DNA of 64,000 nucleotides from Oscillospiraceae bacterium. Its GTDB lineage: Bacteria; Bacillota; Clostridia; Oscillospirales; Acutalibacteraceae. The notes below the pieces were generated by a model, which had not been told where the DNA came from, searched no databases, and saw only the letters and a list, made by a program, of their open reading frames with translations. A program made the position numbers and the translations under genes. Below, piece after piece: positions 1 to 64,000 of this stretch. The stretch spans positions 248,001 through 312,000 of the forward strand of contig SVOT01000001.1 of NCBI GenBank assembly GCA_015066225.1, given 5' to 3'. Each line of letters opens with the position of its first letter. Position 1 is the stretch's first letter.

Positions 1-65
1 TTGCTCCGCAAACACCCGATTGTGTTCGGCTTCGCCGAGGGTGGGTTCGAATCCCATTTTTGATT
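1..65 (+). tRNA. Possible 3' part of a tRNA, cut by the window edge
   Basis: Positions 41-57 form a T-arm (5-bp stem around TTCGAAT). Before it, 26-38 forms a 5-bp hairpin that could be the long variable arm of a Ser or Leu tRNA. The acceptor and anticodon stems cannot be completed, because the 5' part lies outside the window and no CCA is encoded. The anticodon cannot be read with confidence. It may be a degraded tRNA rather than a working one. Confidence 0.3.
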
Positions 66-108
66 TACATAAAGAAAGCAACCACCATTTATTGGTGATT
101 GCTTTATT

Positions 109-199
109 TGGCGCAGACGGTGGGATTCGAACCCACGAGCCCGGTTAAAGGCTAACGCATTTCGAGTGCGCCCCGTTATGACCACTTCGATACGTCTGC
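109..199 (-). tRNA. tRNA-Ser (anticodon CGA)
   Basis: On the minus strand the acceptor strands GCAGACG (199-193) and CGTCTGC (119-113) pair over 7 bp, followed by G and an encoded CCA (111-109). The anticodon stem-loop reads CGCACT-CGA-AATGCG, giving anticodon CGA, which reads UCG serine codons. A long variable arm and a T-arm with TTCGAAT are present, as expected of a class II serine tRNA. The 91-nt length including CCA fits the family. Confidence 0.95.
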
Positions 200-501
200 A
201 TTTATTGTTATATTCAAAACGATTGTTGCGGGGAAATAAACACTTCGGGGCTTGCCCCGTTATGTCCTGTTGCGGTGCCCGAAAAATCTGCATATCTGTC
301 GATATTTGATTTTTCGACCGCTGCCACTCCTTATTGCTCGCTTACTCTGCCACCGGCAGCGCTCGCAAACGTCCCCACTTCGATACATCTTCATATGTTT
401 ATATATTTTTCATTTTGTCAACGCTTGATATTTTAGCAAAAGGTCACTATTATGTCAAGGAATTTTTGGTTATTTAGTTCGACTAATTTCCCCTAATTTT
501 A
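200..501. other. Intergenic region with tRNA-Ser-like remnants and short hairpins
   Basis: No gene is seen here. GCCCCGTTATG at about 254-264 repeats a piece of the adjacent tRNA-Ser (about 170-180). CCACTTCGATAC at about 380-391 repeats another piece (182-193). These look like fragments of a second, decayed copy of the 5' half of the tRNA. Two small GC hairpins lie at 246-259 and about 347-360. The rest is AT-rich and shows nothing recognisable. Confidence 0.45.
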
Positions 502-531
502 TTGATTAAAAGGAAATGTTAATGTTATAAT
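502..531 (+). promoter_or_regulatory. Probable promoter of the radical SAM operon
   Basis: TTGATT (502-507) and TATAAT (526-531) are separated by 18 bp, about 50 bp upstream of the GTG start at 580. This fits a sigma-A promoter. Confidence 0.55.
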
Positions 532-579
532 TAGTTCAATAACAGTAAGTTACAACATCTGAACACGGGAGGGTTTTAC

Positions 580-1959
580 GTGGGTATAAAAAACAAATTT
601 GCACAATTCAGAGAATATAAGAACGGTATTCAACACTGCACCTTTAATCCGAACGGACCGGGTGTTGTGCGCATACATCTTGTGCCACCTAAGTTTTCAC
701 TTTTTAAAAACAGCGCTTACATAGTTATTTTAAACGGATATTATATTCTGCCCATTGGCTACTCTTGGGCTTTAATCCTTTCGACGTTTATGAAAGAGGT
801 TAATAAATACCACGGAAAACCAATTACCGAAAAAGATGAGAACAACATTTTTAACATTACCACAAAAAAAATCAAAGCGATCTACCCGACAATTCCGTTG
901 TCCGAAATTGAAGAAGATTTGAGTGAAATCGTGGATGTCCTTTTCACGGTAGCACGTGGAGAAACACCACAAACACCTATCGAAAAACTTTCCGTTCGTG
1001 ATTACGCACCGAATATGACGGCACCTCACCGTTTCGACTTAATGGTCAGTGCAATGACAGATGAAAACGGAGCCTGGAAATGCAACCAAAGGTGCAGGTT
1101 TTGTTACGCAGCAGGGCAAGAAAAAAGCTGCTCCACTGAGCTTTCAACCCAAGAGTGGGAAAATGTCATCGACATTCTTTACAAAGCCGGTGTACCTATG
1201 GTCACCTTTACAGGTGGTGAACCCACGCTGAGAGAGGATCTTCCGCAACTTGTAAAACACGCTGAAAAGATGGTTACACGACTTAACACAAACGGCGTTA
1301 ATTTAACGGCTCAACTTTGTTCGGAGCTAGCATCTGCCGGTCTTGACAGCGTCCAGGTAACCCTGTATTCAAGCGATGAAAGCATCCACAACTGTCTTGT
1401 GGGATGTGAGCATTTCAGCGACACGGTTTCAGGCATTAAAAATGCTTTAGAAGCAGGACTTGACGTAAGTGTTAACACTCCCCTTTGCAAAACTAATTCC
1501 GATTACTTAACTACTCTTGAATTTATTAACGCTTTAGGTGTACGCTTTGTAACGGTAAGCGGATTAATTTGCACAGGAACAGCCCAAACCACTCATAACG
1601 ATTTTGATTTGTCTGAAGCTGAATTGTCTGATATTATAAAAAACGCCAAAAATTATTGTAACGAAAACGGAATGGAAATTGATTTCACTTCCCCGGGCCT
1701 TTTAAAGCCTGATTTTCTTGAAAGGCTCAAAATGAATGTTCCCATGTGTGGCGCGTGTCTTAGTAATATGGCTGTTTCCCCCGACGGAACGGTCGTTCCT
1801 TGCCAAAGCTGGTTGAATTCAAGCGCCTCATTAGGAAACGTTTTAACTGACGATTTCAAAGCAATATGGAGCAACCCCAGATGCGTTTCAATCAGAAATA
1901 TGAGCAATGAACAGGCACTATCTTGTCCGTTCAGAACACAAAGGGAGGGTAAATTTTGA
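580..1959 (+). CDS. Radical SAM protein with SPASM-like C-terminus
   Basis: 459 residues, GTG start at 580 preceded by a GGGAGGG ribosome site. The radical SAM cluster motif CNQRCRFC lies at residues 168-175 (Cys168, Cys172, Cys175). A GGEPT SAM-binding motif follows near residue 213. The C-terminal part carries further cysteines (MCGACLSN, VPCQSW, SCPF) like an auxiliary-cluster SPASM domain. About 160 residues precede the cluster motif and may include a substrate-binding domain. Family members of this architecture modify peptides or proteins, or act as anaerobic enzyme maturases. The stop codon overlaps the start of the next gene, a membrane protein with a Cys-Ala repeat tail. This suggests, but does not prove, that the tail is its substrate. 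Radical SAM membership is clear; the reaction is unknown. Confidence 0.85.
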   Translation: MGIKNKFAQFREYKNGIQHCTFNPNGPGVVRIHLVPPKFSLFKNSAYIVILNGYYILPIGYSWALILSTFMKEVNKYHGKPITEKDENNIFNITTKKIKAIYPTIPLSEIEEDLSEIVDVLFTVARGETPQTPIEKLSVRDYAPNMTAPHRFDLMVSAMTDENGAWKCNQRCRFCYAAGQEKSCSTELSTQEWENVIDILYKAGVPMVTFTGGEPTLREDLPQLVKHAEKMVTRLNTNGVNLTAQLCSELASAGLDSVQVTLYSSDESIHNCLVGCEHFSDTVSGIKNALEAGLDVSVNTPLCKTNSDYLTTLEFINALGVRFVTVSGLICTGTAQTTHNDFDLSEAELSDIIKNAKNYCNENGMEIDFTSPGLLKPDFLERLKMNVPMCGACLSNMAVSPDGTVVPCQSWLNSSASLGNVLTDDFKAIWSNPRCVSIRNMSNEQALSCPFRTQREGKF

Positions 1960-3041
1960 GTAAAAAAAGAACTGAACCTCACAAAATGAATAAACCTAAA
2001 GCCAAAGAGGATAACTACAACTTTTCAAAGGAATTCATAGAGAAAAACAGGACCTTTCCAAAAACAAAAGCACTGCTTCTTGCAGCTTGCGTTATTGCTC
2101 AGATTGTCCTTGTAATTTTCTGCTTTTCTGTTGAAACTCAGCCACAGGACGTAATTAAAAATTACTCCGTAACAGTTCATCCGTTGGACGACGGTTCACT
2201 TGATATTGAATACAACGTAACCTGGCAAGCTCTTGACACGACAGAAGCCTTAACCTGGGTCAAAATCGGTATGGCAAACAGTGATTATACTGTCTATGAC
2301 AAATCCGTTTCTGACAATATTGATTTTTATGACTACGTAAACGAAGACGGTTATACTGCACTTGAGCTTTATTTTAACGAATCCTACATTGGTGGAGATA
2401 TTCTGAATTTCAAATTCAAAATCAATCAAAAAAGTATGCTTTGCGAGAAAGGAAGCTGTAAATTCTTTGAGTTCACACCGGGTTGGTTCAATGCTACGCC
2501 AATCGAAACGTATATTTTCAGATGGAAAGCAAGCGAACAATGCACAAACAGAAACAGCCTTGAAAAAATCGGTAATTACTACACACTTACCGGCTCACTT
2601 GATTGCGGTGAATATAAAACATTCACGGTTGAATATTCAAAAACCGCTTTTGAAAATGCTGTAACTGTACCATACACACCATTTGACGGCAGTGGTGCCT
2701 ACAACGAATTAAAGGATGAGGATTTCGGTAAAATTGTCCTTTTGGTTCTTATTATTGTATTTATTTTCTTCGTAGAATTCTATATTCTCGATGCCTTTAT
2801 CTCTTATAAAAGGGGCAGAGGCTTCTTATCCGGTCACGGCCACAGAGTCCACGTTTACGGCAGAACAAATCCACGTTATATAACTGCCCGCAACGCTTAC
2901 AACGCAACCCACTCATCCGGAGGCAGAGGCTTCGGCGGTGGCGGATGCGCCTGTGCCTGCGCTTGTGCTTGTGCCGGTGGAGGAAGGGCCGGCTGCAGCC
3001 AAAAAGATGGCTACACAAATGAAGAAAAAACCGGTAGGTGA
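1956..3041 (+). CDS. Membrane protein with Cys-Ala repeat tail next to radical SAM gene
   Basis: 361 residues with a TTG start at 1956 overlapping the radical SAM stop by 4 nt and a GGGAGGG ribosome site. A transmembrane segment at about residues 42-62 leads to an extracytoplasmic domain of about 190 residues. A second segment at about 258-280 is followed by a basic stretch (SYKRGRG), which places the tail in the cytoplasm. The tail is Gly-rich and ends with CACACACACAGGGRAGC: Cys331, 333, 335, 337, 339 and 347. The topology recalls DUF2207-type proteins, two membrane spans around a beta-rich domain with a Gly-rich tail, but I cannot confirm that family. The regular Cys spacing, cytoplasmic location and translational coupling make the tail a candidate for thioether or other radical SAM modification, or for metal binding. 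Function unknown. Confidence 0.75.
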   Translation: MSKKRTEPHKMNKPKAKEDNYNFSKEFIEKNRTFPKTKALLLAACVIAQIVLVIFCFSVETQPQDVIKNYSVTVHPLDDGSLDIEYNVTWQALDTTEALTWVKIGMANSDYTVYDKSVSDNIDFYDYVNEDGYTALELYFNESYIGGDILNFKFKINQKSMLCEKGSCKFFEFTPGWFNATPIETYIFRWKASEQCTNRNSLEKIGNYYTLTGSLDCGEYKTFTVEYSKTAFENAVTVPYTPFDGSGAYNELKDEDFGKIVLLVLIIVFIFFVEFYILDAFISYKRGRGFLSGHGHRVHVYGRTNPRYITARNAYNATHSSGGRGFGGGGCACACACACAGGGRAGCSQKDGYTNEEKTGR

Positions 3042-3045
3042 AATT

Positions 3046-4482
3046 ATGAGCCAACGAAATTTAATAACAATTTCTTTAAATAACCAATCAACAACTAATA
3101 ACGGCATTTTTCAGGGTTGGGGCACAAGCCTGTGCTGGTGGGCAAACAGAGTCGGCTATTCAGATAAGCTTACAAAAAAATCTGCCGAGCTTTTCTTTAA
3201 TGAAAATGGATTAAACCTTAACATTATGCGCTACAACATCGGCGGTGGTGACGACCCGACTCACAAGCACATAACAAGAACCGATTCAATGATTCCAGGC
3301 TGGCTTTATTTTGACCAAGACAACAACAGCTACTATTATGATTATGAAGCAGATAAAAACCAGCTCAACGTTTTAAAACAATGTGTTGAAGCCTCTGGCA
3401 AGGACGCATTTGTTGAGGTTTTTTCTAACTCCCCGCCTTATTTTATGACTAAGAGCGGTTGTTCTTCAGGTGGTGAAAACCCGAACAAAAACAATCTCAA
3501 GGAAGATTGTTACAAAGAATTCGCCGATTATCTCGCACACATTACAGAATACATAAATAACAAGCTAGGCATTAAGGTTTCCTCAATTTCACCTATGAAT
3601 GAACCAAACACGAAATATTGGCAAGCATTCAGTGAAAAGCAAGAGGGATGCCATTTTGATGCCGGTGAGAGTCAGAATAAAATTCTGCTTGAAACATACA
3701 ACGCAATCAAAAAACGTGGTTTAGACCACGTTGAGCTTGTTGGCAGCGATGAAACGTCGACAGACAAGCAGATAACTGCCTGCAACAAGTATTCTGCTGA
3801 GGTGAAATCAGTCATCAAAAGAATCAGCACCCACACCTACGGCACACGAAAAATCAAACAACTTGGTGCATTAATGAAATCTGAAAACCGTAACCTGTGG
3901 ATGAGTGAAACCGATTGGAGCAACGAAGCGGGCAAAAACGCAGGAGATATGAGCGGCGGTTTGTGGCTTGCGAAAAAGATAATCGCTGATATAAATGGGC
4001 TCTCTCCATCTGCATGGGTGCTATGGCAGGTTATTGATTACCACATCAGCAAAGATGGTTATATGGGAAACAAGGATTTCTGTATGCCCAACATCAAAGG
4101 CGGATTCTGGGGACTTGCCGTTGCTGACCACGATAAAGAAGAGATAATTCTTTCACAAAAATATTATGCTATGGGTCAGTTTTCAAGATACATAAGACCC
4201 GGTGACACAATTATTCATTGTGACAAAAACACACTTGCGGCTTACAACAAAAAAACAGGTAAAATCACCGTTGTTTCGGTTAATGACACAAGCAAAGCAA
4301 AGCACATTACATTTACTCTGAACAATTTCAATGACATCTACAAAACCGCCGAAATCATACGAACAAGCGGGAGCCTTGATGATGGTGAAAAATGGGCAAA
4401 ATGCGGAATTGTTGATATTAACAACAATGAGCTTGAAGTCAGTTTAAAAAGTAACTCAGTTACGACTTTTATTATCAATTAA
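3046..4482 (+). CDS. GH30-family glycoside hydrolase, apparently cytoplasmic
   Basis: The start is ATG 3046, 4 nt after the previous stop with AGGTG upstream; the frame is open back to 2938 but that stretch overlaps the preceding gene. 478 residues. The N-terminus carries GWGTSLCWWANRVG, typical of GH30 enzymes related to endo-beta-1,6-galactanases. SPMNEPN holds the likely acid/base Glu186 and WMSETDWS the likely nucleophile Glu288. A beta-rich C-terminal domain follows, as in GH30. There is no signal peptide, so it probably acts on imported oligosaccharides. Its place between a radical SAM pair and an amino-acid symporter gives no clear pathway. The family is secure, the substrate is inferred. 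Confidence 0.85.
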   Translation: MSQRNLITISLNNQSTTNNGIFQGWGTSLCWWANRVGYSDKLTKKSAELFFNENGLNLNIMRYNIGGGDDPTHKHITRTDSMIPGWLYFDQDNNSYYYDYEADKNQLNVLKQCVEASGKDAFVEVFSNSPPYFMTKSGCSSGGENPNKNNLKEDCYKEFADYLAHITEYINNKLGIKVSSISPMNEPNTKYWQAFSEKQEGCHFDAGESQNKILLETYNAIKKRGLDHVELVGSDETSTDKQITACNKYSAEVKSVIKRISTHTYGTRKIKQLGALMKSENRNLWMSETDWSNEAGKNAGDMSGGLWLAKKIIADINGLSPSAWVLWQVIDYHISKDGYMGNKDFCMPNIKGGFWGLAVADHDKEEIILSQKYYAMGQFSRYIRPGDTIIHCDKNTLAAYNKKTGKITVVSVNDTSKAKHITFTLNNFNDIYKTAEIIRTSGSLDDGEKWAKCGIVDINNNELEVSLKSNSVTTFIIN

Positions 4483-4498
4483 AACAAAGGGATAAATT

Positions 4499-5899
4499 AT
4501 GTTTGAAAACTTTATTGCATCAATAACTGATGCACTTTACAGCTACATTCTTATTATTCTGCTTGTTGCAGGTGGAATTTATTTCACCCTAAGAACAAAA
4601 TTTGTTCAATTCAGACTCTTAAAAGAGCAAATCAAAGCTGTTACAGAAAAGCCAACCGACGGCAAAGGTGTTTCATCCTTTCAGGCTTTGATGGTTTCAA
4701 CCGCTTCACGTGTCGGAACAGGTAACATTATCGGTGTTTCAACTGCACTTTGTCTTGGTGGCTTCGGCTCTGTTTTCTGGATGTGGATTATAGCAATAAT
4801 CGGTAGCGCTTCTGCATTTGTTGAAAGCACACTTGCACAAATTTACAAAAGAAAGGGCGATGACGGATGCTATGGTGGCCCCGCATATTATATTGAAACA
4901 GCATTAAAAAACAGACCCCTTGCCATAATATTTTCAATTCTTCTTGTCATTACATACGGCTTTGGCTTTAATATGCTGGCTTCTTATAATCTGCAGTCAA
5001 CCTTCTCTTCATACAGCTTTTATAACCCAAATACAACCCCTTGGATTATCGGTTTACTCGTTGCCGTTCTTGTTGGTTACTGTCTTCTCGGTGGCGGTAA
5101 GAGAGTTGTTAAGGCTACATCAGTGCTGGTTCCCGTTATGGGTGTTGCGTATATTCTTGTAGCGCTCATTATTGTTGCCCTTAATGTTCCTGCACTCCCC
5201 GATATTTTCAAAACAATATTCACAGAAGCCTTCGATTTTGAAGCAATTTTCGGTGGATTCAGCGGTTCTTGCATAATGTTCGGAATTAAACGAGGACTTT
5301 TCAGTAACGAAGCCGGTGTTGGCTCTGCACCGAACGCATCTGCTTCCGCTGATGTTAGCCACCCTGCAAAGCAAGGTCTTGTTCAGGTGCTTTCAGTATT
5401 CATTGATACTATTCTTGTTTGCTCTGCAACGGCTTTTATGTGTATGAGTTCGGGAGTTGAACCAACCAAAGAGCTTTCTGGTGCCCCATACGTTCAGGCG
5501 GCTCTTACACAAACGCTTGGTAGCTTTGGTCCGATTTTCATTACTGTTGCTATGATTCTTTTCGCATTTACTACCCTTCTCGGCAACCTTTATTACATTG
5601 ACCAATGTGCTGTATTTTTCCTTGGAAAGGTTCCGAGTAAAAAAATCCAAAATATTTATCACGTAATAGCAGCAATTGTTATTTTTATCGGAGCAGGGCT
5701 CAGTGCAGATTTACTTTGGAACATTGCCGACATTACAATGGGCGGTATGACAATAATCAATATGCCGGTTATACTCATACTCGGCAAATATGCTTTCAGA
5801 GCTTTAAAAGATTATGAATCACAAAGAAATGACGGAAAAACACCAACCTTTAAAGCTAAAAACATTGATTTACCACATAAAACAGATTATTGGAACTGA
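4499..5899 (+). CDS. Sodium:alanine/glycine symporter (AGCS family)
   Basis: 466 residues, ATG start 16 nt after the GH30 stop, with AAAGGG upstream. About ten or eleven membrane segments are visible. The family signature is clear: TRVxQF-like TKFVQFRLL near residue 35, then SFQALMVSTASRVGTGNIIG, and later GLFSNEAGVGSAPNASASA. AGCS carriers take up alanine or glycine with Na+. It is the last gene of the operon and is followed by a strong hairpin. The exact amino acid cannot be told from sequence. Confidence 0.92.
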   Translation: MFENFIASITDALYSYILIILLVAGGIYFTLRTKFVQFRLLKEQIKAVTEKPTDGKGVSSFQALMVSTASRVGTGNIIGVSTALCLGGFGSVFWMWIIAIIGSASAFVESTLAQIYKRKGDDGCYGGPAYYIETALKNRPLAIIFSILLVITYGFGFNMLASYNLQSTFSSYSFYNPNTTPWIIGLLVAVLVGYCLLGGGKRVVKATSVLVPVMGVAYILVALIIVALNVPALPDIFKTIFTEAFDFEAIFGGFSGSCIMFGIKRGLFSNEAGVGSAPNASASADVSHPAKQGLVQVLSVFIDTILVCSATAFMCMSSGVEPTKELSGAPYVQAALTQTLGSFGPIFITVAMILFAFTTLLGNLYYIDQCAVFFLGKVPSKKIQNIYHVIAAIVIFIGAGLSADLLWNIADITMGGMTIINMPVILILGKYAFRALKDYESQRNDGKTPTFKAKNIDLPHKTDYWN

Positions 5900-5901
5900 T
5901 A

Positions 5902-5934
5902 AAAAGCCTTGGAGGAAAATCCCCCAAGGCTTTT
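5902..5934. terminator. Bidirectional terminator between symporter and sfsA
   Basis: AAAAGCCTTGG (5902-5912) pairs with CCAAGGCTTTT (5924-5934). A-tract and T-tract flank the stem, so it can end transcription from both converging genes. Confidence 0.85.
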
Positions 5935-6625
5935 AAAATTCAATATTAACAGGGTTGTTAATTTCTATTGATTCCTCAGTCACAATGCAATCATACGCTA
6001 CCACATTTACGCCGTGTTTGGCTGCATCTCTTAAAGCATCACCGAATGCCCTATGGGTAATGTCATTGGGTTTAAATAATTTAACACCTTTCATTTGCAC
6101 AACAAACAAAATGTATGCTTCATAGCCCTCTTCAAGGCAACTAATAAGTTCGTTTAAATGCTTTACTCCCCTCTCTGTAGGAGCATCGGGAAACGTAGCT
6201 ATGCCGTCATTTTCAAGCGTGACACCTTTAACCTCAATAAAAGCTTTACGCTCACCGTCTTCAACATACAAATCAAATCGGGAATTGCCGAAAGTGACCT
6301 CTCGTTTAATTTTTGCATTTTCGATGAACAATCCACTTTTAGATAACCACTCAAAAGCAATCTGATTTGGCACTTGAGAATCCATATTAATCAAAATCAA
6401 TCCCCTGTTAGTCACCTTTTCAACTGCTACAAGGTCATATTTTGTTTTTCTTAATGGGTTACTACTTTTTTCAAGATAAACAGTTGCATTTTCAACAAGT
6501 AACTCTTTGCATCTACCTGTGTTTTTAACGTGAACAATCTCAGTTTTTCCGCCAATGCTGACTTCAGCAATAAATCTGTTTGGCCGTTTAACAAAGGCTG
6601 CTTTTTGTATATTGTTATATTTCAT
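5933..6625 (-). CDS. sfsA: Sugar fermentation stimulation protein homologue SfsA
   Basis: 230 residues, the normal length of the family. The N-terminal OB-like part contains HVKNTGRCKELL. The nuclease-like C-terminal part has the conserved RFDLYV, EVKGVTLE and FPDAPTERGVKHLNEL stretches. SfsA was named from E. coli maltose phenotypes; it has a restriction-nuclease-like fold, but its real function is uncertain. It converges on the symporter and shares its terminator. It lies 3 nt after the ZIP transporter stop, so the two are likely cotranscribed. Confidence 0.93.
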   Translation of the reverse strand: MKYNNIQKAAFVKRPNRFIAEVSIGGKTEIVHVKNTGRCKELLVENATVYLEKSSNPLRKTKYDLVAVEKVTNRGLILINMDSQVPNQIAFEWLSKSGLFIENAKIKREVTFGNSRFDLYVEDGERKAFIEVKGVTLENDGIATFPDAPTERGVKHLNELISCLEEGYEAYILFVVQMKGVKLFKPNDITHRAFGDALRDAAKHGVNVVAYDCIVTEESIEINNPVNIEF

Positions 6626-6628
6626 AAA

Positions 6629-7384
6629 TTACCCCAGCAAAACGTCAAAAACGAGCATAAGACAAAAGCCGAAAAGCAAAGAATAGGTTGCCCCTTTTTC
6701 AGAACCATGAGAGTGCGTTTCTGGTATCATTTCATCACTTATAACGTAAAGCATAGTACCACCTGCAAAGGCAAGCGCAAAAGGCAAAATCGCCGTAGCG
6801 ACACTTACGGCAAAATAGCCGATAAGTGTGCCGACTACTTCCACAAGACCGGTTGCCGCAGCGCATAAAAAGGTTCGACGTGGCTTTATTCCGGCAGAAA
6901 GCATGGGGCCAATAATAACCATACCTTCGGGAATATTCTGTAATGCAATACCACCAGCTATCAACAACGCTTCGTTTGCATTCCCAGAGCCAAAACCCAC
7001 ACCGGCCGCGATGCCTTCAGGAAGATTATGAATGGCAATAGCTGTTACAAAAAGAAGAACTTTGCTTAAATTTGCATTATTTTTGTGGTTTTCAATATCC
7101 TGACCTGCAATTTTATGAAGATGCGGTACAATCTTATCAATCAGGCTAAGGCAAGCGGCACCAACAAATATACCCACAACCGTTATTATTAAGCCGTATT
7201 TTCCGCCATATTCGACCGAGGGTATAATAAGGCCCAGAACTGCAGCCGCGAGCATAACACCGGCAGCAAATGACAAAACAATATCGCTGAATCGGTGTGA
7301 TATTTTTTTGAACATAAAACCGATTATTGAGCCAATAACCGTTGCCCCGCCCACACCTAAGGCGGTAACTAACACCATTTCCAT
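6629..7384 (-). CDS. ZIP-family divalent metal transporter
   Basis: 251 residues with about eight membrane segments. The metal-site motifs HNLPEGIAAGVGFG and QNIPEGMVI are in the two central helices, as in ZupT/ZIP importers. A cytosolic loop of about 30 residues with His residues (PHLHKIAGQDIENHKNN) lies between helices 3 and 4. It should import zinc or a related divalent cation. ATG start with GAGGGGG upstream; it overlaps the stop of the tyrosine phosphatase by one base, so translation is probably coupled. Confidence 0.9.
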   Translation of the reverse strand: MEMVLVTALGVGGATVIGSIIGFMFKKISHRFSDIVLSFAAGVMLAAAVLGLIIPSVEYGGKYGLIITVVGIFVGAACLSLIDKIVPHLHKIAGQDIENHKNNANLSKVLLFVTAIAIHNLPEGIAAGVGFGSGNANEALLIAGGIALQNIPEGMVIIGPMLSAGIKPRRTFLCAAATGLVEVVGTLIGYFAVSVATAILPFALAFAGGTMLYVISDEMIPETHSHGSEKGATYSLLFGFCLMLVFDVLLG

Positions 7385-7860
7385 TATAAATCCCCCTCTA
7401 ATCTTTCCAATAAACTAATGCAACCATCGTAAATATCTCGATAGCACTTTTCAAAATCGCCACTGTACCAAGGGTCGGCGACATCACCGCCACGAGAAGT
7501 GTAGTTCATTAATTTGCTTACCTTTTTGTCACTATCAAAACCAACTATTCTGAATATATTTCTTAAATTATTTTCATCCATAGCAACCAGGTAATCATAA
7601 TCATCATAATCACTCTTTTTGAGTTGAACAGCTCGTTTGCCTTCACAAGACAAGCCGTGCTTTAAAAGTTCATTCCTTGCAGGCGGGTACACCGGACTAC
7701 CAACGCCATTCCATATTTCTTCAGTACTGGTTGCAGACGACGAAATATAGTATTTTTTTGAAACACCTTTTTTATTAATTAAATCTTTGAATATAAACTC
7801 CGCCATAGGGCTTCTGCAAATATTACCGTGGCAGACAAACATAATTTTAATTATACTCAT
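7384..7860 (-). CDS. Low-molecular-weight protein tyrosine phosphatase
   Basis: 158 residues. The P-loop VCHGNICRSPMAEF contains catalytic Cys10 and Arg16 at the N-terminus. The general-acid loop is ADPWYSGDFE near residue 130. All family hallmarks and the length fit. These enzymes dephosphorylate phosphotyrosine, or phosphoarginine in Bacillus relatives; which applies here is not known. It is first in a three-gene minus-strand operon with the ZIP transporter and sfsA, driven by a promoter that overlaps the one for the divergent oxidoreductase operon. Confidence 0.92.
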   Translation of the reverse strand: MSIIKIMFVCHGNICRSPMAEFIFKDLINKKGVSKKYYISSSATSTEEIWNGVGSPVYPPARNELLKHGLSCEGKRAVQLKKSDYDDYDYLVAMDENNLRNIFRIVGFDSDKKVSKLMNYTSRGGDVADPWYSGDFEKCYRDIYDGCISLLERLEGDL

Positions 7861-7885
7861 AAAACACTCTCCGTCTTTTTAATCT

Positions 7886-7914
7886 ATTATAACGGAAATA
7901 TTATTATTGTACAA
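7886..7914 (-). promoter_or_regulatory. Promoter of the phosphatase/ZIP/sfsA operon
   Basis: On the minus strand TTGTAC (7914-7909) and TATAAT (7891-7886) are separated by 17 bp. The -35 element shares the palindrome TTGTACAA with the divergent promoter. Confidence 0.7.
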
Positions 7915-7935
7915 GTTAGTTTTATATGATATACT
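7907..7935 (+). promoter_or_regulatory. Promoter of the oxidoreductase/MFS/patatin operon
   Basis: TTGTAC (7907-7912) and TATACT (7930-7935) have a 17-bp spacer, 25 bp before the ATG at 7961. The -35 overlaps that of the divergent promoter. Confidence 0.7.
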
Positions 7936-7960
7936 GTAAAAAAATTATGAGGTATAAACG

Positions 7961-8938
7961 ATGATTAGATTTGGTATTGTTGGCACAGGAAATATTGCCC
8001 ATCGCTTCGCAGAGGCTATCAAAAATGTTCCGCAGGCTGAGCTCACTGCAGTGGCATCAAGAACTCAATTGAACGCTGAAAAATTCGGTGATGAGTTCAA
8101 CATTCAACACAGATTCGGTAGCTATGAGGAAATGGCGACATCTGATGTAATCGACGTTGCATACATTGCCGTACCACATTCCGGCCATGCAGAATGTTCA
8201 ATACTTATGATGAAAAATAAAAAGAACGTAATCTGCGAAAAGCCTCTTGCGGTTAACACAAAAGAAGTTGAAGAAATGATTGCTTCTGCAAAAGAAAATA
8301 ATGTTTTTCTTATGGAGGCAATGTGGGCAAGACTCGTTCCCGGAACTATTAAAATTTTAGAACTTATTGAAAACGGTTTATTGGGAGAAATCAAAGGCGT
8401 TGAGGGTAAATTCTGCTACACAATGGATGAGGACGAAATGGATCACCACGTTTTAAAAAACGAAAACGGTGGCGGCTCCCTCCTCGACGTTGGCGTATAT
8501 GGTCTGAATTTTGCAAGCTGGTACCTCGGTAAAGATATTGACAGCTTTGACGCTAAAGCTGATGTTGTGAATGGTATTGATACACACACCTGTGCAGTTA
8601 TAAAATACAAAAGCGGTGCAATTGCTGATATTTCTTCTGCTGTGCTTTTGAGAAAGCCAAATGAAGGCTACATCTACGGAACTAAGGGTTACATTCACGT
8701 TAACCGTTTCTATGCGCCACAGGAAATAGAAATCAATCTTCTCGACGGAACAAAAGAAATCATACAAACCAAATATATGGGAAACGGTTTTGAAGAACAA
8801 ATTATTCACGTTTGCGAATGTGTTGAAAAAGCTTTAAAGGAAAGCCCGATTAACACTTTTGAACAAACTTTATTTATAACAAAGCAAATGGACGAAATAC
8901 GCAAAATAATCGGGTTAGAATACCCGCAAGATTATTAA
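7961..8938 (+). CDS. Gfo/Idh/MocA-family NAD(P)-dependent oxidoreductase
   Basis: 325 residues. The N-terminal Rossmann motif is GIVGTGNIAHRFAEAI. The conserved CEKPLAVN motif with its catalytic Lys follows near residue 94. The C-terminal alpha/beta domain has GGGSLLDVGVYGLNFASW, typical of dehydrogenases acting on sugars or related polyols (dihydrodiol-dehydrogenase-like subgroup). The substrate cannot be assigned. It is the first gene of a four-gene plus-strand operon with an MFS carrier, a patatin lipase and a phosphodiesterase. Confidence 0.9.
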   Translation: MIRFGIVGTGNIAHRFAEAIKNVPQAELTAVASRTQLNAEKFGDEFNIQHRFGSYEEMATSDVIDVAYIAVPHSGHAECSILMMKNKKNVICEKPLAVNTKEVEEMIASAKENNVFLMEAMWARLVPGTIKILELIENGLLGEIKGVEGKFCYTMDEDEMDHHVLKNENGGGSLLDVGVYGLNFASWYLGKDIDSFDAKADVVNGIDTHTCAVIKYKSGAIADISSAVLLRKPNEGYIYGTKGYIHVNRFYAPQEIEINLLDGTKEIIQTKYMGNGFEEQIIHVCECVEKALKESPINTFEQTLFITKQMDEIRKIIGLEYPQDY

Positions 8939-8948
8939 AAGAGGATTT

Positions 8949-10127
8949 ATGTTAAGTATTCTAATTGTAATTTACATAGTTTTTATTTCCCTCGGTCTTC
9001 CTGATTCTGTTTTTGGTGTCAGCTGGCCTGTTTTACACGTTGAGTTCGGAATACCCGAAAGCTTTGCTTCTGTTTACAGTATTATTATCGGCGTTTGTTC
9101 GGGCGGAGTAAGCTTCATTGCAGGCAGGCTCCTGAGAAAATTCGGCACGGCAAACGTCACTTTCTTTTCGATTTTGCTCACTGCAATCGGTCTTATCGGT
9201 ATAAGCTTTTCACCAAACATTTTTGTTATGATGATATGTGCAGTAATAATGGGTTACGGTGCCGGAGCAATCGATACAGGGTTGAACAACTATATTTCTC
9301 TGCATTATGAGGCTCGACATATGAGTTGGCTTCATTGCTTTTGGGGTTTAGGTGTTACCATCAGCCCGTTAATAATGTCAATCTTTCTTAACGGAGAAAA
9401 CGGAAGCTGGCGAAACGGATACAGAATACTTGCTATAATACAATTTTCCATTGCAATACTTGTTGCTCTTTCATTAAAAAAATGGAAAAAATTTGAAAAA
9501 CAAGATGTTGCAGAAGCTCCGGAGGAACAAAGTGAAAAACACGGCATAATAGACATTTTGAAGATAAAAGGCGCTTTAACAAGCATACTCTCCCAAGGGC
9601 TTTACTGTAGCATGGAGTTTCTTATTGGAACCTGGGGCGCAAGCTTACTCGTTAACAGCTATGGCTACTCTCCCGATATTGCTGCTCGATGGGTTTCGCT
9701 TTATTACGGCGGTATTATGCTCGGCAGACTGATTTCGGGCTTTATTTCCATAAAGGCGAGTGATAACACACTCATCAGAGGCGGTATCGTTACCGCTTTT
9801 GCCGGAATGAGTCTTCTCGCTCTGCCTATTGGTAATATTTCTGTTTTGGGCTTGCTTTTAATCGGCATTGGATTTGGCCCGATTTTCCCAAGTATTCTTC
9901 ACAGTGTTCCGTACAGATTCGGTTCGAAGTATTCTGCTGACCTAACAGGCTTCCATATGGGAGGAGCATACACTATCGGTTTTGCTGTTCAGCTTACATT
10001 TGGTTATGTTGCAACTGCCACTACCTTTAAAATCACACCATTTGTACTTTTGATATTTATTTTACTTTTGTTCTTTGTGAACGAATTTACAATAAAAACC
10101 ATCAAAAAATCGAGGATATATAAATGA
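8949..10127 (+). CDS. Major facilitator superfamily transporter
   Basis: 392 residues with about twelve membrane segments and a charged central loop (KKWKKFEKQDVAEAPEEQSEKHG, residues about 177-198). The motif between helices 2 and 3 is AGRLLRKFG. The architecture resembles FucP/sugar-type MFS carriers, but the substrate is unknown. It starts 10 nt after the oxidoreductase with an AAGAGG site, and its stop overlaps the patatin start (ATGA), so the genes are coupled. A shared role in uptake and oxidation of a polyol or sugar is an inference. Confidence 0.88.
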   Translation: MLSILIVIYIVFISLGLPDSVFGVSWPVLHVEFGIPESFASVYSIIIGVCSGGVSFIAGRLLRKFGTANVTFFSILLTAIGLIGISFSPNIFVMMICAVIMGYGAGAIDTGLNNYISLHYEARHMSWLHCFWGLGVTISPLIMSIFLNGENGSWRNGYRILAIIQFSIAILVALSLKKWKKFEKQDVAEAPEEQSEKHGIIDILKIKGALTSILSQGLYCSMEFLIGTWGASLLVNSYGYSPDIAARWVSLYYGGIMLGRLISGFISIKASDNTLIRGGIVTAFAGMSLLALPIGNISVLGLLLIGIGFGPIFPSILHSVPYRFGSKYSADLTGFHMGGAYTIGFAVQLTFGYVATATTFKITPFVLLIFILLLFFVNEFTIKTIKKSRIYK

Positions 10128-10969
10128 AATCAGCTTTAATACTTGAAGGCGGTGGTATGCGTGGACTTTACACCGCAGGTGTGCTTGACACACTTATGAA
10201 AAACAACATTTATACAGATGTCGCTGTCGGCGTTTCTGCAGGTGCACTATTTGGTATAAACTACAAATCGAAACAAATCGGACGAGTTCTTCGATATAAT
10301 TTAAAATACACCGGCAACCCGAGTTACACAGGCTGGAAATCGCTGTTAAAAACAGGAAATCTGATGAACAAGGAGTTCTGGTTTGAAGATATACCTTTTA
10401 AACTCGACCCGATGGATTGTGAAACATACCGAAACAATAAAACAGAATTTCACGCTGTTGTTACAAATCTTCAAAACGGAAAAGCAGAGTATAAAAACAT
10501 TTTTGACTTAGAAAACGAGGAATGTATGGAGTATCTGCGTGCATCCGGCTCATTACCGTTTTGTTCACAACCGGTTGTTGTAAACGGAGTACCGTATCTT
10601 GATGGCGGCATTGCTGACAGCATTCCATTGAAAAAGTATGTTGACGAGGGTTACGACAAAATTATTGTTGTTCTTACCCGCCCCGCAAATTACCGCAAAA
10701 ACGGCGGAATACACGGTGCCGGCCTTTTCTACAAAAAATACCACGAATTCGTTAAAACTCTTTCTGACAGGAATGCAGTTTATAACAAGCAATGTGATTA
10801 CGTTGAAAAGCTTGAAAACGACGGAAAAATCGTTGTAATTCGCCCAAGCGAAACAGTTGACATTTCAAGAACAGAAAAAGACAGAGAAACTCTTCAAAAA
10901 ATGTATAATTTGGGAATAAAAGATTCCGAAAGCAAGTTAAGCGCAATTATTGAATATCTTGAAAAATAA
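10124..10969 (+). CDS. Patatin-like phospholipase
   Basis: 281 residues. The oxyanion motif GGGMRG is at residues 9-14, the nucleophile elbow GVSAG carries the catalytic Ser, and the DGGIADSIPLK motif supplies the catalytic Asp. This is the full Ser-Asp dyad of the YjjU/RssA-like bacterial patatins. There is no signal peptide, so it is probably cytoplasmic or peripheral to the membrane and hydrolyses lipid acyl esters. It overlaps the MFS gene by 4 nt and is followed after 9 nt by the phosphodiesterase. Confidence 0.92.
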   Translation: MKSALILEGGGMRGLYTAGVLDTLMKNNIYTDVAVGVSAGALFGINYKSKQIGRVLRYNLKYTGNPSYTGWKSLLKTGNLMNKEFWFEDIPFKLDPMDCETYRNNKTEFHAVVTNLQNGKAEYKNIFDLENEECMEYLRASGSLPFCSQPVVVNGVPYLDGGIADSIPLKKYVDEGYDKIIVVLTRPANYRKNGGIHGAGLFYKKYHEFVKTLSDRNAVYNKQCDYVEKLENDGKIVVIRPSETVDISRTEKDRETLQKMYNLGIKDSESKLSAIIEYLEK

Positions 10970-10978
10970 GGTGATATT

Positions 10979-12538
10979 TTGACAGAAAGAACTATATATA
11001 AGCACGTGGTAGTTATCGGCATTGACGGTATGGGTAACTTCAATTCTCTGACCGACACCCCGAATATAGACGGAATATTTGAAAACGGTGCAACTACAAG
11101 CTACGGTCTTTCTATGGACCCTACGATCAGTGCCGAAAACTGGGGTGCAATGCTTCTTGGTGCTGAGCCCATTGTTCACGGACTGACAAACAGCAAATTA
11201 AGTCACAACGACCATAAAAGCGAGCTTCTTCCATCTTTATTTAAAAGAATAAACGACGCTATCCCCGATGCAAGGCTTTATTCATATTGTAACTGGAACC
11301 CAATAAACATCGGCCTGATTGAAAAGGATATCCCCGTTACGAAATACACAAACGGCAACGACAAAGAGCTGACAGATGAAACATTAAAAATAATTAAAGA
11401 AAAGCCAACCTTTTTGTTTGTTCATTTTGATGAAACCGACGGCTCCGGTCACAGAAACGGTTACGGCACTCAGGCACAGCTTGAAACTATCAGATACGAA
11501 GATGAGCAGACGGGTCGCATTTTTAAGGCATACGAGGATGCGGGAATTATCGACGAAACGTTATTTATTGTTATAGCAGACCACGGTGGTTTTGAACACA
11601 GCCACGGCGGTTACTCTGACGGTGAAAAATATGTTTTCTTCGGTGCGCGCGGTAAAGGTATTAAAAAATCTGAAATAGAGTATATGCGAACAGTAGATTT
11701 ATACGCAATTGTGCTTTACGCATTGGGTATTGATATTCCGGAATATGACTTAAAAGGCTTCTGTTCACAGGTTCCCAAGGGATTATTCCCCGAACACAAC
11801 AAAGCTTACGAAAGAATAATCGGAAAGCCCTATAACCCTGAAATTAAACCTACACCGGATTACAGAGCCCCTGACGGGTTAAGCGCTTTTATCCCGGAAG
11901 AAAAAACCAAGCTTGCACTCTTTTTTGATAACAATACCACTGATGCAACGGGCAAAAACAAGGTTACTTCAACTGTGGGCACAGTTAAATATTATTCTGA
12001 GGGTGTCCGAGGGGCAAGAGTTGAGCTCGGCACAAACGGTCATTTTGTAATTGATGGCTTTAATTTCGGTAGCGGTAGCTTCACCGCATCTCTCTGGATT
12101 AAAATTGACCGTGATTTAATTGATGAGCCGGCAATTTTTGCAAATAAAAACTGGAGCGGGAAAAGATGCACACGCGGCGTTCTTCTTGCGTTAAGGTGTT
12201 CAAACACAGCTCTCAACATCGGTTGCGGCGATGATGATTTTGATTTTGTCACGCCCTTTCCGCCCGAAATCTCAACAGGCTGGGTCCATGCAATTTTTGT
12301 TGTTGACAAAGAAAACAGAAAAGTCCAGACATATTACAATTTTGAGCTTTGCCACGAAACTGAGTTAGAGCCGCAATACCTTGTTGAGCTTGACAATATG
12401 CCATTCACAGTCGGCAACGATGCTCTCGGAACATACAATAACGAATATCAGCAATTATATAACATTGATGACCTTTTTATTTTTGACGGAGCTTTTACAC
12501 AAGATGACATTAACAGCTTAAAAAAATACTACAACTGA
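10979..12538 (+). CDS. Type I phosphodiesterase/alkaline-phosphatase-like protein with LamG-like domain
   Basis: 519 residues, TTG start with AAGGTGA upstream. The N-terminal ~290 residues resemble the nucleotide pyrophosphatase/phosphodiesterase fold: VVVIGIDGMGN (first metal Asp), SAENWGAML in the nucleophile region, HFDETDGSGH and ADHGGFEHSHGG (metal ligands). The C-terminal ~200 residues (from about 315) look like a concanavalin/LamG jelly roll (FGSGSFTASLWIKID, WVHAIFVVD). A LamG domain normally binds glycans and is usually extracellular, but no signal peptide is seen here. The target phosphodiester is unknown. Last gene of the operon before a terminator. Confidence 0.82.
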   Translation: MTERTIYKHVVVIGIDGMGNFNSLTDTPNIDGIFENGATTSYGLSMDPTISAENWGAMLLGAEPIVHGLTNSKLSHNDHKSELLPSLFKRINDAIPDARLYSYCNWNPINIGLIEKDIPVTKYTNGNDKELTDETLKIIKEKPTFLFVHFDETDGSGHRNGYGTQAQLETIRYEDEQTGRIFKAYEDAGIIDETLFIVIADHGGFEHSHGGYSDGEKYVFFGARGKGIKKSEIEYMRTVDLYAIVLYALGIDIPEYDLKGFCSQVPKGLFPEHNKAYERIIGKPYNPEIKPTPDYRAPDGLSAFIPEEKTKLALFFDNNTTDATGKNKVTSTVGTVKYYSEGVRGARVELGTNGHFVIDGFNFGSGSFTASLWIKIDRDLIDEPAIFANKNWSGKRCTRGVLLALRCSNTALNIGCGDDDFDFVTPFPPEISTGWVHAIFVVDKENRKVQTYYNFELCHETELEPQYLVELDNMPFTVGNDALGTYNNEYQQLYNIDDLFIFDGAFTQDDINSLKKYYN

Positions 12539-12541
12539 CAG

Positions 12542-12569
12542 AGGATGTACCAATTTGGTACATCCTTTT
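12542..12569 (+). terminator. Terminator of the oxidoreductase-phosphodiesterase operon
   Basis: AGGATGTACCA (12542-12552) pairs with TGGTACATCCT (12556-12566), followed by Ts. Confidence 0.85.
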
Positions 12570-12611
12570 AAAATAATTAGGATTATACGATAAAAATAAC
12601 TGTTAAAACCC

Positions 12612-12639
12612 TTGATTTTTGTGTAAATAGTATTATAAT
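12612..12639 (+). promoter_or_regulatory. Probable promoter of the deacetylase gene
   Basis: TTGATT (12612-12617) and TATAAT (12634-12639), 16-bp spacer, 45 bp before the ATG at 12685. Confidence 0.6.
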
Positions 12640-12684
12640 ATTTATAATATGTGCTTTGCACAAAAAGGAAAGTGAAATACATAT

Positions 12685-13572
12685 ATGGCAAAATATCTTA
12701 TAGTTAACGCTGATGACTACGGAATGTGTAATGCCGCTAACGAGGCAGTTGAAGAGCTTTTTCTCGGTGGTTGGTTAAAATCCTCAACAATTATGATGCC
12801 CTGCCCCGGTGCAGAGCACGCTGTTCAATTCTCTATTGACCACCCCGAATACGCAATCGGCATACACACAACGCTCACAAGCGAATGGAGCAAATACCGT
12901 TGGAAGCCTTTAACAGACGGTAAAACTCTTCTTGACGAAGAGGGATTTATGTGGCACGAAAGTGACCAGGTTGAAAAAAACGCTTCATACGAAGACATTG
13001 AAAAGGAAGTTCGTGCACAAATTGACCTCGCTCACAAAATGGGTATGAAGCCTTCTCATATTGACAACCACATGGGCTCACTCTACGGTCACTATACCGG
13101 CAGATTAGGTCTTTCAAAGCTTGCCCTTAAAATATGCGGCAGCTATGGTTATGCATACCGTCTTTACACAAAAGCAGACAAAAGAATCTGCCCCAACGGC
13201 ACACCTTATCCCCTTTATGCCGCTGTTACAATCCTTTCAAAGCTCTGGGGTAAAAAATATAATGTTGTTATTCCCGATTATCTTCTTTTCCCGGATTGGA
13301 ATGACGATATGCGTGTCAGCTACGAGGTTTATCGTGACACAATTCTTAAAATCTGGACAGATATCCCCGAGGGCGGTGTAACAGAAACCTTTGTTCACCC
13401 TTCTGTTGAAAGTGATGAACTCAAGGGTATCACCGGCAGATGGCTTGACAGAGTTTGGGAATATCAGCTTATGAAAGACCCTTACGTTCACCAGTATCTT
13501 AAAGACCATGGCGTTGAGCTTATCAGCTACCGTGAGCTCATTAAAATGAAGGGCGGCACAGTTAAGGGCTGA
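12685..13572 (+). CDS. ChbG/YdjC-family carbohydrate deacetylase
   Basis: 295 residues. The N-terminus has NADDYGMC with the metal/catalytic Asp pair at residues 10-11. Further ligands are in GIHTTL and PSHIDNHMGS. YdjC-family enzymes remove N-acetyl groups from chito-oligosaccharides or related amino sugars. No signal peptide, so the substrate is cytoplasmic, for example an imported disaccharide. The gene stands alone between its own promoter and the inverted-repeat element at 13572. The family call is firm; the physiological sugar is not known. Confidence 0.88.
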   Translation: MAKYLIVNADDYGMCNAANEAVEELFLGGWLKSSTIMMPCPGAEHAVQFSIDHPEYAIGIHTTLTSEWSKYRWKPLTDGKTLLDEEGFMWHESDQVEKNASYEDIEKEVRAQIDLAHKMGMKPSHIDNHMGSLYGHYTGRLGLSKLALKICGSYGYAYRLYTKADKRICPNGTPYPLYAAVTILSKLWGKKYNVVIPDYLLFPDWNDDMRVSYEVYRDTILKIWTDIPEGGVTETFVHPSVESDELKGITGRWLDRVWEYQLMKDPYVHQYLKDHGVELISYRELIKMKGGTVKG

Positions 13573-13888
13573 AAAAAAGAACGGCATTTGAAAAGGGAGC
13601 GTAAATAAGGGATTTATTAGGTTTAAATTTAATATTTTCCGTTAATACTTTATGAAAACACACCGTAGGCGCCAGCCTGACGGTGTGTTTATCATTTCGT
13701 CTGAACGAAAACTATTTAAATTTAAACTGCCTTGCACCTTAAATCTTTTAAATTTGGATGCAAAGCAAGGCACAAATGGGAGGGCACCCTGACGGGTTCC
13801 CTCCCATTTTAACGACGCTAAGCGCCAAAGTTAATGATTTAAGGCTATTAAATCCCCAATTTACACTCCCTAATGCCGTTCTTTTTTT
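13572..13888. repeat. 317-bp nested inverted-repeat element (structured RNA or MITE-like)
   Basis: The ends are imperfect inverted repeats of about 45 bp: 13572-13619 matches the reverse complement of 13842-13888, with a 5-nt bulge at 13589-13593. Both ends carry seven A/T (13572-13578 and 13882-13888). Inside are further paired segments: GTTTAAATTT (13621) with AAATTTAAAC (about 13719), enclosing AAACACACCG/CGGTGTGTTT (about 13656-13690) and TTTCGT/ACGAAA (about 13695-13709); TGCCTTGC (about 13729) with GCAAGGCA (about 13765); and AAATGGGAGGG/CCCTCCCATTT (13774-13784 with 13799-13809). The pairings nest into a multibranch fold with no open frame. It lies between convergent genes and could end both transcripts, or be a mobile palindromic repeat or a noncoding RNA. 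Confidence 0.75.
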
Positions 13889-13889
13889 A

Positions 13890-15683
13890 TCAATATTTAT
13901 CTTTAATTTTTAAACCAGTTTTATCATACGAGCTCTTATACGTATCATATTTACTAGCTACTACAGTATATGTGTATGTTTTACCTTTCTTGGCAGTTTT
14001 ATCAGTATAAGAAACTTTAGAACCACCCTCAATAGTCTTTAGTTTAACCCACTCACCGGAACCCGTTTTTCGATAAACGATGTACGCATCAGCACCTGTA
14101 ACTTTTTTCCAAGTCAATTTCACACCGCTTTTAGTTGAAGTTACGGAAGAAAGCTTGGGGTTACTTAATCTAACAATGCCGGGGGCGCCTCCACCGACAT
14201 CACCCGACAGATACGAGTCATTGTACGCTTTAATTTTATAATAATATTTTGTACCGGATTTAACATTCTTGTCAACATAACTAAACGTTTTATTACCATC
14301 AATTCGTTTAATTTTTTCCCATTTGCCAACGGTTTCGCTAAATCTATATATATAGTATCGATCAGCATAACCAACTTTTTGCCAAGATATCTTAATGCCA
14401 CTAGCTGTATTAGCAACATTTTTTATTTTAGGCATTGAAACAAATTTAATTGTTAAACGTTCCCCATTTGAAGCACCAACACCGGCTTCGTTTATAGCAC
14501 GAACAGTATATTTATATTTAACATTATTCTTAACTGAAACATCATAATAAAATACATTATCCGCAACACCAATAACAGTCCACTCGTCTTCACCGCTAGC
14601 CATTCGATAAACACGGTATGCATCAGCACCAGATACCGCTTTCCAAGTAAGTGAAATACCGTTTTGTGTGTTTTCGATCTTTTTCATTGTAACCTTAGAT
14701 GGCTTTTTCTGTGCAGTTACTTTATAGCTAAAAATATCACCGCAAACAGTACACCTATCATAAGTAATGCCACATGTATTAACAGATGCTACAGAGTGTT
14801 TAACAGTTTCAATCGAATGAGTATGCTCAGTAATAGGAGTAAAAGATAATCCATCTTCTTCGGCAAAACTTTGAGCAGCAGAGCCGACTTCACCATAGAT
14901 TTTACCACTTAATGCCTGTACACCAAACTCACAGGTATTTGCCGGAATATACATAGCGGGAACAACTGACATTGCACACGAGCCAATTCGCTTTAACGTA
15001 GAAGGCAAGTGAATACCTGTCAATTTACAACCAACAAACGCCTCTTCGCCTATTGATTCAACACCTTCGGGAATGTAGATATGACTAAGTTTACTACAAC
15101 CATAGAATGTAAAAGCATGAATATCTTTGATTGAATTTGGTAAAACCACTGCCTTCAAGGACTTGCAGCCTCTGAACGCCCCTTCTGCAATACTCTTTGT
15201 ATCCTCTTTAATTTGGTAATTACCGGAGATGCAAGTATCAGCCTTAAGAAAATGCTTACTGACATATAAGACATCACTAACCCAATTAGCTTTGTCTTTA
15301 TAATATGCAGTATTATTAAATGCCGTTGAATGAATATACTCCACGTAATCTGATATAGATATTTTGGAAAGTTTTGAGCACGCACCAAAAGCATATTCAC
15401 CAATTTTTTTAATATTGGAATAGATTTTTACAGAAGTAATCTTAGTGCAATCCCAAAAAGCTCTGTAACCTATTTCTTTAACAGGCAAACCGCCAAATTC
15501 TTTTGGAATTTTCACAGTACCCTTTATTCCCGGAATTGCGTCAACAATAATATAATAGCTTTTATCAAGTGACAATTCGTAATAAAAAGTACCATCATTT
15601 TCAGCAGCCGCATTTACAGGTACACATAAAATGGCGGAACTGAACAGCAAAAGAACAAGAAATAAAGACATAATTTTTTTCAT
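13890..15683 (-). CDS. Secreted BspA-type leucine-rich-repeat protein with FN3 domains
   Basis: The start is ATG 15683 behind GGAGG (15695-15691); the frame is open further upstream but without a signal. 597 residues. Signal peptide at 1-26 (MKKIMSLFLVLLLFSSAILC). Residues about 40-280 hold LRR_5 repeats of the kind CSKLSHIYIPEGVESIGEEAF and CKSLKAVVLPNSI. A short CxxC segment (CGITYDRCTVCG) follows. Three FN3-like domains (about 85-90 residues each) start with LTWKAVSGADAYRVYR, ISWQKVGYADRYYIYR and LTWKKVTGADAYIVYR. No sortase motif or membrane anchor is seen. Such proteins are common at the surface of gut Firmicutes and are thought to bind hosts or polymers; the ligand is unknown. Confidence 0.88.
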   Translation of the reverse strand: MKKIMSLFLVLLLFSSAILCVPVNAAAENDGTFYYELSLDKSYYIIVDAIPGIKGTVKIPKEFGGLPVKEIGYRAFWDCTKITSVKIYSNIKKIGEYAFGACSKLSKISISDYVEYIHSTAFNNTAYYKDKANWVSDVLYVSKHFLKADTCISGNYQIKEDTKSIAEGAFRGCKSLKAVVLPNSIKDIHAFTFYGCSKLSHIYIPEGVESIGEEAFVGCKLTGIHLPSTLKRIGSCAMSVVPAMYIPANTCEFGVQALSGKIYGEVGSAAQSFAEEDGLSFTPITEHTHSIETVKHSVASVNTCGITYDRCTVCGDIFSYKVTAQKKPSKVTMKKIENTQNGISLTWKAVSGADAYRVYRMASGEDEWTVIGVADNVFYYDVSVKNNVKYKYTVRAINEAGVGASNGERLTIKFVSMPKIKNVANTASGIKISWQKVGYADRYYIYRFSETVGKWEKIKRIDGNKTFSYVDKNVKSGTKYYYKIKAYNDSYLSGDVGGGAPGIVRLSNPKLSSVTSTKSGVKLTWKKVTGADAYIVYRKTGSGEWVKLKTIEGGSKVSYTDKTAKKGKTYTYTVVASKYDTYKSSYDKTGLKIKDKY

Positions 15684-15702
15684 ATAAATCCCTCCTAATG
15701 CT

Positions 15703-15731
15703 AAGATAACACAACATAAAGACTTATTCAA
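15703..15731 (-). promoter_or_regulatory. Probable promoter of the LRR/FN3 gene
   Basis: On the minus strand TTGAAT (15731-15726) and TATCTT (15708-15703) with a 17-bp spacer, 20 bp before the ATG at 15683. Confidence 0.5.
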
Positions 15732-15805
15732 TGATAAATAATACAAATTCATATAATAATATTTAGTATTTCATGACAAAATCGGACGAAAAAGCAAATT
15801 AACTA

Positions 15806-15833
15806 TTGATTTTATTTAATTTTATGTTAAAAT
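15806..15833 (+). promoter_or_regulatory. Probable promoter of the pheST leader
   Basis: TTGATT (15806-15811) and TAAAAT (15828-15833), 16-bp spacer, placing the transcript start at the beginning of the T-box leader. Confidence 0.6.
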
Positions 15834-15839
15834 ATTGTA

Positions 15840-16078
15840 GCATAAATGCGTTGAGCAAGAGAGTAGAGGTTTCTACGACTGCTTCAGAGAAGTGTGCCAA
15901 GGCTGGAAGCACACGCAGTCAAGCTCCTTGAAGTTCACTTGTGAGCATCGCTGTTGAAACTAAGTAGGCGGCGACGGGTGTAACCGTTACATTACAGAAG
16001 AGTGTTTGCTCTTGAGCAAAAATTAGGGTGGTACCGCGGAGTTATGTCTTCGTCCCTTTTGGGATGGGGGCTTTTTTT
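15840..16078 (+). promoter_or_regulatory. T-box riboswitch, probably sensing uncharged tRNA-Phe
   Basis: The conserved antiterminator sequence AGGGTGGTACCGCGG is at 16025-16039, followed by a terminator stem and T-run. Upstream is a long structured leader with an AGAGTAGA segment (about 15859) typical of stem I. On the 3' side of stem I, TTC at 15934-15936 followed by A is the likely specifier codon for phenylalanine, matching the downstream pheS-pheT genes. Uncharged tRNA-Phe would stabilise the antiterminator and allow transcription. The specifier assignment is from position and context, not from a computed fold. Confidence 0.93.
16046..16078 (+). terminator. T-box regulated terminator
   Basis: GTCTTCGTCCC pairs with GGGATGGGGGC (with G-U pairs) around TTTT, followed by seven Ts at 16072-16078. 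It competes with the antiterminator containing 16025-16039. Confidence 0.85.
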
Positions 16079-16140
16079 ATTTTTAACTACCCTCCCCAAA
16101 CGTTATAAATTTGTGAATATATTTTGAAAGGATGAAAGAA

Positions 16141-17217
16141 ATGCTCGAAAAAGCACAACAGTTAAAACAGCAATTCGAGGAAAAAGTTCAGGCAACAACC
16201 GTGCCGGCTGAGCTTGAACAGTTAAGAATCGAGTTCCTTGGCAAAAAAGGTCCGATTTCTTCACTTATGGGTGAACTCAGAAACGTCCCCAACGAACAGA
16301 AAAAAGAAGCCGGTCAGATAATCAACGAGGTCAAACAGTTTATTGAAGAAACAATCGCTCAGAAAAAGACGGAGCTTGTTAAACTTGAAGAAGAAAGACT
16401 AATCAACGCCGCTGAAGATTACGACGTGACCTTCCCCACAGAGGATGAAACGGGTTCATACCACCCCATCACCCTTATTCAGCGTGAGGTTGAAGAAATT
16501 TTTGAGGGCATGGGCTTTGCTATTGAGGATTATGATGAAATTGTTGATGATTACCATTGCTTTGAAGCACTCAACATTCCTAAGCATCACCCCGCACGTG
16601 ATATGCAGGACACATATTACCTCAGCACAAACCAGTTATTAAAAACACATACATCTGCTGCACAGAATGCTATTCTCATCAAATACACAAAAGAGCTTGA
16701 GGCAGACAGACCTATCAGAGTTATTTTCCCCGGCAGATGCTTCAGAAATGAAAAAATCGATGCTTGCCACGAAAACACCTTCTTCCAGATGGAAGGCGTT
16801 ATGGTTGATAAAGATATTTCAATCTCTAACCTTATCTACTTTATGAAAACAATGCTTTCAGAGGTTTTCCAGCAGGATATCACAGTCAGACTCCGCCCCG
16901 GCTTCTTCCCCTTTGTTGAGCCCGGCTTTGAGCTTGATATTCAATGCTTAATCTGTGGCGGTGAGGGTTGCCCCTCCTGCAAAGATTCAGGTTGGCTTGA
17001 GCTTTGCCCCTGCGGTATGATTCACCCCAACGTTCTCACAGCGGCGGGGCTTGACCCCGAAAAATACACAGGCTTTGCTTTCGGTCTCGGTCTTACAAGA
17101 CTTGCAATGATGAGATACGGTATTAAAGATATCCGTGTGTTCAACTCTTGTAACCTTAAAGCTCTTTCACAGTTTGAAAACTCAACCTTTGTTGAACCCG
17201 AAAAGGAGGTCAAATAA
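16141..17217 (+). CDS. pheS: Phenylalanine-tRNA ligase alpha subunit
   Basis: 358 residues from ATG 16141. An ATG at 16132 directly abuts AAAGGA, which is better read as the ribosome site for 16141. The N-terminal coiled coil (EKAQQLKQQFEEKV) is followed by the class II catalytic core: motif 2 around RVIFPGRCFRNEKIDACHENTF-like residues near 200-220, and motif 3 GFAFGLGLTRLAMMRYGI near the C-terminus. A cysteine-rich insertion (CLICGGEGCPSC, then CPCG) precedes motif 3, as in many Firmicutes. It charges tRNA-Phe as part of an alpha2beta2 enzyme with PheT, which starts directly after its stop. Controlled by the T-box upstream. Confidence 0.96.
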   Translation: MLEKAQQLKQQFEEKVQATTVPAELEQLRIEFLGKKGPISSLMGELRNVPNEQKKEAGQIINEVKQFIEETIAQKKTELVKLEEERLINAAEDYDVTFPTEDETGSYHPITLIQREVEEIFEGMGFAIEDYDEIVDDYHCFEALNIPKHHPARDMQDTYYLSTNQLLKTHTSAAQNAILIKYTKELEADRPIRVIFPGRCFRNEKIDACHENTFFQMEGVMVDKDISISNLIYFMKTMLSEVFQQDITVRLRPGFFPFVEPGFELDIQCLICGGEGCPSCKDSGWLELCPCGMIHPNVLTAAGLDPEKYTGFAFGLGLTRLAMMRYGIKDIRVFNSCNLKALSQFENSTFVEPEKEVK

Positions 17218-19581
17218 ATGTTTGTTTCAATTAATTGGATAAAAGAATATGTTGACCTTGAGGGTCTTGACATAAAAAAGCTTATAAACAGCTTCACACT
17301 TGCAACCGCTGAGGTTGAAGATATAATCGTAAAGGGTGAAGATTTACGTGACGTTGTTGTTGGTGAAATTCTTTCAATAGAAAATCACCCCAATTCAAAA
17401 AAACTGCACCTTCTCAAGGTTGACGGCGGCGACAGAATATATGACGTTGTATGTGGTGCACCCAACGTTCGCGAAAATATGAAAATTGCTTTTGTTAAAG
17501 CAGGCGGCAGAGTACCCGCAGGTGAAATCACAAAAGCAACCGTAGCAGGCTTTGAATCCGAGGGTATGTGTTGTTCGGCATTTGAGCTCGGTCTTTCTGA
17601 CGACAAAGCAGGTCTTATGGAAATTGACGTTGATGCCCCCAACGGCACCAACCTCAAGGATATTTACCCCATCGACGATATCATTTTCGAGGTTGATAAC
17701 AAATCCCTTACAAACCGTCCCGACCTCTGGGGTCACTACGGCATTGCAAGAGAATTTGCAGCTCTCACAGACAGAGAGCTCAAGCCCCTTCCCCTTTCTG
17801 ACCTTGCATACAACGGTGACGAGAAGATTAAAGTAACTGTTGGCAGAGATGACCTTGTTTATCGCTATTCATGCGTGAAAATGGATAACATAACCAAGAA
17901 CACAAGTCCTATGGCTTTGCAGATTCGTCTTTACTATTGCGGTATGAGAGGAATCAACCTTCTTGCTGACCTCACAAACTACATTATGCTTGAAATGGGT
18001 CAGCCGACGCACGCTTTCGATGCAAACAAAATTGATGAAATCGTTGTTGACACACCAAAAGCAGATTGCAAATTCACAACACTTGACAACGTTGAACGAG
18101 ATATCACAACCGATACACTTCTTATCAACAATGGCTCAACACCCGTTGCTATTGCAGGTATAATGGGTGGTCTTGATTCTGAAATTGTGGGTGACACAAA
18201 TGCCGTTGTTCTTGAATGTGCAAACTTTGACGGCGTAAGCGTCAGAAAATCGAGCTCAAGACTCGGTCTTCGTACAGATGCTTCTGCACGATATGAAAAA
18301 ATGCTCGACCCCGAAATGACAGTTACGGCAGCCAAACGTTTTGCATACCTTCTTCAGAGCATTGATGAGGGTGCAAGTGTTGCTTCACTTCTCACAGACG
18401 AATATGTAAGAAAATATCCCGAAATCAACATCAGCTTTAACAAAGCATACGTTGACAAATATACAGGTATTGATATTTCAGAAGAAAGAATTCTCAAAAC
18501 ACTGACGGCACTCGGCTTTGGAGTTGAAAAAGAAAACGATGAATTCAAGGTTAAGGTTCCCTCATTCCGTGCAACAAAGGACGTTACAATCAAAGCGGAT
18601 ATTATTGAAGAAATCACCCGAATTTACGGTTATGACAACTTCAGCATAATCACAACAAAGAGCCCCCTTAAACCTGTTAAAAGCTCTGCCGTTCGTTCAC
18701 AGAGCAACGAAATAAAGGATATTCTTGTTAAGCACTACAACCTTCACGAGGTTCACTCATATATCTGGTGTGATGTGAGAAGATTCAAGAAATTGGGAAT
18801 TGAGGTTGAAGATAACGTTAAGGTTCTTAACATCGAAAGCTCCGACAACGGCACCATCAGAAACTCTATGATTCCCACTCTTCTGTGTGCTGTTTCAGAC
18901 AACAAGGATTTTAGCGACAATTTCGGTATTTTTGAAATCGGCAGAGTTGCCGCAGGCGTCAAAGATGACGGAACAGCAAATGAGCGCCGCCGCCTTGGTA
19001 TTGTTCTTTTCGACAAAACATCAACAGAAAAAGATGTTTATTTCAGAGCGGTTAACCTTGTCAAAAAGATCTTTTCACAAATCAAACACAAAGAACCCGA
19101 GTTTTCAAAGGTTCCCGCTGTCCACGCCTGGCAGCACCCCAAAAACACTGCTCAGATTTCTTGCGACGGTATTGTTGTGGGCACACTTAACTCACTCCAT
19201 CCCGCTAATGCACAGAAGCTCGACAAAAACGGCTCCGCTGTTTGCATTGAAATTGACGTTGATGATTTCATTACAATCAAGGGCTCAAACATCAGCTTTT
19301 TGGAGCCTTCAAGCAAACAGTCAACATACTATGACCTCTCTCTTTTGCTCAAGGACGGTGTGACATTTGCGGATATGTCAAAGTGCTGGAACGCTTTGGA
19401 GCTTGAAGAACTCAACAGCGTCAAGGTAATTGACACCTACGAAAAAGATGGAGTAAAGAGCATCACAGTACGTTTCATTTTTTCATCAAAAGAAAAAACA
19501 CTTGAAATGGAACAGGTTCAAAGCTGGATTGACGAAATTCTCGCTAACCTTAAAAACATCGGCATCGAATTGAAATTATAA
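17218..19581 (+). CDS. pheT: Phenylalanine-tRNA ligase beta subunit
   Basis: 787 residues, normal for PheT. The ATG follows the pheS stop with no gap, and AAGGAGG lies within the end of pheS. Domains in order: N-terminal region, tRNA-binding OB domain (residues about 40-150, HPNSKKLHLLKVDGG), B3/B4 domain with the editing site (about 205-390), B5 domain (about 400-470), the catalytic-like core (about 480-680) and the C-terminal anticodon-binding FDX-ACB domain (about 695-787). It supplies tRNA recognition and editing of misactivated tyrosine. Last gene of the T-box operon. Confidence 0.97.
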   Translation: MFVSINWIKEYVDLEGLDIKKLINSFTLATAEVEDIIVKGEDLRDVVVGEILSIENHPNSKKLHLLKVDGGDRIYDVVCGAPNVRENMKIAFVKAGGRVPAGEITKATVAGFESEGMCCSAFELGLSDDKAGLMEIDVDAPNGTNLKDIYPIDDIIFEVDNKSLTNRPDLWGHYGIAREFAALTDRELKPLPLSDLAYNGDEKIKVTVGRDDLVYRYSCVKMDNITKNTSPMALQIRLYYCGMRGINLLADLTNYIMLEMGQPTHAFDANKIDEIVVDTPKADCKFTTLDNVERDITTDTLLINNGSTPVAIAGIMGGLDSEIVGDTNAVVLECANFDGVSVRKSSSRLGLRTDASARYEKMLDPEMTVTAAKRFAYLLQSIDEGASVASLLTDEYVRKYPEINISFNKAYVDKYTGIDISEERILKTLTALGFGVEKENDEFKVKVPSFRATKDVTIKADIIEEITRIYGYDNFSIITTKSPLKPVKSSAVRSQSNEIKDILVKHYNLHEVHSYIWCDVRRFKKLGIEVEDNVKVLNIESSDNGTIRNSMIPTLLCAVSDNKDFSDNFGIFEIGRVAAGVKDDGTANERRRLGIVLFDKTSTEKDVYFRAVNLVKKIFSQIKHKEPEFSKVPAVHAWQHPKNTAQISCDGIVVGTLNSLHPANAQKLDKNGSAVCIEIDVDDFITIKGSNISFLEPSSKQSTYYDLSLLLKDGVTFADMSKCWNALELEELNSVKVIDTYEKDGVKSITVRFIFSSKEKTLEMEQVQSWIDEILANLKNIGIELKL

Positions 19582-19622
19582 TAAAATTAATCGAATGTTT
19601 GTTTTTTCTTAATAATTTGATG

Positions 19623-19651
19623 TTGTAATTTTGAATATTATGGTTTATAAT
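19623..19651 (+). promoter_or_regulatory. Probable promoter of ireB
   Basis: TTGTAA (19623-19628) and TATAAT (19646-19651) with a 17-bp spacer, 30 bp before the ATG at 19681. Confidence 0.65.
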
Positions 19652-19680
19652 GTATTCCATAGATTATAGGAGGTGTAGAT

Positions 19681-19923
19681 ATGACAGGTAAAACAATCTC
19701 TTTCAGTATAAACGACCAGCACGAAAACGAAATGCGTGAAATTCTTCTTCAGGTTTACAATGCATTGAAGGAAAAGGGCTACAACCCCACAAGCCAGCTT
19801 GTAGGTTATATTCTGTCTGAGGACCCCACCTACATCACAACACACAACAACGCCAGAAGTCTTATCAGAAAAATCGACAGAGACGAGCTTTTGCAGGCGT
19901 TACTTAAAGCATATCTTAAATAA
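19681..19923 (+). CDS. ireB: IreB-family regulatory phosphoprotein (UPF0297)
   Basis: 80 residues, ATG behind AGGAGGTG. The family pattern is plain: the helical [24 protein letters not shown] segment and the [16 protein letters not shown] end. In Enterococcus, IreB is phosphorylated by the Ser/Thr kinase IreK and negatively affects cephalosporin resistance. In most clostridia the gene precedes ruvX; here it is followed instead by a small conserved protein. Confidence 0.93.
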
Positions 19924-19936
19924 GGAGTGTTATATT

Positions 19937-20224
19937 TTGGCTGATACTCAGGCAAGTTTCCTTACCTACAAGGGCAAACCCCTTGTTCGCAAAGGTAACA
20001 CAATTTACTACGGTGATATTAACGACCCCTACGTTACTTTGCTTTCAGTTGTTGAATCCCACGAGGTTCACGGCGTTAAGATTGCAGACAAGGTAAAGGT
20101 TCAGCTCGTTAATACAAGGGAAGCAAATCCCCTCGCAGCTATCGAAAAAAGTTCCGACAAAAACGGAATGTATGCTGCAATTGAAATCGCTTCAATCTGG
20201 CTTGAAAGAGCGTTAAAAGCGTAA
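19937..20224 (+). CDS. Small conserved protein of unknown function
   Basis: 95 residues with a TTG start behind AAGGAG, 13 nt after ireB. The sequence (LTYKGKPLVRKGNTIYYGD at the start, NGMYAAIEIASIWLERALKA at the end) resembles a small soluble protein I have seen in other Ruminococcaceae and Lachnospiraceae next to ireB; I cannot name a family. It has no membrane segment, no signal and no catalytic motif. A beta-rich N-terminal half and a helical C-terminus are suggested. Coexpression with ireB is likely; a terminator follows. Confidence 0.75.
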   Translation: MADTQASFLTYKGKPLVRKGNTIYYGDINDPYVTLLSVVESHEVHGVKIADKVKVQLVNTREANPLAAIEKSSDKNGMYAAIEIASIWLERALKA

Positions 20225-20230
20225 AAAATT

Positions 20231-20264
20231 ACTCACTCAACCAAACGGTTGAGTGAGTTTTTTT
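20231..20264. terminator. Terminator after the ireB operon
   Basis: ACTCACTCAACC (20231-20242) pairs with GGTTGAGTGAGT (20247-20258), followed by a long T-run. It separates the operon from the convergent regulator gene. Confidence 0.92.
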
Positions 20265-20268
20265 TATC

Positions 20269-21345
20269 TTATTTATTAACTGATATTTTATTTGCTATTT
20301 CTAAAAGCTGTTTTCTTGAAGATACACCCAATTTTCCATATATATTTTTATTATGGTATTTAAGGGTGTTTTCTTTTATATTCATTTTAGAAAGAACATC
20401 CTTTGTTCCGTCACCTTCAACATATAAATCAAATATCATTTTCTCGGTAGCAGTTAATGTAGAAATCCCCTTTTCAAAAAGTTCAATTCTCTCTGAATCT
20501 TCTTCATTAATAATATTTTGTTCTTCCTGAACAAAAGCAACCTCTGCAACAGACCTTGAAATAATATTATCAGTTACGCTTGGAATTTCATTTTTCTTAG
20601 CTTCATCCTGAATGAGAAAGTTCACTCCCAAAAGGAATAATTCGCTGATTATATATGAAATTGAAAGCATTTCAAAGCCAAAATCAACAAATTGTTCAAG
20701 AAGCCAAACACCGATATTAACAAGAACAGCAAAAGCAATTATTATAGCCTGAGCACTTGAAGAAACCTTTTTCTTAACAGGGGTATAAATAATAATACCG
20801 ACCATTGAAGCAAAATATGTAAAGAGATAGATATAATAGCTTAAATGCCAAGGCCCATAAACTTTATTAAGAACAGAAACTCCGTTAACAACACCAAGAG
20901 AAACTTCTTTATAATATAAATCAAGAATACCGGGACTGGCAGCAATCAAAAATATAAGAACACCGACAACCAAAAGCAAATACGGTAATGCTTTATTATA
21001 TTTCAGTTTAGTTGCTTTAGCAATAATCATAAGCATTGCAATCGGCAAGAATACTGAGCCCAAATATGAGACTCTGTTTGCCATTAGTGCAGTCTGGAGA
21101 GTATCAGAAACCGACAGACACAAATAACCTACATTAACTATAAATACGCAGGAAAACAATACAACAAACCATAGTTCTCTCTTTTTTATTACGAGGAAAT
21201 AACCAAGCAATAACACAAACGAAATTGTAGCGGTTGCAATATAAACTCCTATAAGACTTGCTGTTTTCTCACCGGTATTAACACAACCGCTGAAACTTAA
21301 TACTATTAAAAATAAAGAAATCAAACCGAAAATTGACTTTTTCAT
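20269..21345 (-). CDS. Membrane-bound regulator: 7TM sensor region with LuxR-type HTH
   Basis: The start is ATG 21345: GGAG (21356-21353) is correctly spaced for it, while an upstream TTG at 21357 would overlap that site. 358 residues. After a signal- or lipoprotein-like N-terminus (LSFSGC), there are about seven to eight membrane segments up to residue 245, like the 7TM region that precedes histidine kinases. No kinase domain follows. Instead a linker of about 40 acidic residues leads to a LuxR/GerE HTH (about 290-350: LTATEKMIFDLYVEG, NTLKYHNKNIYGKLGVSSR). It is therefore a one-component membrane-tethered regulator. It lies divergent from the giant Cys-repeat gene, whose upstream region carries repeated TCCCACACT sites, the likely operators. 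Confidence 0.85.
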   Translation of the reverse strand: MKKSIFGLISLFLIVLSFSGCVNTGEKTASLIGVYIATATISFVLLLGYFLVIKKRELWFVVLFSCVFIVNVGYLCLSVSDTLQTALMANRVSYLGSVFLPIAMLMIIAKATKLKYNKALPYLLLVVGVLIFLIAASPGILDLYYKEVSLGVVNGVSVLNKVYGPWHLSYYIYLFTYFASMVGIIIYTPVKKKVSSSAQAIIIAFAVLVNIGVWLLEQFVDFGFEMLSISYIISELFLLGVNFLIQDEAKKNEIPSVTDNIISRSVAEVAFVQEEQNIINEEDSERIELFEKGISTLTATEKMIFDLYVEGDGTKDVLSKMNIKENTLKYHNKNIYGKLGVSSRKQLLEIANKISVNK

Positions 21346-21377
21346 AACGCACTCCAATCTGACACCAAAATGGTGCT

Positions 21378-21452
21378 TCCCACACTTTTTCCCACACTAA
21401 TTTTAAAGAAAACACTAATTTCCCACACTTTTTATTACGGTAAGTGTGGGGA
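21378..21452. promoter_or_regulatory. Repeated TCCCACACT operator sites
   Basis: Three direct copies of TCCCACACT lie at 21378-21386, 21390-21398 and 21421-21429, and an inverted copy, AGTGTGGGGA, at 21443-21452. The last two form a dyad with centres about 22 bp apart, two helical turns. They lie between the regulator gene and the Cys-repeat gene. LuxR-type proteins bind such dyads; that this regulator does so is inferred from position. Confidence 0.6.
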
Positions 21453-21477
21453 TTTTACTGTTAATATAAATTATAAT
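21443..21477 (+). promoter_or_regulatory. Possible activator-dependent promoter of the Cys-repeat gene
   Basis: TATAAT at 21472-21477 has no TTGACA-like element 17 bp upstream. Instead the operator half-site AGTGTGGGGA (21443-21452) occupies the -35 region, as at promoters that need an activator. The 5' leader would be about 245 nt long. Confidence 0.4.
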
Positions 21478-21481
21478 AATT

Positions 21482-21728
21482 TTGTGGGATAATAAGAAAG
21501 ATATAAAACCTGCATTAAAGTTGCTAAAACTTACAAGGGTATCTTTGTTACAAAGGATTGTCAGTCCTGTGATGCTCTGCGTGGGAGTGCCAATGAACAC
21601 GCAGGCCGCCCTACACCAAAATTATAACATAATGCTTAATAAGTGTCAACGAACTAAATTTCTTGTTTAATGAAAAATTACTTATTAATTGACTATGTTA
21701 TTAACTGTTCTCAAAAGGAGTGTGTTTT
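21482..21728 (+). other. Long leader with several hairpins before the Cys-repeat gene
   Basis: About 245 nt without a convincing gene. Successive short inverted repeats can be seen: AAGTT/AACTT at about 21519-21533, CTTTG/CAAAG at about 21543-21556, AGGA/TCCT at about 21559-21573, and CTGCGTG/CACGCAG at about 21576-21603. I do not recognise a known riboswitch class. It may be a structured leader, a small RNA or a remnant of a repeat. The gene's ribosome site AAAGGAG is at 21714-21720. Confidence 0.35.
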
Positions 21729-24700
21729 ATGAGCAAGTATATGAAAGGCTTTAAAAAGGTTGCAAGCATTGTCTTATCCATTATGATTATTTTTGGATAC
21801 AATCTATCTCCTATCTTCTCAATCAATGACCATAGTCACGATGACCATAGTCACGATGAGCATAGTGGTGATTCAGCTTTTATGATAACTGCAAATGCAT
21901 GGGAAGAAGAAGCTAATTGTGAGCATTGCGGGGGCTTCATCGGTGATTCATGGATATGCTCAGGAGGCGAGCATTGCGGTGAAGATAGCGACCGAACCGA
22001 TTGCTACGAAGCCTGGCATTGTGCTGATTGCGGTGACTGTATGAATAATGAGGATGATTTATGCGATGAATGCGGCAAATGTCTTGAAACGTGTTGCGAT
22101 TGTGACAACAAATGCGAGAACTGCGGAGAAAAATCAAACGAGCTCTGCGAGGGCTGTTGGGAAGTATGCTCAGAATGTGCTCCGGATGAGCTTTGCGCAG
22201 ATTGCGGTGTTATGTGCAGCAATTGTATAGAATCTGTTCTCGGCTGGTGTGACACCTGCAAGCTGGGTGGCTGTTGCACTTATATTTGCGAAGGCTGTGG
22301 CAATTCCTGCGAAAACTGTGCATATTTCTGTGAAGACTGCGGACTTTGTATAGATAATGAATGCTGTGAATGTGACGATAAATGCGGTGGCTGTGGCGCA
22401 AAAACCGACAACATCTGCGAGGACTGCGGAAATCTATGCTCTGAATGTGCGCCTGAAAAAATCTGTCAGGATTGTGGCAAAATTTGTGCCGATTGTGCTT
22501 CTGCTTTCTGCGAAAACTGTTGCATTGGTTCTTGTTGTGCTTTAGTCTGCGAGGGCTGTGAGGGCTCTTGCGAGAATTGTGAGTATGTTTGTGGCACCTG
22601 CGGAGCTAAATGTTACGAATGTACAGATTGGATATGTGAAAAATGTGATAAATGTCCCGATTGCGTCGGCGACGATGATTTCTGCAACAATTGTTACACA
22701 TGTGGAGCATGTGCGGAAATTTGTATCTGCGGCGAGGGCTGTTCAGAATGTGCAACTCTCTGCGATGGCTGCGGAGAGGTCTGCACTAACTGTGAATCAG
22801 TTCCATTGTGTGGTAGCTGTGGTGAATATTGTGAAAATTGTGCAGAAGCAAATGGCATATGGTGTGGAAATTGTGGCACCTGTGGTGCATGCGCAATAAT
22901 TTGTGATTGCGGTGGCGGTTGCGATAATTGCACAGCCATCTGTCCAGGCTGTGCTGAGCAATGCGAAAGCTGTACAGGTGACATCTGCGCAAGCTGTGGT
23001 TATTGCATTGGCTGTGTTGGTGATAATGGATGGTGTGCTAACTGCAACTTGTGTGGCGATTGTGCAATAATATGTATTTGTGGCGAGGGATGTAACGAGT
23101 GCACAAGCGTATGTCCTGAGTGTAACGAGAAATGTGTTAATTGTGAGCCTGAAAGCATTTGCGGAAGCTGTAGCGTATGCGCTGACTGCGTTGGTGGTGA
23201 AGGTAATTTCTGCACCAGCTGTGAAACCTGTATTAACTGTACAGATTATATCTGTTCTTGTGGCAATGGTTGCTCCGAATGTACTGATATCTGTCCTGAA
23301 TGTGCTGAACAATGTGCTAATTGCACCGGTGACCTTTGCGCTTACTGTGGTAAATGTATAGATTGTGTTGGCGATGCAGGTTGGTGCGATAACTGTGATG
23401 TTTGCGGAAATTGTGTAGAAAATATTTGCTACAATGGTGATGGTTGCTCTGAATGTGCAATTGTCTGCCCTGCTTGTAACGAGCACTGTGATAACTGTTA
23501 TGAGGATTTCTGCGGTGGTTGTAATACCTGCAAGGATTGCGGCGAATCAAGCGGATGGTGTAACGAATGCAATAACTGCGGTGAATGTGTTGAAGCTATC
23601 TGTTATTGTGGTAACGGTTGCTCTGATTGTGCAACAATATGTCCTGACTGTAACGAGAAATGTACAAACTGCGCTGATACTGATATCTGTGGCGGATGTA
23701 ACAAATGCGTTGACTGCATCGGCGGGGAAGATTTATTCTGCAGTAACTGTGAAACCTGCTACCAATGTACAGATTATGTTTGTCCTTGTGGCAATGGTTG
23801 TAGTGCTTGTGCTATAGTTTGCTCCGAATGTGGTGAGCATTGCGATAATTGTTATGATAACTTCTGCGGAGGTTGTGATACCTGTAAGGATTGTGGTGAA
23901 GGTAACGGTTGGTGCGACAACTGCGATAACTGCGGTAACTGTGTAGAAACCATTTGTTACTGTGGTAGCGGTTGTTCGGACTGTACCGATGTCTGCCCTG
24001 AATGTGCCGAACAATGCGAAAACTGTACAGGTGCCCTTTGCTCACATTGTAGAATTTGTGTGGACTGTGCCGGTAGTAATGGTTGGTGCAGTAACTGTAA
24101 TAACTGTGGTGAGTGTGTACAATTATGTTCCTGCGGAGAAGGTTGCATTGAATGTACTGAAATTTGCGAGGAATGTGGTGAAAGCTGTGAAAACTGCTCA
24201 TATTTCTGTCCCGACTGCGGTATCTGTAAGGATTGTGCTGAAGCAAACGGTGGTTTATGTACATACTGTGACCTTTGTTACACCTGTGCAAAAGATAATG
24301 TAGGCTTTTGCGAAAACTGCGGTGCTTGCGGCGGTTGTGTAACACTCTGTGATACCTGTGGCGAAGCTTGTGAAGAATGTACTGAAATCTGTCCTGATTG
24401 CGGTGGCAACTGTTCGTCTTGCTACTCCGATATTAGCTGTGTAGATTGTGGAAAATGCTTTGACTGCGCTGAAGAGGGTAACGGTTTCTGCGAAAGCTGT
24501 ATGCTTTGCTCTGACTGTACAATAGTTTGTCAGGGATGTGGTGAAGGATGCGAAAACTGTGTTCAGCTCTGTCCCCTCTGCCGTGAACAATGCGAATTAT
24601 GTGTAACTGGCGCTTTCTGCGAGGATTGTGGAATTTGTCAGAACTGTGCATCCGGTCTCTGGTGTGACGATTGCAACCACTGTGGCACTTGCTATGACCT

Positions 24701-26348
24701 TTGTTTCGGATGCGGTAAGTGTTCTGATTGCGCAGTAATATGCGAAGAATGTGACGCACATTGTGATAATTGTTCCGTAATTTGCGATACCTGTGGTTTA
24801 TGCGAGGAATGTTGTTCATCAAAGAGTGAATGTGTAGACGGTATGTGCGTTGAAGACCCTGAATATGAGCATCATTTCTGCTTTGATTGTGGACAATGCT
24901 TCTGCTTAAGTGACGACTGTGATATGTGTTACGCTTTCGATGAATACCGTTGCTCAAGCTGCTGTAATATGGCAATGAACAGTCTCGGTTGCTATTGCGG
25001 AAGATGTATCAGTGACCCAGATTTAGAAGAGCATCTCAGAACCGAGCATGGAGATAATTTTGAATATCACACAGCGGTACCCGTTGTTGAATGGAGCTAT
25101 GACGAGGATTATCATTGGAAGGATTGCAGATTCTGTGATGCGGACGAACACAAAACTTCAGGGAATACACACTATTTTAACGACTATATGATTTGTGAAA
25201 TCTGCGGTTTTGTTGGGGAAATGGGACCGTCAATAGATGGTGTTGTACATAGCTTTGGCGATGAATATACCGGAATTGTTATTGAGCTTTTCGACGGAAG
25301 CTCTGATGAACCTATCAAAACATTAACAATTTACGGCACTACTGCTACTTTCTTAATTAAGGACATTGACAGTGGAGCTTATACATTAAAAGTTACCAAG
25401 GACGGTCACACTGTCAGAACTTATAACATAACAATTGAAGATTCAACAACCGAATTAAATATTGACCTCTATGAAACAGGCGATGTTAATATGGACGGCG
25501 AATTGGATATTCTTGATTATCAGCAGATAGTTAATGCTGCCTTAAACGGTGACACTTCACCTGATGATACAAGTATAGACGATGCTTATATGCTTGCTCT
25601 TTGCGACTATGACGCAGATGGATATATTGATGTTATTGACTGCGCTTTGGTTGCAAGATTAATTGAGGATGACATTTCAGCTCAATATGATTCTATCGAA
25701 ATTACAGGTGTCGCCTCTCCTGTTGCTAACGGATTACCTTCTTATAAAGCAACACTTGATGATTCCAAATATGAAATCTATGATGAAGATTTCGGTTATA
25801 TTTATAACGGTGTTACTTGGTATGATTTGACTGATGATACTAACTTAGGTAAAGATGATAAGTTTACTCCAGGTCATTCTTATAAAGTTACTGTGGAAGT
25901 TATCCCATCAAATAATGGCGAATGGAATCTGAAATACGCAACAATTAACGGAAAAACTGCAAAAGTTGAAGAAGCTGATGATTGCTATCTTATTTCATAC
26001 ACCTTTACTATTGAAGAAGGTGATGCTATTACAATCACAGGTTTAACAGAACCCGTTGCAGGTCAGTTACCATCTTATAAAGCAACACTTGATGATTCCA
26101 AATATGAAATCTATGATGAAGAATTCGGTTATATTTATAACGGTGTTACTTGGTATGATTTGACTGATGATACAAACTTAGATAAAAATGATGAGTTTAT
26201 TTCAGGTCATTCTTATAAAGTTACTGTGGAAGTTATCCCATCGAATGATGGCGAATGGAATCTTAAATATGCAACAATTAACGATAGCGCAGCCTTAGTT
26301 GAAGAAGCTGATGATTGCTATCTTGTTTCCTGTATATTCGATGCATAA
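21729..26348 (+). CDS. Giant secreted cysteine-repeat protein with dockerin-like module
   Basis: Start ATG 21729, 8 nt after AAAGGAG. 1539 residues. Signal peptide at about 1-31. A His/Asp-rich stretch (DHSHDDHSHDEH) follows at about 33-46. From residue about 63 to 1094 the protein is a run of CxxC knuckles; the best-ordered part repeats a unit of about 57 residues with 16 Cys (pattern like CGNGCSECTDICPEC, then LCAYCGKCIDC, then GWCDNCDVCGNC). By this density there are roughly 250-300 cysteines. Then come a HWKDCRFC...CEICG zinc-ribbon-like piece, a carboxypeptidase-regulatory-like beta domain (about 1175-1250), a dockerin-like pair of Ca-binding loops (GDVNMDGELDILDYQ, CDYDADGYIDVIDC; about 1252-1315) and two near-identical 111-residue modules. 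Likely a surface metal- or disulfide-rich protein. No function is known to me. Confidence 0.85.
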   Translation: MSKYMKGFKKVASIVLSIMIIFGYNLSPIFSINDHSHDDHSHDEHSGDSAFMITANAWEEEANCEHCGGFIGDSWICSGGEHCGEDSDRTDCYEAWHCADCGDCMNNEDDLCDECGKCLETCCDCDNKCENCGEKSNELCEGCWEVCSECAPDELCADCGVMCSNCIESVLGWCDTCKLGGCCTYICEGCGNSCENCAYFCEDCGLCIDNECCECDDKCGGCGAKTDNICEDCGNLCSECAPEKICQDCGKICADCASAFCENCCIGSCCALVCEGCEGSCENCEYVCGTCGAKCYECTDWICEKCDKCPDCVGDDDFCNNCYTCGACAEICICGEGCSECATLCDGCGEVCTNCESVPLCGSCGEYCENCAEANGIWCGNCGTCGACAIICDCGGGCDNCTAICPGCAEQCESCTGDICASCGYCIGCVGDNGWCANCNLCGDCAIICICGEGCNECTSVCPECNEKCVNCEPESICGSCSVCADCVGGEGNFCTSCETCINCTDYICSCGNGCSECTDICPECAEQCANCTGDLCAYCGKCIDCVGDAGWCDNCDVCGNCVENICYNGDGCSECAIVCPACNEHCDNCYEDFCGGCNTCKDCGESSGWCNECNNCGECVEAICYCGNGCSDCATICPDCNEKCTNCADTDICGGCNKCVDCIGGEDLFCSNCETCYQCTDYVCPCGNGCSACAIVCSECGEHCDNCYDNFCGGCDTCKDCGEGNGWCDNCDNCGNCVETICYCGSGCSDCTDVCPECAEQCENCTGALCSHCRICVDCAGSNGWCSNCNNCGECVQLCSCGEGCIECTEICEECGESCENCSYFCPDCGICKDCAEANGGLCTYCDLCYTCAKDNVGFCENCGACGGCVTLCDTCGEACEECTEICPDCGGNCSSCYSDISCVDCGKCFDCAEEGNGFCESCMLCSDCTIVCQGCGEGCENCVQLCPLCREQCELCVTGAFCEDCGICQNCASGLWCDDCNHCGTCYDLCFGCGKCSDCAVICEECDAHCDNCSVICDTCGLCEECCSSKSECVDGMCVEDPEYEHHFCFDCGQCFCLSDDCDMCYAFDEYRCSSCCNMAMNSLGCYCGRCISDPDLEEHLRTEHGDNFEYHTAVPVVEWSYDEDYHWKDCRFCDADEHKTSGNTHYFNDYMICEICGFVGEMGPSIDGVVHSFGDEYTGIVIELFDGSSDEPIKTLTIYGTTATFLIKDIDSGAYTLKVTKDGHTVRTYNITIEDSTTELNIDLYETGDVNMDGELDILDYQQIVNAALNGDTSPDDTSIDDAYMLALCDYDADGYIDVIDCALVARLIEDDISAQYDSIEITGVASPVANGLPSYKATLDDSKYEIYDEDFGYIYNGVTWYDLTDDTNLGKDDKFTPGHSYKVTVEVIPSNNGEWNLKYATINGKTAKVEEADDCYLISYTFTIEEGDAITITGLTEPVAGQLPSYKATLDDSKYEIYDEEFGYIYNGVTWYDLTDDTNLDKNDEFISGHSYKVTVEVIPSNDGEWNLKYATINDSAALVEEADDCYLVSCIFDA
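21915..25010 (+). repeat. Coding tandem repeats, about 171-nt unit, CxxC-rich
   Basis: Successive units begin ICICGEGC, ICDCGGGC, ICICGEGC, ICSCGNGC, ICYNGDGC, ICYCGNGC, VCPCGNGC, ICYCGSGC and LCSCGEGC, spaced by roughly 57 residues. Earlier and later units are more diverged and vary in length. Copies differ at many third positions, so this is not a recent perfect expansion. Confidence 0.8.
25741..26283 (+). repeat. Two near-identical 333-nt coding repeats
   Basis: The segment 25741-25950 recurs at 26074-26283, 333 nt (111 residues) apart, with few differences, even at silent positions. Each encodes LPSYKATLDDSKYEIYDE, then NGVTWYDLTDDTN and GHSYKVTVEVIPSN. The pattern suggests a recent duplication of a small beta-rich surface module. 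Confidence 0.85.
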
Positions 26349-26357
26349 ATAATGTTA

Positions 26358-26391
26358 AAACCCGTTCAGCAGATAAATGTTGAACGGGTTT
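26358..26391. terminator. Terminator between the Cys-repeat gene and the metallophosphoesterase
   Basis: AAACCCGTTCA (26358-26368) pairs with TGAACGGGTTT (26381-26391). It lies between convergent genes with T-rich sequence on both sides. Confidence 0.75.
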
Positions 26392-26409
26392 GTTATACTT
26401 TACTTTACT

Positions 26410-27294
26410 TTATTTTATTATTGTATAAATTAAATTGGGTCGGTCGAATATTCTTACAGGAGCAATACTGTTGCCTATTCCCCTGCTGACTACAAGGGTT
26501 GTTTCGTTTTCTTCATAAAGACCACTTGTATATTTCGGGAATAAGCCTTGGTCGGGTGCTATAAGACCTATGCCGAATAATCTTCCCTGACCGCCGTGGG
26601 CATGACCTGAATAAACCAAATCGAATTGATATTTTGAATAAATTTCAATCTGCTCGGGGTGATGGGCAAGAAGAATATTAAATTCATCAATATTTATTTC
26701 AAGAGCTGAACACAAGGAGTCGGTTGTAATCTTAACCTCGCTTGCAGAACCACAATGGAAATAGGGGTCATCAATACCAAAAATATTAATTTTCTCTTTA
26801 TTAGGTAAAGTGATTTCCGAGGAGTCACCTCTTAACACTTCAACACCTAAAGATTTTAAATCCTCAATCATTCCATCAAAAGCAGATTGATTTTCAATGC
26901 TGAGGTTACATTCGTGGTTACCTGTAACGTAATACACCGGGGCAATGTCAACAAGAGCGGTTGCAAAGCTGACACCCTTGTTTATGTCGGTTTTTCTACA
27001 GTCAATCAAATCACCTGTTATAACTATTATATCGGGTTTTTCTTTTTCAAGTGATGTAATAACTGCATCGTTAAGAAAACCGTTTTTTGTGTTGTGATAA
27101 TCGGAAACGTGAGCAATTTTATAACCCTTATCACCCGGTACTTTATCAGTACTAATTTCAAAATGCTCAACGCAAAGCGTTATATTTCCCCAGATTGTTA
27201 CAGCAACAAAAATAAGAACAAGCAAAATAACAGCACAAATTAACCTTTTGGTTAGCCTTCTCTTTTCCGGGAAAAAAGACGTGATTTTATTCAT
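26410..27294 (-). CDS. Membrane-anchored metallophosphoesterase
   Basis: 294 residues. One N-terminal membrane segment (residues about 19-40) precedes a calcineurin-like domain with its metal motifs in order: HVSDYHN (the usual DxH), ITGDLIDC (GDxxD), VTGNHEC (GNHE), and YSGHAHGGQ (GHxH). Proteins of this YkuE/YpbG-like shape are membrane phosphohydrolases; in Bacillus YkuE binds the cell wall. The substrate is unknown. Its start overlaps the rpiB stop by one base, so the two are coupled. Confidence 0.9.
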   Translation of the reverse strand: MNKITSFFPEKRRLTKRLICAVILLVLIFVAVTIWGNITLCVEHFEISTDKVPGDKGYKIAHVSDYHNTKNGFLNDAVITSLEKEKPDIIVITGDLIDCRKTDINKGVSFATALVDIAPVYYVTGNHECNLSIENQSAFDGMIEDLKSLGVEVLRGDSSEITLPNKEKINIFGIDDPYFHCGSASEVKITTDSLCSALEINIDEFNILLAHHPEQIEIYSKYQFDLVYSGHAHGGQGRLFGIGLIAPDQGLFPKYTSGLYEENETTLVVSRGIGNSIAPVRIFDRPNLIYTIIK

Positions 27295-27740
27295 CAGAGA
27301 ATTTCACCGTTTTCAATAGCATGAATCTGATCAACACGGCGCTGATGTCTGCCGCCCTCAAATTCTGTGTTAAGGAAAACGTCAACAAGCTCGCAGGCAA
27401 GTCCGCCACCGATAACTCTTGCCCCCATACACAAAACATTGGCGTCATTATGAAGCCTTGTGAACTTAGCACTGAAGTAATCGGAACAGCAAGCGGCTCT
27501 TATGCCTTTAACCTTGTTTGCCGCCATAGAAATGCCGATACCTGTTCCGCAACAAAGAACAGCCTTGTCGCACTCGCCGGCTGAAACCTTTAAACAAGCC
27601 TTCTGAGCAAAAGCCGCATAATCTACAGATGCTGTTGAATCAGCACCGCAATCAACAAAATCTATTCCTTTTTCAGTGAGATATTTTTTAATTTCCTCTT
27701 TAAGGGGGTAACCTGCGTGGTCAGAAGCAATAGCGATCAT
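27294..27740 (-). CDS. rpiB: Ribose-5-phosphate isomerase B
   Basis: 148 residues, standard for RpiB. IASDHAGYPLKEEIKKYL at the N-terminus, the catalytic Cys in VLCCGTGIGISMAANK, the RAA and HNDANVLCMGARVIG stretches, and a C-terminal FEGGRHQRRVDQI are all conserved. It interconverts ribulose-5-phosphate and ribose-5-phosphate in the non-oxidative pentose phosphate pathway. Lies 4 nt after tsaB in a minus-strand operon tsaE-tsaB-rpiB-phosphoesterase. Confidence 0.96.
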   Translation of the reverse strand: MIAIASDHAGYPLKEEIKKYLTEKGIDFVDCGADSTASVDYAAFAQKACLKVSAGECDKAVLCCGTGIGISMAANKVKGIRAACCSDYFSAKFTRLHNDANVLCMGARVIGGGLACELVDVFLNTEFEGGRHQRRVDQIHAIENGEIL

Positions 27741-27744
27741 AAAA

Positions 27745-28449
27745 TCAACCTTTCTCTTTCTTTTTTAATTCTCTTTCGGCTTGTGAAAGCCTGAGATAGT
27801 TTGGTAATAAATCAACTGAATCAAGTGCAATGTCTGAATCAGCCTCAAGCATCTCTGCGGCAATAGTAACCACGGAAGACGCAGATTGATAACGAATATT
27901 CAACGGTGCAATTAGTATATCGGGTAACTCTGCTTTGATTTTATTGTAGCAAATAAGAGCACCATCGCCGATTAACATAACTTTACCGTTAATTTTTTTT
28001 AATTGCTCCGCCAAATCAGAAATTGACAACGCCTCGTCGGGTGTTTTTCTGTTAAAGCCGTCTGAGCAATCAAACTGTGCCGTATAAACCTGGTTACAGC
28101 GGGCATCCATCACAGCAACGGCATAAACGCCTGTGTTTTCAAGGGGCTTTGCTATGACCTCAAGTGTTGAAAGCCCAAGGCACTTTTTGCCCAGGGGGTC
28201 TGCAAGACCTTTGACAAGCGAAACACCTATCCGAACACCGGTAAAAGACCCGGGACCGTTCGAAACAGCCAGATAATCAACATCTGAAATATCAACACCC
28301 GAGGTTTTCAAAACAGAATCAACCATCGGTAAAAGAGTCTGACTGTGAGTGAGACCCGTATTTGAAAAATCAACCGCAAGAATCCTGCCGTCTGAATAAA
28401 CAGCGGCACTTGCCGATGTTGCAGAGCTTTCAACGCCAAGAATCTTCAT
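27745..28449 (-). CDS. tsaB: tRNA threonylcarbamoyladenosine biosynthesis protein TsaB
   Basis: 234 residues from ATG 28449 (a GTG at 28464 is less likely). It has the ASKHA-type fold motifs: ILGVESSATSASAAVY at the start and the conserved SNGPGSFTGVRIG. TsaB scaffolds TsaD and TsaE in making the t6A modification of tRNAs reading ANN codons. It overlaps the end of tsaE by about 20 nt. TsaD is not in this window. Confidence 0.94.
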   Translation of the reverse strand: MKILGVESSATSASAAVYSDGRILAVDFSNTGLTHSQTLLPMVDSVLKTSGVDISDVDYLAVSNGPGSFTGVRIGVSLVKGLADPLGKKCLGLSTLEVIAKPLENTGVYAVAVMDARCNQVYTAQFDCSDGFNRKTPDEALSISDLAEQLKKINGKVMLIGDGALICYNKIKAELPDILIAPLNIRYQSASSVVTIAAEMLEADSDIALDSVDLLPNYLRLSQAERELKKKEKG

Positions 28450-28876
28450 AAACACTTTCACCACTCATTCTTAAAACTCTTTCATCGTCACTTTTGCCAC
28501 ACTCAAATTCAATTACTATCAGTTTTTCCTCAGGCAAAGCGTTTTCGATGTTTTCACTCCACTCCACCGCAAGAACCGAGCCATTATCGATATAATCAAA
28601 AAAACCCGTTGTGCACAAATCATCAAAGGTGCTGATTCTGTACATATCGAAGTGACAAAGAGGGATTTTGCCCCTGTATTCATGAACAATGGCAAACGTG
28701 GGGCTTGAAACGTCTGCATCAAGACCCATCCCCTTTGCAAGACCGGCTGTGAAACGGGTTTTTCCCATTCCTAAGCCACCGAAATATGCGACAACCTCAC
28801 CGCCCTTGAGGGTTGCACCCAATCTTTCGCCGAAAGCCTCGGTTTCAGCGGGAGAAGACGAATATACTTCAATCAT
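28430..28876 (-). CDS. tsaE: tRNA threonylcarbamoyladenosine biosynthesis ATPase TsaE
   Basis: 148 residues. The P-loop GGLGMGKTRF, the SPTFAIVHEY switch region, the HFDMYRI Walker-B-like segment and the VLAVEWSENIE stretch are all typical of TsaE. It hydrolyses ATP to drive the TsaB-TsaD cycle. ATG with GAGG upstream; first gene of its operon, divergent from the rodA-like gene. Confidence 0.95.
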   Translation of the reverse strand: MIEVYSSSPAETEAFGERLGATLKGGEVVAYFGGLGMGKTRFTAGLAKGMGLDADVSSPTFAIVHEYRGKIPLCHFDMYRISTFDDLCTTGFFDYIDNGSVLAVEWSENIENALPEEKLIVIEFECGKSDDERVLRMSGESVYEDSWR

Positions 28877-28892
28877 AAAAACCTCAAAATAC

Positions 28893-28921
28893 TTGAAATA
28901 AAATAATATTATATGTATAAT
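28893..28921 (+). promoter_or_regulatory. Probable promoter of the rodA-like gene
   Basis: TTGAAA (28893-28898) and TATAAT (28916-28921) with a 17-bp spacer. Confidence 0.65.
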
Positions 28922-28958
28922 AACATATTATGAGATAAAATCAAGGGGGCATAAAGCC

Positions 28959-30137
28959 TTGAGAAAAATTTTTCCGATTGTTAAACGTTTCTTTTCAGAA
29001 ACGAATAAAATATTACTGCTATTAATAACTGCCGCCTCTGTTTTCGGCATTATGATGGTTCACAGTGCAACGCGTTTCCAGCTTGCAGACGGTCAGTTTA
29101 TTCACCGTGACGCAACTGTTATGATTATTGCTGCTGTGGCAGGTATTGTATTAACGCTGATAATTTCCGCCATAGACTATGAACTGATAATGAAGCTGTG
29201 GCCTATTATCGGTGTTTTTTGTGTTTTGTTAATGGGCTTCACGCTCATTTTCGGTGTTGCACCTGAGGCGCGACCCGATGCAAAATCATGGCTTCAATTC
29301 GGTTCAGTTTATTTCCAGTCATCGGAGCTTGTAAAAATCGGCTACGTTATAACGTTCTCGATGCATCTTGAGCTTTGCCGTGACACAATAAACAAGCCGT
29401 TATCCATTATTTTGCTTGGCATTCATGCAATTATCCCAATCGGTCTGGTTGTTTTAACCGGTGATATGGGTTCTGCACTTGTTTTCGTGTTTATGACGGT
29501 TGCAATGTTGTTTTTTGCGGGTCTTCATTACGGATTTTTTGCCTGTGGCGGGCTTCTTGCTGTTGCCGCATCGCCGCTTATTTGGTTGTTTATTTTCGAC
29601 AACTATCAGCGAAACCGTTTTCTTGCGTTGTTCAGACCCGAGGATTTTGCCGACGAAAGCTACCAACAACGAATGGGCTTGAATGCACTGGGCTCCGGCG
29701 GATTTTTCGGACAAGGATATTTAAAAGGAACATACACTCAAGCGGGCTTGGTACCGGAAAGCGAGAATGACTTTATTTTCACCGCTATCGGTGAAGAAAC
29801 GGGATTTTTCGGCTGTCTTGTTGCACTCGGTCTTTTGTTTGCAATAGTTGTTATGATGATTAAGGTCGGCAAAAGTGCCAAGGATTTCTCCTCACAGCTT
29901 GCCTGCTACGGAATTGCATCAATGATTGCCGCACAGGTAGTTATCAACATCGGTATGTGTCTTATGCTTCTCCCTGTTATCGGTATAACCTTACCCTTTT
30001 ACAGTGCAGGCGGTACCAGCACCTTGTGTTTGTACGTCGGTGTCGGTCTTGTATTCAGCATTTACAGATTCAACCGCTCACGTGAGGCTGTGAACTTCAG
30101 ATTATCGGGAATCGCCTCACCCTTCTCTGAATATTAA
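28959..30137 (+). CDS. SEDS-family peptidoglycan polymerase (RodA/FtsW type)
   Basis: 392 residues, TTG start behind AAGGGGG. About ten membrane segments. SEDS motifs are present: WLQFGSVYFQSSELVKIGY, LTGDMGSALVF, a large loop with NRFLALFRPED...YQQRMGLNALGSGGFFGQGYLKG, then VPESENDFIFTAIGEETG and the C-terminal LPFYSAGGTS. SEDS proteins polymerise glycan strands from lipid II. It looks closer to RodA than FtsW; a sporulation paralogue such as SpoVE cannot be excluded. Only 25 nt separate it from the aldehyde dehydrogenase start, with no terminator between. Confidence 0.9.
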   Translation: MRKIFPIVKRFFSETNKILLLLITAASVFGIMMVHSATRFQLADGQFIHRDATVMIIAAVAGIVLTLIISAIDYELIMKLWPIIGVFCVLLMGFTLIFGVAPEARPDAKSWLQFGSVYFQSSELVKIGYVITFSMHLELCRDTINKPLSIILLGIHAIIPIGLVVLTGDMGSALVFVFMTVAMLFFAGLHYGFFACGGLLAVAASPLIWLFIFDNYQRNRFLALFRPEDFADESYQQRMGLNALGSGGFFGQGYLKGTYTQAGLVPESENDFIFTAIGEETGFFGCLVALGLLFAIVVMMIKVGKSAKDFSSQLACYGIASMIAAQVVINIGMCLMLLPVIGITLPFYSAGGTSTLCLYVGVGLVFSIYRFNRSREAVNFRLSGIASPFSEY

Positions 30138-30162
30138 TATTGCAAAAACAGGAGTGAATATT

Positions 30163-31536
30163 TTGTCAATTGAGTCTTTAGTTGCAAAACAGCGTAAATA
30201 CTTTCAAAGCGGTGCTACCCTGCCCGTTAAATTCCGCATAAAAATGCTGCTTAATTTATACAAATGCATTCAGAAATATGAATCAGAAATCAACGAAGCC
30301 CTCAAAAAAGATTTAGGAAAATGTGAATTTGATGCTTTTGTGTGTGAGACAGGACTTGTCCTTATGGAAATCAATTATATGATTCGCCATACGTTTTCAT
30401 ATGCAAAAAAGAACCGTGTTTACACACCCATCGGTCAATGTGTTGGCAGTGCATATAAAAAAGCATCACCTTACGGCAACGTTCTTATTATGAGCCCCTG
30501 GAACTACCCCTTCCTTTTGACAATGGAGCCTATTTGCGACGCTATTGCGGCAGGTAACACCATTATTGCAAAGCCGAGCGCCTATTCACCCGCAACAAGT
30601 GAAATTATAAAAAAGATAATTACCGAATGCTTTCCCGAAGAATACATCAGTGTTGTTACAGGCGGCAGAGAAGAAAACAAAGAGCTTCTGAATCAAAAAT
30701 TTGATATGATTTTCTTTACAGGAAGTCAAGCCGTCGGTAAAGAAATTCTTCACAAAGCCGCTGACACTATAACCCCCGTTGTGCTTGAACTCGGCGGTAA
30801 AAACCCTTGCATTGTTGATTCTTGTGCAAAAATCAAATTAGCTGCAAAAAGGATTGCTTATGGTAAATTTCTTAACTGCGGTCAGACCTGTGTTGCACCC
30901 GATTACATACTTTGCCACAGTAGTGTCAAGGACGAGTTTGTTTCAGAAATGTGCAAGCAAATTAAGGTACAATACGGCGAAAATCCGCTTGAGAACGCTG
31001 AATACGGCAGAATAGTAAACGAAAAGCATTATTTCAGAATTTGCAATCTGATTGATGAAAGCAAGGTTATCTGCGGTGGTGAAAAATCCCCTGACAGTTT
31101 AAAAATCGCCCCTACAGTTATGGATAATGTAGATTGGTTTGACAAGGTTATGCAGGAAGAAATTTTCGGACCTGTGTTGCCGATACTGACCTTTGACTCT
31201 TACGAAGAGCTTTATACACTATTGGCAAACAAGCCCAAGCCACTTGCCCTTTATATTTTCTCTGAAGATAACAAAAGAATTAACGAAACCATCGAAAAAT
31301 GCTCGTTCGGTGGCGGTTGCGTTAACGACACAATTATGCAAATCGCTATTAACAGCTTTGGCTTCGGTGGCGTTGGTGAAAGCGGAATGGGCAGCTACCA
31401 CGGTAAAGCCGGCTTCAATGCCTTTTCACACGAGAAGAGTATTCATAAAAAGGTTACATGGTTTGATTTCCCCGTGAGGTACAACCCCCACAACAACAAA
31501 TTGTTCAGATTCCTTTCTCATCTTTATATGAGATAA
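30163..31536 (+). CDS. Aldehyde dehydrogenase, class 3 type
   Basis: 457 residues from TTG 30163, 8 nt after AGGAG (a GTG at 30154 overlaps that site). The N-terminal half has MSPWNYPFLL, the NAD-site FFTGSQAVGKEI and LELGGKNPCIV with the catalytic Glu. The catalytic Cys is in FLNCGQTCVAPDY. The C-terminal HEKSIHKK and two- or three-residue length match ALDH3/fatty-aldehyde dehydrogenases. It oxidises a medium or long chain aldehyde to an acid. The following GH3-like and condensation-like genes suggest that the acid may be activated and conjugated; this is an inference. Confidence 0.92.
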   Translation: MSIESLVAKQRKYFQSGATLPVKFRIKMLLNLYKCIQKYESEINEALKKDLGKCEFDAFVCETGLVLMEINYMIRHTFSYAKKNRVYTPIGQCVGSAYKKASPYGNVLIMSPWNYPFLLTMEPICDAIAAGNTIIAKPSAYSPATSEIIKKIITECFPEEYISVVTGGREENKELLNQKFDMIFFTGSQAVGKEILHKAADTITPVVLELGGKNPCIVDSCAKIKLAAKRIAYGKFLNCGQTCVAPDYILCHSSVKDEFVSEMCKQIKVQYGENPLENAEYGRIVNEKHYFRICNLIDESKVICGGEKSPDSLKIAPTVMDNVDWFDKVMQEEIFGPVLPILTFDSYEELYTLLANKPKPLALYIFSEDNKRINETIEKCSFGGGCVNDTIMQIAINSFGFGGVGESGMGSYHGKAGFNAFSHEKSIHKKVTWFDFPVRYNPHNNKLFRFLSHLYMR

Positions 31537-31564
31537 GCTTTAACTATTTCTTTGAGGTGTTTTT

Positions 31565-33247
31565 ATGATAGACAGATTTCTTTCCGGCTGGGGCGGCTTT
31601 GTTGGTATGTGCGAGCATATCAAGATTTTCATATACTCAAAAAGAGCTAATAAAATGCAGGAAACCTGTGTTAAAAGGCTTATGAGAAAAAACAAAACCA
31701 CAGAATACGGCAAGCTTCATAATTTTAAAGATGTAAAATCTATTGAAGACTATCAGAAAATTGTTCCCCTTTCGGTTTATGCAGATTATGACGACTATGT
31801 CTGGCGTATGGCAAACGGCGAAAAAGGACTTATCACTAATATGTACGTTCGCCGCTTTACAGAAAGCTCCGGCAGCACAGGCAAGCAAAAGCTTGTTCCC
31901 CTTTCGTACTGGGCAGAATGGGTGTGCCAGTGCTTCAGCTTCAGTGCCCCTGTTGGTTGCGCCGTTAAATGGTTTTGGAAAAAAGGCAAGCTTTTACCGG
32001 CACAAAAAGGTCTTTTAACAGCCGAGACAAGCTGCAGAAAGGTTAAAGGCGGTACAATAAGCTGTCTTTCCTCTATCCCGCTTTTGAATGTTAAGCCCAT
32101 AGTGTCATTTTTTACAACCTCGCCTAAGGAAGTGCTTTTCCCCGAACCCGGTGTTGATATTGATATGCACTATATGAAGCTGCGTTTCTCATTACCCAGC
32201 AAGAAGGTCAGCTATCTCGGCACAATATTCATAACAACGCTTGAATCAATGTTCTTCTATATGGAAGAAAACTGGGAAATGCTTTGCGACGATATTGAAA
32301 AAGGCATTATAAATGATAAGGTTAACGTACCCGAAGAAATCAGGATAAAATACAATAAAAAGCTCAAGCCCAACCCCAAGAGAGCAGAAGAATTGCGTAG
32401 AGAATTCCGAAAAGGCTTTGATGAATCCCCCATTATCCCCCGTATATGGCCAAACGTCGGCTGGATGTACGGTATGGGCACAGGCTCTCTCAGCTTCTAT
32501 GCAAAAAAGCTGAGAAGATATATCGGTGATGATATCCCTATGCATTACCTCGGCTACACAGCAACGGAAGCTTTTATGGCCGTTCCCCTTGAATTCAACT
32601 CATATGAATACGTTATTCTTCCACAAAACGGTTTCTACGAATTCAGACCCATCGACCAGGAGAGCTACGACAACCTCCTTACAATCAAAGACCTTGAAAT
32701 CGGAAAAGAATATGAAATAATCCTCACTAATATGAGTGGCTTCTACCGTTACAGAATCGAAGACGTTGTTAAGGTTACGGGATATTATAATCAATCACCG
32801 AAAATCACCTTCTGCTACCGTCTTAATCAGATTGCTAACATCAGCGGTGAAAAGGTTAGCTCACTTGCTTTTGATGAAATCGTGGCAAATATGTCGGAGG
32901 CTTCGGGTGATTTATACATTGGCTACAGCATCTATGCCGACAGAAGCACATCGCCCGGTCACTACAAGCTTTTCCTTGAATTGGCTGAAGATATTTCAGA
33001 CGAAAAGAAAGCAACCTACAATGCCCTTTTTGAAGAGAAGCTCTGTAAGGGTAACGTTTCTGTTGAGCCTCTTATAAAAAGCGGTGCCTTGGGTCACCCG
33101 GAGGTTCATTTCCTGAAAAAAGGTACATACGACGATTACCGCGAGGTGTTGAGAAAACGCGGTGCCAACCTTAACCAGGTCAAACCAATCAAGGTTATTG
33201 ATAACGATGAGAAGAGAGATTTCTTCTTCTCGCATATCGAGGATTGA
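31565..33247 (+). CDS. GH3-family acyl-acid amide synthetase
   Basis: 560 residues. The fold is the GH3 branch of adenylating enzymes: the phosphate-binding FTESSGSTGKQKLVPLS near residue 100, the central HYLGYTATEAFMAVP with its ATP-site residues, and the YRIEDVVKVTGYYNQSPKITF hinge near the C-terminus. Plant GH3 proteins join jasmonate or auxin to amino acids through an acyl-adenylate. Bacterial members are widespread but their substrates are poorly known. It lies between the aldehyde dehydrogenase and a condensation-like acyltransferase, so it may activate a carboxylic acid made by the first. ATG with TTGAGG upstream. Confidence 0.87.
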   Translation: MIDRFLSGWGGFVGMCEHIKIFIYSKRANKMQETCVKRLMRKNKTTEYGKLHNFKDVKSIEDYQKIVPLSVYADYDDYVWRMANGEKGLITNMYVRRFTESSGSTGKQKLVPLSYWAEWVCQCFSFSAPVGCAVKWFWKKGKLLPAQKGLLTAETSCRKVKGGTISCLSSIPLLNVKPIVSFFTTSPKEVLFPEPGVDIDMHYMKLRFSLPSKKVSYLGTIFITTLESMFFYMEENWEMLCDDIEKGIINDKVNVPEEIRIKYNKKLKPNPKRAEELRREFRKGFDESPIIPRIWPNVGWMYGMGTGSLSFYAKKLRRYIGDDIPMHYLGYTATEAFMAVPLEFNSYEYVILPQNGFYEFRPIDQESYDNLLTIKDLEIGKEYEIILTNMSGFYRYRIEDVVKVTGYYNQSPKITFCYRLNQIANISGEKVSSLAFDEIVANMSEASGDLYIGYSIYADRSTSPGHYKLFLELAEDISDEKKATYNALFEEKLCKGNVSVEPLIKSGALGHPEVHFLKKGTYDDYREVLRKRGANLNQVKPIKVIDNDEKRDFFFSHIED

Positions 33248-33249
33248 AT

Positions 33250-34626
33250 ATGAAGTTAAACTACAACACAGAAGCCCTTTCTTTAAAAAAGAAAGGGCTC
33301 ACTGATGAAAAAGTAATCGAGGATTTAATCCGTTTTAAAGAAGCAAATCCTCACCTTTTAAAAAACAAGCTGCCTTGCGAAATGTATGACAAAATCAACC
33401 TTATGTGCCGCAAATACATGGACAGAATGGCACGCTTTGAGGTCGATTATGATTTCATTGTTGATGAAACAGCCTTTAAAAATGTTGCGGTTTGTGCACT
33501 GGAAAGTGCACCTTGTCTGCATTCACAAGTAATCAGAAATCCGATAACACCCTATTGGAGGGTTGCAGATTACAACGTCAATGAGTTTATTTGTGCAAAA
33601 GAAGTTGATGATTTACAAAAGGCAAAGGAAGAGTTTTACTCAAAAGAAATACCATTAAAAAGCAACATACAGATGAACATAGGTTTGTTTTATCACAAGG
33701 GCAAAACCTATATTCTGTTTATCTGGAATCATATGTGTATGGATGGTGGCGGTTTTAAGTCATTTTGGAGTGATTTCTGCAAAGCCTATACCGATTACGT
33801 CTTAAACGGTAACTCGCCTGTATGCTTCTCTGTGGGCTCAAGAAAGTACACAGAGGTATATAAAGATATGCCCAAAGACTTCAAAAAGAAAGCAAAACTG
33901 CAAATCGCCAATGTTTCGCCAAGAGATAAGCACCGCTTCCCTTTTGAAAATAACAACACAGAAAACAGTGTTGTTATTGTTTCAAGAAAAATTGAGCGAG
34001 AATATTTTGAAAAAGCCGCTTCATACACAAAGTCGCAAGGGGCAACGGTAAACGATCTGCTTGTTGCTTCATACATCGATGCGCTGAAAAAGGTTGCCGG
34101 CTTTAAAAATGATGAAAGCATTAGCATTTCTTGTGCAACCGATTTAAGGCGACACATAAGTGATGCTTCATCAATCGGCTATACCAACCACGTATCATTC
34201 AGCCATTGTGCCGTGGACAGAATGGGCGTGGATTTAAAAGACACCCTATCTGTTGTCAGAGAAAAAACCCATGAACTGAAAAAAGATGAATTTATGGGTC
34301 TTCACGGCTTACCTCTGTTGAATTTTGCGTATAAAACTATGGTTTATGCGCAAGCTGAACCGATTGTAAAGCTATTTTACAGAAACCCTACCCTGTCACT
34401 CAGTAATGTTGGTGCCATTGACACACAGGCGTTTTCGCTTGGTGGCAACAAACCCTTCTCCGCATTTGTTGCGGGGGCTGCAAAAAATAAGCCCTGCGCC
34501 GTTATGACTGCGCTCAGCATTAACGGCGACCTGAGTGTTTCAATGTGCCTGAGGGGTAACGATAACGACAGAGAAATGCTTGAACGCTTCTTTACTGAAT
34601 ACGAAAAAAACATCAAATCCTTTTAA
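33250..34626 (+). CDS. Condensation-domain-like acyltransferase
   Basis: 458 residues from ATG 33250, just past the GH3 stop, with GAGG at about 33239-33242. The protein resembles the chloramphenicol-acetyltransferase/condensation superfamily: an HxxxDGG active site in NHMCMDGGGFKSFW near residue 160, and a C-terminal SLSNVGAI-type segment. Related families include alcohol acetyltransferases and PapA-type enzymes. A role in joining an activated acyl group to an amine or alcohol fits its GH3 neighbour but is inferred. Last gene of the operon, followed by a strong hairpin. Confidence 0.75.
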   Translation: MKLNYNTEALSLKKKGLTDEKVIEDLIRFKEANPHLLKNKLPCEMYDKINLMCRKYMDRMARFEVDYDFIVDETAFKNVAVCALESAPCLHSQVIRNPITPYWRVADYNVNEFICAKEVDDLQKAKEEFYSKEIPLKSNIQMNIGLFYHKGKTYILFIWNHMCMDGGGFKSFWSDFCKAYTDYVLNGNSPVCFSVGSRKYTEVYKDMPKDFKKKAKLQIANVSPRDKHRFPFENNNTENSVVIVSRKIEREYFEKAASYTKSQGATVNDLLVASYIDALKKVAGFKNDESISISCATDLRRHISDASSIGYTNHVSFSHCAVDRMGVDLKDTLSVVREKTHELKKDEFMGLHGLPLLNFAYKTMVYAQAEPIVKLFYRNPTLSLSNVGAIDTQAFSLGGNKPFSAFVAGAAKNKPCAVMTALSINGDLSVSMCLRGNDNDREMLERFFTEYEKNIKSF

Positions 34627-34631
34627 AAGCC

Positions 34632-34665
34632 AAACACCATAAACTCCTCGGAGTTTATGGTGTTT
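34632..34665. terminator. Bidirectional terminator
   Basis: AAACACCATAAACTC pairs with GAGTTTATGGTGTTT around CTCG. It lies between the convergent condensation-like and M20 genes, with T-rich flanks. Confidence 0.88.
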
Positions 34666-34670
34666 TCATA

Positions 34671-36155
34671 TTAGTCTTTTGTTAACTCTTTTATGTATTT
34701 TTTGAAGAAAGCAACGCCATCCTTTAATGAAGCAACAGGAATTCGCTCGTTTGTACCGTGAGTTGTAAGAAGAAGTGCGGTATCCATAAGGAATGGTGAA
34801 TAACGGTAAATGTTATCACATACGTCCTCATACTGACGGGCATCTGTTCCGCCCATAACAAGGTAAGGTGCAACGATTGCCTTTGGGTCCATTTCCTTGC
34901 AGATTTTTCTGATAGCATCAAATGCTCTTGAATCTGTGGAAGAAATTTTTGAAGGATTTTTACCGCTGACCATCTTGATTTCAGCTTTCGGTCCTGCATA
35001 TTTTCTGATATGTTTTTCAACATCTTCAATAGTCTGACCGGGCATAATACGGAAGTTAACATTAACAGTTGCTTTCTGGGGAAGAACGTTCGGAGCGGGG
35101 CTACCGTTTGCCATAGTAACAGCAGTAGTTGTTCTCATCATTGATGCAACAGGCGGAATTTCTGAACAAATTTTTGTTACAAGCGGTTTAAGTATCGGGA
35201 GATTGCTCATCACGCATCTTACGGGGTAAGATGTGTTTTTACCGATTTCATTGAAAAGAGAGTAAAGCTGAGGGGTAAGCTCTGCCTTAAACTGATTGTT
35301 TTCAAGCTTGCATACAATTCTTGAAAGCTCACCAAGTGCACTGTGTTTTGGCGGCTGAGAAGAGTGACCGCCCTTTGCATTAACAGAAATCTCAAAATCA
35401 ACATGACCTTTTTCTGCAATACCTACACCTGCAAGATGACCGTCAATAACCTTATCAACCTTAGCTTCGAGAATTGCACCACCCTCGTCAAGAACACTAT
35501 CAAGCCAAATATTATGTTCTTTAAACCAACGCATCATACAATCTGCACCGCAGATTTCGCCCTCTGCCATAACCTCTTCATTATGACCAAAGCAAAGATA
35601 AACATCTCTTTCGGGTACGTAACCCTCTTCGAGAAGTGTTTCAACCGCTTCGCAAACACCGATGAGGTGGTTTTTCATATCAATGGCGCCTCTTCCCCAA
35701 AGGAAGCCTTCCGCAACCTCGCCGCTATACGGCGGATATTTCCAATCACCCTCTGTTCCGGGAGTAACAGGAACAACATCCTGATGTGAAAGAAGTGCTA
35801 TGGGGTCTTTTTCGGGATGCGCGCTCTTCCAATGATACATAAGGCTACGTGTGGAAATAACCTGTTTTTCAAGATTTTTGTGAAGCAAGGGGTATGCTTT
35901 TTCTAAAAATGCGTGAAATTCATCAAAAGGTGCCCAATCAACTAAGCTTTCATCTCTGTTTGCAATAGTGGGGATTTTAATTGCATCAGAAAGATTTTTT
36001 ATAAATCTTTCAACGTCAACCTTTTCCTCATCACCAACGCTTGCATTTGATACAGGTTCAGCCTTGTAGGTGGTAGCGGCACGAACCATACTTACACCAA
36101 CACCGGTCACAGCTGCTAAACCGAAACCTTTTTTAATTAATGAAGATTTTTTCAT
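34671..36155 (-). CDS. M20-family peptidase, PM20D1-like
   Basis: 494 residues. A weak N-terminal membrane or signal segment (residues about 8-27) is followed by an M20 catalytic domain: LLSHQDVVPVTPG with the first metal His/Asp, GRGAIDMKNHLIG with the bridging Asp, FGHNEEVMAEGE with the catalytic Glu pair, and DARQYED near the end. The dimerisation domain lies between. Length and motifs match the carboxypeptidase S/PM20D1 branch; mammalian PM20D1 makes and cleaves N-acyl amino acids. It converges on the GH3/condensation operon, so a link in acyl-amide metabolism is possible but unproven. Otherwise a dipeptidase. Confidence 0.85.
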   Translation of the reverse strand: MKKSSLIKKGFGLAAVTGVGVSMVRAATTYKAEPVSNASVGDEEKVDVERFIKNLSDAIKIPTIANRDESLVDWAPFDEFHAFLEKAYPLLHKNLEKQVISTRSLMYHWKSAHPEKDPIALLSHQDVVPVTPGTEGDWKYPPYSGEVAEGFLWGRGAIDMKNHLIGVCEAVETLLEEGYVPERDVYLCFGHNEEVMAEGEICGADCMMRWFKEHNIWLDSVLDEGGAILEAKVDKVIDGHLAGVGIAEKGHVDFEISVNAKGGHSSQPPKHSALGELSRIVCKLENNQFKAELTPQLYSLFNEIGKNTSYPVRCVMSNLPILKPLVTKICSEIPPVASMMRTTTAVTMANGSPAPNVLPQKATVNVNFRIMPGQTIEDVEKHIRKYAGPKAEIKMVSGKNPSKISSTDSRAFDAIRKICKEMDPKAIVAPYLVMGGTDARQYEDVCDNIYRYSPFLMDTALLLTTHGTNERIPVASLKDGVAFFKKYIKELTKD

Positions 36156-36178
36156 ATAATTACCCTTTCTGAATTGAA

Positions 36179-39100
36179 TTAAAACAATGACATCTGGTCG
36201 CTTTCAGGCAAATCACCGAAAGCACCACAGGCTTTAAGTAATTCTATAGTTGATTTACCGGCGCCTGAACGGATAGCAAAATCTTCTATTGAAGAAAACT
36301 CAGGACCACCGTCATCACGAGCTTTTGCAAGCTGCTCGGCGGCGGCACCACCGACACCGGCAAGCGCCGCAAACGGCATTCTGATTTTGCCGTCCTCAGG
36401 AACATATGAGTTAGCTGTTGATTTATAAATATCAATGGGCAAAAACTCAATCCCGCGAACCATTGCTTCGTAAACAATCATCATAATGATTGATTTTGCC
36501 TTTTCAGCCTGCGATGCCTCAAGGCCCTTTTCTTTAATCATTTTCAGAAGCGTGCCTGTTGCGGCTTTACCCTTTGCCATAGCAGGTGCATCAACGTCAT
36601 CACCACGTACGGTAAGATATGCACAATAGTATTCAAGGGGTTTATAAACCTTGAACCAGGCAAGTCTCAATGAAGCAATAATATATGCGGCGGCGTGAGC
36701 CTTGGGGAACATATATTGAATCTTTTTACAGGAATCTATATACCACTCAGGGACGCCGTGCTCCCTCATAAGAGCCTCCTGTTCAGGCTTTAACTGTTTG
36801 TTTTTCTTACGGACATCTTCCATTATATTGAAAGCATCCTTAGGCTCAAGCCCCTTGTGGAGCAAGTAAACCATAATACTGTCACGAGTACCGATAACCT
36901 CAGAAATTGTACATGTTCCCGCTTTAATAAGGTCTTGCGCATTACCGAGCCAAACTGCAGTACCGTGAGAAAGGCCCGCAATCTGTATAAGGTCGGCAAA
37001 TGTCTGCGGACGGGCTTCAAGAAGCATTCCTTTTGTGAAATCCGTACCCATTTCAGGGATAGAAAGCGTACCGGTCGGCCACCCCAACTCCTCGGCTGTT
37101 ATACCTAAAGGCTCGGGGCTGGTGCAAAGCTCATAAAGCTTTCTGTCACTGATGTCAATATCAAGAACGTCTATGCCTGTTAAATCGGTGAGATGCTTAT
37201 AAATTGTTGGCACATCATGGCCGAGCTCGTCAAGCTTCAACAACGTATCGTGCATTGAGTTGAAATCGAAGTGAGTTGTGATAATATCCTTTGTTGCGTC
37301 ATCAGCCGGCCTTTGAACGGGCGTGAAATCCTCAACCTCGTAGGTATTGGGAACAACGACCATTCCGCCGGGATGCTGACCTGTAGTTCTTTTAACACCG
37401 GTGCAGCCAATTGTAAGGCGGTCTATTTCCGCCTTTGTCATCGTTAGGCCACGTTCTTCAACGTATTTTTTTACAAAGCCGTATGCTGTTTTATCTGCGA
37501 CACCTGAAATTGTACCCGCTTTGAAAACGTATTTTTTACCGAAAAGCTCCTCAGTGTATTTATGTGATTGTGCCTGATACTCACCTGCAAAGTTAAGGTC
37601 GATATCGGGAGATTTGTCACCATAGAAGCCAAGGAAGGTTTCAAAGGGAATCTCGTGACCGTCTCTTACCAAAGGTTCCCCGCATTCGGGGCACATTTTT
37701 TCAGGAAGGTCGAAGCCTGAACCAACCTCATTATGAAGGAAAAATTCGGTATAACGGCATTTGGGACAACGATAATGGGGCTGTAAGGGGTTAACCTCTG
37801 AAATACCCGCCATAATCGCAACGAACGAGGATCCAACGGAACCTCTGGAACCAACGTAATAGCCGCATTCCTCGGAATGTTTTACAAGGAGCCTTGCAAT
37901 CATATAAAGCCCGGCAAAGCCGTTGGCAATAATAGATTTCAATTCTCGCTCAAGTCGGTCTGCAACGATATCGGGAACAGGGTCACCATACCATTCCTTT
38001 GCTCTGTCCCAACAGCATTTTGTGAGATCCTCCTCAGCGCCGGGGATAACGGGGTTAAATGTACCATCCGGGATTGGCAAAATACCCGGTTCAATCATAT
38101 CGGCGATGTAGTTAGTGTTTGTTACAACAACCTCTTTTGCAGTTTCTTCGCCAAGATATGCAAAATCCTCGAGCATCTCCTGTGTAGTTTTCAGATAAAG
38201 CGGAGCTTGGTCGTCGGCATCGCTGAAGCCCTGACCCGCCATAAGAATTGCTCTGTATTTAGCATCATTTTTATCAAGAAAATGAACGTCACCGGTGGCA
38301 ACTGTTTTTTTACCTAATTCATCACCAAGGCTGATAATGAATCTGTTAATATTCTGAATATCCTCAAAAGAGTTAATTCTCTCGTAACCACCCTCATTTT
38401 TTCTTATCATAAATTCATTGTTGCCAACGGGCTGAATTTCAAGATAATCGTAAAACTCTGCAATTTCAAGAAGCTTTTCGTGGCTTTCGCCTGCAATAAT
38501 TGCACGATAAAGCTCACCCGCCTCACAGGCACTGCCCACAATAAGTCCTTCACGCATTTTGTGAATCATACTCTTTGGCATCCTCGGACGACCCTTGAAA
38601 TAATCAAGGTTAGAAGCAGAGATTAACTTATAAAGATTTTTCAAGCCAACCTTGTTCTTAACAAGCAAAATACAATGATAATACTTGTCCGCCTTGATTT
38701 CGGCTTCACTTTTCAATGTGCCGTCTTCATTATAATCGTTAACAAGGTAGCATTCGCAACCGTAGATTATTTTAAAATCTGTGCCACGTGCTGTGTTACA
38801 AGCCTCGGGGAAAGCCTGCACGCATCCGTGGTCTGTAATAGCTATGGCGCTGTGTCCCCATTTCATAGCCTTTTTGACAATGGATTTAGCGCTACTCATA
38901 CCGTCCATAGCAGACATATTTGTGTGGAGATGAAGTTCAACACGTTTTTCTTCAGCTTCGTCAACGGGCTCAACTTTCTGAACCAACGCAACAATATTGG
39001 GTTTAATAACGTGATCACGCTTAAAGTCATCGTATGTAAGAAGACCTCTGACAATAAGACATACACCGTCCTTGACCTTACTGTCAAGGTTTTCAAGCAT

Positions 39101-39886
39101 CTCTTTAGTGTCAAAGAATTTACAGCAGAATGAATTTGTGTTATCTGTCAAATTAAATTCGATAATGTATCTCTTACCGTCTTTTGTTTCACGCTTTTCG
39201 TATTTGAAAACCTCACCCCAAACAAGAACGTGACCGTCATCATAAGAAACATCACACATATTTTTGGGTTTATCGAATTTATAATTTCCCATTATAATTT
39301 TCACCGAAGACATATCCAACGGCAAATCGGGGAAATTGAGATTTTCAACAGGTGGCCTTGTGGGTTTATTTGCAAAGTCAATCTCCTGCTGTTTTTTCAG
39401 AAATTCATTTTCATCGCTGTTTTCACCCTCAAGAACAACGGTGATTTTTTTACCGAAGTGTTTTAAAACGTATTCCTCCAGATATGTATGAGCACCCGCA
39501 TGTTCACAGATGTCTCTGCCGCTTTTCAAAAATTTGATGGTGAAAACATCGTTTGAAAAATTCGTTTCTATAGAATCAATGAATCCGTTTGTCTGGGGAA
39601 CATTTACTTTAACAACCTTTAAAAGCATTGGGAAACAGGATTCCTCTAATGCTTCGGACGGAAGAACGTAGTCAAATTCAACACCTTTAAGCGACAAGGC
39701 TGATTTAATTTCACCTGCTACAGCTTTAAGGCACATAATATTTTTAAATTTATCAATATGAAGAAGTGCACTTATTCGCCTGTCTTCTTCATTAAGTGTT
39801 AAATCGGTAAAATAAGTGTTACTGAGCATCTCACGATACTTAGACGTTGCAATGTATTCACCGAAAATATCTAAAAAATTATACAT
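36179..39886 (-). CDS. polC: DNA polymerase III PolC without the inserted exonuclease
   Basis: 1235 residues from ATG 39886; a GTG at 39889 is also possible. In order: an N-terminal domain, an OB fold (about 210-310), a PHP domain starting at ELHLHTNMSAMDG (about 317), and a polymerase core with the four-Cys zinc site (CPKC...CPEC, about 710-740) and catalytic SPDIDLNF (about 762). In Bacillus PolC (about 1437 residues) a DEDDh proofreading exonuclease is inserted in PHP between the YGCE strand and the next. Here YGCECYLVNDYNEDG passes after about 20 residues to YYHCILLVKN, so it is absent. PHP metal residues (HLH, TDHG, GDVH) remain. Replicative polymerase; overlaps ispG. Confidence 0.95.
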   Translation of the reverse strand: MYNFLDIFGEYIATSKYREMLSNTYFTDLTLNEEDRRISALLHIDKFKNIMCLKAVAGEIKSALSLKGVEFDYVLPSEALEESCFPMLLKVVKVNVPQTNGFIDSIETNFSNDVFTIKFLKSGRDICEHAGAHTYLEEYVLKHFGKKITVVLEGENSDENEFLKKQQEIDFANKPTRPPVENLNFPDLPLDMSSVKIIMGNYKFDKPKNMCDVSYDDGHVLVWGEVFKYEKRETKDGKRYIIEFNLTDNTNSFCCKFFDTKEMLENLDSKVKDGVCLIVRGLLTYDDFKRDHVIKPNIVALVQKVEPVDEAEEKRVELHLHTNMSAMDGMSSAKSIVKKAMKWGHSAIAITDHGCVQAFPEACNTARGTDFKIIYGCECYLVNDYNEDGTLKSEAEIKADKYYHCILLVKNKVGLKNLYKLISASNLDYFKGRPRMPKSMIHKMREGLIVGSACEAGELYRAIIAGESHEKLLEIAEFYDYLEIQPVGNNEFMIRKNEGGYERINSFEDIQNINRFIISLGDELGKKTVATGDVHFLDKNDAKYRAILMAGQGFSDADDQAPLYLKTTQEMLEDFAYLGEETAKEVVVTNTNYIADMIEPGILPIPDGTFNPVIPGAEEDLTKCCWDRAKEWYGDPVPDIVADRLERELKSIIANGFAGLYMIARLLVKHSEECGYYVGSRGSVGSSFVAIMAGISEVNPLQPHYRCPKCRYTEFFLHNEVGSGFDLPEKMCPECGEPLVRDGHEIPFETFLGFYGDKSPDIDLNFAGEYQAQSHKYTEELFGKKYVFKAGTISGVADKTAYGFVKKYVEERGLTMTKAEIDRLTIGCTGVKRTTGQHPGGMVVVPNTYEVEDFTPVQRPADDATKDIITTHFDFNSMHDTLLKLDELGHDVPTIYKHLTDLTGIDVLDIDISDRKLYELCTSPEPLGITAEELGWPTGTLSIPEMGTDFTKGMLLEARPQTFADLIQIAGLSHGTAVWLGNAQDLIKAGTCTISEVIGTRDSIMVYLLHKGLEPKDAFNIMEDVRKKNKQLKPEQEALMREHGVPEWYIDSCKKIQYMFPKAHAAAYIIASLRLAWFKVYKPLEYYCAYLTVRGDDVDAPAMAKGKAATGTLLKMIKEKGLEASQAEKAKSIIMMIVYEAMVRGIEFLPIDIYKSTANSYVPEDGKIRMPFAALAGVGGAAAEQLAKARDDGGPEFSSIEDFAIRSGAGKSTIELLKACGAFGDLPESDQMSLF

Positions 39887-40932
39887 CACATTTTTTCGAT
39901 TTCGTTAAGAAGTTCTTTAACGATTTCGCTTTCAGGTACCTTTCTTAATATTTCGCCTTTCTTGAACAAAACGGCACATCCGTCGCCGCCTGCTATACCG
40001 ATATCAGCCTCCCTGGCTTCACCGGGACCGTTAACAACGCACCCCATTACGGCAATTTTAATGGGTTTTTTAATATTTTTCACAGCATCCTCAACTTGAT
40101 TTGCTAAGGTTACAAGGTCAATCTTGGTTCTTCCGCAAGTCGGGCAAGCAACTATCTGCGGTGTCTCAACCCTAACGTTCAAAGCTTTTAAAATATCCTT
40201 AGCGGCATAAACCTCTTTAACAGGGTCATCGGTTATGGAAACACGGATAGTATCACCAATTCCCTTTGCAACAAGCGAGCCTATACCGATTGAAGACTTA
40301 ATCAACGAGCTTCGCTCTGTACCCGCCTCGGTAACGCCAAGATGAAGAGGATAATCACAACGCTCTGCAACTAATGAATATGCCTCAATCATATTTTTTA
40401 CATCCGAGGACTTTATGGATATAACAGTATCAAAGAAATCACATTCCTCCAGCATTTTAACGTGGCGGAACGCACTTTCAACCATAGCCTCAGGTGTAGC
40501 CCCACCAAATTTTTCGAGAAGCTCTTTTTCAACAGAACCGGAGTTAACACCGATTCTTATGGGAACACTTTTCAGCTTGCAGGCATCTGCAACAGCGGCA
40601 ACCTTATCGCGTGAACCGATATTGCCGGGATTAATCCTTATTTTATCAACACCGGCTTCAAGACTTTCAAGAGCAAGTCGGTAATCAAAATGAATATCGG
40701 CGACAAGCGGAATAGAGGCATGCTCCTTTAGCTTACCCAGAACTTTAACGGCGTTCATATCGGGAACTGCCATTCTGACAATTTCACAACCCGCTTCTTC
40801 CAAAGCCTTTAACTGTATTAAGTTTTTTTCGAAATCGTCTGCAGGTGCATTGAGCATTGACTGAATTGCTATTTTTTCACCGCAACCGATTTTAATATTA
40901 CCTACTTTAACAACTCTTGTTTCTCTTCTCAT
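39886..40932 (-). CDS. ispG: 4-hydroxy-3-methylbut-2-enyl diphosphate synthase
   Basis: 348 residues, the usual bacterial length. The TIM-barrel part has IQSMLNAPADD, VADIHFDYRLAL and RINPGNIG. The C-terminal iron-sulfur part has CPTCGRTKIDL and VMGCVVNGPGEA, giving the three conserved cysteines for the 4Fe-4S cluster. It catalyses the penultimate step of the MEP isoprenoid pathway; dxr, the second step, lies upstream in the same operon. The stop overlaps the polC start. Confidence 0.97.
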   Translation of the reverse strand: MRRETRVVKVGNIKIGCGEKIAIQSMLNAPADDFEKNLIQLKALEEAGCEIVRMAVPDMNAVKVLGKLKEHASIPLVADIHFDYRLALESLEAGVDKIRINPGNIGSRDKVAAVADACKLKSVPIRIGVNSGSVEKELLEKFGGATPEAMVESAFRHVKMLEECDFFDTVISIKSSDVKNMIEAYSLVAERCDYPLHLGVTEAGTERSSLIKSSIGIGSLVAKGIGDTIRVSITDDPVKEVYAAKDILKALNVRVETPQIVACPTCGRTKIDLVTLANQVEDAVKNIKKPIKIAVMGCVVNGPGEAREADIGIAGGDGCAVLFKKGEILRKVPESEIVKELLNEIEKM

Positions 40933-40943
40933 AACAAAACACC

Positions 40944-42005
40944 CTAAAATTGTTTCACAATATCACTGATGGAAATTACCACCATCAACAAAAGCAATAA
41001 TACTAAGCCGACCGTGTGAACAAAACCCTCTTTTTTAGCCGGAATAGGTTTACGGCGAATCATCTCAATAAAAATAAAGAACAAATGACCGCCGTCAAGA
41101 GCAGGCAACGGCAACAAATTGAACACGCCTACATTTATGGTAATCATAGACAAGAAATCAAGCGCAGTTAATATTTTATCTTTGAATTGCTCCGCCTGTG
41201 AGGTCGATTCGGCAATAGCGGAAACAGTACCGATTGGACCTGCCATATCTTTTAAACCGTATTTACCTGTGCAAATATCAACAAGACTGAGTCTGACCAT
41301 TTGAACAATTGAGGCAGAGTCAAGAACAGAATTTTTTAAAACATTAGTAAGTGATGGCGGCTCCCCTACAATATAAAAATCCTGTTGAATATACTTTCTG
41401 CCTTCAAACTCAAATTGCTTGAACTCAACACCTTTAAGCGCAACTCTTTCACTGTCACGAATAACAGTAAAATCTATTTTATTATCGCTGTCTCTGACTA
41501 TATTGAAAGCAACACCCTTAAAGGAATATACATTAGTACCATTGATTTCAACAATTTCATCACCAACCTGAAGGCCGTACTGCGAGCTGACAGAACCCTC
41601 CATAAAGCCTTGAACTGTTCTTGTACCCACAAGCTCACTGCCCGAAAGACATATACCCACAACAACAGCACCGAGAATGAGGTTCAAAATTGCGCCTGCG
41701 GCGATTATAATAAATCTCTGCCACGCAGGTTTTTTGTTAAAAGCACGTTCATCGTCACTATCTTCGCTCTCGCCCTCCATACTGACAAAGCCGCCAACAG
41801 GGAACAAACGAAGACAGTAAAGTGTTTCGCCTTTTTGTTTTTTGAGAATTTTCGGGCCCATTCCCAAAGAAAATTCATTAACCTTGACTTTAAACAATTT
41901 AGCGAAAGCGAAATGACCGAATTCGTGTATTGCTATTATTACACCAAAAAGGAAAATTGCTAAAAGATACGGCCACACACTGCTCCATAACGCACCGATA
42001 TCCAC
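40944..42005 (-). CDS. rseP: RIP metalloprotease (site-2 protease family)
   Basis: 353 residues with GTG start, GGAGGTG upstream. The first membrane helix carries the zinc motif HEFGHFAFAKLF; the LPLPALDGGHLFF motif provides the third ligand Asp in a later helix. A PDZ domain (about 125-200) lies between. It cleaves membrane-embedded regulators; in Bacillus the homologue RasP acts on anti-sigma factors and on FtsL. The position between dxr and ispG is the standard Firmicutes order. Confidence 0.94.
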   Translation of the reverse strand: MDIGALWSSVWPYLLAIFLFGVIIAIHEFGHFAFAKLFKVKVNEFSLGMGPKILKKQKGETLYCLRLFPVGGFVSMEGESEDSDDERAFNKKPAWQRFIIIAAGAILNLILGAVVVGICLSGSELVGTRTVQGFMEGSVSSQYGLQVGDEIVEINGTNVYSFKGVAFNIVRDSDNKIDFTVIRDSERVALKGVEFKQFEFEGRKYIQQDFYIVGEPPSLTNVLKNSVLDSASIVQMVRLSLVDICTGKYGLKDMAGPIGTVSAIAESTSQAEQFKDKILTALDFLSMITINVGVFNLLPLPALDGGHLFFIFIEMIRRKPIPAKKEGFVHTVGLVLLLLLMVVISISDIVKQF

Positions 42006-42025
42006 TTAGGTTGACACCTCCAAAA

Positions 42026-43174
42026 TTACTTTGACGCTAACTGACGTACCTTTTCACGCATAAGAACATCAGTATCAAGAACATCCTGCAAAGTGAAATC
42101 TTTTTTATCAGACACACACTCACTTGCAAGAGAGATAAATTCGGGAATCTGATTAAATGATATTTTACCCTGACGGAAGAGCAAGTTAGCTTCTTCATTT
42201 GCACAGTTAACTGCCGCAGGATAAAGCCCGCCTTTTTTGATTGCATTTCTGCAAATATCCATACACGGGAAATTCTCGTAATCGGGTTTATAGAATGAAA
42301 GATTGCCAACCTCCCACAAATCTAATTGTTTTTCGGGCGACGGATACCTTTCGGGGTAAGTAATAGCAAACTGAATTGGCAAACGCATATCAGGGTGACC
42401 AAGCTGAGCAATCACAGAATTGTCATCGTATTCAACAAGGGAATGAACTATACTCTCCCTGTGAACAACAATGTCAATCATATCGGCATCAACGTCGAAA
42501 AGCCAGACTGCTTCAATAAGCTCAAGACCTTTATTGAACATTGTTGCGCTGTCAATTGTTATTTTCTGCCCCATACTCCAGCTGGGGTGCTTCAATGCGT
42601 CCTCAAGAGTAACGTTAGCTAATTCTTCTTTTGTTTTACCGAAAAACGGACCACCCGACGCTGTGAGAATAATTCTTTTCAACGCTTTATTTGCGGGTTT
42701 ACCCAAAAGACATTGGAAAATAGCAGAATGCTCGCTGTCAACAGGTAAAATAGCTACACCATTTTTCTTTGCGGCTTCTGTGACAAGGTGACCGCCTGCC
42801 ACAAGCGTTTCTTTATTGGCAAGTGCTATTGTTTTACCTGCATTAACTGCATCAAGGGTTGGCTTCAAGCCCGCCATTCCAACAACAGAGTTGAGTGTAA
42901 TTTCACCGTCTGCCTGTGAGCCACAAAAAGAAACGCCCTCAAGACCGCTCAGAACGGTAACATTCAAGTCGCTGACTCTTGTTTTTAAATCCTTAGCAGC
43001 TTTTTCGTCAACGAGCGCGGCATATCGGGGTTTAAATTCACGAATTTGAGCTTCGATACACTCAACATCGGAATATGCGGCAAGAGCCTCGATTTTATAA
43101 CCGTGGGCTCTTGCTACATCTAATGTTTGTTTACCTATGGATCCTGTTGACCCTAATAAATTCAAAGTTTTCAT
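42026..43174 (-). CDS. dxr: 1-deoxy-D-xylulose 5-phosphate reductoisomerase
   Basis: 382 residues. NADPH site LLGSTGSIGKQTLDVA at the N-terminus; NKETLVAGG and the metal/substrate stretch DSEHSAIFQC; SWSMGQKITIDSATMFNKGLE; and the C-terminal helical domain. It converts DXP to MEP, the committed step of the MEP pathway. Follows cdsA by 3 nt, part of the pyrH-to-polC cluster. Confidence 0.97.
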   Translation of the reverse strand: MKTLNLLGSTGSIGKQTLDVARAHGYKIEALAAYSDVECIEAQIREFKPRYAALVDEKAAKDLKTRVSDLNVTVLSGLEGVSFCGSQADGEITLNSVVGMAGLKPTLDAVNAGKTIALANKETLVAGGHLVTEAAKKNGVAILPVDSEHSAIFQCLLGKPANKALKRIILTASGGPFFGKTKEELANVTLEDALKHPSWSMGQKITIDSATMFNKGLELIEAVWLFDVDADMIDIVVHRESIVHSLVEYDDNSVIAQLGHPDMRLPIQFAITYPERYPSPEKQLDLWEVGNLSFYKPDYENFPCMDICRNAIKKGGLYPAAVNCANEEANLLFRQGKISFNQIPEFISLASECVSDKKDFTLQDVLDTDVLMREKVRQLASK

Positions 43175-43177
43175 AGT

Positions 43178-44017
43178 TTAAAAAGCATTAATAAAATAAA
43201 TAGCTGAATATAAAACAGGCATAACGAATAAGGCGCTGTCGAATCTGTCCATAATTCCACCGTGACCGGGCAACAGTTTACCGAAATCCTTTATACCGAA
43301 ATTACGCTTGATTGTTGATGCGGCAAGATCTCCGAACATACTGACTATTGAAAGAACAACACTGAGACCTGCTACGGTTATGTATGAAAGAATTGACTCG
43401 CCCTCGAAAAAGAATTTTTTGAAGACGAACAATAGCAAAACGTTGAGAATAATTGCACCAACAACACCACCGACAGCACCCTCAACAGATTTTTTCGGGC
43501 TGATTTTGGGGCAAAGCTTGTGTTTACCGATTTTGCTGCCGACAAAATATGCAAAAATATCTGTCATCCAGCTTGCAAAAAATGCAAAGAGCAACAAGTA
43601 GATTCCATCAATTTTGGTGTACCCGTCAAAATGCTTGTAAACGTCACGGAAAACAATCATCAAAGAAAATGAAAACGGAACACAAACAGATGCAAAAATT
43701 GCCGTAACTGCCTGTTCAAACTTTGTGGTTTCAAACTGCAAAAGCATAAATATAAACACAAGAACCACATAAACTCCGCCAAAGGCCGCAATAGGCAATT
43801 TAATGTCAAAATTGACGATAAACGGAATTGCAACAGAAAGCACAAGGCTGATAACCATTATCATTTTGTTTTTAAGCCCAACTGCCTTTTCAATTTCCCA
43901 GACGGCAATGCCGCTGAGAAGAGCGACAAATATCGGGAAAACAATGGTATTCATCAGCAAAAGTGCACCTATAAATATTATTCCGGAAATAAGACCGGTT
44001 ATTACTCTCTGTTTCAC
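43178..44017 (-). CDS. cdsA: Phosphatidate cytidylyltransferase
   Basis: 279 residues, GTG start behind GGGGAG. About eight membrane segments. The family signature is in the C-terminal third: [12 protein letters not shown] and [30 protein letters not shown]. It forms CDP-diacylglycerol from phosphatidate and CTP for phospholipid synthesis. Lies 24 nt after uppS in the same operon. Confidence 0.96.
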
Positions 44018-44041
44018 GTTATTCTCCCCTGCTTATAATTC

Positions 44042-44773
44042 TTAAACGCCACCAAAACGACGGTTTCTTTTCTGGTAATCATCAAGAATTCTGTTAACAT
44101 CTTCCTCTGTAAAATCGGGCCAAAGGATGTCTGAATACCAGAATTCAGAATAAGCCGACTGCCAGGTCATAAAATTAGAAAGTCTGTACTCCCCGCTTGG
44201 TCTGACAATAATGTCAGGATCAGGCTGACCGGCTGTATAAATGTTATCAGAAATTGTTTTTTCTGAAATGTCGTCAATTGACATTTCGCCGTTTTTAACT
44301 TTTTCTGCAATCTCTTTAACAGCGTGGGTAATTTCTGCCCTGCCACCGTAATTGAGTGCAATGTTAACGGTAACCTTATCGTATTTTGCAGACTCGCGCT
44401 CCGCCTTTTCGATAAGCTTTAATAAATCCTTGGGAAGACCCTCACGCTCGCCGATGAATTTTAAACGCATCTGGCGAATGTCATTCTCAGCGATTCTTTC
44501 GTCACCCTCATTGAGATATTCTTTAAAAAGCTTCATCAACGCAAGGACTTCGGATTTGGGTCTGTTCCAGTTTTCGGTAGAGAAGGCATAGAACGTCATA
44601 TATTTTATGCCGACGTCAGCACAATACTCACCGATTTTTCTGAAGGTCTTTGCACCTTCACGGTGACCCGCACTGCGTTCAAGCCCGCGGTTCTTTGCCC
44701 ATCTGCCGTTGCCGTCCATAATAAAACCGATATGCTCGGGAAGCACATCAAATTTCGGAATATTATCTCTCAT
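44042..44773 (-). CDS. uppS: Undecaprenyl diphosphate synthase (isoprenyl transferase)
   Basis: 243 residues. HIGFIMDGNGRWAKNRG contains the catalytic Asp and phosphate-binding residues. Later come FYAFSTENWNRP, the substrate region NIALNYGGRAEI and the C-terminal RPSGEYRLSNFMTWQSAYSE. It extends farnesyl diphosphate to undecaprenyl diphosphate, the lipid carrier of cell-wall synthesis. It starts 2 nt after frr. Confidence 0.97.
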   Translation of the reverse strand: MRDNIPKFDVLPEHIGFIMDGNGRWAKNRGLERSAGHREGAKTFRKIGEYCADVGIKYMTFYAFSTENWNRPKSEVLALMKLFKEYLNEGDERIAENDIRQMRLKFIGEREGLPKDLLKLIEKAERESAKYDKVTVNIALNYGGRAEITHAVKEIAEKVKNGEMSIDDISEKTISDNIYTAGQPDPDIIVRPSGEYRLSNFMTWQSAYSEFWYSDILWPDFTEEDVNRILDDYQKRNRRFGGV

Positions 44774-44775
44774 AA

Positions 44776-45330
44776 TCAGATTTCCATAATTTCGTTTGTT
44801 TTTGCAACACAGATTTCATCAATCTTCTTAACAAATTCATCTGTGATTTTCTGCAATTTTTCCTCACCGTATTTCTGATCATCCTCGGTGATTTCGGAAT
44901 TCTTTTTCATTGCTTTGATTTTTTCGATTGAATCACGTCTTACCTGACGAACAGCAACCTTTGTATCCTCAGCAATTTTTGAAACGTCTTTAGAAAGCTG
45001 TTTTCTTCTTTCCTCTGTAAGTGCGGGGAACACAAGACGGATAATTCTGCCGTCGTTTGAAGGATTGATGCCGATATCGGAAGCAAGGATTGCTTTTTCA
45101 ATAAGGCTTACGGCACTAACGTCCCAGGGCTGGATAGCAAGAATTCGTGCTTCGGGAACAGAAATAGCAGCCATCTGATTGATAGGTGTGGGTGTTCCGT
45201 AATAATCCACCTGAATTCTGTCAAGTATAGCGGCATTTGCACGACCTGCTCTGATTGAATTATACTCGTATTTAAGAGAGTTAATTGATTTTTCCATTTT
45301 TTCTTTCGTTTTTGCGAATACTGATTCCAT
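44776..45330 (-). CDS. frr: Ribosome recycling factor
   Basis: 184 residues, normal for RRF. Typical elements: the long helix with SLKYEYNSIRAGRANAAILD, YYGTPTPINQMAAISVPEARIL-type core, GRIIRLVFPALTEERRKQL, and the closing helix. It splits post-termination ribosomes with EF-G. GGAGGTATT upstream; it follows pyrH after 33 nt. Confidence 0.97.
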   Translation of the reverse strand: MESVFAKTKEKMEKSINSLKYEYNSIRAGRANAAILDRIQVDYYGTPTPINQMAAISVPEARILAIQPWDVSAVSLIEKAILASDIGINPSNDGRIIRLVFPALTEERRKQLSKDVSKIAEDTKVAVRQVRRDSIEKIKAMKKNSEITEDDQKYGEEKLQKITDEFVKKIDEICVAKTNEIMEI

Positions 45331-45363
45331 AAAGAATACCTCCGTTATATATGTAAAAATTTT

Positions 45364-46074
45364 TTATGAATTTATAACAACGGTACCGGCATTTTCACCG
45401 TTTACCGCTTTCATAATGTTTGCTGTATTATTAAGATTAAACACAAGTATGGGTAAATCGCTCTCCTGGCAAATTGCCGCTGCGGCAGTATCCATAACCT
45501 TGAGATGTCTTTCAAGAAGCTCGTTGTGAGTAATTGTATCAAACTTGACGGCATCATCGAATTTATTGGGGTCCTTATCATAAATACCGTCAACGTTTGT
45601 TGCTTTCAGAAGAACATCTGCATTGATCTGTACAGCTCTCAGAGCGGCACCCGAGTCAGTTGAAAACAGCGGGTTACCTGTTCCGCCTGCGAAAATAACA
45701 ACTCTGCCTTTTTCGAGATGTCTCACAGCCTCGTCTCTTACAAACGTTTCAACAACACCGACAATCTGCACGGCAGACATAACGCGTGCCTCAACGCCAA
45801 TATCAAGAAAACCCTGCTGAAGAGCAAGAGAGTTCATTACAGTTGCAAGCATACCAATACTGTCAGCTCTTGTTCTGTCCATAGAGCCACTTGAGCGACC
45901 ACGCCAGAAGTTACCGCCACCAACAACAATGCCAACCTGAACGCCTTTATCAACAATATCTTTAATTGCTGTGCAGACGTCTTCAATCACATTAAAATCA
46001 AAGCCGTGGCCAGCTTCGCCGGCAAGAACCTCGCCACTTAATTTAAGCAGCACTCTTTTATAAACCGGTTCCAT
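45364..46074 (-). CDS. pyrH: Uridylate kinase
   Basis: 236 residues of the amino-acid-kinase fold. RVLLKLSGEVLAG at the start, VGGGNFWRGRSSGSMDRTRAD, and VDGIYDKDPNK at the nucleotide site identify the bacterial UMP kinase. It makes UDP from UMP and is allosterically controlled as a hexamer. It is the first gene of the long minus-strand operon pyrH-frr-uppS-cdsA-dxr-rseP-ispG-polC. Confidence 0.97.
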   Translation of the reverse strand: MEPVYKRVLLKLSGEVLAGEAGHGFDFNVIEDVCTAIKDIVDKGVQVGIVVGGGNFWRGRSSGSMDRTRADSIGMLATVMNSLALQQGFLDIGVEARVMSAVQIVGVVETFVRDEAVRHLEKGRVVIFAGGTGNPLFSTDSGAALRAVQINADVLLKATNVDGIYDKDPNKFDDAVKFDTITHNELLERHLKVMDTAAAAICQESDLPILVFNLNNTANIMKAVNGENAGTVVINS

Positions 46075-46207
46075 AAAAACACACCTTTCATTGCAAAATA
46101 TTTTTGCCTATTAGTTCCAATATATTTTACAATAAATGCACAAAATTGTAAATAGTCAATTATATTAAAATTATAATAATATTTTATAAATAATACATAA
46201 CAGGAAC

Positions 46208-46235
46208 GACCCACCTGATTTTCATCAAGTGGGTC
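46208..46235. terminator. Hairpin after spo0A, possible terminator
   Basis: GACCCACCTGAT (46208-46219) pairs with ATCAAGTGGGTC (46224-46235) with one mismatch. It lies just downstream of spo0A on the minus strand, but no strong T-run follows on that strand. Confidence 0.45.
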
Positions 46236-46252
46236 TGTTGTTTACAATAAAT

Positions 46253-47023
46253 TTAAACTGAAACGCTGTTTTTTAACCTGATTTTATCTGACAGCATAGC
46301 GATAAACTCTGAATTTGTGGGCTTTCCTCTTTCTGTCTGGATAGTATATCCGAAATAAGAGTTAAGCACCTCTATGTTGCCCCTGTCCCACGCCACCTCA
46401 ATAGCATGGCGAATGGCACGTTCAACTCTTGATGAAGTGCTTTTAAAGGTCTTTGCAACCGTGGGATAAAGCACCTTTGTGACAGAGTTGAGCATATCGG
46501 GATTTTCAACACAAAGCTTGATTGCTTCACGTAAGTAAGGATAACCCTTGATATGTGCCGGTACACCAATTTCACGCATCATATCGGTTATTGTCACCAT
46601 TATATCCTCGTTTTTGCGTGGATGGGAAACAACACCCACCTTGTGCCAAAAAACAAGCTGAACGATTCGCTCCGCCACCATCAGCGGGTCAATGGGTTTG
46701 TGGAAGCAATAATCCACGCCACTCATCATAAGCTCCTGTTCGTAACTGGGATTTTCAACGCTGGTCAGCACTACAAGCAAGGGTCTGTTGACAGGATTTG
46801 ACTTATTAATTCTGCTGACAATGCCCATGGCATCAATGTGCTGCATAAACGCATCCATAACAATTACGTCGGGAAGAGCTTCGTCCATCTTTTCCAACAG
46901 GGCAGAACCGTCTTTAGGGCAAGTCACAACGTTCATCATATTATTTTTTAAAGCTGCCGCAAGCTTTAAAATCGGTTCCCCTCTGTCTTCAGTTAACAAA
47001 ACTGTAGTTTTACTGTTAACCAT
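46253..47023 (-). CDS. spo0A: Sporulation master regulator Spo0A
   Basis: 256 residues. The N-terminal receiver has the acidic pair Glu12/Asp13, phosphoacceptor Asp57 in DVIVMDAFM, and the HKPID lysine. The C-terminal output domain is highly conserved: IGVPAHIKGYPYLREAI, then the recognition segment SSRVERAIRHAIEVAWDRGN. When phosphorylated it binds TGTCGAA boxes and starts sporulation. GAGGAGGTG precedes the ATG. Downstream of spoIVB, as in nearly all spore formers. Its presence marks the organism as an endospore-forming Firmicute, or as descended from one. Confidence 0.97.
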   Translation of the reverse strand: MVNSKTTVLLTEDRGEPILKLAAALKNNMMNVVTCPKDGSALLEKMDEALPDVIVMDAFMQHIDAMGIVSRINKSNPVNRPLLVVLTSVENPSYEQELMMSGVDYCFHKPIDPLMVAERIVQLVFWHKVGVVSHPRKNEDIMVTITDMMREIGVPAHIKGYPYLREAIKLCVENPDMLNSVTKVLYPTVAKTFKSTSSRVERAIRHAIEVAWDRGNIEVLNSYFGYTIQTERGKPTNSEFIAMLSDKIRLKNSVSV

Positions 47024-47039
47024 TTTTTCACCTCCTCGT

Positions 47040-47256
47040 GCGGTAAATTATAACACCCAATTCAACCACAATCAAGGTTATTCAACAATTATCGTTACTT
47101 TACACAAAATGACATATTTTTATATTTTCGAAAAATTTTAATTTTTGTTGAATTTACTCAAAATTTGTCGATATCTTATTGCAGTTTAACTAATCGAATT
47201 TTTTAATTAAACACGATTCGATGATTTTTGGCTATATTTTTTCAAAAAAACTCACT
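47040..47256 (-). promoter_or_regulatory. AT-rich region before spo0A with possible 0A boxes
   Basis: TTGTCGAT at 47165-47172 differs from the 0A-box core TGTCGAA by one base. A TTGTCGAA match lies at about 47310, inside the end of spoIVB. The region is very AT-rich. Autoregulation of spo0A through such boxes is known in Bacillus; here it is only suggested. No -35/-10 pair stands out. Confidence 0.35.
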
Positions 47257-48393
47257 TCATTTCCATTGTGTCGATTCAAACATAGTTTGAGCAAAAATAC
47301 CGTACCCGCTTGTCGAATCATTAAGAAAAACGTGTGTTACGGCACCAATGATTTTTCCGTTCTGAACAATGGGCGACCCACTCATCCCCTGAATAATTCC
47401 CCCTGTTTTTTCAATGAGCTTTCTGTCAGTTACCTTTATTACCAGATGTTTGTTTTCTTTATTATATTTATCAATTTTTTCTATAGTTATTTTATACTGC
47501 TGAACACCGCTGTCATCAAGAGTGGTGTAGATAACCGCTTCACCCTCCCGCACTTCGGATGCGGCGGCTACACAGAATTGTTGGGAAGCTTTAAAGCAAT
47601 CAGAGGAAAAGGTACCGTAAACACCTTTATTTCCGTTTGAAAAAATTTCTCCGACCGGGTCATTTGTTAAATACCCCTGAAGCTCACCCGCAGAACCGCT
47701 TAAACCTTTTGTATATCCGGTAAGACGAACGTTAGTACAATCCCCCTTGGATATCGGTAACGTCATTTTTGTGTCAATATCACAAACAGCGTGACCAAGT
47801 GAAGCGAATCTGCCGTTTTCTCTGTAAAAAGTAACAGTACCAATACCGGCGGAGCTGTCACGGACCCAAATACCTGCTTTAAACTTCTTCTCACTTTCTG
47901 AATAAGCGCCCTCAAACGAAACATCGAAAACTTTACCGCTTCTTTCAATTGTAAAAACTATTGGTTCACCGTTACTTTTTTCCATAAAATCAGATATTTG
48001 TCCGTTTCTTGAAACATCCTCACCATTTACTTTCTTAATTATATCACCGATTTTCAACCCTGCTCTTATCGCAGTATCAACAGAACCGTCTTTTGTATCA
48101 ACCGGTTCAATTCCGACAATAATAACGCCGTCTGCGTACAACTTCAAGCCTATGGGAAATCCACCGAGATTAACCTTCTCTTCACTGGTAAAATCATTAA
48201 TTTTATTATTATAATTATCGGTAGAAATACCAAAAATTCTGTTAATTGTGTTTTCTATGCCATTTAACGCTTCATTGAAGTTCATATCTGCCGTCGCAGT
48301 TTTATTGACAACAGAAAGCGAAAAAACCGAAAACATTAAAGCAGCAGTTAATACTATTGATATAAAAGACAATATGATTTTGGATTTTTTCAT
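47257..48393 (-). CDS. spoIVB: SpoIVB serine peptidase (S55 family)
   Basis: The start is ATG 48393 behind GGAGG (48405-48401); the frame extends upstream to 48498 without support. 378 residues. N-terminal membrane/signal segment, PDZ domain (about 85-165; GLKIGDIIKKVNGEDV), then the peptidase with His in ASLGHAVCD and Ser in QGMSGSPIVQNGKIIGAVTHV. In Bacillus SpoIVB is secreted from the forespore and triggers pro-sigma-K processing. Precedes spo0A by about 230 nt, the classic order. Confidence 0.94.
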   Translation of the reverse strand: MKKSKIILSFISIVLTAALMFSVFSLSVVNKTATADMNFNEALNGIENTINRIFGISTDNYNNKINDFTSEEKVNLGGFPIGLKLYADGVIIVGIEPVDTKDGSVDTAIRAGLKIGDIIKKVNGEDVSRNGQISDFMEKSNGEPIVFTIERSGKVFDVSFEGAYSESEKKFKAGIWVRDSSAGIGTVTFYRENGRFASLGHAVCDIDTKMTLPISKGDCTNVRLTGYTKGLSGSAGELQGYLTNDPVGEIFSNGNKGVYGTFSSDCFKASQQFCVAAASEVREGEAVIYTTLDDSGVQQYKITIEKIDKYNKENKHLVIKVTDRKLIEKTGGIIQGMSGSPIVQNGKIIGAVTHVFLNDSTSGYGIFAQTMFESTQWK

Positions 48394-48446
48394 TTTATCA
48401 CCTCCGCCGAATAATAATTTGTGTAAATTTGCGAAGATTATAAACT

Positions 48447-48487
48447 GAAAAAAATGCAAAAAAACAAAGCCGCCAAAGGCGGCTTTG
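48447..48487 (-). terminator. Terminator of pfkA
   Basis: CAAAGCCGCC (48465-48474) pairs with GGCGGCTTTG (48478-48487); on the minus strand a long T-rich run follows the stem. Confidence 0.88.
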
Positions 48488-48504
48488 AATATAATCAACT
48501 ATAA

Positions 48505-49473
48505 TCAGATAGAGATTTCGTTTGCAATTCTGTAAAGGTCAAGGTCAATTGTCTTTTTCATATTGAGTGCTTCAATAATGTCAAAATCTGTGATTTTGTC
48601 CTTCTGAGCAACAACAACCCTGTTACCAACATCATTTTTAAGAAGCTGAACAGCATAGAAGCCCATCTGACTTGCGAGAACTCTGTCTCTTACAGAAGGT
48701 GAACCGCCACGCTGAACGTGACCGAGAACTGTAGCGCGGCTTTCAACGCCTGTTTTCTGTTCAATATATTTTGCCAAAGAATTTGCATCAATACCCTTAA
48801 CACCCTCAGCAACAACAATAACAAAATGTTCTTTGCCTGTTTTCTGAGTACGTTTCATTCTCTGGATTATGTAAGAATCGATATCATAATCGACCTCGGG
48901 AATCAAAATGCAGGTAGCACCAACAGCAATACCGGCATTAAGTGCAAGGTAGCCTGCATTTCTGCCCATAACCTCAACAACAGAGCATCTGTCGTGAGAT
49001 TCTGTGGTGTCACGGATTCGGTCAACCATTGCCATAACGGTATTAAGAGCGGTATCATAGCCGATTGTATAGTCACTTGAAGCGATATCGTTGTCGATTG
49101 TGCCGGGGATACCTATACAAGGAACACCCTTGAGAGTAAGAGCGCGGGCACCCTTGAATGTACCGTCGCCACCAATTGTTACGATGCCGTCAAGACCAAA
49201 TTCCTTACAAACCTCAACTGCTTTATCCTGAACGTCAGATTCAGCGAATTCAGGGCAACGGGCTGAATAGAGCATTGTACCGCCTCTGTGAATAATATCA
49301 GAAACGGAGCGAAGGTTCATTTCGAACATATCACCCTCAATAAGACCCTTATAGCCACGGCGGATACCCATAACCTTCAAGCCACTTTCGCAAGCGCTTC
49401 TTACAACTGCACGGATGGCAGCATTCATACCGGGAGCGTCGCCACCGCTTGTAAGCACACCAATTGTTTTCAC
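48505..49473 (-). CDS. pfkA: ATP-dependent 6-phosphofructokinase
   Basis: 322 residues from GTG 49473; GGAGG sits 8 nt upstream, so an in-frame TTG at 49488 is the ribosome site rather than the start. IGVLTSGGDAPGMNAAIRA binds ATP; GGDGTFKGA and GIPGTIDND contain the catalytic Asp; GRNAGYLAL and GHVQRGGSPS are also conserved. The GGDGT glycine (not Asp) marks it as the ATP-using type. Glycolysis, converting fructose-6-phosphate to the 1,6-bisphosphate. Single gene with its own promoter and terminator. Confidence 0.97.
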   Translation of the reverse strand: MKTIGVLTSGGDAPGMNAAIRAVVRSACESGLKVMGIRRGYKGLIEGDMFEMNLRSVSDIIHRGGTMLYSARCPEFAESDVQDKAVEVCKEFGLDGIVTIGGDGTFKGARALTLKGVPCIGIPGTIDNDIASSDYTIGYDTALNTVMAMVDRIRDTTESHDRCSVVEVMGRNAGYLALNAGIAVGATCILIPEVDYDIDSYIIQRMKRTQKTGKEHFVIVVAEGVKGIDANSLAKYIEQKTGVESRATVLGHVQRGGSPSVRDRVLASQMGFYAVQLLKNDVGNRVVVAQKDKITDFDIIEALNMKKTIDLDLYRIANEISI

Positions 49474-49516
49474 TGAGAAAACCTCCAAACACCATAATAG
49501 TTTTTCAATCTTTGGA

Positions 49517-49545
49517 ATTATAACACATTAAAATCAATCTTACAA
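49517..49545 (-). promoter_or_regulatory. Promoter of pfkA
   Basis: On the minus strand TTGTAA (49545-49540) and TATAAT (49522-49517) have a 17-bp spacer. Confidence 0.75.
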
Positions 49546-49625
49546 GAGTTTATCGGGTAAATTTGACGTTTTTTGAAAAAATATATCAACAAATTCATAA
49601 AATATTCAATAAATTTTTTTGAGTA

Positions 49626-49654
49626 TTGACAAATTGCTTCCCTTGGTGTATACT
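49626..49654 (+). promoter_or_regulatory. Strong promoter of the tRNA-Phe/tRNA-Gly unit
   Basis: TTGACA (49626-49631) and TATACT (49649-49654) with a 17-bp spacer, 19 bp before tRNA-Phe. The -35 is a perfect consensus match. Confidence 0.85.
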
Positions 49655-49673
49655 TTCACACGTGCTTTGAAAC

Positions 49674-49749
<76 letters not shown>

Positions 49750-49754
49750 TTTTT

Positions 49755-49830
49755 GCGGATGTAGCTCATCTGGTAGAGCGCCACCTTGCCAAGGTGGAGG
49801 TAGCGAGTTCGAGCCTCGTCATCCGCTCCA
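49755..49830 (+). tRNA. tRNA-Gly (anticodon GCC)
   Basis: 76 nt with encoded CCA, 5 nt after tRNA-Phe. Acceptor GCGGATG pairs with CATCCGC. The anticodon stem-loop CACCTTGCCAAGGTG gives anticodon GCC. T-arm contains AGTTCGAGC. Confidence 0.97.
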
Positions 49831-49832
49831 GG

Positions 49833-49866
49833 AAAGGAACTTTTGATTTCAAAAGTTCCTTTTTTC
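49833..49866 (+). terminator. Terminator of the tRNA unit
   Basis: AAAGGAACTTTTGA (49833-49846) pairs with TCAAAAGTTCCTTT (49849-49862), followed by Ts, right after tRNA-Gly. Confidence 0.9.
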
Positions 49867-49898
49867 TTTATCAAATAAAATTATTATTGGTGATATTT

Positions 49899-50978
49899 AT
49901 GAAAACACGTTTTTTAAAATTAATTTCAATCACCCTGCTGTTAACTGTACTATCATCTTGCTCCGATGCTAAAGTTTTAAAAACAAAGGAGATAACCGCC
50001 GACATTAAACAAACAAGCGTTGTTCTTGAATCCGACATAAAAAATGTTAATGAGTTTAATGATTTTAACAATATTTTTTCTGCTGATTTTACAATCCCCG
50101 GTTTATTAGAAGGCGTTATTCCTCAGGGATTGTGCTACGATTCTGACACAGATTCATTTATTGTCAGCGGTTATTATGAAGACGGCACTCACCCTTCGGT
50201 TATTATGATAATTGATAAAAAAACTAAAAATTTAACTGATTTCCACTTTTTGAAAAACATTGATTCATCCGATTTTTACGGCCACGCAGGTGGTGTTGCT
50301 TGCAGTGAATCAACTTTGTTTTTAACAAGCGACGGTGTGTGCTACACCATTTCACTCGACAATTTATCAAAACAGAAAAACAACACCCCCATAACCCTTG
50401 AAGCAAACTTCAAGCTGCTGACAAAAGGCTCCTTTGCCGCATATAATGACGGCATTTTGTGGACGGGCGATTTTATCGAAAGCGACAAAAAAGAGCTTGA
50501 AAAGGTTTCCAATGTAACAACACTTGAAAACGGCGAGACGTTATACGCTTATTGCGAAGGATACGTTTTAGATGGTGGTTTACCCTCTGTTGACAAAATA
50601 AACAGCCAAAAAAACGGATATATTCCCGACTATATGCTTGCAATACCCCAACAGGTGCAGGGCATGGCTTTCGGTTACACAGGCAAGGTTATTCTCACAA
50701 CAAGCTATGGCAGAAAAAATAATTCTGAAATTTATGTATACGACGACCCCCTTTCTGCCGACAGAGTGGGCACTTATACCGTGGATTCGAATGAAATTGA
50801 TTTGTACGCCTGCAGTAGCGAAATATTAACAAAAAAAATTATCGCCCCACCTATGGTTGAGGGCGCAACGCAAACAACAGATAACGTTTATATAATTTTC
50901 GAATCAGGTGCCGCAAAATACAGAAACCACGGCGGGAAATACCCCACAGATACCGCTTATTATTTTAACGTGGAATAA
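49899..50978 (+). CDS. Secreted lipoprotein of unknown function
   Basis: 359 residues from ATG 49899 with GGTGA upstream; the frame continues back through the two tRNA genes and is not coding there. Signal peptide with lipobox (LLTVLSSC, lipidated Cys near residue 20). The mature part has repeated beta-like elements such as IPQGLCYDSDTDSFIVSGY, GHAGGVACSESTLFLTSDG and QQVQGMAFGYTGKVILTTSYG, which look like blades of a beta-propeller. No catalytic motif is recognised. Function unknown; it lies alone between two terminators. Confidence 0.78.
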   Translation: MKTRFLKLISITLLLTVLSSCSDAKVLKTKEITADIKQTSVVLESDIKNVNEFNDFNNIFSADFTIPGLLEGVIPQGLCYDSDTDSFIVSGYYEDGTHPSVIMIIDKKTKNLTDFHFLKNIDSSDFYGHAGGVACSESTLFLTSDGVCYTISLDNLSKQKNNTPITLEANFKLLTKGSFAAYNDGILWTGDFIESDKKELEKVSNVTTLENGETLYAYCEGYVLDGGLPSVDKINSQKNGYIPDYMLAIPQQVQGMAFGYTGKVILTTSYGRKNNSEIYVYDDPLSADRVGTYTVDSNEIDLYACSSEILTKKIIAPPMVEGATQTTDNVYIIFESGAAKYRNHGGKYPTDTAYYFNVE

Positions 50979-51016
50979 ACAAGACCTCGCAAGGATAAAC
51001 CTTGCGAGGTTGTTTT
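50979..51016. terminator. Bidirectional terminator
   Basis: CCTCGCAAGG (50985-50994) pairs with CCTTGCGAGG (51000-51009), followed by Ts, between the lipoprotein and the convergent small membrane protein. Confidence 0.88.
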
Positions 51017-51529
51017 TTACCACGTTTTCTCAAAAACAACGTCGGGTACGCTTGAAGAAACATCATTATAAAATTCAATTTTTATATAATTTGTTTCATC
51101 ATTCAAAGCAAATGCAACGCTGGCTGTTAAAGTAGCCGAGGTTTCAATTTCACCGGGTTCGAACATTCCCTTCTGAGGGAATTGCTCCAGCTCATTTCCC
51201 TTGGAATCGTATGCTTTGAAATGTGTTTTACCTATTGAAAGACCATGTGATATATCCGCATTTGTGTATTCATACACAACAACCGCAACACGCTTTGCCT
51301 CAGGGTATTCAGAAGCATCTGTATCAGGCAAGGCATCAAAAACAGTTGTAACATTCAATGAATAGCTACCCTCCTGTGCAGTAAGCGTAACCTCACCTGT
51401 TACGCCGGAAACAGGAACCTTATCGGATGATATATTATCCCCATCCTGTCGGAAACCCGCGACAATCAATGTAAAAATCAAAGAAAGAAGAATAATACTG
51501 AAACAGATGATAATATATTTTCTATCCAT
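51017..51529 (-). CDS. Small membrane-anchored protein, Ig-like domain
   Basis: 170 residues. One N-terminal membrane segment (residues about 5-25) and an extracytoplasmic beta-sandwich-like part with VVVYEYTNADISHGLSIGKTHF-type pattern, which recalls DUF4352/DUF5067 telokin-like domains of Firmicutes surface proteins; I cannot confirm the family. It starts 9 nt after the addA stop, so it may be read from the addBA operon. No function assigned. Confidence 0.7.
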   Translation of the reverse strand: MDRKYIIICFSIILLSLIFTLIVAGFRQDGDNISSDKVPVSGVTGEVTLTAQEGSYSLNVTTVFDALPDTDASEYPEAKRVAVVVYEYTNADISHGLSIGKTHFKAYDSKGNELEQFPQKGMFEPGEIETSATLTASVAFALNDETNYIKIEFYNDVSSSVPDVVFEKTW

Positions 51530-51538
51530 ACAATCACC

Positions 51539-54500
51539 TCAATTTATTTCAATGAATTTGTCAAGAGAAAACGAGTAAACATATACCTCACCGACTTTTA
51601 AACCCGTGCACTCTTCAATAGCCTCAGAGTAGATCCTGAGCTGTGGTGAATAGGTGTTTATATAATATTCCTCTTTTGTGCTTTTGTCTGTTTTGTAATC
51701 AATCAGAATAATTTTACCGTTTTCAACAAAAGCACAGTCAAGCTTACCCTGAACAACGATTTCTTCATCTTCCGCTTCCTGTGATAAATCATTATACAAA
51801 TCCTTAGCTTTTTTCAGAACAGAAAACTCGTATTCCTTAAAAATCTGCGGACTGTTTAACAGCCGCTTGCCAACTGTTGAATTTAAAAATGCAGAAAGCT
51901 TTTCAACGTCAACAACATCAAGCTCTTTTTCGCTCATATAGCCAGCGTTTAAAAGTCTGTTTTTTTCTTGTTGCAAATTATCTCTTGCGTTTTTGAAATC
52001 ACACAATTCCAAAAACCTGTGAATAGCGGTACCCTTGTCGGAGCCGACTACCTTATCCGACAAAAAGCCGGGCTTTGACGAAGCGAAATATTCTTCGCTT
52101 TTAGCCAAAGCTTCAAGAGATGAAGCCGTTCTTTTCGCAAGAATCCCGCTGAAATCATAGGGATATGAATAAGCAATATTTTTCTTAACGATTGATAAGA
52201 ACTCCTCATCAATTTCTGCAGCAATTACAGCATTATCTTCTGTTAAATCATCACAGCAATCATCAACAACGGTATCTATACTGAAAGAAGTGTCGTCATC
52301 AAAATCATCCATAGAAATGCCGGATATGCTTCTTATTACACCGCAATCCTTATGAGAAGCAAAGGCGGTTAGCAACCATTCAGTATAGTTGGATGAGCTG
52401 AACACGCCGTATGGATGAAATTTCCCGTTCAAATCCACAGAAAACTCATTATTCGCTTTAATCTTTGATTTCAACGACTTTGAAGAAACATCGCAAACAA
52501 GGGTCAGATGCTCTCTCGCTCTGGTTAAAGCAACATAGAGCACACGAAGCTCCTCTGACATACCGCTGAAAAGAATTGCCTTTTCAGTAGCAAAAGAAGA
52601 AATTGTGTGGTACTTTGTCAACCGTTCATCATCGCGGATTTTCAAGCCGATACCGGTTTCTTTAGAAACGGTTAAGGCATCGTAGCTATCGCCACGGTTA
52701 AACTGCTTTGAGCAATCTGCCAGAATAATATACGGAAACTCAAGGCCCTTGCTTTTATGAATAGACATTATTTTGACGCTATTTTCGTTTGAGACACTTC
52801 CGAGGCTTTTGAGTGCTTCATTGTCAACTGCGTTGTCAATATATCTGACAAAATCGCTGAGACCACCCCTGCCGGAAGCAACAAAATCATCGGCAAGCTT
52901 TTTAAAGCCGTTGATATTAGATTGCCTTTTTTCACCATTACCGACAGCATAGTATATATCGCTGACAGCAGTATCCGAAAGAAGAAAACGAACAAACTCA
53001 TCTATCGGATGAGCTGCTGCAACGTTTCTGTAAAGCTGCAGCTTTTCAAGAAAATTTTTGATTTTATCGGAGTTTTCTGCACACTTCAGAAGACAAGCAT
53101 AAAAATCGCAATTGCGATTAACCATTCTGATTTCAGAAAGCTCATCAACCGTAAAGCCGAAAACAGGTGAAGACATCACAGAAATAAGCTCAATATCCAT
53201 TAACGGGTTGTTAATTGCCTTTATTAAAGAAATCAAAAACTTTATCTCTTTATATTCAACAGACTCACCCTCAGCAAAGGCATTTACGGGAATCCCCGCT
53301 TTTTTCAACTCTTCTGAATATTTAGAAGTTTTTTTCTTTGCACTTCTCAATAAAATGCAGAAATCCTTCCACATAACGGGACGCAGCTCATCAGTTTCGG
53401 GGTCAACTACTTCAACACCGGAATCAACTACTCGTCTTATATAATCACAAATAGCTTTTTGCTCACTTTTCTCTTCACCGCCGTTGGTGCTTTCACCAAC
53501 AAATAATATATCAGTATCAGCGCCGGATTTTTTAAAGTATTTCGCCTCAGGGTATAAATACTCCTTCTCGTCATAATCTATTTCACCCACGTCTTCGCTC
53601 ATAATTCGTGAAAAAATATAGTTAACCGCACTTGTAACACCGTCACGGCTTCTGAAGTTTTTTTCAAGAATAATCTGAGAGGGCTTTTTTGTGCCGTCGT
53701 AATCACTGAGTGTATTTTTGAGCTTCATAAACAACTCTGGACTCGCAAGACGGAAGCTGTAAATACTCTGTTTAACGTCGCCAACAAAATAAAGGTTATT
53801 TTTATCTCTCGAAATTGCTTCAAAAATCATATTCTGGGCTTCATTTGTATCCTGATACTCGTCAATAAGAATCTCTTTATATTTCTCTGTCAGTTCTTTT
53901 GCCAAATCAGTTTTTTCCCAACCGTCTTTATTCTGAACCACAAGAAGATTTATACATTTATGAAGAATATCATCAAATGCGTAGGCGTTGATTTCTTTTT
54001 TCATTTTTTCAAGCTCGTTTGATAAGCTCTTAACTGCAGAGCACAAGACCTCAACTATAGGATACAGCGTTTTGCAATCCTTCTCGTGCTCTTTTTCGGT
54101 GGGAAGAGTTCTTTCCATAAGCTTGATTGCATCGTCTTTATATGCATCATAAACTGTCTTTGTCAGCTCTTTGTTCTCAACGTTACCGTTAATTCTGGAA
54201 ATTTTAACATAATGATACAGACCGTTGCTGATAGCATTTGCAATACCGTCCCAATCACGATTCTGAACACAATCACGCAAAAGCGCAAGTTTACTGAGAG
54301 AGCCTGTGAAATTTGTAATATAGTCCGGGTGGAAATCGGGGTCATTATTTATTATGTCAACAGATTTCTCAAGCCGCGGATAATGGTAATCTATAAAAAG
54401 CTCCAAAAACTTAAAAATCGCCGTTGCATAAGAGGTTTCTGCCGGTTTCTTTTCGGGTGAGAAATCCTCAAGAATACTGTCAAGCCACAGCCACGGCGAG

Positions 54501-55060
54501 CTATGAGCCCTTGAATTATCATAAAGCGTGGTTATGACCTCTTCAAGCATGGCATCATCACGCTCAGAAAGAAACATTTTATTAAGCTCTTGAAATGCAA
54601 TGCTGTTTTCTTCATAAAGCGAGGCTATAACCTTTTCAACCGCCTCTTTTTTTAATTGGGCATCATCTTTGTCATCGAGCAACACAAAATCTGCACCAAC
54701 ACCCGCAAGATGAAAATTCTCACGGACAATTTTAGCGCAAAACGAGTCAATAGTGCAAATATCTGCTGTGGGTAAAAGAATCATCTGGCGACGGATATGG
54801 TCATTTTTTTCTTTATCCGAAAAATCAACCTTTTTAAGCGCTTTATAAATTCTGTTGCGCATCTCGGCTGCAGCTGCCCTTGTAAAGGTTACTACAAGAA
54901 TATCCGAAACGTTACATTTAGCTTCTGTATCGCTCAGAATCCTCTTGACTCTTTCAGTTAAAACAGCTGTTTTACCGGAGCCGGCGGCGGCTGATACAAG
55001 CACTTGCATACCACGGGCTTCAATAGCCTTTTTTTGGTTATCTGTCCAGTTTCTGCTCAC
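51539..55060 (-). CDS. addA: ATP-dependent helicase/nuclease subunit AddA
   Basis: 1173 residues, GTG start directly after the addB stop. UvrD-type helicase: Walker A VSAAAGSGKTAVLTERV near residue 20, VVTFTRAAAAEMRNR, LIDEYQDTNEAQN (Walker B), VGDVKQSIYSFRLA, VKIMSIHKSKGLEFP and VLYVALTRAREHL. The C-terminal RecB-type nuclease has VQGKLDCAF and IILIDYKTDKS with its metal residues. With AddB it resects double-strand breaks at Chi-like sites for recombination. Length fits the family. Confidence 0.96.
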   Translation of the reverse strand: MSRNWTDNQKKAIEARGMQVLVSAAAGSGKTAVLTERVKRILSDTEAKCNVSDILVVTFTRAAAAEMRNRIYKALKKVDFSDKEKNDHIRRQMILLPTADICTIDSFCAKIVRENFHLAGVGADFVLLDDKDDAQLKKEAVEKVIASLYEENSIAFQELNKMFLSERDDAMLEEVITTLYDNSRAHSSPWLWLDSILEDFSPEKKPAETSYATAIFKFLELFIDYHYPRLEKSVDIINNDPDFHPDYITNFTGSLSKLALLRDCVQNRDWDGIANAISNGLYHYVKISRINGNVENKELTKTVYDAYKDDAIKLMERTLPTEKEHEKDCKTLYPIVEVLCSAVKSLSNELEKMKKEINAYAFDDILHKCINLLVVQNKDGWEKTDLAKELTEKYKEILIDEYQDTNEAQNMIFEAISRDKNNLYFVGDVKQSIYSFRLASPELFMKLKNTLSDYDGTKKPSQIILEKNFRSRDGVTSAVNYIFSRIMSEDVGEIDYDEKEYLYPEAKYFKKSGADTDILFVGESTNGGEEKSEQKAICDYIRRVVDSGVEVVDPETDELRPVMWKDFCILLRSAKKKTSKYSEELKKAGIPVNAFAEGESVEYKEIKFLISLIKAINNPLMDIELISVMSSPVFGFTVDELSEIRMVNRNCDFYACLLKCAENSDKIKNFLEKLQLYRNVAAAHPIDEFVRFLLSDTAVSDIYYAVGNGEKRQSNINGFKKLADDFVASGRGGLSDFVRYIDNAVDNEALKSLGSVSNENSVKIMSIHKSKGLEFPYIILADCSKQFNRGDSYDALTVSKETGIGLKIRDDERLTKYHTISSFATEKAILFSGMSEELRVLYVALTRAREHLTLVCDVSSKSLKSKIKANNEFSVDLNGKFHPYGVFSSSNYTEWLLTAFASHKDCGVIRSISGISMDDFDDDTSFSIDTVVDDCCDDLTEDNAVIAAEIDEEFLSIVKKNIAYSYPYDFSGILAKRTASSLEALAKSEEYFASSKPGFLSDKVVGSDKGTAIHRFLELCDFKNARDNLQQEKNRLLNAGYMSEKELDVVDVEKLSAFLNSTVGKRLLNSPQIFKEYEFSVLKKAKDLYNDLSQEAEDEEIVVQGKLDCAFVENGKIILIDYKTDKSTKEEYYINTYSPQLRIYSEAIEECTGLKVGEVYVYSFSLDKFIEIN

Positions 55061-58000
55061 TTAATCAGCCTCCAATCTTTTTATAGCCTGGCTAAACAAT
55101 CTTAAACCGTTTGATTGATTAACTTTACCCTTTTCTTCTCTGCCGCAAATAGATTTATAGGGACAATATTTACAAGCCTTCCCCTCTTCATTGGACCCTA
55201 ACGGCAAAGCGTCAACAAAACCGCTATGAAGGGACTCACCCATACCGACGATTTTATCGTTGATGGCTTCTGATAATTTTTTGAAATTATTTGAATTGTA
55301 AAGATTGCCCTTGTAAATATTTTTGTTGCTGTCAAATTCAGCGGGGAAATACCCGGGCATCTTATCAACGCCCATACCCTCCAGCACAATGGCGTTGTCA
55401 AGCATCATACCGGATAATTGACCTGTTACCTGCTTGTTTGCATCAACCTCAGCCTGTGACGGATTTCGGGATTCAAGATATTTGTCAAAACCAATTCTAG
55501 ACGGAAGATATAGAACACCTGAGGGAACAACATCACCGTATTTATTCTTACCGTTTTGCTCAATAGCCATAAGATACAGCACCATCTGAATGTTTTTGCC
55601 GTCAAGCAACTCCTGTAATCTGAATGTTTTTTTGCCGGTTTTGTAGTCTATTACTCTGATGTATTTTTTGCCACTCTCTGTCATAAGGTCAACTCTGTCG
55701 ACGTAGCCCGTTACCTTTACGCTACCATCCTTTAACGGCAATTCGTATGCAGGAATCTCTTCTCCACCGATATGAAGCTCATAATCGCAAGGCTTGAATT
55801 CGCCAACAGAAAGCTCAGCCTTTAAACGGGCAATAATAGTCATCGCAATATCGGTAAATCTATTGTAGAGGAACATAAATCTGGGCGTTTTTTCGTTGGC
55901 ACCACCCATTTTTTTATCAAGATATTCCAACAGAACTGATTCAACAAAGGATTTGATGATATCGTCATCGGTGCAGGTTATATCATATTTTTTCAAGACG
56001 TTTTCCAAGATATGGTGTATAGCCTTACCGCTCTGAAGCGGGTCAAGTGTTGCAAGCTCCAAGGGCTCTGCTTTAAGACCATATCTTACAAAATACGCAA
56101 ACGGACAGTCATAGAAGCTGTCAATTTTACTTGCAGACAAAGAAACTCTTTCACCAAAAAGTCTTTTGGATACATCGGGATTTTCAAACACAAGCGGCTT
56201 CTTACCCGCCGCAATTTCAAGTGACCTTATTTTTCCGTTATACTCGCCTGTTTCGGCAAAATAATGTCTTAGGGTTGATTCGATTTTATTATTTGAATTA
56301 AAATTCTTTGCTAAAACCGAAAAAGCAGAATCCGCGTTTTCAATGAAGTAATCCGCAGAAAGATTTGCACTGTCATCAATCCTTACGTTTTCGATAGAAT
56401 TAACAGCAGTTTCAATGAATTCAGAGGGTATCAGCATTTCATCTGAAGAGCCGACTGTTCTGTAGCTCATATAAAGCTTTTCGCTCGCGGCTGTCACAGC
56501 ACAATACCCGATAAACTTTTCTTCGTGAACGTAGCTTTCAAAAGGTTCTCTCAAATCAAGACCGACGTCATTAATCAGCGTTACTCTGTCTGACTCAGTA
56601 AGAATACCTTTTTTTACGTTAACAAGGGGGAATAAATCCTTATTACAACCGACAAGAAAAACAACCTTCAGCTTCTCTGTTCTGATTCTGTCGGCATTGC
56701 CGATAGTAACCTGGTCGAGCCCCTGAGGAATTTCACCCACATCACAGCAAGACACAAGAAGTGAAAACAGCTCGTACCAGCGCTTGAGAGAATAAAATTT
56801 ATTCTCAGTTAATTTAACCATTGTATCAAGCAATTCCATAAGCTTGTTCCACGAAACGTTTAATCTTGACGCCTCAACAGAAAAGCCATCATTTTCAAGC
56901 TCACAAGACAAATTATATAGTTTATTTCTGACCTTTGTCTGCACAATAAAGTCATAAATCGCCTTTGCAATGCTTTTGCCATCCTGCCCGTCACAAGCAT
57001 TTTTCAAGTTTAAAAGAGGTATTACAGCCTTTTTACGAAGCTCATTAAGGTATTCAAGCTCTTTTTCAGATGTCTCATCAAAGGAGCTGCCAAGCCCCTT
57101 AGGATTCATAGCAAAATCGTTTTTCCACGCCTTAGCGCCAAGACCCCATATTAATGCATATTTCTCGAGTTTTGAAATCTCATCAAGTGTTAAAGGTGAT
57201 AAACCTGTTTTTAAATATCTTAATATACCCTCAGTTGAAAAACCGTTGAAGGCACAATCCAACGCAGCCATCACATAAATAATCAAAACCTCTGAGGAAA
57301 GAGGGCGTCTGCTGTCATCATAGACAGGCACGCCAAACGACTTCAAGGCATCAATAAGGCTTTGTTTATATTTACCCTGAGTGCGTTCAATTATCGCAAT
57401 ATCCCTGCATCTGTATTCATCATCACGCAGAAGCTTCTTTATTGTTGCAGCAACATATTTACATTCATCCTCAATATCTGAGCATTTTGCCACAGTTACA
57501 GAGTTATCCGTTTCTGTCACTGAAGGCTCATCTTGTGAAAAAATGTTCTTTTCTAACTGATAAATATCGGATGAAAATGCATTTTCTGACTGTTCGAGGA
57601 AAATCTCAGAAAACTTACAATCGTATTTGCCTGCTGTCTTTTTAAGCTTCGTCTGAAACTCATCCATAAAATGGAAAGCAGAAAACAATTTTGGTGTTTT
57701 ATCGACACAGACAGTTACGTAAACATCATCCGCCTGCTCTAATATAACACTGAGGCATTCGCTTTCCTGCTTTGAAAATTCACGGAAACCATCAATGAAT
57801 ACCGTTTTGTTTCTGAAATACCCCTCAGACAATGCATAACCATTGAAATACGTAAGAAGTTCGGTATCGTTAAAATAGCTTTGTGACAACAAAGCATCAT
57901 AACTGTCGTTGATAAGACTCAGCTCTTTTAATTTGCTTTTTAAAAAGCAATCATCCATTGAGTCTATTTTTTCATTAAAATCAGATGACGAAATGCAACA

Positions 58001-58387
58001 ATGCTTCAACTCCTTGCAAAACTCAAGAAGTGGGTCAATACCGATTTTATTAATTCTTACGTTTGAAAAAATCTGAAGCTCGTCTTCAAGCTGTTTAAGA
58101 ACCTCACTCATCAAAACAGACTTGACACCTTTATCAGGAATTGCTTTAGATAAAATACCGCTGTTTTTCAAAGCAACCGATGCCATACGGCGAAAATTGA
58201 AAACGTCAACAGATTTTAATTTTTTCGCACCGAGCTTTTTCAGCATTATTCTTTCGGACTCAAATGAAAATTGTTCAGGCACCAGCAAAACAGGTTTACT
58301 TTCACCATTTAAAGCAAGCTCACCTATTTTTTTACGGATGTATTCAGTTTTGCCGCTACCTGCTCTGCCTTTAACAAGATATAACAT
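55061..58387 (-). CDS. addB: ATP-dependent nuclease subunit AddB
   Basis: 1108 residues from ATG 58387 behind GGAGGT; the frame extends upstream without a start site. N-terminal P-loop VKGRAGSGKTEYI, helicase-like body, and C-terminal nuclease domain with VTGYVDRVDL and VIDYKTGKK. Four cysteines for an iron-sulfur cluster: one in YDCPFAYFVRYG and three in CKYCPYKSIC near the end, as in AddB. Partner of AddA, coded directly after. Confidence 0.95.
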   Translation of the reverse strand: MLYLVKGRAGSGKTEYIRKKIGELALNGESKPVLLVPEQFSFESERIMLKKLGAKKLKSVDVFNFRRMASVALKNSGILSKAIPDKGVKSVLMSEVLKQLEDELQIFSNVRINKIGIDPLLEFCKELKHCCISSSDFNEKIDSMDDCFLKSKLKELSLINDSYDALLSQSYFNDTELLTYFNGYALSEGYFRNKTVFIDGFREFSKQESECLSVILEQADDVYVTVCVDKTPKLFSAFHFMDEFQTKLKKTAGKYDCKFSEIFLEQSENAFSSDIYQLEKNIFSQDEPSVTETDNSVTVAKCSDIEDECKYVAATIKKLLRDDEYRCRDIAIIERTQGKYKQSLIDALKSFGVPVYDDSRRPLSSEVLIIYVMAALDCAFNGFSTEGILRYLKTGLSPLTLDEISKLEKYALIWGLGAKAWKNDFAMNPKGLGSSFDETSEKELEYLNELRKKAVIPLLNLKNACDGQDGKSIAKAIYDFIVQTKVRNKLYNLSCELENDGFSVEASRLNVSWNKLMELLDTMVKLTENKFYSLKRWYELFSLLVSCCDVGEIPQGLDQVTIGNADRIRTEKLKVVFLVGCNKDLFPLVNVKKGILTESDRVTLINDVGLDLREPFESYVHEEKFIGYCAVTAASEKLYMSYRTVGSSDEMLIPSEFIETAVNSIENVRIDDSANLSADYFIENADSAFSVLAKNFNSNNKIESTLRHYFAETGEYNGKIRSLEIAAGKKPLVFENPDVSKRLFGERVSLSASKIDSFYDCPFAYFVRYGLKAEPLELATLDPLQSGKAIHHILENVLKKYDITCTDDDIIKSFVESVLLEYLDKKMGGANEKTPRFMFLYNRFTDIAMTIIARLKAELSVGEFKPCDYELHIGGEEIPAYELPLKDGSVKVTGYVDRVDLMTESGKKYIRVIDYKTGKKTFRLQELLDGKNIQMVLYLMAIEQNGKNKYGDVVPSGVLYLPSRIGFDKYLESRNPSQAEVDANKQVTGQLSGMMLDNAIVLEGMGVDKMPGYFPAEFDSNKNIYKGNLYNSNNFKKLSEAINDKIVGMGESLHSGFVDALPLGSNEEGKACKYCPYKSICGREEKGKVNQSNGLRLFSQAIKRLEAD

Positions 58388-58549
58388 TTTACACCTCCGA
58401 AAGTCTTTTATATATAATATCACAAAACGATTGATATTTAAACTGTTTTTTAATTTTAAAAGTACCAAAATACGTTATTTGAATTTGTGAATAAAAAAAC
58501 CTAAAAGGACAATAATAGTATTGATCTTAACCGCGAAAGGAGATTAGTT

Positions 58550-58783
58550 ATGATTGACAGAATTGCACTAATTCTTGTTACAATAGGTGCGCTTAACTGG
58601 GGCAGCGTCGGTTTGTTTAAATTTGACCTTGTTGCATGGTTATTTGGCGGTCAGGCGGCTTTGCTATCAAGAATTGTATATGTCCTTGTTGCCCTCGCCG
58701 GTGTGTGGTGTATTTCTCTTCTTTTCAGAGAAAACGATATGGTATCAGAGCACAATGATATGATTAACGATTCAGTTGAATAA
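58550..58783 (+). CDS. DUF378-family small membrane protein
   Basis: 77 residues with AAAGGAGA upstream. Two membrane segments: IALILVTIGALNWGSVGLF and RIVYVLVALAGVWCISLLF, the DUF378 pattern with its NWG motif. The C-terminal tail is acidic. Function unknown in all members I know of. Single gene before a terminator. Confidence 0.88.
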   Translation: MIDRIALILVTIGALNWGSVGLFKFDLVAWLFGGQAALLSRIVYVLVALAGVWCISLLFRENDMVSEHNDMINDSVE

Positions 58784-58807
58784 ATACCGGTATTCAACAT
58801 TAACCAA

Positions 58808-58847
58808 AAACACTCCGCAAGGTAAAAAACCTTACGGAGTGTTTTTT
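58808..58847. terminator. Bidirectional terminator
   Basis: AAACACTCCG-CAAGG pairs with CCTT-ACGGAGTGTTT (one bulge), followed by Ts. It lies between the DUF378 gene and the convergent upp. Confidence 0.85.
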
Positions 58848-58852
58848 ATAAT

Positions 58853-60284
<1,432 letters not shown>

Positions 60285-60288
<4 letters not shown>

Positions 60289-61961
60289 AATAGCCCCTCC
60301 GATGCATTTTTCAGCAGTTGTTCTGCGTTCTGCAACTGAATATCAGTAATTTTTCCACCACCGATTATTCTTGCAATTTCGTTCATTCTACCCACTCTGT
60401 CAAGAGGAATTACCTTTGTATATGTTTTACCGTCAGAAACTGCCTTTTCTATTAAATAGTGGTTATCGGCAAATGCCATAAGCTGAGAGAGGTGGGTAAC
60501 ACAAAGAACCTGTTTACCAACGGAAACATTTTTCAGCTTGCTTGCAACCTTAATTGCGGCGCGCCCGCTGACACCTGCATCAATTTCATCGAAAATCATT
60601 GTTTCTATTTTATCTTTATGAGCAATAACGGTTTTAAGCGCCAGCATTATTCTTGAAAGCTCACCACCGCTTGCAATTTTCGCAATCGGCTTCGGAATTT
60701 CGCCGACATTGGCTGAAATCAGAAATTCTGCAGTATCAAAACCGTTTTCAGAAAGCTCTTTTTTATCGAAGCTGACGTCAAAAATAACGTTTGGCATATC
60801 AAGAAAGGCAAGCTCATTACAAACTTTTTCGGCGAAAGTCTTTGCAACCGACTTTCTCTCCACGGAAATATTTTCTGCCGCCTCAAGAGCTTTTGCCAGC
60901 AATTTTTCGTATTTATCATTCAATTCGGCAAGCTTTTCATCAGAAAAGTTAATATCGTTAAGCTGTTTTTTTGCCTTTTCAAGAAATTCCAAAATCTGAA
61001 TTTCGGTATCGCCGTATTTCTTACTGAGTTTATAAATTACATTAAGTCTGTTTTCAACGTCTTCCAGCTCTGAAGGCGAATAACCATCATCGTCGATAAA
61101 GGAGCGCAAATCCTCAGAAGAATCGCTGAGGTCATAATAAACATCATTAAGCTTGTCGTAAAGCTTTGATATCTCATCGGAAACAGAGGAAACAGCTGAC
61201 AACTCTCTGAGAGCAGACGAAACTAAATCAACCGCACCACCGAAGTCGTCGCTACCGTTAAGAGCACTGTAAGCACCGTTTACGGCTGACTGAATTTTCT
61301 CAAAATTAAGTAGCTCATTGCGGCGATTTTTTAACTTATCCCACTCACCATCTGTAATTTCCGCTTTTTCTATTTCATCAATCTGATAAGTCAGAATATC
61401 GACAAGACGAGCCTTTTCTGCCTTATCAACGGAAAGCTTCTTAATTTGTGATTTTAAAGAAACCAATTCTTCATACATTACAAAATAATCTGTGAAAATC
61501 TGTTGATTTTCAATCATTGAATCAATGTATGAAATATGTGTTTCGTTGTTTAAAAGCTCTCTGTTATCCTGCTGGCCGTGAATACTGATTAATTCTGCAC
61601 CGATTTCTCTCAAAGCGGAAACGTTTGTTAAAGCATTATTCACACGGCAGACATTTCTGTCAAAACCGATAACACGTGAAATAAGCACAGAATTGTCGTC
61701 ATTTTTAGGCAAGCCTAATTTTTCAAGAGCTTTTGAAGCATTCTCGCCCACACACGAAAACAACGCAGTAACCCTGGCTTCCTCAGCCCCCGTGCGGATT
61801 AATTCACGGGAGGTGCGAAAACCAAGTACTGCGTTTATAGAGTCCAGAATAATTGATTTACCTGCACCCGTTTCACCACTTAAAACATTGAACCCTTTTG
61901 AAAATTCTATTTCTGCACTTTCAATTATAGCAATGTTTTCAATCTTTAAAACGGAGAGCAT
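60285..61961 (-). CDS. recN: DNA repair protein RecN
   Basis: 558 residues. SMC-like ATPase: Walker A in LSGETGAGKSIILDSI, the IHGQQDNRELL Q-motif, two coiled-coil arms (about 150-370), the signature IASGGELSRIMLALK and Walker B TMIFDEIDAGVSGRAA. Acts early in double-strand break repair and cohesion of broken ends. Follows argR by 24 nt, the usual argR-recN order in Firmicutes. Confidence 0.96.
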
Positions 61962-61985
61962 ATATTTTCACCTTGATTATGGGAT

Positions 61986-62438
61986 TTATCGGCTGATCAT
62001 TCGGTTGAGCGCTTCTGCAACGCCATGGGCTTCATCAGAGGTTCTGCAAAGCATAAAAATGGTATCGTCACCTGCAATAGTGCCCACAACCTCATTAACA
62101 TTCATAGCATCAATAGTGGCACAAGCGGCACCCGCAAGACCGGGTGAACACTTGATAACACAGATGTTACCTGCATGGTCAACCTTCGTCATAGCGCTCT
62201 GAAAAAGAGCATCAAACATACCTGTATAGCCTGTGTCATTGCTACGCTCGACAGAATATTTATATATACCGTTTGAGCCCAATGTTTTCAAAAGTCTGAG
62301 TTCTTTAACGTCACGCGAGACCGTTGCCTGTGTAACATCACAGCCTTTATCACGCAAAAGAGCAAGCAACTCCTCCTGGGTTCCGATATCATACTGTGAT
62401 ATCAGATCGAGAATCAGTTTATGTCTTTTCTTTTTCAT
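61986..62438 (-). CDS. argR: Arginine repressor ArgR
   Basis: 150 residues from ATG 62438 (a GTG at 62447 is possible). N-terminal winged helix: LILDLISQYDIGTQEELLAL and the recognition helix VTQATVSRDVKELRL. C-terminal oligomerisation/arginine-binding domain with GDDTIFMLCRTSDEA. It represses arginine biosynthesis and activates catabolism. Lies between nadK and recN in the conserved tlyA-nadK-argR-recN order. Confidence 0.96.
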   Translation of the reverse strand: MKKKRHKLILDLISQYDIGTQEELLALLRDKGCDVTQATVSRDVKELRLLKTLGSNGIYKYSVERSNDTGYTGMFDALFQSAMTKVDHAGNICVIKCSPGLAGAACATIDAMNVNEVVGTIAGDDTIFMLCRTSDEAHGVAEALNRMISR

Positions 62439-62451
62439 AACCTTCACCTAT

Positions 62452-63297
62452 TTACCCTGAAATTTTTTTATTGAGAATTTCTATGAATGTATCATCCTTT
62501 ATTTTAACAAAGGATGAGCATTTATCTGATTTAGTGATTTTCACCACTGCACCATCGGGGATAATCACAGCCTCCTGCCCATCGCAGGAAAGAATTGCCT
62601 CACCACTGTTATCGTGAGTAATCTCCAATAAAGAGTCGCCGCCAAGAACAACCGAGCGTGAGAAAACACTATGGGGGCAAACCGGAGTCAACAGAATGCT
62701 TTCAACGCTTGGCTCAATAACCGGGCCACCTGCAGACAAGGAATACGCCGTTGAGCCTGTAGGGGTTGAAACTATGGCACCGTCTGCCATATATTGTATC
62801 AACGGAGCACCGTTACAGGATATTGAAAGCTTCATTATTCTTATAGCACCGCTTCTTGATACAACAGCATCATTCACACAATATGAATGATATAATATTT
62901 TACAGTTTTTGTCAATAATCGACACGTCGAGCAGCATTCTTTTTTCGGTTATGTAATTACCCTTTATGAATTCACCGATTAACTCCAATTCATTACTTTC
63001 AATGCACGCTAAATAAGCCAATTTGCCCGCATTGACACAAATTATGGGTTTATCAGCTTGCGTTGCCTTTTTAGCAGCATTAATAAAAGAACCGTCACCA
63101 CCAACGGAAATTACGGCATCGCAATTACCGAGCTCAGTTTCATCACAATAAGAAACACCTACAAACTCGCCGAAAAATTTTTTCAAAGAACTGTTAAGAA
63201 CTGCCGTAGAGCCGAATTCACTGATTTTCACAAGCAAAGCCTTGGTAATATCAAAAGCATTGGTTCTTGTCATATTCGGGATAATGAAAAATTTCAT
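62452..63297 (-). CDS. nadK: NAD kinase
   Basis: 281 residues. The GGDGSFINAAK motif binds ATP/NAD; NAGKLAYLA follows; the NAD site is DGAIVSTPTGSTAYSLSAGGP. The residue after GGDG and the usual NXGXLGFL version (here NAGKLAYL) vary a little. It phosphorylates NAD to NADP. ATG start, 8 nt after the tlyA stop. Confidence 0.95.
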   Translation of the reverse strand: MKFFIIPNMTRTNAFDITKALLVKISEFGSTAVLNSSLKKFFGEFVGVSYCDETELGNCDAVISVGGDGSFINAAKKATQADKPIICVNAGKLAYLACIESNELELIGEFIKGNYITEKRMLLDVSIIDKNCKILYHSYCVNDAVVSRSGAIRIMKLSISCNGAPLIQYMADGAIVSTPTGSTAYSLSAGGPVIEPSVESILLTPVCPHSVFSRSVVLGGDSLLEITHDNSGEAILSCDGQEAVIIPDGAVVKITKSDKCSSFVKIKDDTFIEILNKKISG

Positions 63298-63305
63298 ACA
63301 CTAAA

Positions 63306-64000
63306 TCATCCTAACACATCATGTGAACGTTTCACCAATTCAGAGGCTGTTGCAATAACTACCTCAGAATTCTGTTTTTCTTCTGTTTTTTTGATATACA
63401 TAAGATACTCAATGTTGCCTTCAGGCCCCTTTACGGGTGAATGTTCAAGCCCCAGAATTTCAAAACAACAATCATTTGCAAAGCGTGTTATTTTTTCAAT
63501 AACACTCAAGTGAACGGCAGGGTCTCTGACCACACCTTTTTTGCCGACGTTTTCACGCCCCGCCTCAAATTGCGGTTTTATAAGACAAACTGCCTCACCG
63601 GCTTCTTTTAACAATTCATACATAACCGGAAGAATTTTTTCCAAAGAAATAAACGACACGTCAACTGATGCAAAATCAATTTCTTCGCTAATCTGCTCTT
63701 TTGTGACATAGCGGAAATTTGTTCTTTCCATATTCACAACCCTGTCGTCGCTTCTTAATTTCCAGGCAAGCTGACCATAACCGACGTCTATTGCATAAAC
63801 TTTTACAGCACCGTTCTGAAGCATACAATCCGTAAAGCCGCCCGTTGAGGCACCGATGTCCATACAAACCTTAGCATCCAGAGAAATCGGGAAGGATTCC
63901 ATTGCTTTTTCAAGCTTGAGACCGCCTCTGCTCACATATTTTAACGTGCTTCCTCTGACTTCAATAATATCGTCGGCCTTAATATCTCTGCCGGCTTTAA
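63306..64000 (-). CDS. tlyA: TlyA-family rRNA 2'-O-methyltransferase, 5' end outside the window
   Basis: The frame is open to the window end: upstream of a GTG at 63935 it still encodes KAGRDIKADDIIEVRGS, the end of the N-terminal S4 RNA-binding domain. The methyltransferase domain follows: VSRGGLKLEKA, SAM motif CMDIGASTGGFTDCML, the DVGYGQL and VDVSFISLEKILP segments, and KPQFEAGRE. TlyA methylates ribose of 16S and 23S rRNA; some homologues are called hemolysins, for which there is no sign here. First visible gene of the tlyA-nadK-argR-recN cluster. Confidence 0.92.
   Translation of the reverse strand, partial: KAGRDIKADDIIEVRGSTLKYVSRGGLKLEKAMESFPISLDAKVCMDIGASTGGFTDCMLQNGAVKVYAIDVGYGQLAWKLRSDDRVVNMERTNFRYVTKEQISEEIDFASVDVSFISLEKILPVMYELLKEAGEAVCLIKPQFEAGRENVGKKGVVRDPAVHLSVIEKITRFANDCCFEILGLEHSPVKGPEGNIEYLMYIKKTEEKQNSEVVIATASELVKRSHDVLG

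Follow-up and report, generated by a model that had tools for sequence, protein, structure and literature searches.

A stretch of DNA of 64,000 nucleotides, here called the window, encodes a very large secreted protein dominated by CxxC motifs. What is such a protein for, and does it stand alone? An initial annotation of the same stretch left several functions open, among them metal binding by reduced thiols, a disulfide-linked fiber, and an electron carrier. Our analysis establishes that the protein is real, that it is part of an undescribed family in Clostridia, and that its regulatory linkage is strong.

Results

An intact gene for a secreted, cysteine-rich protein

The reading frame at positions 21729..26348, on the plus strand like all features of the gene described below, begins with an ATG at 21729 downstream of the ribosome binding site-like AAAAGGAGTG. 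It continues for 1539 amino acids without an internal stop, and a terminator-like hairpin with a T-rich tail lies at 26358-26391, 3' of the stop codon. The product contains 284 cysteines, 272 of them inside one stretch of 1017 residues. The giant secreted protein with a CxxC array that was proposed initially holds. Its first residues (approximately 1-31; 21729..21821) read by eye as a signal peptide with a basic start and a hydrophobic core, an assignment supported by the similar starts of nine aligned relatives. The His-rich stretch that had been described is a tract of histidine and aspartate read from the translation, DHSHDDHSHDEH, at residues 34-45 (21828..21863). This tract is found in all four family members with long arrays and in none of the 49 other rows of the family set, four of which (L065, L095, L096, and L103) lack the true start.

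An irregular cysteine-rich part at residues 64-302 (21918..22634) precedes the array; its start aligns with the N-terminus of the family, and 61 cysteines lie within residues 61-302. The array is followed by a conserved cap (residues 1019-1165; 24783..25223) with a cysteine and histidine pattern ending in HWxxCxxC...H...H...CxxCG, which is 41-48% identical to that of relatives (alignment A1). Both the N-terminal part (64-302) and the beginning of the cap, at approximately 1019-1100, are rich in cysteine but off the 16-cysteine register of the array units.

The remainder of the protein is modular. Residues 1166-1245 (25224..25463) form a predicted beta-rich, carboxypeptidase-regulatory-like domain, for which Pfam CarboxypepD_reg scores 15.4 bits, short of the cut-off of 32.3, and a weak PDB match is to a scaffoldin (E 0.013). 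The dockerin-like loops reported earlier (GDVNMDGELD and CDYDADGYID) are the two calcium-loop repeats of a type I dockerin at residues 1251-1312 (25479..25664) that passes narrowly: PF00404 scores 25.9 bits in the genome search, over the cut-off of 22.9, and 19.6 bits in the whole-protein scan. The duplication noted at the C-terminus is likewise present. Module 1 (residues 1321-1423; 25689..25997) weakly matches Big_2 under the Pfam cut-off, and module 2 (residues 1432-1534; 26022..26330) duplicates it with 84 of 103 residues identical (82%) at a spacing of 111 residues; similar modules exist in proteins of the same genus that have no match to the cysteine array.

The Pfam scan detected no enzyme domain in the CxxC-rich protein. 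A search of its own genome, which is 95% complete, gave one cohesin match of 22.6 bits, under the cut-off of 24.1. The same genome has 20 dockerin matches against this single cohesin match, and the scaffold partner of these dockerins may be absent, have diverged too far to be matched, or lie in DNA that was not assembled. The window also encodes another probable surface protein, a BspA-type leucine-rich repeat protein with fn3-like domains (13890-15752, minus strand).

An ordered array of 16-cysteine units

Matches to an HMM of the unit define an array of units of 57-60 residues with 16 cysteines each at residues 303-1018 (22635..24782), and a weaker match occurs at residues 156-216. The initial annotation had assigned approximately 1030 residues to 57-residue units; the 16-cysteine unit stands, and its regular repetition is confined to these 716 residues. 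They contain 195 cysteines and 120 aspartates and glutamates, compared to 14 lysines and arginines. By eye, each unit can be divided into four pieces, in which a hydrophobic residue often precedes a CxxC that is separated by two or three residues from a second CxxC. One of the four pieces carries CxC, and one unit of the array has lost a cysteine (CYNGDGC). The periodicity goes beyond the cysteine pattern alone: at lags of 58, 117, 118, and 176, selected as the strongest ones in an earlier periodicity scan, identity at non-cysteine positions is 0.17-0.21 compared to 0.089 in shuffles with cysteines fixed, and none of 500 shuffles reached the observed value at any of the lags.

Tandem Repeats Finder reported no DNA array of approximately 170 bases, which argues that the repeat is old and not a product of assembly. 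The units also diverge in their DNA, with a mean non-cysteine identity among them of approximately 0.30, so the repeat is neither collapsed nor invented. Units 1-8 each match best the unit of the same number in loci L055 and L056 (0.52-0.81 non-cysteine identity). Units 9-12 match later units; for both 9 and 10, the best match is unit 13 in L055 and unit 12 in L056. L100 shares no unit-by-unit order with the window beyond unit 2. An assembly artifact or slippage repeat, considered as a source of the array, is rejected on the lack of a DNA repeat and on the shared order of units 1-8. Three loci have thus kept much of the internal order of the array, a pattern that fits a defined rod better than a sponge with exchangeable units. 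Structure prediction of the array reached a pLDDT of 47, too low to yield a model of its fold.

A family of cysteine-rich heads

An earlier single-sequence scan of genome contigs confirmed no relatives; an alignment profile of the cap (residues 1019-1170) then yielded 51 family loci in named records. The record titles of the majority, which are metagenome assemblies, give Clostridia, Oscillospiraceae, Ruminococcaceae, or Lachnospiraceae, often together with a ruminant gut site; one title gives Bacteroidaceae. Three loci belong to named strains, Ruminococcus bicirculans 80/3, Pseudoruminococcus massiliensis Marseille-P3876 (Acutalibacteraceae according to NCBI), and Oscillibacter sp. ER4, so bench work should be feasible.

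Matches are sparse in systematic genome samples. In the genus sample of 22 genomes, only the window's own genome matches the cysteine array at E 1e-10, and the remaining matches are to C-terminal modules or dockerins. The cysteine part matches in 10 of 300 genomes and 9 of 135 genera of the family sample. Twenty-two of 394 genomes in the order sample match, six better than 1e-10 and the weaker 16 chiefly through the terminal HWxxC ribbon, and the phylum sample contains the own genome alone (1 of 398 at E 1e-10). Since loci titled Lachnospiraceae and Bacteroidaceae exist, the phylum sample is thin and the limits of the family are unsettled. A mobile or phage origin gained no support from viral contigs, among which 31 pattern matches gave no confirmed relative. 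The view that the protein has no described family survives in that no Pfam or NCBIfam model exceeds its cut-off for the cysteine part, and no paper on the family was found in the open-access literature, outside which most subscription papers lie. It is not a one-off; the usual head of its relatives comprises approximately 350 amino acids.

This head is dense in cysteine, with 240-310 dense positions in 37 of 51 loci. Arrays are long in four members, those of the window, L055, L056, and L100, and L055 encodes more than 340 cysteines in one exported protein. Conservation in the head is concentrated on cysteine: 60 of 69 cysteine columns are conserved at 90% or more, compared to 19 of 286 columns of other residues, and histidine positions among the cysteines are also conserved. 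A Pfam survey of 12 relatives found attachment domains over cut-off of several kinds, namely dockerins in three (L056, L057, and L100, with L086 just under), SLH domains in three (L061, L088, and L093), and choline-binding repeats in one (L059). The other five have none over cut-off, and L055, L079, L089, and L097 show none at all. Ends resembling membrane anchors or fn3 domains were recognized by eye in further members. Attachment is varied, and therefore the common part of the family is the cysteine-rich head.

A multiheme protein was considered and rejected, as only 70 of 2882 CxxC motifs in 53 family proteins are CxxCH. In R. bicirculans 80/3 (L087), the family reading frame stops at 561 amino acids on a complete chromosome, far shorter than in relatives, and is either a truncation or a pseudogene. 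At L036:2629-9502 (genome G153), the gene behind that of the CxxC protein encodes a secreted protein of 1055 amino acids with the same final 25 residues, part of a dockerin.

A linked membrane regulator

The initial annotation lacked the regulatory features beside the gene: a regulator, operator-like repeats, and a leader RNA. Divergent from the CxxC gene, at 20269..21357 on the minus strand, is a gene for a protein with a start that resembles a lipobox by eye, a HisKA_7TM membrane part (PF16927, 67 bits), and a LuxR-type (GerE) DNA-binding end (PF00196, 44.8 bits), both domains over cut-off. The domain scan found no kinase or receiver domain in it; the HisKA_7TM part and the LuxR end are fused.

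A census of 50 usable loci found this divergent type in 16, all or part of a three-gene set in 16, and another arrangement in one. No regulator was found in seven, nor in a further ten with less than 6 kb of upstream DNA. The three-gene set, located upstream, consists of a HisKA_7TM protein, a second protein, and a LuxR response regulator. In L082 and L105 it is represented by the response regulator alone, and in L076, L077, and L083 by the upstream genes for the first two proteins. In loci with 6 kb on the respective side, a regulator occurs upstream in 26 of 33 and downstream in 3 of 33, a count that includes the weak cases L086 (5e-20) and L098, with its regulator 3.8 kb distant. Besides the family itself, these regulator genes are the only genes that recur in more than five loci.

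On a tree of the heads (quick method, 25 labeled of 36 rows, with the window absent), one change with an SH-aLRT of 96 separates the divergent from the three-gene type. The linkage is therefore old and inherited, and the 26 of 33 loci are not independent events. Repeated independent recruitment of the two types was considered and is rejected, since each type occupies one side of a branch.

Besides a fragment, the window's own genome carries the regulator in two complete copies. The second full copy (L048, C17:74000-86000) is divergent from a 1354-amino-acid secreted reading frame without a CxxC array, followed in another frame by a dockerin reading frame of 519 amino acids; part of this stretch is masked. 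L076, L077, and L083 have a second regulator set approximately 3.6 kb downstream of the CxxC gene.

Operator-like repeats and a conserved leader RNA

The intergenic region between the two divergent genes contains operator-like repeats at 21379..21451, with CCCACAC at 21379, 21391, and 21422 and the inverted GTGTGGG at 21445. The word CCACACTT or its complement AAGTGTGG is present in 10 of 14 such regions and lacking in four. These sites number 24, whereas stretches drawn at random from the same loci average 1.0. This excess is overstated because the word was picked from the intergenic stretches themselves and the random stretches include coding DNA. On the minus strand, a promoter-like site for the regulator (21621..21649) matches the sigma-70-like consensus at 12 of 12 positions, with TTGACA, a spacer of 17, and TATAAT.

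Directly after this promoter is a conserved leader RNA (21531..21616, minus strand; models R1 and R2), laid out in the window and in L149-L163 as GGGGCG, a hairpin with the loop UUCGUUGGCGCG, a variable hairpin, and GGGGUACCCC. Covariation was assessed on 15 aligned copies of 18 candidates with a structure drawn from the same sequences, which favors it. Standard pairs fill 92.8% of cells, compared to 80.4% in shuffles, none of 500 of which was as high. Both sides changed in 17 cells (0 of 500 shuffles), distributed over 6 of 11 pairs (1 of 500); the number of further pair types is ordinary (83 of 500). No Rfam 15 model exceeded its gathering score in the window (20000-27500), L081 (8950-9320), L131-L137, or L139, and the matches listed below it (RsaJ, rli61, mir-67, CLRN1-AS1, and Thr_leader) are not credible. 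The leader is thus a candidate orphan cis-regulatory RNA.

Besides the window, seven of 16 family loci with a divergent regulator have the leader. It is absent from the loci with the three-gene set, of which 15 of 16 were searched directly and L062 through L037, a contig of equal length. In the order sample, 14 of 394 genomes gave 17 matches. The gene behind the leader in 16 loci, including the window, encodes a 7TM-LuxR regulator in seven, a solute-binding lipoprotein in eight, and neither in one; two of the lipoproteins were called by Pfam and the rest by a shared WHVYG-type motif, L160 by eye. Two tested operons (L144:5843-8984 and L142:6137-9153) encode an SBP_bac_8 lipoprotein and then a protein, membrane-bound by eye, with a LuxR-type end. 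These operons sit behind the leader and opposite a large secreted protein, which has SLH domains in L142. The leader seems to belong to membrane-linked LuxR regulators generally and not to CxxC proteins as such.

Discussion

Our preferred explanation, to which we give about an even chance, is that the protein is a secreted rod of metal-thiolate fingers on the cell surface, most likely with zinc, whose expression is switched by the regulator. The chain would be exported unfolded by the Sec system, and its thiols would stay reduced in the anaerobic gut. Folding, we infer, would follow in the extracellular space as many Cys4 and Cys/His sites, built from neighboring CxxC knuckles, capture soft metal ions, of which Zn2+ is the most likely. 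The small metal fingers would together form a stiff rod that resists proteases and is attached to the cell surface via the dockerin or, in relatives, via other anchors. This rod could act as a coat or an adhesive stalk on the surface and, incidentally, store metal. The 7TM receptor would read an outside condition, and the regulator would bind the CCCACAC repeats and turn the giant gene on. Structural and PDB matches are too weak for a fold assignment and may reflect cysteine content alone, and the recurrent neighbors include neither a zinc transporter nor a zinc regulator.

The array could instead be mainly an extracellular store or scavenger that takes up zinc or copper and hands it over, like a giant secreted metallothionein. 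The abundance of cysteine and of acidic over basic residues in the array fits such a store, as do the restriction of the His-rich tract to long-array members and the presence of the copper storage protein Csp3 among weak profile matches. However, most members consist of a short, strongly constrained head that is more like a fold than a sponge, the array units keep positional identity, and no metal transporter was seen among recurrent neighbors. We consider a dedicated store unlikely.

A rod or fiber built on disulfides, which the CxxC pairs would form after export both inside one chain and from chain to chain, is somewhat less probable again. The cysteines are exported, and other CxxC-rich surface proteins are also thought to form disulfides (PMC6341118). 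Against this, matches to DsbA and to VKOR, the two oxidases covered, were absent from all 12 carrier genomes surveyed, three of which are less than 90% complete, and control genomes were positive. The habitat is probably anaerobic, given the gut and rumen titles of relatives, and one array unit has lost a cysteine. Three observations lead us to disfavor disulfides: histidines are conserved, the His-rich tract is limited to the four proteins with long arrays, and all 12 genomes are without a match to DsbA or VKOR. The same survey and the conserved histidines favor the reduced, zinc-binding thiols among the initial options, and the fiber and electron-carrier options gained no support. A redox polymer with extracellular Fe-S clusters is very improbable: stretches such as CxxCGxCxxCC contain ferredoxin-type spacing and the Fe-S proteins FwdG and FwdF are among the weak matches, but Pfam scans gave no Fer4 match, with E values allowed up to 10 for the protein and up to 1 for a set of 36 heads, and we know of no route for Fe-S assembly outside the cell.

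If the metal-finger rod does hold zinc, which is contested in the gut, proteins of this family could store much of it at the cell surface there. More speculatively, the locus could exemplify an undescribed surface regulon of gut Clostridia in which a riboswitch-like leader RNA acts on a membrane-tethered LuxR receptor, and the receptor acts through CCCACAC on a giant protein, here an extracellular zinc-finger rod. We regard this broader scheme as doubtful. Were it true, the leader RNA would sense, through its ligand, the very outside condition to which the rod is a response, and the rod would parallel in bacteria the zinc-bound CXXC coat that Giardia carries. To our knowledge, no bacterial CXXC surface coat was previously known, and this family would be the first. 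The linked receptor, the operator-like repeats, and the leader RNA make the proposal testable, as they offer a switch, a likely binding site, and a candidate new class of RNA.

Several known systems resemble parts of this locus. The regulator shares both domains, over cut-off, with HisKA_7TM-containing and LuxR-type regulators; unlike in these, the domains are fused and repeatedly paired with giant surface proteins. Like cellulosomal dockerin proteins, the CxxC-rich protein has a type I dockerin, which passed the cut-off when the genome was searched, whereas it has no detected enzyme domain and its genome's only cohesin match is below cut-off. Metallothioneins likewise consist of more than a quarter cysteine with few basic residues, but the window protein is secreted, hundreds of residues long, and organized in ordered units, in which an aromatic or aliphatic residue precedes many of the cysteines; no metallothionein profile in Pfam or NCBIfam matches at E up to 10. 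LIM and treble-clef zinc fingers also link CxxC knuckles through two or three residues and are among the weak profile and structural matches, although the window protein is extracellular, far richer in cysteine, and without a significant score.

The closest parallel in principle is with the variant-specific surface proteins (VSPs) of Giardia, which likewise are exported, are very rich in CXXC, and belong to a gut-dwelling organism. VSPs are reported to be zinc-binding and protease-resistant, and a CXXC-rich VSP reportedly becomes sensitive to trypsin after treatment with reducing agents or chelators, an effect that metal reverses (PMC6341118). In contrast to VSPs, the window protein is bacterial, attached by a dockerin (or other bacterial anchors in relatives), and adjacent to its own regulator, and it has no match to the VSP model PF03302 in Pfam at E up to 10. 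By analogy, it may work like a VSP, yet it is not a member of that family. No such bacterial family is described in the literature searched; the principle of a CXXC-rich surface protein has a eukaryotic precedent.
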